This document shows positions 1 to 15,815 of a DNA stretch of 15,815 nucleotides, piece by piece; the first letter of the stretch is position 1, and the number at the start of each line of letters is the position of its first letter. Source of the DNA: Cyclostephanos tholiformis. Lineage: Eukaryota > Bacillariophyta > Thalassiosirophyceae > Thalassiosirales > Thalassiosiraceae. Under the pieces are notes generated by a model. It made no database searches. It saw nothing but the letters and a program-made list of their open reading frames with translations, and was not told the origin of the DNA. Position numbers and translations under genes: made by a program. Location of the stretch: the NCBI GenBank assembly GCA_036939975.1, contig JALLPB010000439.1, positions 1 to 15,815 on the forward strand, in the 5' to 3' direction.

Positions 1-19
1 TTAGATAGATTTAGTGTCT

Positions 20-53
20 GGTGCTTAAACCCCGGTGGTGCTTAAACCCCGGT
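20..53. repeat. 17-bp perfect tandem duplication
   Basis: The unit GGTGCTTAAACCCCGGT occurs twice with no spacer, at 20-36 and 37-53. Only two copies are present. It lies about 275 bp upstream of the transporter start codon. It could be a simple replication duplication or the edge of a longer element to the left; the window shows no more. Confidence 0.9.
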
Positions 54-152
54 CTATACGGTAGCTGCAGTCTCTTGTCGCAAGAAATAATATAATAGGT
101 AGCACGAATGTTCTTTACTTTACGATACGTATTCCTATCTACCTTTTTTAGG

Positions 153-212
153 ATGACGTGATTATAACGTCATACTGACGTCGACTAGTGCCTTCCCCCC
201 GCCGGGTGACGT
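153..212. promoter_or_regulatory. Cluster of four CRE-type bZIP motifs upstream of PLGG1-like gene
   Basis: Four hexamers of the CRE half-site type lie within 59 bp: TGACGT at 154-159, ACGTCA at 167-172, TGACGT at 176-181 and TGACGT at 207-212. The first two form a perfect 7-bp inverted repeat (ATGACGT / ACGTCAT, 153-173, 7-nt spacer). They sit about 115-175 bp before the first ATG of the transporter gene, in the same orientation. In Phaeodactylum, motifs of exactly this type (TGACGT, ACGTCA, TGACGC) act as CO2/cAMP-responsive elements bound by a CREB/ATF-like bZIP protein in the pyrenoidal carbonic anhydrase promoter. Function here is inferred from motif identity, clustering and position. 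Confidence 0.6.
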
Positions 213-327
213 TTTAATAGGGGGCATATTATTGAACCACCCCTTTGGTCGAACGTTGTCATCAACATACGCCTGTCTGTGGAGACAAGACATTCTATGG
301 TACCTAGTAATAACATTCGATTGGTGA

Positions 328-1884
328 ATGGTAATTTCTCTAACAATGCTGAAGATTCGCCTCCTATTAGTGGCGGTGCTACCTGCATGCATCAGGGCAT
401 CCACCTTCCGTCCTCGCAATGGGCTCGGCTATCTCCCCCCAGGAGCTCGTACAGTTTCCAAGCATAACTCAGTGCTGGATGTCGCCGTCGCGGCATCCAC
501 CCCAAAGCTCGATGAATCCAAGTGCGAATTCACTCTTCGCGGTGGAGATGGCGACATCGTCAACGCGGATATCCCAAAAGCCAACGAGCTTGTGGGAGCC
601 GCCTTCTTCACTGCGTTGCAAATTGTGCTCAACAAAGTATTTCGGGCCAATAAAATCACCTTCCCCGCCATGCTTGGGTGTACCATCCTGGTCTTCTCGT
701 CCCTCGTCCTTGCCGAGATCTTCTTCCCGGGCATGGGAGAGAGTGCCTTTCAGCTGTTAACGCCGGGATCGAGTTTATTGGCTAAATGGCTACCTGTCAT
801 GTTTGTGCCTGGATTGGCAATGCTGCCTTTGGCACCGAGCATCGGGTCGGCTGTAGACGTTTTGAAGGTACTGTCGTTGATCATACTTGGATTTGGATTC
901 ACGATGGGTAGCACAGCCTACTTGGTTCTAGGGATGAGGACTCTTCAGGGACAAATTGAGACGAATCCTACAGTCAATAATGATGGCAGAGCTGTGACTA
1001 CAGCGGCTTCTTCCCCTCCACCGAAGCCGTTCACTGAAGAGACTTTAAAGTTTCTTCTAAAAGGGACTGTGTTGACGGGTGCTGTTAGCATGGCTGCCTC
1101 TCGTCAAAATAGCGGCTATGCCACGCCTATTCGCACCGTCTTTATGTTTTTTGGGACTGTATTGATGTATGTCTTCGGGGCTCGTTTTCCACCAGCAATT
1201 ACCAAAATCGTGCATCCACTAGTAACAGCTACTGCGGGCACGCTTCTGTTGACAAAACTCGATGCAACCATCACCGGCTCCTCTTTTAAGGATATTCTTA
1301 AAACCTACAAAGCTGGATCTCTCTCACCTACAAAGACAGGAGCTGGAGATTTGCTTCTCTTCTTACTCGGGCCAGCAGTTGGATGCCTCTCCATAGCCAT
1401 GTACAGCCGCAAGAAGATTTTGGCTGACAATCTTCCGGTAGTAATTGCTGCCATGCTGTGCTCTAGCGTCGGTGGTCTCTTCGGCACTGCATGGTATATT
1501 CGTCTATTGGGCGTGGGGGCCTCTGTGATGGTTCGACTTTCTCTGCTAACTCGCAACGTAACGACTGGATTGGCCATTATCATCACCCAAATGCTCGAGG
1601 GAGATATGGCTATTGCCGCAAGTGTGGTGGTACTAACTGGAATCTTTGCTGCCACGGTTGGACGAGGGCTACTTGATTTTTTCAATATACAAGATCCTGT
1701 CAGTCGCGGATTGGGTATGGGAGCGGCGGGTCAGGGGCTGGGGGTGGCAGCTATCATGCCAGAGAAGGATGCATTCCCTTTCGCAGCGATTAACATGGTT
1801 CTGACTGCTATTTGCGCCTCGGCCTTGGTTTCTATTCCAGCGGTGAAAAAAAGTTTGACGGATATTGTTTCAGCTGGACTTTGA
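328..1884 (+). CDS. PLGG1: PLGG1-like LrgA/LrgB-family plastid glycolate/glycerate transporter
   Basis: A 518-residue, single-exon, highly hydrophobic protein. The N-terminal half (about 85-215) has the LrgA-like layout, with a conserved-looking KWLPVMFVPGLAMLPLAPS stretch. The C-terminal half (about 255-515) is LrgB-like and ends in the Gly-rich block SRGLGMGAAGQGLGVAAIMP (459-478) followed by FPFAAINMVLTAI. This LrgA-LrgB fusion is the architecture of plant PLGG1, an inner-envelope protein that exchanges glycolate for glycerate in photorespiration. The N-terminus is a typical diatom bipartite presequence: a basic n-region (MLKIR), a hydrophobic core, then ASTFRP, which aligns with ASAFAP and keeps the key Phe. 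The in-frame ATG at 346 (residue 7) gives a cleaner signal peptide and may be the real start. The CRE-type cluster upstream suggests CO2/cAMP-linked regulation. Bacterial LrgAB/CidAB relatives do other jobs, so the substrate is inferred. Confidence 0.87.
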   Translation: MVISLTMLKIRLLLVAVLPACIRASTFRPRNGLGYLPPGARTVSKHNSVLDVAVAASTPKLDESKCEFTLRGGDGDIVNADIPKANELVGAAFFTALQIVLNKVFRANKITFPAMLGCTILVFSSLVLAEIFFPGMGESAFQLLTPGSSLLAKWLPVMFVPGLAMLPLAPSIGSAVDVLKVLSLIILGFGFTMGSTAYLVLGMRTLQGQIETNPTVNNDGRAVTTAASSPPPKPFTEETLKFLLKGTVLTGAVSMAASRQNSGYATPIRTVFMFFGTVLMYVFGARFPPAITKIVHPLVTATAGTLLLTKLDATITGSSFKDILKTYKAGSLSPTKTGAGDLLLFLLGPAVGCLSIAMYSRKKILADNLPVVIAAMLCSSVGGLFGTAWYIRLLGVGASVMVRLSLLTRNVTTGLAIIITQMLEGDMAIAASVVVLTGIFAATVGRGLLDFFNIQDPVSRGLGMGAAGQGLGVAAIMPEKDAFPFAAINMVLTAICASALVSIPAVKKSLTDIVSAGL

Positions 1885-2888
1885 GGATGGTCGGCCTAAT
1901 ATGTTATGTTCGAATTACTAACGCCGTTGTCACTGCATAATATTCAGGGCTGTAAATCAAAAGTAATAGCTCTGTCATGAAACAGTATCATGGTTCATTA
2001 ACATTCGTCATGTAAGATTTTTATAGGTGATGCTCCGTTTCTGCTGTTGGGATATGAGAATAAAAAACACATTTAATGGAGTACAATACGACAGGGTTGC
2101 GCATATGCCCCTCGCAAGCAAAATAAGCATGATATGCTGATTCTGGCTGAGGGGATCCGCCAAAGGGCAAGACCTGTAATTCTTGGTGAGGTATGGGCCA
2201 GAATATAAATTTCATCCCGCTGTCAAAGAGCTGAGGATGAAAGGGTGCCATTGCGCAATTTCTTGAAGCTTTAGGCTGAAAAAAAATGACACTTTCATGG
2301 AGAGATGATGTATTTGCCTCTCTGGAGAAAGAGACCAGAAATGTGCAAACTCGTTCTGGGCAGGTAGTAGAATATTCCCAGGATAAGCCTTAAGGATTCA
2401 CTTTCTGTGCACTGAGAAGAGTTCTATTGTCCCTGTCAAGCACCCCACCACGTGAAATTGTTTCGAATTACAAATCACCGGCCCTAACATGACCAAGCTG
2501 GGCCTCTCTAGATGATCACTTGGTGGTCTCGGACCGTGAAGAGCATTAGGACAAGCCCCGTAGTCACAACTTCCAAAAAATCACAGCAAAAGGAATAAGA
2601 ACCCTATTTTTTAATTAATTTAACAAAATAAGAACTATCTAGCACCGGGAGTCAACATCTACTCTCACAAAAATAGAACCCAGCTAACGCGGAGGCAGAA
2701 TCACTGACTTCGATCGCCGAGCAAAGCTCTGGCTGTGTAAATGGTAAAAGTTAACCCATCTGATGAGCCACAAACGCAGCGGGCAGATTTTTCGGGGGGT
2801 TGTTTGGCTATCACCTAAGTGCACCATCGACTCCCCCCGCACGAGCGCCCTGCGCCATGCGTTTACGAAAAAAGACCAAGAGGCAACC
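1885..2888. other. Convergent intergenic region, no gene seen
   Basis: About 1 kb between the 3' end of the PLGG1-like gene (+) and the 3' end of the A20 finger gene (-). It must hold both 3' UTRs and terminators. It is moderately AT-rich, with a TTTTTTAATTAATTTAAC stretch near 2608-2625. The short open frames on the minus strand at 2021-2251 and 2684-2902 have no recognisable motif or coding-like composition. I saw no tRNA, snRNA or repeat. Confidence 0.6.
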
Positions 2889-3598
2889 TCATATCTTATC
2901 AACCTTCACGAAGGCTCCTCCGCCGGTGACTTTCTGAATACTCTCCTTCTCCTTCTCGGCGTCGCGGCTTCCATTCCCCTCCATCATTCCGGCCAGCATA
3001 TTCTTGTAACTCGCCTTCTTCTTCTTCTTCTTCTTCATGGGCGACGCCTCCGCCGTGGCGTCGATGGGCGCGGGACTGGCATCGAGGGGGGGCGACGGGG
3101 CATGAGTCGCGGGTGGCTCCGGCTGGGCGACGACTGCCGCGGCGGCGGGAGTTGCGGGAGGACAGACCTCGGCCCCTTCCTTCTTTCTCATCTCGTTCCA
3201 GCATTTGGAGCAGCAGTCTCCGGTGGCGTTGCTTCCCTGTGAAAGAGGAAGGACGAAAAAATAGCAACAATAGTGAGTTAGCGAACAACCGCATCAAGAA
3301 ATATTGGGACGGGATAGGGATCGGAGGGGGACGCATCAATTGCTCGGGCTTGGGGAGTTGAGAAAATTAGAATCATGGAGGCCTTTTAAACACACAGCAA
3401 TAGAGGCTCATCTGTAAGAGCGCAAACCACTGCAGCGAAACCTCTCCGACCAGGCGAACCCTGTCCCGACCCTGTCCACAACAAGCTAATGTCAAGACAA
3501 CGCCAACCTTTCGACAGACTTACGAAGAAGCCGCAGCCGGCTCTGCAAAGCTTGGGCTCTGATGGGGTGGAGGTGGTGGTTTCGTTTTGGTCATTCAT
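2889..3598 (-). CDS. A20-type zinc finger protein, two exons
   Basis: Spliced model: exon 1 is 3598-3524 (25 codons from the ATG at 3598) and exon 2 is 3236-2889, both phase 0, giving 140 residues. Joining them rebuilds a complete A20 finger with spacing C-x3-C-x11-C-x2-C (Cys18, Cys22, Cys34, Cys37), including the diagnostic CGFFGS and CSKCW blocks. The intron has a GTAAGT donor at 3523-3518 and a pyrimidine-rich ...TTTCACAG acceptor ending at 3237. After the finger come a Pro/Ala-rich linker, a run of seven lysines followed by ASYKNMLAGMM, and an acidic segment, ending in GGGAFVKVDKI. A20 fingers bind ubiquitin; in plants and animals they usually occur with an AN1 finger (stress-associated proteins), which is absent here. 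The ordered C-terminal tail may be a separate motif; I do not know its function. The gene is divergent from the GT25-like gene and convergent with the transporter. Confidence 0.86.
3237..3523 (-). other. Spliceosomal intron of the A20 finger gene
   Basis: 287-nt intron on the minus strand, inferred from a consensus GTAAGT donor, a polypyrimidine tract (TTTTTTCGTCCTTCCTC) before CAG, and exact restoration of A20 cysteine spacing after removal. It is phase 0 and falls between the Phe-Phe and Gly-Ser of the finger. Unspliced reading from exon 1 runs on into non-conserved sequence, which supports removal. Confidence 0.86.
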
Positions 3599-4305
3599 TG
3601 TCACTAATGATGTTTTTGGAACGAGTCCGATTTATGACGAAGTTGTGTTGAAGGAGGGAAGCGGCGACACGCAGAAGCTCAGCTGAAAAAAACTTTTTTG
3701 GCACAGCGAACCACCACGAACTCACGAATGCTCGGACAGATACAGAGAGAGAAAAAGAACTTCTCGAATTCGCGGAGGGCTTTGTTAAATACTAGTGGCG
3801 GCCAAATAATGTTTGTCGCGAAGAAACAAATTTATTCTTTTTTTTTCAGAAAAATTTTGATGTGGAAAAGAGTCACTCTATAGAGAGAGGGAACCCGCAA
3901 ATATTATTTGATACTCCTAATAATTTTCCCTCTCTCCTCCCCTCAAACCCTCAACGGGTGTCAGCTTGAATGTAGGTACTTGGAGGTACATAGGATTTCA
4001 TAGAAATACCTGCTGGAAGGGAACGGAGAATTTTTTCGGCTAAGTAAATAATTATGATGTATTAGGTATTATTAATAAGTACGTCGAGAAGTATTTTTGA
4101 TGCCTGTGGATTGATGGAGGACGGACGACGATGATGTGTGGAATGATGGGGAACAAAAAGTTAAAAAGTGCTGTTGCGTGACAGCCGAGGAACAAATAAT
4201 TAATACAACAAGTTATTATCGGGGTCGGATAAAGCGGAAAAGATCACCATCACGAGTGCAAGGGATTGCCCCTGTCCATCCCCCCACTCTGGAAAAAAGT
4301 AGACG
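3599..4305. promoter_or_regulatory. Divergent intergenic region (A20 gene and GT25-like gene)
   Basis: About 700 bp between the start codons of two divergently transcribed genes, so both promoters should lie here. It is AT-rich from 3800 to 4100, with an inverted repeat at 3883-3936 (listed separately). The short + strand open frames at 3698-3883 and from 4136 carry no recognisable domain. I could not define a core promoter element with confidence. Confidence 0.5.
3883..3936. repeat. 11-bp perfect inverted repeat, 32-nt spacer
   Basis: GAGAGAGGGAA at 3883-3893 is the exact reverse complement of TTCCCTCTCTC at 3926-3936. The spacer is AT-rich. It lies in the middle of the divergent spacer and could form a hairpin. 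The purine/pyrimidine bias makes a chance match more likely than for mixed sequence, so a function is uncertain. Confidence 0.7.
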
Positions 4306-5931
4306 ATGGTGTGCGACAACCAGAATTGCCGCCACAGGGACAAGCGTAAGCTCCGTCCTCTCGTTATATCACTCATACCAAAGAGCAATCAGGAGTTCGG
4401 CAGTGGCAGTGGTGACCGACACGAGCGAATCACTCGCATGTTCAAAACCCACCCCTCCCTTGCATTGCATTTTGAGCCGCCCACATTCTCTCCTGGCGTT
4501 CCATCTCGCGAATTGAGGAATAGGCTGACCTTTCTCGAGCATTGCAATAATGCTGGTTTGATACAGGAAGTTGAATGGAAGGCAATTACGAAAGCCGTCA
4601 CTGAGCAAACTGTGGGGCACGTGGAAGATGATAACAGTAGCCCAAAAATTTCGCTATTGGGTGGCGCATCAATGACTGATGATGGCGAGGTTGGAAAGCA
4701 CAAGGTTATTGATCCATTTAAATATATTGCAGTCGAAACATTAATACGTCCATGCGAAGAAGACTCTTGCGACATGACATCCAAAAAGAAGAAAAAACAT
4801 TGGGCGGAGTACCACACGACATCTCTCATACCCATCTCTCCCCATCGTCGGGGATCTGCCGATGATATCGCCGTACCCTACAGCATGGAGTTATGGCGCA
4901 AGGCCAAGACTCTCAACAGAGACCGGAGCGTTCTGGCATGCACACTTGCTCATTTGCTGGCAATGAAGACACTTGTTGGTGGTAGTAGCAGCTGTTCGCT
5001 TGACGGTATTGACGGAGATGGAGGGTTCGATTTCATCTTGGAGGACAACGTAAGAGCATTCGCAGGCAAAGCCGACTCTGGCGAGAGTCCAGAGGGAGCA
5101 GGATCAAGTGGTTGGAGCTGTGAGTGTGCCAATAGGATTTGGGATATAATCGAAGCATCAAAGGGGGCACCATCTGACTGCCACATGCGATATTACGGAT
5201 GGTTGGGTTCAGTGCCAAACATGGCTTGGATTTATAATAATCACATACCAAGAAGTGCTTTCAACAAAGCTACAATGCAAAATGACGCATCATGCGTTAT
5301 TTTTCCCTTCCCGACAAGTAAAGACTTTATGCTGGACTCGATTATCTCAACCTCCGGGCCAAAAAAGGAAGACCTAGAACAAAAAGGTCCGAATGGTGAC
5401 GGCCAAACTACAGAGGCATCTTCAGCGCCTCAATTTACGACCCCTGGAGGAACTGCTGCTGTCTGGGGAACATTCGCGTATACAATAACACCGTCAGCCC
5501 ACTGCACACTCATCAAACGTCTTCAAAATGACGTTGGCTCTCTCATGTGGAAAGGGAAGCGAATGAGAGCATATAAGGCGAAACCCATAGATAAAATTGT
5601 CCCACGTCATGTGTTGGCAGAGTTTGGACCAACGAGCGTGCATGTTCCCAGCAAGGTGGCGTTCGTGAGATGCCCCATGCTTGGTAGTTTACTTCATCGA
5701 CAATGGGAAGCAGGATTTTGCAGCAGTACTGAGTTGCAGTATCATTTGTCATGTGGCAGAGAGAGCGCCAATACTTTCACTTCTCCAGGGCCTGTCGATA
5801 GTTCTGATGTTTGGAATCATGTCTGGCTAGCGAAAGAAGAACGACAAATTGTACACCACAGGATTAAAACTGGGCACTGGGTCCATACAGCTGATGTAGA
5901 ACCGGTAATGAGAGGGGACGATGTGAGTTGA
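4306..5931 (+). CDS. GT25-like glycosyltransferase (putative)
   Basis: 541 residues from the ATG at 4306. The order of features resembles glycosyltransferase family 25 (LPS and collagen galactosyltransferase type). An N-terminal strand PLVISLIPKS is followed by a basic RHERITRMF segment and LHFEPPTFSPG. In the middle lies a helix-like RSVLACTLAHLLAMKTL (208-223), matching the family's SHL-type block, then FDFILEDNVRAF (241-252), which takes the place of the LEDD metal-binding motif with Asn for the second Asp. Next comes VWGTFAYTITPSAHCTLIK (386-404), like the Gly-x-x-Ala-Tyr-x-Ile segment, followed by KPIDKIVPR. It lacks a clear signal peptide or membrane anchor, which is odd for a Golgi/ER enzyme. 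The last four codons overlap a GTGAGT donor (see the candidate intron), so the C-terminus may not be the real end of the protein. Donor sugar and acceptor are unknown. Confidence 0.62.
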   Translation: MVCDNQNCRHRDKRKLRPLVISLIPKSNQEFGSGSGDRHERITRMFKTHPSLALHFEPPTFSPGVPSRELRNRLTFLEHCNNAGLIQEVEWKAITKAVTEQTVGHVEDDNSSPKISLLGGASMTDDGEVGKHKVIDPFKYIAVETLIRPCEEDSCDMTSKKKKKHWAEYHTTSLIPISPHRRGSADDIAVPYSMELWRKAKTLNRDRSVLACTLAHLLAMKTLVGGSSSCSLDGIDGDGGFDFILEDNVRAFAGKADSGESPEGAGSSGWSCECANRIWDIIEASKGAPSDCHMRYYGWLGSVPNMAWIYNNHIPRSAFNKATMQNDASCVIFPFPTSKDFMLDSIISTSGPKKEDLEQKGPNGDGQTTEASSAPQFTTPGGTAAVWGTFAYTITPSAHCTLIKRLQNDVGSLMWKGKRMRAYKAKPIDKIVPRHVLAEFGPTSVHVPSKVAFVRCPMLGSLLHRQWEAGFCSSTELQYHLSCGRESANTFTSPGPVDSSDVWNHVWLAKEERQIVHHRIKTGHWVHTADVEPVMRGDDVS

Positions 5932-6002
5932 AATCCAAGAACCTTAACGATCGCATGTTAAAGTCGTACATATAACTGCAAATGCATGACAATAAAACTC
6001 AG
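5923..6002 (+). other. Candidate 80-nt intron joining GT25-like and methyltransferase frames
   Basis: The codons just before the GT25-like stop contain GAT|GTGAGT (donor at 5923), and ACTCAG|TTC ends at 6002. Removing 5923-6002 joins the two frames in phase 0, skips the stop at 5929-5931 and would give one protein of 901 residues (539 + 362). The length is in range of introns in the neighbouring genes (57-287 nt), and the donor matches those of CAP-G2. Against it: both open frames are complete by themselves, and the pyrimidine tract before the acceptor is weak. Left as an alternative model. Confidence 0.4.
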
Positions 6003-7091
6003 TTCTACGATGTGTCAGTGAGTGAGAATCCTGGCGAAGTTTGCGCTGACATAGATTCTGTGGGGTCATTGAGATCACCTCCGAAAACTTCAAAGTTGCT
6101 CAAATTGATTTTATTGGCAGTGAGTTTTCGTGCAACATCTCTATTGATCTCTGCACTGGCATTCAATACTCCCGTCAAAAATCGGTTCAAGCGATCAAAT
6201 TATATGATGATGAAACAAGTTTCTGACAGGGCGCGCCGGCGAGGTAAGATAGGTAAAGTACCCATCATATCTCGGACGATATCTATTGACATCAAAGTTC
6301 CATCGGAGTCCCCCCAAAAGGGAGATTTATCGGCGACAGTTTACTCGGGAGGGAATGAAATCAAGACGCTAGACGTCACTGTATGGGAAATGGATAAGCC
6401 ATCGGATCTCATACACGAATGGTGGTCGATTGATCAGTCAGAACGCGATGCAAGGGTTGGTGACCCGTTTGGAGTTGTTATGTGGCCTGGCTCTATCTCA
6501 GCTGCACAGGAGATGATGAAAATGCATTACACACCTCAATACAAATCACCCATATCAAATGCCACGGTCTTAGTGCTTGGCGCCGGCACAGGTGTGGAAG
6601 CTAAGACAGCTGCACTGCTAGGTGCGAAGAGAGTTATTGCGACTGACATTAACCCGCTCACACTGAAGCTTCTAGAATATGGCGCAAACGATGACATCCG
6701 AATCGGCGATAACTTCGAGGGAAAATACTTCGATTTATTTTCTGACTTAGCACTTCCTACATGCGACATACTTATAGCGGCAGACGTTCTCTATAATCCC
6801 GAACTTGCCAAACAAGTCGGTCGTCGACTTCATGAAGCAATCGTTCGAAGATTCGTTGTGGGGGAATCGCCCACTAAGGTCATCGTAACAGATTCTCAAC
6901 AGTTTCATGGAACGAACTTTTTGGAGGAGGTATCTGAGCTAAGGGAATTAAACGCCATGTTCAAAGAGGAGAACTACGAACAATTGCGGTGGGTAACCCA
7001 GAAGCTTGAGAAGGTGTGCACTTCTGGTGTGCTGATTGACGAAGACCAGACTTATGACGTGGATGTCCGTATGATTAGCTGGGGTTGGTGA
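5982..7091 (+). CDS. METTL21-type (seven-beta-strand) protein methyltransferase
   Basis: 369 residues from the ATG at 5982. The class I Rossmann core is clear: motif I VLVLGAGTGVEA (196-207) binds SAM, VIATDIN (218-224) supplies the acidic residue for the ribose, and CDILIAADVLYNPEL (261-275) carries the Asp-Val-Leu-Tyr post-motif typical of the METTL21/EFM lysine methyltransferase group. Before motif I lies GDPFGVVMWPGSISAAQEM (160-178), matching the W-x-(A/G)-x-x-(L/A) substrate-side block of that group. Known members methylate lysines on chaperones, elongation factors and similar proteins; the substrate here is unknown. Residues 39-61 form a hydrophobic segment ending in ALAFNTP, like a signal anchor or the end of a plastid signal peptide with an ASAF-type motif, but it starts too far from the N-terminus. 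That suggests a missed upstream exon, a membrane anchor, or fusion with the frame just 50 bp upstream. Confidence 0.84.
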   Translation: MHDNKTQFYDVSVSENPGEVCADIDSVGSLRSPPKTSKLLKLILLAVSFRATSLLISALAFNTPVKNRFKRSNYMMMKQVSDRARRRGKIGKVPIISRTISIDIKVPSESPQKGDLSATVYSGGNEIKTLDVTVWEMDKPSDLIHEWWSIDQSERDARVGDPFGVVMWPGSISAAQEMMKMHYTPQYKSPISNATVLVLGAGTGVEAKTAALLGAKRVIATDINPLTLKLLEYGANDDIRIGDNFEGKYFDLFSDLALPTCDILIAADVLYNPELAKQVGRRLHEAIVRRFVVGESPTKVIVTDSQQFHGTNFLEEVSELRELNAMFKEENYEQLRWVTQKLEKVCTSGVLIDEDQTYDVDVRMISWGW

Positions 7092-7317
7092 TGGCAAGAC
7101 ATTGTTCCTGCAGTAACGAGGCAGTATACGCATCTTTCGTCATTGTCAGGTCTGGATTTTTTTAAGATTATCTGAACGGTTGAGTACTCATAGCAACACT
7201 TTCGAAGATATTCTTATAGAACAGCAACTTCGCGTCACACTGACTTATCCACGCAACTGTCAAGTCTCTTCATTGTATCAAAATATTTTCCCATTTATAA
7301 AAACATGAAATGCATAA

Positions 7318-10002
7318 TTACTCTTCAACTACAATGCCATTCTCATCAATCATGCCTAAAGTCGAAGATTTGATATTCTCTTGTGGATGCGTATCGTCTA
7401 ACGGGGTGAACAAAGATTCCATCGGCGGCCGAAACGTTGAGTTGAGAAGCTCGATTTTGAAGGAATCCACCAACTCAACGTCATCGCCATCCCCCCCATT
7501 CTGCAGGGCGATATTACCACAATTGCATAGCATCAGAGTCGAGAGGAAGACTCGGCACACTTCATATTCCTCGCAGTCATTTCTTACGATCGTCGAGAAT
7601 CGAACGATGTTGTTCCTACTCCCGCCGCTTGCCGAGGTCGAATCCAGCCTCTTCTCCCCCGTCGACGTCCTCTTTCTGACGGAAATGCCACGCTCTATCC
7701 TCTCGAGTATCTGACGACCTACTTGGTGGATGTTAAATTCGGGACGTTCCTCTTGCACCTCAAGCAGGGGCGCGAGGCCCATCTGCCACCTTCCTACTCG
7801 TTTCGTGAGCTGCGTCTCGGCGGCATATATCTCGGCACTTTTGGCGAATTTGCGAAGGTGGGCACGGCACAGCTCCTCGAACGTTTTCCGTCCATCATTA
7901 TTTGTGTAGCCGTCGTAGTCGTAATCAGCACGACGATCGCAATCATCGTCGTCGAATCTATCGCAGCTGCTGGCGGCATTGGTGAAGACATCCCCAATAA
8001 CATCAAAGTCGACGTTGCTACGATGGATCGACCGATTCGTATCATCGACGTCAGTTGGACCGACGCTAAAGTCGTCGTCGTACCCACCGTAATCGAATCC
8101 TCCACCTCCTCCTCCGGTGCTGTCATTTTCATCGTCGTCCACGTCCAAGACGTCTTTCGCGTCGATCATCGTCGCGCCCTCCTCGCCCTCGCGCTCGAGC
8201 AGCCGTCGTCGTCTCCTGGCGGCGTACCTGTTCCTCGCGTGCGCTTTGGCGATGTGTGCGAATTCGTCCCCGAATAACAACGCCCCGGGCTTGATGAGCA
8301 ATGCGGGGCGACGGCCACCATCCTCCCCACCACCACCGTTCATCATCACCTCGTCGAACGTGAGGTCGGCGAGGTACGGACGGCGCCGCGGATCCCGACG
8401 CGACCCCTCCGACGATTGTCGTCTTACGTCGTCGTCGTCGTTCCCCCCCCTTCTCTTGGACGATGCCCTCCTTTCGTCATCGGCCCTTGTCCTAGATCCC
8501 GTCACCGCCGCCGAGGGACGGTCGTCGTTGTCCATCCCGGGGGGGAGACGGATTGTGATCCCGATACGGATCGGACGCGGTTTGTCGTTCGACGGCTCGT
8601 GCGGGTCGAGCGTCGCCCACGGATCCACGGGTGCCGTGGACTTCTTCGTCGTGGTAGCGGGCACATGATCCTCGTCCGTCGTCTTGGGGTCGGTCGTCCT
8701 CGTCTTGTCATCCTCGTCGTCGTCACCATCGACCCCCCCATCGGGGTCGAAGCCTTGGTGATCGTCGTTCAGCTCGAACCCCACCCCGCCGTGATCGTCG
8801 TCGGAGCAATCGAACGTCACGTTGTTATTGCCATCGTAGTTGTTCTCTTCGGTGGAAGACGGTGCGGCCTGTCCTCCGGAAAGCACTTGAACGCACATTT
8901 CCGATGACGACGACGACGACGACGACGAACACGCTCCTACTCCACCACCACCTGCTCCCTTCGCTACTGCCACCGCGGCCTCCTCCCCATTCACGAAGTA
9001 GGTCGCCACCGTCCCCGGCATCAATAGCGCGCCATTGGGACCGATGTCCGTACCGCCCAGCAAACGCAGAGTTCCTCCCCGGCAGTTGTTCCCGGCCCTC
9101 CCTCCCCCCCCTCCTCCTCCTTCACCTCCTCCTCCGTCGCCGTCGGCGCCGTACCCACCCAGGAGGTTGGCGAGGAGCGCGCGCGTCATGACGGACGGAC
9201 TCGCGCCGTCGAAAGGGAAGGACCTTCTCCCTCCCGCATTCGCGGCGACGGAGCAGTTCGGACCTTCCCCCCCTGCCCCCCCCTCGACGTTGTCGGGCGA
9301 GGACATCATCCCGCCCAGGGAAAGGAGGGTGACGTCCCGCCCACCGCCGGGATCCTCCCCCCCCCTCTCCCCCCCCGCGACGGCGTCCCCCCCCATCGCG
9401 AGGTCGATGCTAAGTCGTCCGATCGTCCTATCGATCGGCAACACGTCGTCCATGGGCAAGAATTCCAATTCCGGATCGTGCGATCGGAATGCCAGCACGT
9501 CCTCGTCGTTACCATCCCCGGGGTGGAAACGCCTCCTCCTTCCCCCCACCCCGAGCAAGGCGATGGATTGATTGGCGAGGTCGTCGAGGACGACGTACGT
9601 CGCGCGGTGGAGGTATTCCACCTTCCGATCGTATATGCAGGCGGAATTCTGTATCTTCAACGCCGCGGCCGCGAACGCCTGCTGCGTGGTAGCAGTAGTC
9701 GAAGTCGCAGTCGTGGTCGTATTCGCGTCGACGGTACCGCCGCTGTCGAAATCGACGTCATCATCGTCGCTATCGTACTCGTCGTCGACGCGATCGAGTC
9801 GACGACGTCGAGGAATCGTCGTCTTCTCGAGGTACTCCCGTAGGTACGGCTCGATGTCGATGTCGAAGTTGCGCGCTAGGTCGCGCAGGGGCTGGACGTC
9901 GTCGATTTGGTCCCTGTCCTCCATCGTCGTCGTCATCTCCTCCCCCCGGCGTTCGACGACCCGCTTTAGCGACGTCGGCATTTTGTTTTTGGATTGTAGC
10001 AT
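7318..10002 (-). CDS. NCAPH2: Condensin II kleisin subunit CAP-H2
   Basis: 894 residues, no intron evident. The N-terminal kleisin domain is recognisable: VQPLRDLARNFDIDIEPYL (36-54) and then AALKIQNSACIYDRKVEYLH (113-132), close to the CAP-H2 signature. The C-terminal domain begins with FEELCRAHLRKFAKSAEIY (708-726), continues through a FNIH..GRQILERI block to about 769, and ends in a winged-helix-like VRFSTIVRND...YEVCRVFLSTLMLCNCGNI segment (from about 800). By family knowledge the N-domain contacts an SMC neck, the C-domain the other SMC head, and the middle binds the HEAT subunits CAP-D3 and CAP-G2. At 894 residues it is longer than animal CAP-H2 (about 600). The excess is low-complexity Asp, Gly, Ser and Thr tracts between 145 and 700. 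Met1, Met8 (9981), Met23 and Met27 are all possible starts. The gene is divergent from CAP-G2, its direct partner. Confidence 0.94.
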   Translation of the reverse strand: MLQSKNKMPTSLKRVVERRGEEMTTTMEDRDQIDDVQPLRDLARNFDIDIEPYLREYLEKTTIPRRRRLDRVDDEYDSDDDDVDFDSGGTVDANTTTTATSTTATTQQAFAAAALKIQNSACIYDRKVEYLHRATYVVLDDLANQSIALLGVGGRRRRFHPGDGNDEDVLAFRSHDPELEFLPMDDVLPIDRTIGRLSIDLAMGGDAVAGGERGGEDPGGGRDVTLLSLGGMMSSPDNVEGGAGGEGPNCSVAANAGGRRSFPFDGASPSVMTRALLANLLGGYGADGDGGGGEGGGGGGGRAGNNCRGGTLRLLGGTDIGPNGALLMPGTVATYFVNGEEAAVAVAKGAGGGGVGACSSSSSSSSSEMCVQVLSGGQAAPSSTEENNYDGNNNVTFDCSDDDHGGVGFELNDDHQGFDPDGGVDGDDDEDDKTRTTDPKTTDEDHVPATTTKKSTAPVDPWATLDPHEPSNDKPRPIRIGITIRLPPGMDNDDRPSAAVTGSRTRADDERRASSKRRGGNDDDDVRRQSSEGSRRDPRRRPYLADLTFDEVMMNGGGGEDGGRRPALLIKPGALLFGDEFAHIAKAHARNRYAARRRRRLLEREGEEGATMIDAKDVLDVDDDENDSTGGGGGGFDYGGYDDDFSVGPTDVDDTNRSIHRSNVDFDVIGDVFTNAASSCDRFDDDDCDRRADYDYDGYTNNDGRKTFEELCRAHLRKFAKSAEIYAAETQLTKRVGRWQMGLAPLLEVQEERPEFNIHQVGRQILERIERGISVRKRTSTGEKRLDSTSASGGSRNNIVRFSTIVRNDCEEYEVCRVFLSTLMLCNCGNIALQNGGDGDDVELVDSFKIELLNSTFRPPMESLFTPLDDTHPQENIKSSTLGMIDENGIVVEE
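8906..8927. repeat. GAC/GTC trinucleotide microsatellite in CAP-H2
   Basis: An uninterrupted GAC run on the + strand that reads as a poly-serine tract on the CAP-H2 strand. Shorter GAC/GTC runs are scattered through 7.9-9.9 kb and again at the start of CAP-G2. Such tracts are prone to length variation and explain much of the low-complexity middle of CAP-H2. Confidence 0.9.
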
Positions 10003-10026
10003 ATAGTGATGTTATTCCTCCCACTA

Positions 10027-10027
<1 letters not shown>

Positions 10028-10059
<32 letters not shown>
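10028..10059. repeat. C32 homopolymer (G32 on the CAP-H2 strand)
   Basis: 32 consecutive C residues starting 26 bp upstream of the CAP-H2 ATG at 10002, closely followed by further C runs (10066-10072). On the CAP-H2 sense strand it is G32, probably within the 5' UTR, where it could form a G-quadruplex; the C strand could form an i-motif. Homopolymers of this length are often mis-sized in assemblies, so the exact number is unsafe. Confidence 0.85.
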
Positions 10060-10062
<3 letters not shown>

Positions 10063-10169
10063 CTTACCCCCCCGTCCGACGCGAACGATGGGGTTGCTAT
10101 TTTCTTCGTTGGTCGTTGTTTTGCCTCCTCCAGATGAGATGATTGTTTTGAATGTTGACATGGTTTTTT

Positions 10170-10177
10170 TTTGGCGC
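10170..10177 (+). promoter_or_regulatory. E2F/DP consensus site TTTGGCGC
   Basis: TTTGGCGC is an exact match to the E2F/DP consensus TTTSSCGC, preceded by a T run as in canonical sites. It lies 168 bp from the CAP-H2 start and about 305 bp from the CAP-G2 start. E2F sites drive S/G2-phase genes in plants and animals; binding in this organism is inferred. Confidence 0.6.
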
Positions 10178-10184
10178 GGCATTT

Positions 10185-10195
10185 TGACCGTTGCG
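10185..10195 (-). promoter_or_regulatory. MSA-like MYB3R element
   Basis: On the minus strand 10195-10185 reads CGCAACGGTCA, matching 10 of 11 positions of the plant mitosis-specific activator consensus YCYAACGGYYA, including the AACGG core. It starts 7 bp from the E2F site. MSA elements bind three-repeat MYB proteins that control G2/M genes. The function is inferred from the match and from the nature of the flanking genes. Confidence 0.5.
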
Positions 10196-10481
10196 ATTTG
10201 TTCCCCACCCATTAACGTAGGAATTAGTTTTCGTCGAGGGTAGCCTCCCCTGAAAACCTTGACCGCCGCCGCGCCGCCCCGGCCGCCCCTTCCGACGAGG
10301 ACGAAGTCGACGAAGACGACGACGGAAGAAGTGGAGTGTTTATTTATTTTTATATTCTGAGCCTGACTTATCGTAACCCGCTCACCAACCGCATAATAAT
10401 TACTATATATATTTTATACCACCCACCTTGGTACTCGACTCCGCGCGCATCCTCAATAAAAAAAAATTGCGAAATAATATC

Positions 10482-13400
10482 ATGGCAGTGCCGAGAGGGA
10501 AGAGGAGTACGAAGACGACGAAGGAGGCGGCCACGAACGACAGCGACAACGGCGGCGGCGGCGGCGTCGGCGTCGTTCTCCCCCCCCCCACACCCACTTC
10601 CACGACCAAGTCCGCCATCGCCGTCCTCGCTCACGCGGATATATTCGCCGCGATCGAGTCGTCCGTGATTACGCCCCGGCCGCTCCTCGACCTCTTCTAC
10701 CCCCTCCCCCCCCCCTCCCGCCATCATCGCGCGAGGGACTACGACGTCGACGACTCCCTCTACGATGACGAGCACGAGCTCGAGCACGACGACGGGGGGG
10801 GTAACGACGATAACGTCGGGGCCGCCGGCCGCACGACGACGAATCGGAGGCGCGACGCTATACTCGAAGTGGTGCGAGACGCCGGATTCAACAGGGCGCG
10901 TTCGCGCAGGCTGTTCGGGGGGATGATGACGGCAATATCGAGGATCGTCGATGGGGGGGACTACCTCCCTCCGACGGTCGACGCCCGGGAAATAGACAAT
11001 GACGACGTCGACGATGCGATGGACGCCGCGGACGACGACGACGGGATGGTGGAAGCCGAGGAATCGGTGCGGTTCCTGGGATGCTGCGCCTCACTCGTGG
11101 AGGCGTACCTGCGGGGGGTCCTCTCGAGGCAGAAGAAACAACAGCGCGCGACGACGTCGTCGTCCTCGCAGATGCAGCAGCAGCAGCAGCAGAAGAAGAA
11201 GATCGATGTCGTCGACGAGGCGTTCGAGGTAGCGGGGACCCTGCACGACCTCCTCTTCCCCCTCCAGCAGGGACGTCAGGGGTCGTCGTGCGCGTCGTCT
11301 TTCAAGTCTCGTTGGTCGAGGTACGCGTCGCGGACGCAATCGGCGATTTTCTCCATGTGCGAGACTTGGTGGTACGGCAACTTCGTCGATCGCGAACGCA
11401 TGGTGACGCAGCTGGTTCCGCTACTGCTCGTTCGATCGCTCGACGTCGATGCCAAGCGCGACGACGTCCGACGGCTGTGTGCTGTACGCACGGCCATCGA
11501 CCTTCTCGACTTCGATGACGAGAGCATATCGAGCCTGAAGATCCACCTTTTGCGGACGGTGGGTCATCCCCTCTTCTTGAGGTGTCCTGAGGGACGGAGA
11601 TTCGTTGGACACTTGTTCCTCGTGGACGCGTCGTTCGTTACGGAGGTGCACGGTGCCGTCAAAGCGCAGATACCGGGAGCAAAAAAGAGCGTGTTGGAGG
11701 CATACGCCGAGATTTACTACGGCGCGTGGAAGGCGTCCACCGAAATGATAACGAACGATGGGGATCGTCGCGACAATCGCGTGCACGGTGGGGAGGAGGA
11801 GGAGGATGGCGAACGAGGAAATGGCGTCCTGACGGCCGCGGCGAATGCGATGGGGGAGATTCAATCGTCCATCGAGGAGAACGCCCTCCAAGACCTAATG
11901 TACCACGCCATGCACGCTTCGTCGCCTGCCACGGCCAAATCGGCCCGCGCCGTCCTCGACAGGTTCCACGTGAACAAGAAAGCGCACGACGTGGAATCGA
12001 TGCTCCATCGGACGTACGGCCCGTTGCTTTGGAGGGGACTGTCGAGTGCGAACGCTCGCGTTCGTACCAGGGCGTGCGCGGTACTCGCCGACACCTTCCC
12101 GCTCCGCGATCCTAGGGCGGGCGATGAATCCACGGAGGCCGTCGTTGATAGGAGCGTAGGTGCGTTGGTCAAGTCTATGAAGGACGAGGTACCATGCGTT
12201 CGGGTGGCGGGGAGCGCGGCAACGGCGAGGATACTCGGCTGCTTTTGGGCCATGATACCGATCGCGCACATACGCACGTTGCTTAATCGTGAGTGTGGTA
12301 TATGACCTGAATACAGAGCAGCGTGTGCGCTTTTCTACTTCAATTCCTATGGGACTCCTCGCTATTGACTTTCGTCACTCTCACGAACATATCGATATCC
12401 TGTTTATTTAATTCTATTCCAGACATAGTTGCTATACATGCCTCCGACGCCTCGTCGCCCGCCGTTCGAGCCGCAGCCGTAGACGCCGTCGCAATCCTGC
12501 TAGAGAACAATATGACTCACGCCGTCTTGCGACCTCTTCTTCCATCGATCGGAAATCTGATCCACGACAAGTCTGATAAGGTCCGACTAGCCGTGGTAAA
12601 CATGCTACTTTTGGTCAAGAAGATTCGCGGGATGAAGTACTATCACGTTGTGCCGGCGAATCACCTCCTCGCTCGCTTGGCGGACGAGGGGCACGGACGC
12701 AACGATCCACGTGGTCCGGTAGCACGCGCCCTTTCGGACCTGCTAAGCAACTCCTTCTTTCCCACCGGGAGCAAGACGACTATGACAGATATCGTCAATC
12801 GTACTATAAGGCTGCTTACGGACAGTCCCAAGGCGGCGGTCGTGTTTTACCGCAATGCGTCCTCGCAGCTGTCAGTCCATTCGATCTCCAAGCTTATCGC
12901 AGCCCTGACGAAATGCCTCTGTTACTTCGTGATTGAAGAAAAGAAAAAGAGTCACGAGAACGTGAATGGCATGCTCCTCGCGATACCGGAGGTGGAATCG
13001 ATCCAGTGCAAGGGCGGTCCTTTGAGTATGGCTATGATGGCCACGATCGCCGAGGGCGTATCCATCCTGTGGGAATCCATTGACGCCAAGCTGAGGGAAT
13101 CCGGGAACGAGCGAGCCCACGAAAGCCTCGTGGGCGTTTTCTCGGGCAAAGTTCTCACCGAAGTGTACTTTCACTTTGTGGCTAAATTCTACGACATCGA
13201 ACCGGGCAGTGACGAATTCGACGACTGCTCTCGCGTCGTTGTTGCCACTTTGAATTGCGCAGGGAAATTAGAAGAAGGACGATGCGAAAGATTGCGCGCT
13301 GGCATAATCGACGAATTGCGAAAAACGAGCGACTCGTCAACAAAGCAAAGCGTGAATGCAGATCTCAGCCCGAATATTGCCCTATTATGTCAATGGGGCA

Positions 13401-14849
13401 TGATGGAAGACGTCGTGCAGTGCCTTGCATCGTCGATTCGACAGCATTTCGAAGGCAACGCCAGCGAGCCGAAGAACAGTTTTGCCACGAGAATGTCGAT
13501 GGATTTCAGTCAACGGAAAGAGCGTAGTGACGGTGCTAATGTCAAGAATCTTCCGACGCTAAGTATTGAAGTGTGCTTGGGAATTCTCGGACATGTTTTG
13601 AAAGGATCTCATCCTGCATCGGCGTCATTGCGTGCGTCCATTCTGATGTCGGAAACCGCATTCGTTGCAATTTCGTCCGCACTGCTAACCTCGAAGAGCG
13701 CGGCCGAGCGGATGATTAAAGCTGGGATTGTGAGTTGCACCAATATTTCCATCATTTGTCGTATTAATATCTATTTATAGCTCACAGGACTGTTACATGT
13801 GCACCTGTCAGGCTTCAAACGAAGATTTGAGACTACTGCGGCACCTGGGCGTATCCCTCGAGTGTTACGGAAGATTTCTGATTCACGAAAGCTCAATGAA
13901 AGGTGACCTTCCCGTGAAGTTGACCCCCGCGCTAAAGTCTTTATTAAAATGGGTCACCGTCACCGTCGTTCCATCTTTGGTGAAGCTGGTGGACCAAGAT
14001 AACACGCTCATGAATCTCGACGTATCGGGAATCATGTGCGTGGGATCTCCGATATCTGCTCAGGACGCTGCTGGACTTCTCGACGATTTACCTTTCATGG
14101 ATGAGGGGAGATACTTCAACGTTCTTGAAGACAAGTCTAAGTCTCTCTCCTCCCTGGTGGCTGTCATTTGCTGTGCCAGCTCCGTCATCCGCATTTTCGC
14201 AGAATGGCTATTGATTCGGTCCGTCGGCGATTCCTTCGTCACGGAACAAATGACCAAGATATGCAAACTCCTAGAATGTTCGGATAAGACAGTCAGAAAT
14301 GCGCTTTTACCGCTGATCTTTCATACTGCAATTATTTGTCTGGAAATTGATGGAGATTCCACTTTGTTCGAAAGAATTCTAATCAGTATGAAGACTGTAG
14401 ACTCAAGCCAGATGGAGGAAGATATTGTATCTCATTACATGTCGGTCGTGCTAGCACAACGAGACGAACATCTTTTGAAGGCTGCCATGTCTGCAATTGC
14501 GAGAGTGACCCACACCATCCTTTTAGATGCGGAAGAAATTGAGGATACATCTATGATAAAGACACCTTTTATCGAGAAAGTTGGTGCGTTCATGGGAAAA
14601 GTTATCGAGCACGTCTTGAGTGAGAAACGCAGCAGTTTGCTTCTGGCCCAATGCATTTTCAACAAGAACAAGGCTGGGGCGCTGCGAGAGTGGTTATTTG
14701 AAGAGTTGAATGAAAGGTCTCCTAAGACCGAGGCATTGAACGAAATTCTACGCAGATGGGCACTCGAAATTTCATCTAAGGATGCAATTCATGCTCCGCA
14801 CGATGATAAGGAGAACAGCAACATCAATCAAAACTCCTTGCTGAATTAA
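10482..14849 (+). CDS. NCAPG2: Condensin II HEAT-repeat subunit CAP-G2, three exons
   Basis: Spliced model: exon 1 10482-12288, exon 2 12423-13729, and exon 3 from 13788 (or 13812) to 14849, about 1391 (or 1383) residues; animal CAP-G2 is near 1140. The start is the ATG at 10482 (MAVPRGKR); upstream in-frame sequence has no ATG. After a Gly/Asp-rich N-terminus and a short poly-Gln, the HEAT region carries family blocks: GHPLFLRCPEGRRFVGHLF (about 361-379), YGPLLWRGLSSANARVRTRA (about 512) with ADTFPLRDP, then in exon 2 PLLPSIGNLIHDKSDKVRLA and NSFFPTG. These follow the CAP-G2 order closely. The protein binds the middle of CAP-H2 and contacts DNA in condensin II. The C-terminus ends KENSNINQNSLLN, with a KEN-box-like motif. 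Exon 1 is very GC-rich, exons 2-3 are not. It shares a divergent promoter with CAP-H2. Confidence 0.93.
11173..11190. repeat. CAG run encoding poly-Gln in CAP-G2
   Basis: A short uninterrupted CAG run in exon 1 of CAP-G2, encoding six glutamines and followed by AAG codons (Lys). It lies in a linker before the HEAT region and is probably length-variable. Confidence 0.85.
12289..12422 (+). other. CAP-G2 intron 1
   Basis: 134-nt intron with a GTGAGT donor at 12289 and a pyrimidine-rich TTTAATTCTATTCCAG acceptor ending at 12422. Splicing joins a phase-1 codon (C + AC, His) and links RTLLN to IVAIHASDASSP, keeping the HEAT repeat in register. Reading through the donor meets a stop at 12303-12305. 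Confidence 0.93.
13730..13787 (+). other. CAP-G2 intron 2 (acceptor uncertain)
   Basis: GTGAGT donor at 13730, phase 0, after ERMIKAGI. Two acceptors keep the downstream frame: CTCACAG ending at 13787 (58-nt intron) and CACCTGTCAG ending at 13811 (82-nt intron). They differ by 24 nt, i.e. eight residues (DCYMCTCQ). The nearer TTATAG ending at 13780 puts exon 3 out of frame and hits a stop within about 40 codons, so it is not the coding acceptor. Confidence 0.85.
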
Positions 14850-15336
14850 TAGGTGCGGGGGTCCGTTTGTACGAATGCTTCGCTCGGCTTTTTCCAGTTC
14901 ATGTAATTAAATCAATCGCAATAGCTCAAGTCACCTGACCCTGACCACATGGCGACAACTCCAGTTAATTCTTATGACAATTACTTACGGGACGTTGAAA
15001 TAAAAACATGATGAAACTGACTAACGCCTTGGTCGACTCCTTGGATTAGGATAAGTTGAATCAACAGTACAGTCATTGCCGTCATTGCGGGGGAGGTACT
15101 GCTACTTCACTAAGGCTCGCTTCGGGGAAATGGAGTGTATCAGACACAACATCGAGGTAGAAGACTTTCTGCGGAAGACAATTTTCAATAAATTAATTTT
15201 AAGTTGCCATTTCCATTAAGTGTAAATTGAGATTTCGGATGCAGGAAACAACTTTTTAAGGCTACTTATGTACTTATTGGTTTTGTCACTTGATGTACCA
15301 CTAAATCCTAATTTCAGAGTGGAATAAAAACTAAGA
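14850..15336. other. Convergent intergenic region, no gene seen
   Basis: 487 bp between the CAP-G2 stop (+) and the stop of the PT-repeat gene (-), containing both 3' ends. It is AT-rich around 15180-15330 with several AATAAA-like words (for example AATAAAAAC near 15322). I found no open frame of interest, RNA gene or repeat. Confidence 0.6.
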
Positions 15337-15815
15337 CTACCAGAGTTTTGAAGTGGGTTTCATTTTTGTGGGTTTCTTTGATGTGGGTTTCTTTGATGTG
15401 GATTTCTTTGATGTGGGTTTCCTTGATGGTTTCAATCTTGTGTCTGATGACGAAGAGGAAGAGGAAGACGAAGATGAAGACGACGATATCCGGGGCGGTT
15501 TAGTTGGTTGTGGTGATCTTATGGGCGCAACAATAATTTGAGGACTCGGATTCATGGACGCTTGACTGGTTGGAGACTGAGTGGGTGAAAAAGTTGGTGA
15601 GCTTGTGGGATGCCTGCTTGGGCTCTGGGTAGGTTTCATGGACGGTTGGCTGGTCGGAGACTGAGTCAGTGAAAAAGTTGGTGAGCTTGTGGGATGCCTG
15701 CTTGGGCTCTGGGTCGGTTTCATGGACGGTTGGCTGGTTGGAGACTGAGTCGGTGAAGAACTTGTGGGATGCCTGCTTGGGCTCTGGGTAGGTTTCATGG
15801 ACGGTTGGCTGGTCG
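15337..15815 (-). CDS. Ser/Thr/Pro/Lys repeat protein, 3' part only
   Basis: The frame is open to the right edge of the window, so the N-terminus and any signal peptide or domain lie beyond 15815. The visible part has three zones. First, near-perfect repeats of about 28 residues built from MKPTQSPSRHPTSS and PTQSPTSQPS. Second, a linker (IIVAPIRSPQPTKPPR) leading into a run of 14 serines. Third, a basic tail of four KKPTS-type pentapeptides ending in KPTSKLW before TAG. Such PT/SPT-rich stretches are frequent linkers or stalks in secreted and wall-associated diatom proteins, and Ser/Lys-rich sequence recalls silica-associated peptides; neither role can be shown from this fragment. Confidence 0.75.
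   Translation of the reverse strand, partial: TSQPSMKPTQSPSRHPTSSSPTQSPTSQPSMKPTQSPSRHPTSSPTFSLTQSPTSQPSMKPTQSPSRHPTSSPTFSPTQSPTSQASMNPSPQIIVAPIRSPQPTKPPRISSSSSSSSSSSSSSDTRLKPSRKPTSKKSTSKKPTSKKPTKMKPTSKLW
15354..15427. repeat. 15-bp tandem repeats encoding the KKPTS tail
   Basis: Four units of GTGGGTTTCTTTGAT or one-base variants (15368-15382, 15383-15397, 15398-15412, 15413-15427), with a degenerate copy at 15354-15367. The unit is exactly five codons on the minus strand, so copy-number change keeps the frame. Confidence 0.9.
15554..15815. repeat. 84-bp coding tandem repeat, continues past window
   Basis: Successive TTCATGGACG anchors place repeat boundaries at 15554, 15638, 15722 and 15797: spacings of 84, 84 and 75 bp. 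The last differs by a 9-bp in-frame deletion. Copies differ by only a few bases (for example GGGTAGG versus GGGTCGG), which suggests recent duplication or homogenisation. All units are multiples of three. Confidence 0.9.

Follow-up and report, generated by a model that had tools for sequence, protein, structure and literature searches.

Cyclostephanos tholiformis, a centric diatom of the order Thalassiosirales, carries two intact condensin II genes placed back to back. They encode the kleisin CAP-H2 and the HEAT subunit CAP-G2, lie on opposite strands about 0.5 kb apart, and stand on one contig in each of two records of the species. The window, meaning the whole 15,815-base stretch of DNA that was analysed, is the entire contig C432 of a 24.95-Mb genome in 1,566 contigs, and position 15,815 is the contig end. 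We regard the two as a genuine bidirectional gene pair that is probably young, consisting of ordinary genes in a layout that is uncommon yet not unprecedented. The reading that we place first, and hold with about even confidence, is that these genes were rearranged into this position within Thalassiosirales and are transcribed divergently from a single promoter region bearing an E2F-type element. The features are collected in Table 1.

Table 1. Features of the CAP-H2/CAP-G2 locus, in positions of the window
Feature	Position	Strand	Remark
CAP-H2 (condensin II kleisin) gene	7318..9981	-	one exon; Pfam CNDH2_C/CNDH2_N, PDB 9f5w_H, alignment with 12 relatives
Divergent gap, candidate bidirectional promoter	9982..10481	.	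between the two start codons; promoter function putative
TTTGGCGC, E2F-type site	10170..10177	+	sole TTTSSCGC match in the window
CAP-G2 exon 1	10482..12288	+	contains the Condensin2nSMC domain
CAP-G2 exon 2	12423..13729	+	preceding intron 12289-12422, GTGAGT...CAG
CAP-G2 exon 3	13812..14849	+	intron 13730-13811 picked by agreement with database protein P0001

The CAP-H2 open frame spans 7318-10011 on the minus strand (897 codons), with its stop at 7318 and its start either at the first methionine (ATG 10002, 894 residues) or at the second (ATG 9981, 887 residues). The second, which opens MPTSLKRV, is preferred by the relatives, since P0073 and P0079 start MPAT and P0061 starts MPAK. Only two Pfam families match the frame at E <=1, namely CNDH2_C (E 4.6e-29, 101.5 bits, curated cut-off 32) and CNDH2_N (E 2.2e-17, 63.6 bits, curated cut-off 32.3). 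The only PDB match at E <=1 is human CAP-H2 (9f5w_H, 3.1e-11), and the relatives align along the protein. Across the genome contigs searched, the CNDH2 C-terminal profile has a single match, which is the CAP-H2 of the window. By homology, the role of this protein is that of the kleisin of condensin II, a subunit described as bound by Cap-D3 and Cap-G2 in the available portion of King et al. 2019 (PMC6759200).

CAP-G2 runs on the plus strand from ATG 10482 to the stop ending at 14849, in three exons and two introns, and encodes 1,383 residues. Its first exon matches the Condensin2nSMC family of Pfam at E 8.3e-46 (156.2 bits, cut-off 27), and its HEAT matches fall under the Pfam cut-off. Human CAP-G2 (9f5w_G) is the best PDB match of the spliced protein at 1.3e-70, obtained with a 1,391-residue form as query; the remaining four matches at E <=1 are 6.2e-5 or weaker. 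A second acceptor at 13787 is likewise in frame, and the intron 13730-13811 is the best choice because P0001, the C. tholiformis database protein, then differs from the CAP-G2 of the window solely at residues 238 and 866. The identity between the two is 100% over the part searched, these two residues being the full-length differences. Both condensin II genes are unbroken, with intact frames and splice sites.

The sequence-only reading had taken the pair to be condensin II subunits, and this identification stands: the Pfam profiles are far above cut-off, and the best PDB matches are human condensin II chains. A better match to condensin I, which that reading had named as grounds for withdrawing it, was looked for with a negative outcome, Cnd2 and Cnd3 being unlisted at E <=1, and a condensin I identity for the pair is rejected. 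CAP-H2, with both CNDH2 domains, is accordingly assigned by profile to the condensin II kleisins ahead of the condensin I kleisin, and CAP-G2 to the condensin II HEAT subunits ahead of condensin I CAP-G (Cnd3). Viral or phage kin of CAP-H2 were absent from the phage records and viral contigs, as were viral or prokaryotic kin of CAP-G2 from the viral contigs and prokaryote genome contigs. A viral or bacterial origin of the pair is rejected, as it has no relatives in the phage, viral or prokaryote collections searched.

CAP-H, the kleisin of condensin I, is encoded separately, on contig C178. Its first frame reaches only 0.0017 against CNDH2_N, which is under cut-off, and the neighbouring frames scanned gave one zinc-binding dehydrogenase match and zero condensin subunits. 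SMC4 is found on contig C50 and SMC2 on contig C1096. CAP-D3 was not found in the contigs searched, a genome set that looks like a subset, with all contigs seen longer than 10 kb. The profiles PF12719 and PF12922 had zero matches in the genome contigs and likewise zero in 14 prokaryotic controls, and hence had no positive control. The best Cnd1-profile match (C51), considered as a condensin subunit, turned out to be AP-4 epsilon.

The head-to-head layout of CAP-H2 (minus) and CAP-G2 (plus), first described from the letters of the DNA, is borne out by frames, strands and start codons. Its spacing of 479 bp is also correct when counted from the first possible CAP-H2 ATG (10002) to the CAP-G2 ATG, and becomes 500 bp (9982-10481) if CAP-H2 starts at the second methionine. 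Bidirectional pairs are divergent genes with starts less than about 1 kb apart, and the two genes, at 479-500 bp measured between start codons, belong among them.

A false join would undo this layout, and the suspected place is a homopolymer of 32 C within the gap (10028-10059), which lies 47 bases away from the probable start codon of CAP-H2. An assembly artefact uniting two unlinked genes near this homopolymer gains some ground from a published C. tholiformis assembly, whose N50 is given as only 6,992 in the accessible part of its description. Against it stands another C. tholiformis record, in which CAP-G2 (P0001, ACHAXA_008904), CAP-H2 (P0059, ACHAXA_008916) and the adjoining methyltransferase (P0113, ACHAXA_008911) all lie on one contig of 86,720 bases. 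This record departs from the window by three residues in the two condensin proteins, over the parts covered, which makes it another assembly or allele, though perhaps one resting on the same reads; its CAP-H2 is a partial model that omits the N-terminal part. A false join of CAP-H2 and CAP-G2 is unlikely, and one at the homopolymer we regard as very improbable.

Several other features of the window were observed. Between 7318 and 14849, GC content and GC3 peak at the 5' end of each gene, next to the gap, and drop toward both 3' ends, GC3 going from about 0.8-0.87 near the gap down to 0.4-0.65; this gradient could stem, among other causes, from biased gene conversion near promoters. At 328-1884 there is an LrgB/CidB-type membrane protein (Pfam LrgB 5.5e-31; NCBIfam matches under cut-off), which we assume may be a PLGG1-type plastid transporter for glycolate/glycerate. 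The open frame at 4303-5931 (542 codons) has no Pfam match at E <=1 and no NCBIfam match. A Methyltransf_16-type methyltransferase (5976-7091, 2.2e-07) adjoins CAP-H2. At the other end, a minus-strand frame at 15337-15815 encodes serine/proline/threonine-rich repeats (84-base unit, 3.3 copies) and runs off the contig end. Rfam gave zero matches within the window.

How surprising is the adjacency? With about 19,600 genes, the number given in a table of the accessible part of PMC12159174, the named pair would be divergent neighbours by chance with a probability of ~2.6e-5 (about 3e-5); for the ten possible pairs of condensin II subunits taken together, the figure is ~2.6e-4 (about 3e-4). These figures speak against chance neighbours, yet they overstate the surprise because any complex would have drawn notice: many complexes exist, and a wide scan would meet some partner pair. 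The chance account holds that a rearrangement left the genes adjacent, each having a promoter to itself inside the 0.5 kb, in a layout that is functionless. We give it a little less than even confidence, so that chance adjacency ranks close behind the shared-promoter reading.

Related species bear on both accounts. Linkage was compared indirectly, through 58 CAP-G2 and 53 CAP-H2 listed relatives, by equating contigs of identical base count; the relatives scored are the candidates sharing most words, and a cluster representative may mask members on other contigs. Two contigs are common to both lists, the 86,720-base contig of C. tholiformis and one of 2,022,245 bases from Skeletonema marinoi. 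This 2.02-Mb contig carries both genes, a coincidence expected by chance in ~3% of cases when the contig is set against an S. marinoi assembly of 65 Mb stated in the accessible part of PMC12159174, which is possibly a different assembly; the low figure is a further point against chance neighbours. In Cyclotella cryptica, one contig of 360,505 bases and another of 407,755 bases carry the two genes separately, and a third, 1,111,126 bases long, holds the nearest relative listed for the adjoining methyltransferase. Gene order thus turns over in Thalassiosirales, the order to which all three diatoms belong, and this favours chance neighbours. Many other listed contigs are too short to tell or have only one partner listed, and the long ones have no same-size partner among those listed.

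The split in Cyclotella cryptica means that the adjacency is not fixed within Thalassiosirales, and the linkage seems to be of recent origin or unstable, not an operon-like unit of great age. The opposite view, an old linkage of Thalassiosirales or of centric diatoms that selection maintained and that broke in Cyclotella cryptica, draws on the contigs shared in C. tholiformis and S. marinoi. It is weakened by the fact that S. marinoi offers a shared contig alone, with neither distance nor orientation, and that the two lists (58 and 53 proteins) have no further contig of equal size in common, even though several of their contigs are longer than 20 kb; we consider it improbable. The synteny check proposed at the outset gave a divided answer, with a shared contig in S. 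marinoi on one side and separate contigs in Cyclotella cryptica on the other, and it is doubtful that the pair has been conserved as a unit. The suggestion that linkage would favour joint loss finds no support: the accessible part of King et al. 2019 (PMC6759200) reports that insects lose condensin II subunits in different combinations, which argues against a general rule of joint loss driven by linkage.

A motif in the gap favours the preferred reading, of one shared promoter region. TTTSSCGC, which we take to be the E2F-type consensus, occurs once in the window against 3.1 matches expected in shuffles, and that single match lies in the gap, a point against chance neighbours. Genome-wide, the pattern is matched 2,923 times, on average every 8.5 kb, against 1,731 times for its reverse. 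Promoters were defined as the 600 bp that precede the first in-frame ATG or the frame opening, several gene starts being approximate. E2F-type sites are found upstream of CAP-H (-324), SMC4 (-305) and SMC6 (-118), and cohesin SMC1 has two, 22 bases apart (-516 and -494; L024:2177-2206), about 0.5 kb upstream. SMC2 has none in the 815 bases examined upstream, its first exon not having been found. The site is present in 5/6 condensin/SMC promoters, including the CAP-H2/CAP-G2 gap, versus 5/31 controls (Fisher p 0.003), in an exploratory comparison whose motif was picked after the gap had been inspected; leaving out the CAP-H2/CAP-G2 locus gives 4/5 versus 5/31 (p 0.009).

The controls with a site comprise 1/8 TCP-1 genes, 1/3 Cnd1-profile genes, of which C51 alone is identified, and 3/20 mitochondrial carriers, one carrier with 107 bases upstream being scored as a hit. 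Kinesins, with a site in 1/12 upstream regions, several of them short, were kept outside the 31 controls; their addition gives 4/5 (again without the CAP-H2/CAP-G2 locus) versus 6/43 (p 0.005). The weak SMC contigs C436, C63 and C1065 and a weak MCM match (C612) were left out before counting. Also left out were one TCP-1 contig of nine (C30, where the match begins mid-protein), two of five Cnd1-profile contigs (C1170 and C514), seven of 27 carrier contigs, and three of 15 kinesin genes (C417, C907 and C85). MCM genes, chosen as a positive control, had the site upstream in 0/3; for one of them, no ATG was found in frame and a copy of the motif occurs 2,063 bases ahead of the point where the frame opens. 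The MCM and kinesin counts, together with SMC2, make a general E2F reading weak. Shared cell-cycle control of CAP-H2 and CAP-G2 through the E2F-type element is a plausible lead and no proof. In Phaeodactylum, the E2F1 gene has served as an S-phase marker, according to the accessible part of PMC4392632.

On the shared-promoter reading, a rearrangement within Thalassiosirales would have placed the two genes back to back, and one region of ~0.5 kb with the E2F-type element would most likely transcribe both divergently. An E2F/DP-type factor acting at the gap may then raise the CAP-H2 and CAP-G2 mRNAs together around S/G2, so that a kleisin and a HEAT subunit in direct contact could be kept in step. 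A more ambitious proposal is that the pair is a selected bidirectional unit in part of Thalassiosirales and also belongs to a candidate SMC regulon, spanning condensin I and II, cohesin and SMC5/6, that one E2F-type element in the promoters would time. Taken jointly, these two claims seem to us rather unlikely, slightly more so than the old linkage. If the selected unit were true, the uncoupling in Cyclotella cryptica would serve as a natural experiment on the dosage of condensin II.

For the present, the main value of the locus is as a record of intact condensin II genes from a centric diatom, in an arrangement that is probably young. If it is a working bidirectional unit, it would offer a compact handle, with one 0.5-kb promoter and one candidate element, on condensin II dosage in a unicellular alga, and would make it possible to examine whether linkage shields a complex from stepwise loss.

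The human CAP-H2 and CAP-G2 genes are on different chromosomes, unlike the adjacent genes of C. tholiformis. In their products, the two systems are alike, the human condensin II structure (PDB 9f5w) having the same domain families and providing the best PDB matches; the diatom proteins are longer and contain acidic, glycine-rich and serine-rich low-complexity stretches. Condensin I CAP-H (Cnd2), the kleisin of the sister complex, likewise shows an E2F-type site in its upstream region in C. tholiformis, but its gene is a separate one on contig C178. Among titles and abstract openings on diatom condensin II and on bidirectional or head-to-head pairs, none dealt with such a condensin pair, and PMC11541908 names condensin II in its reference list only. 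A close likeness in layout is offered by head-to-head mitotic gene pairs with a bidirectional promoter such as human PRR11-SKA2, two division genes that are divergent across a short gap, as described in the accessible part of PMC7833434. The PRR11-SKA2 promoter has been tested, whereas that of the diatom is putative, and the products of the diatom pair are partners in one complex.
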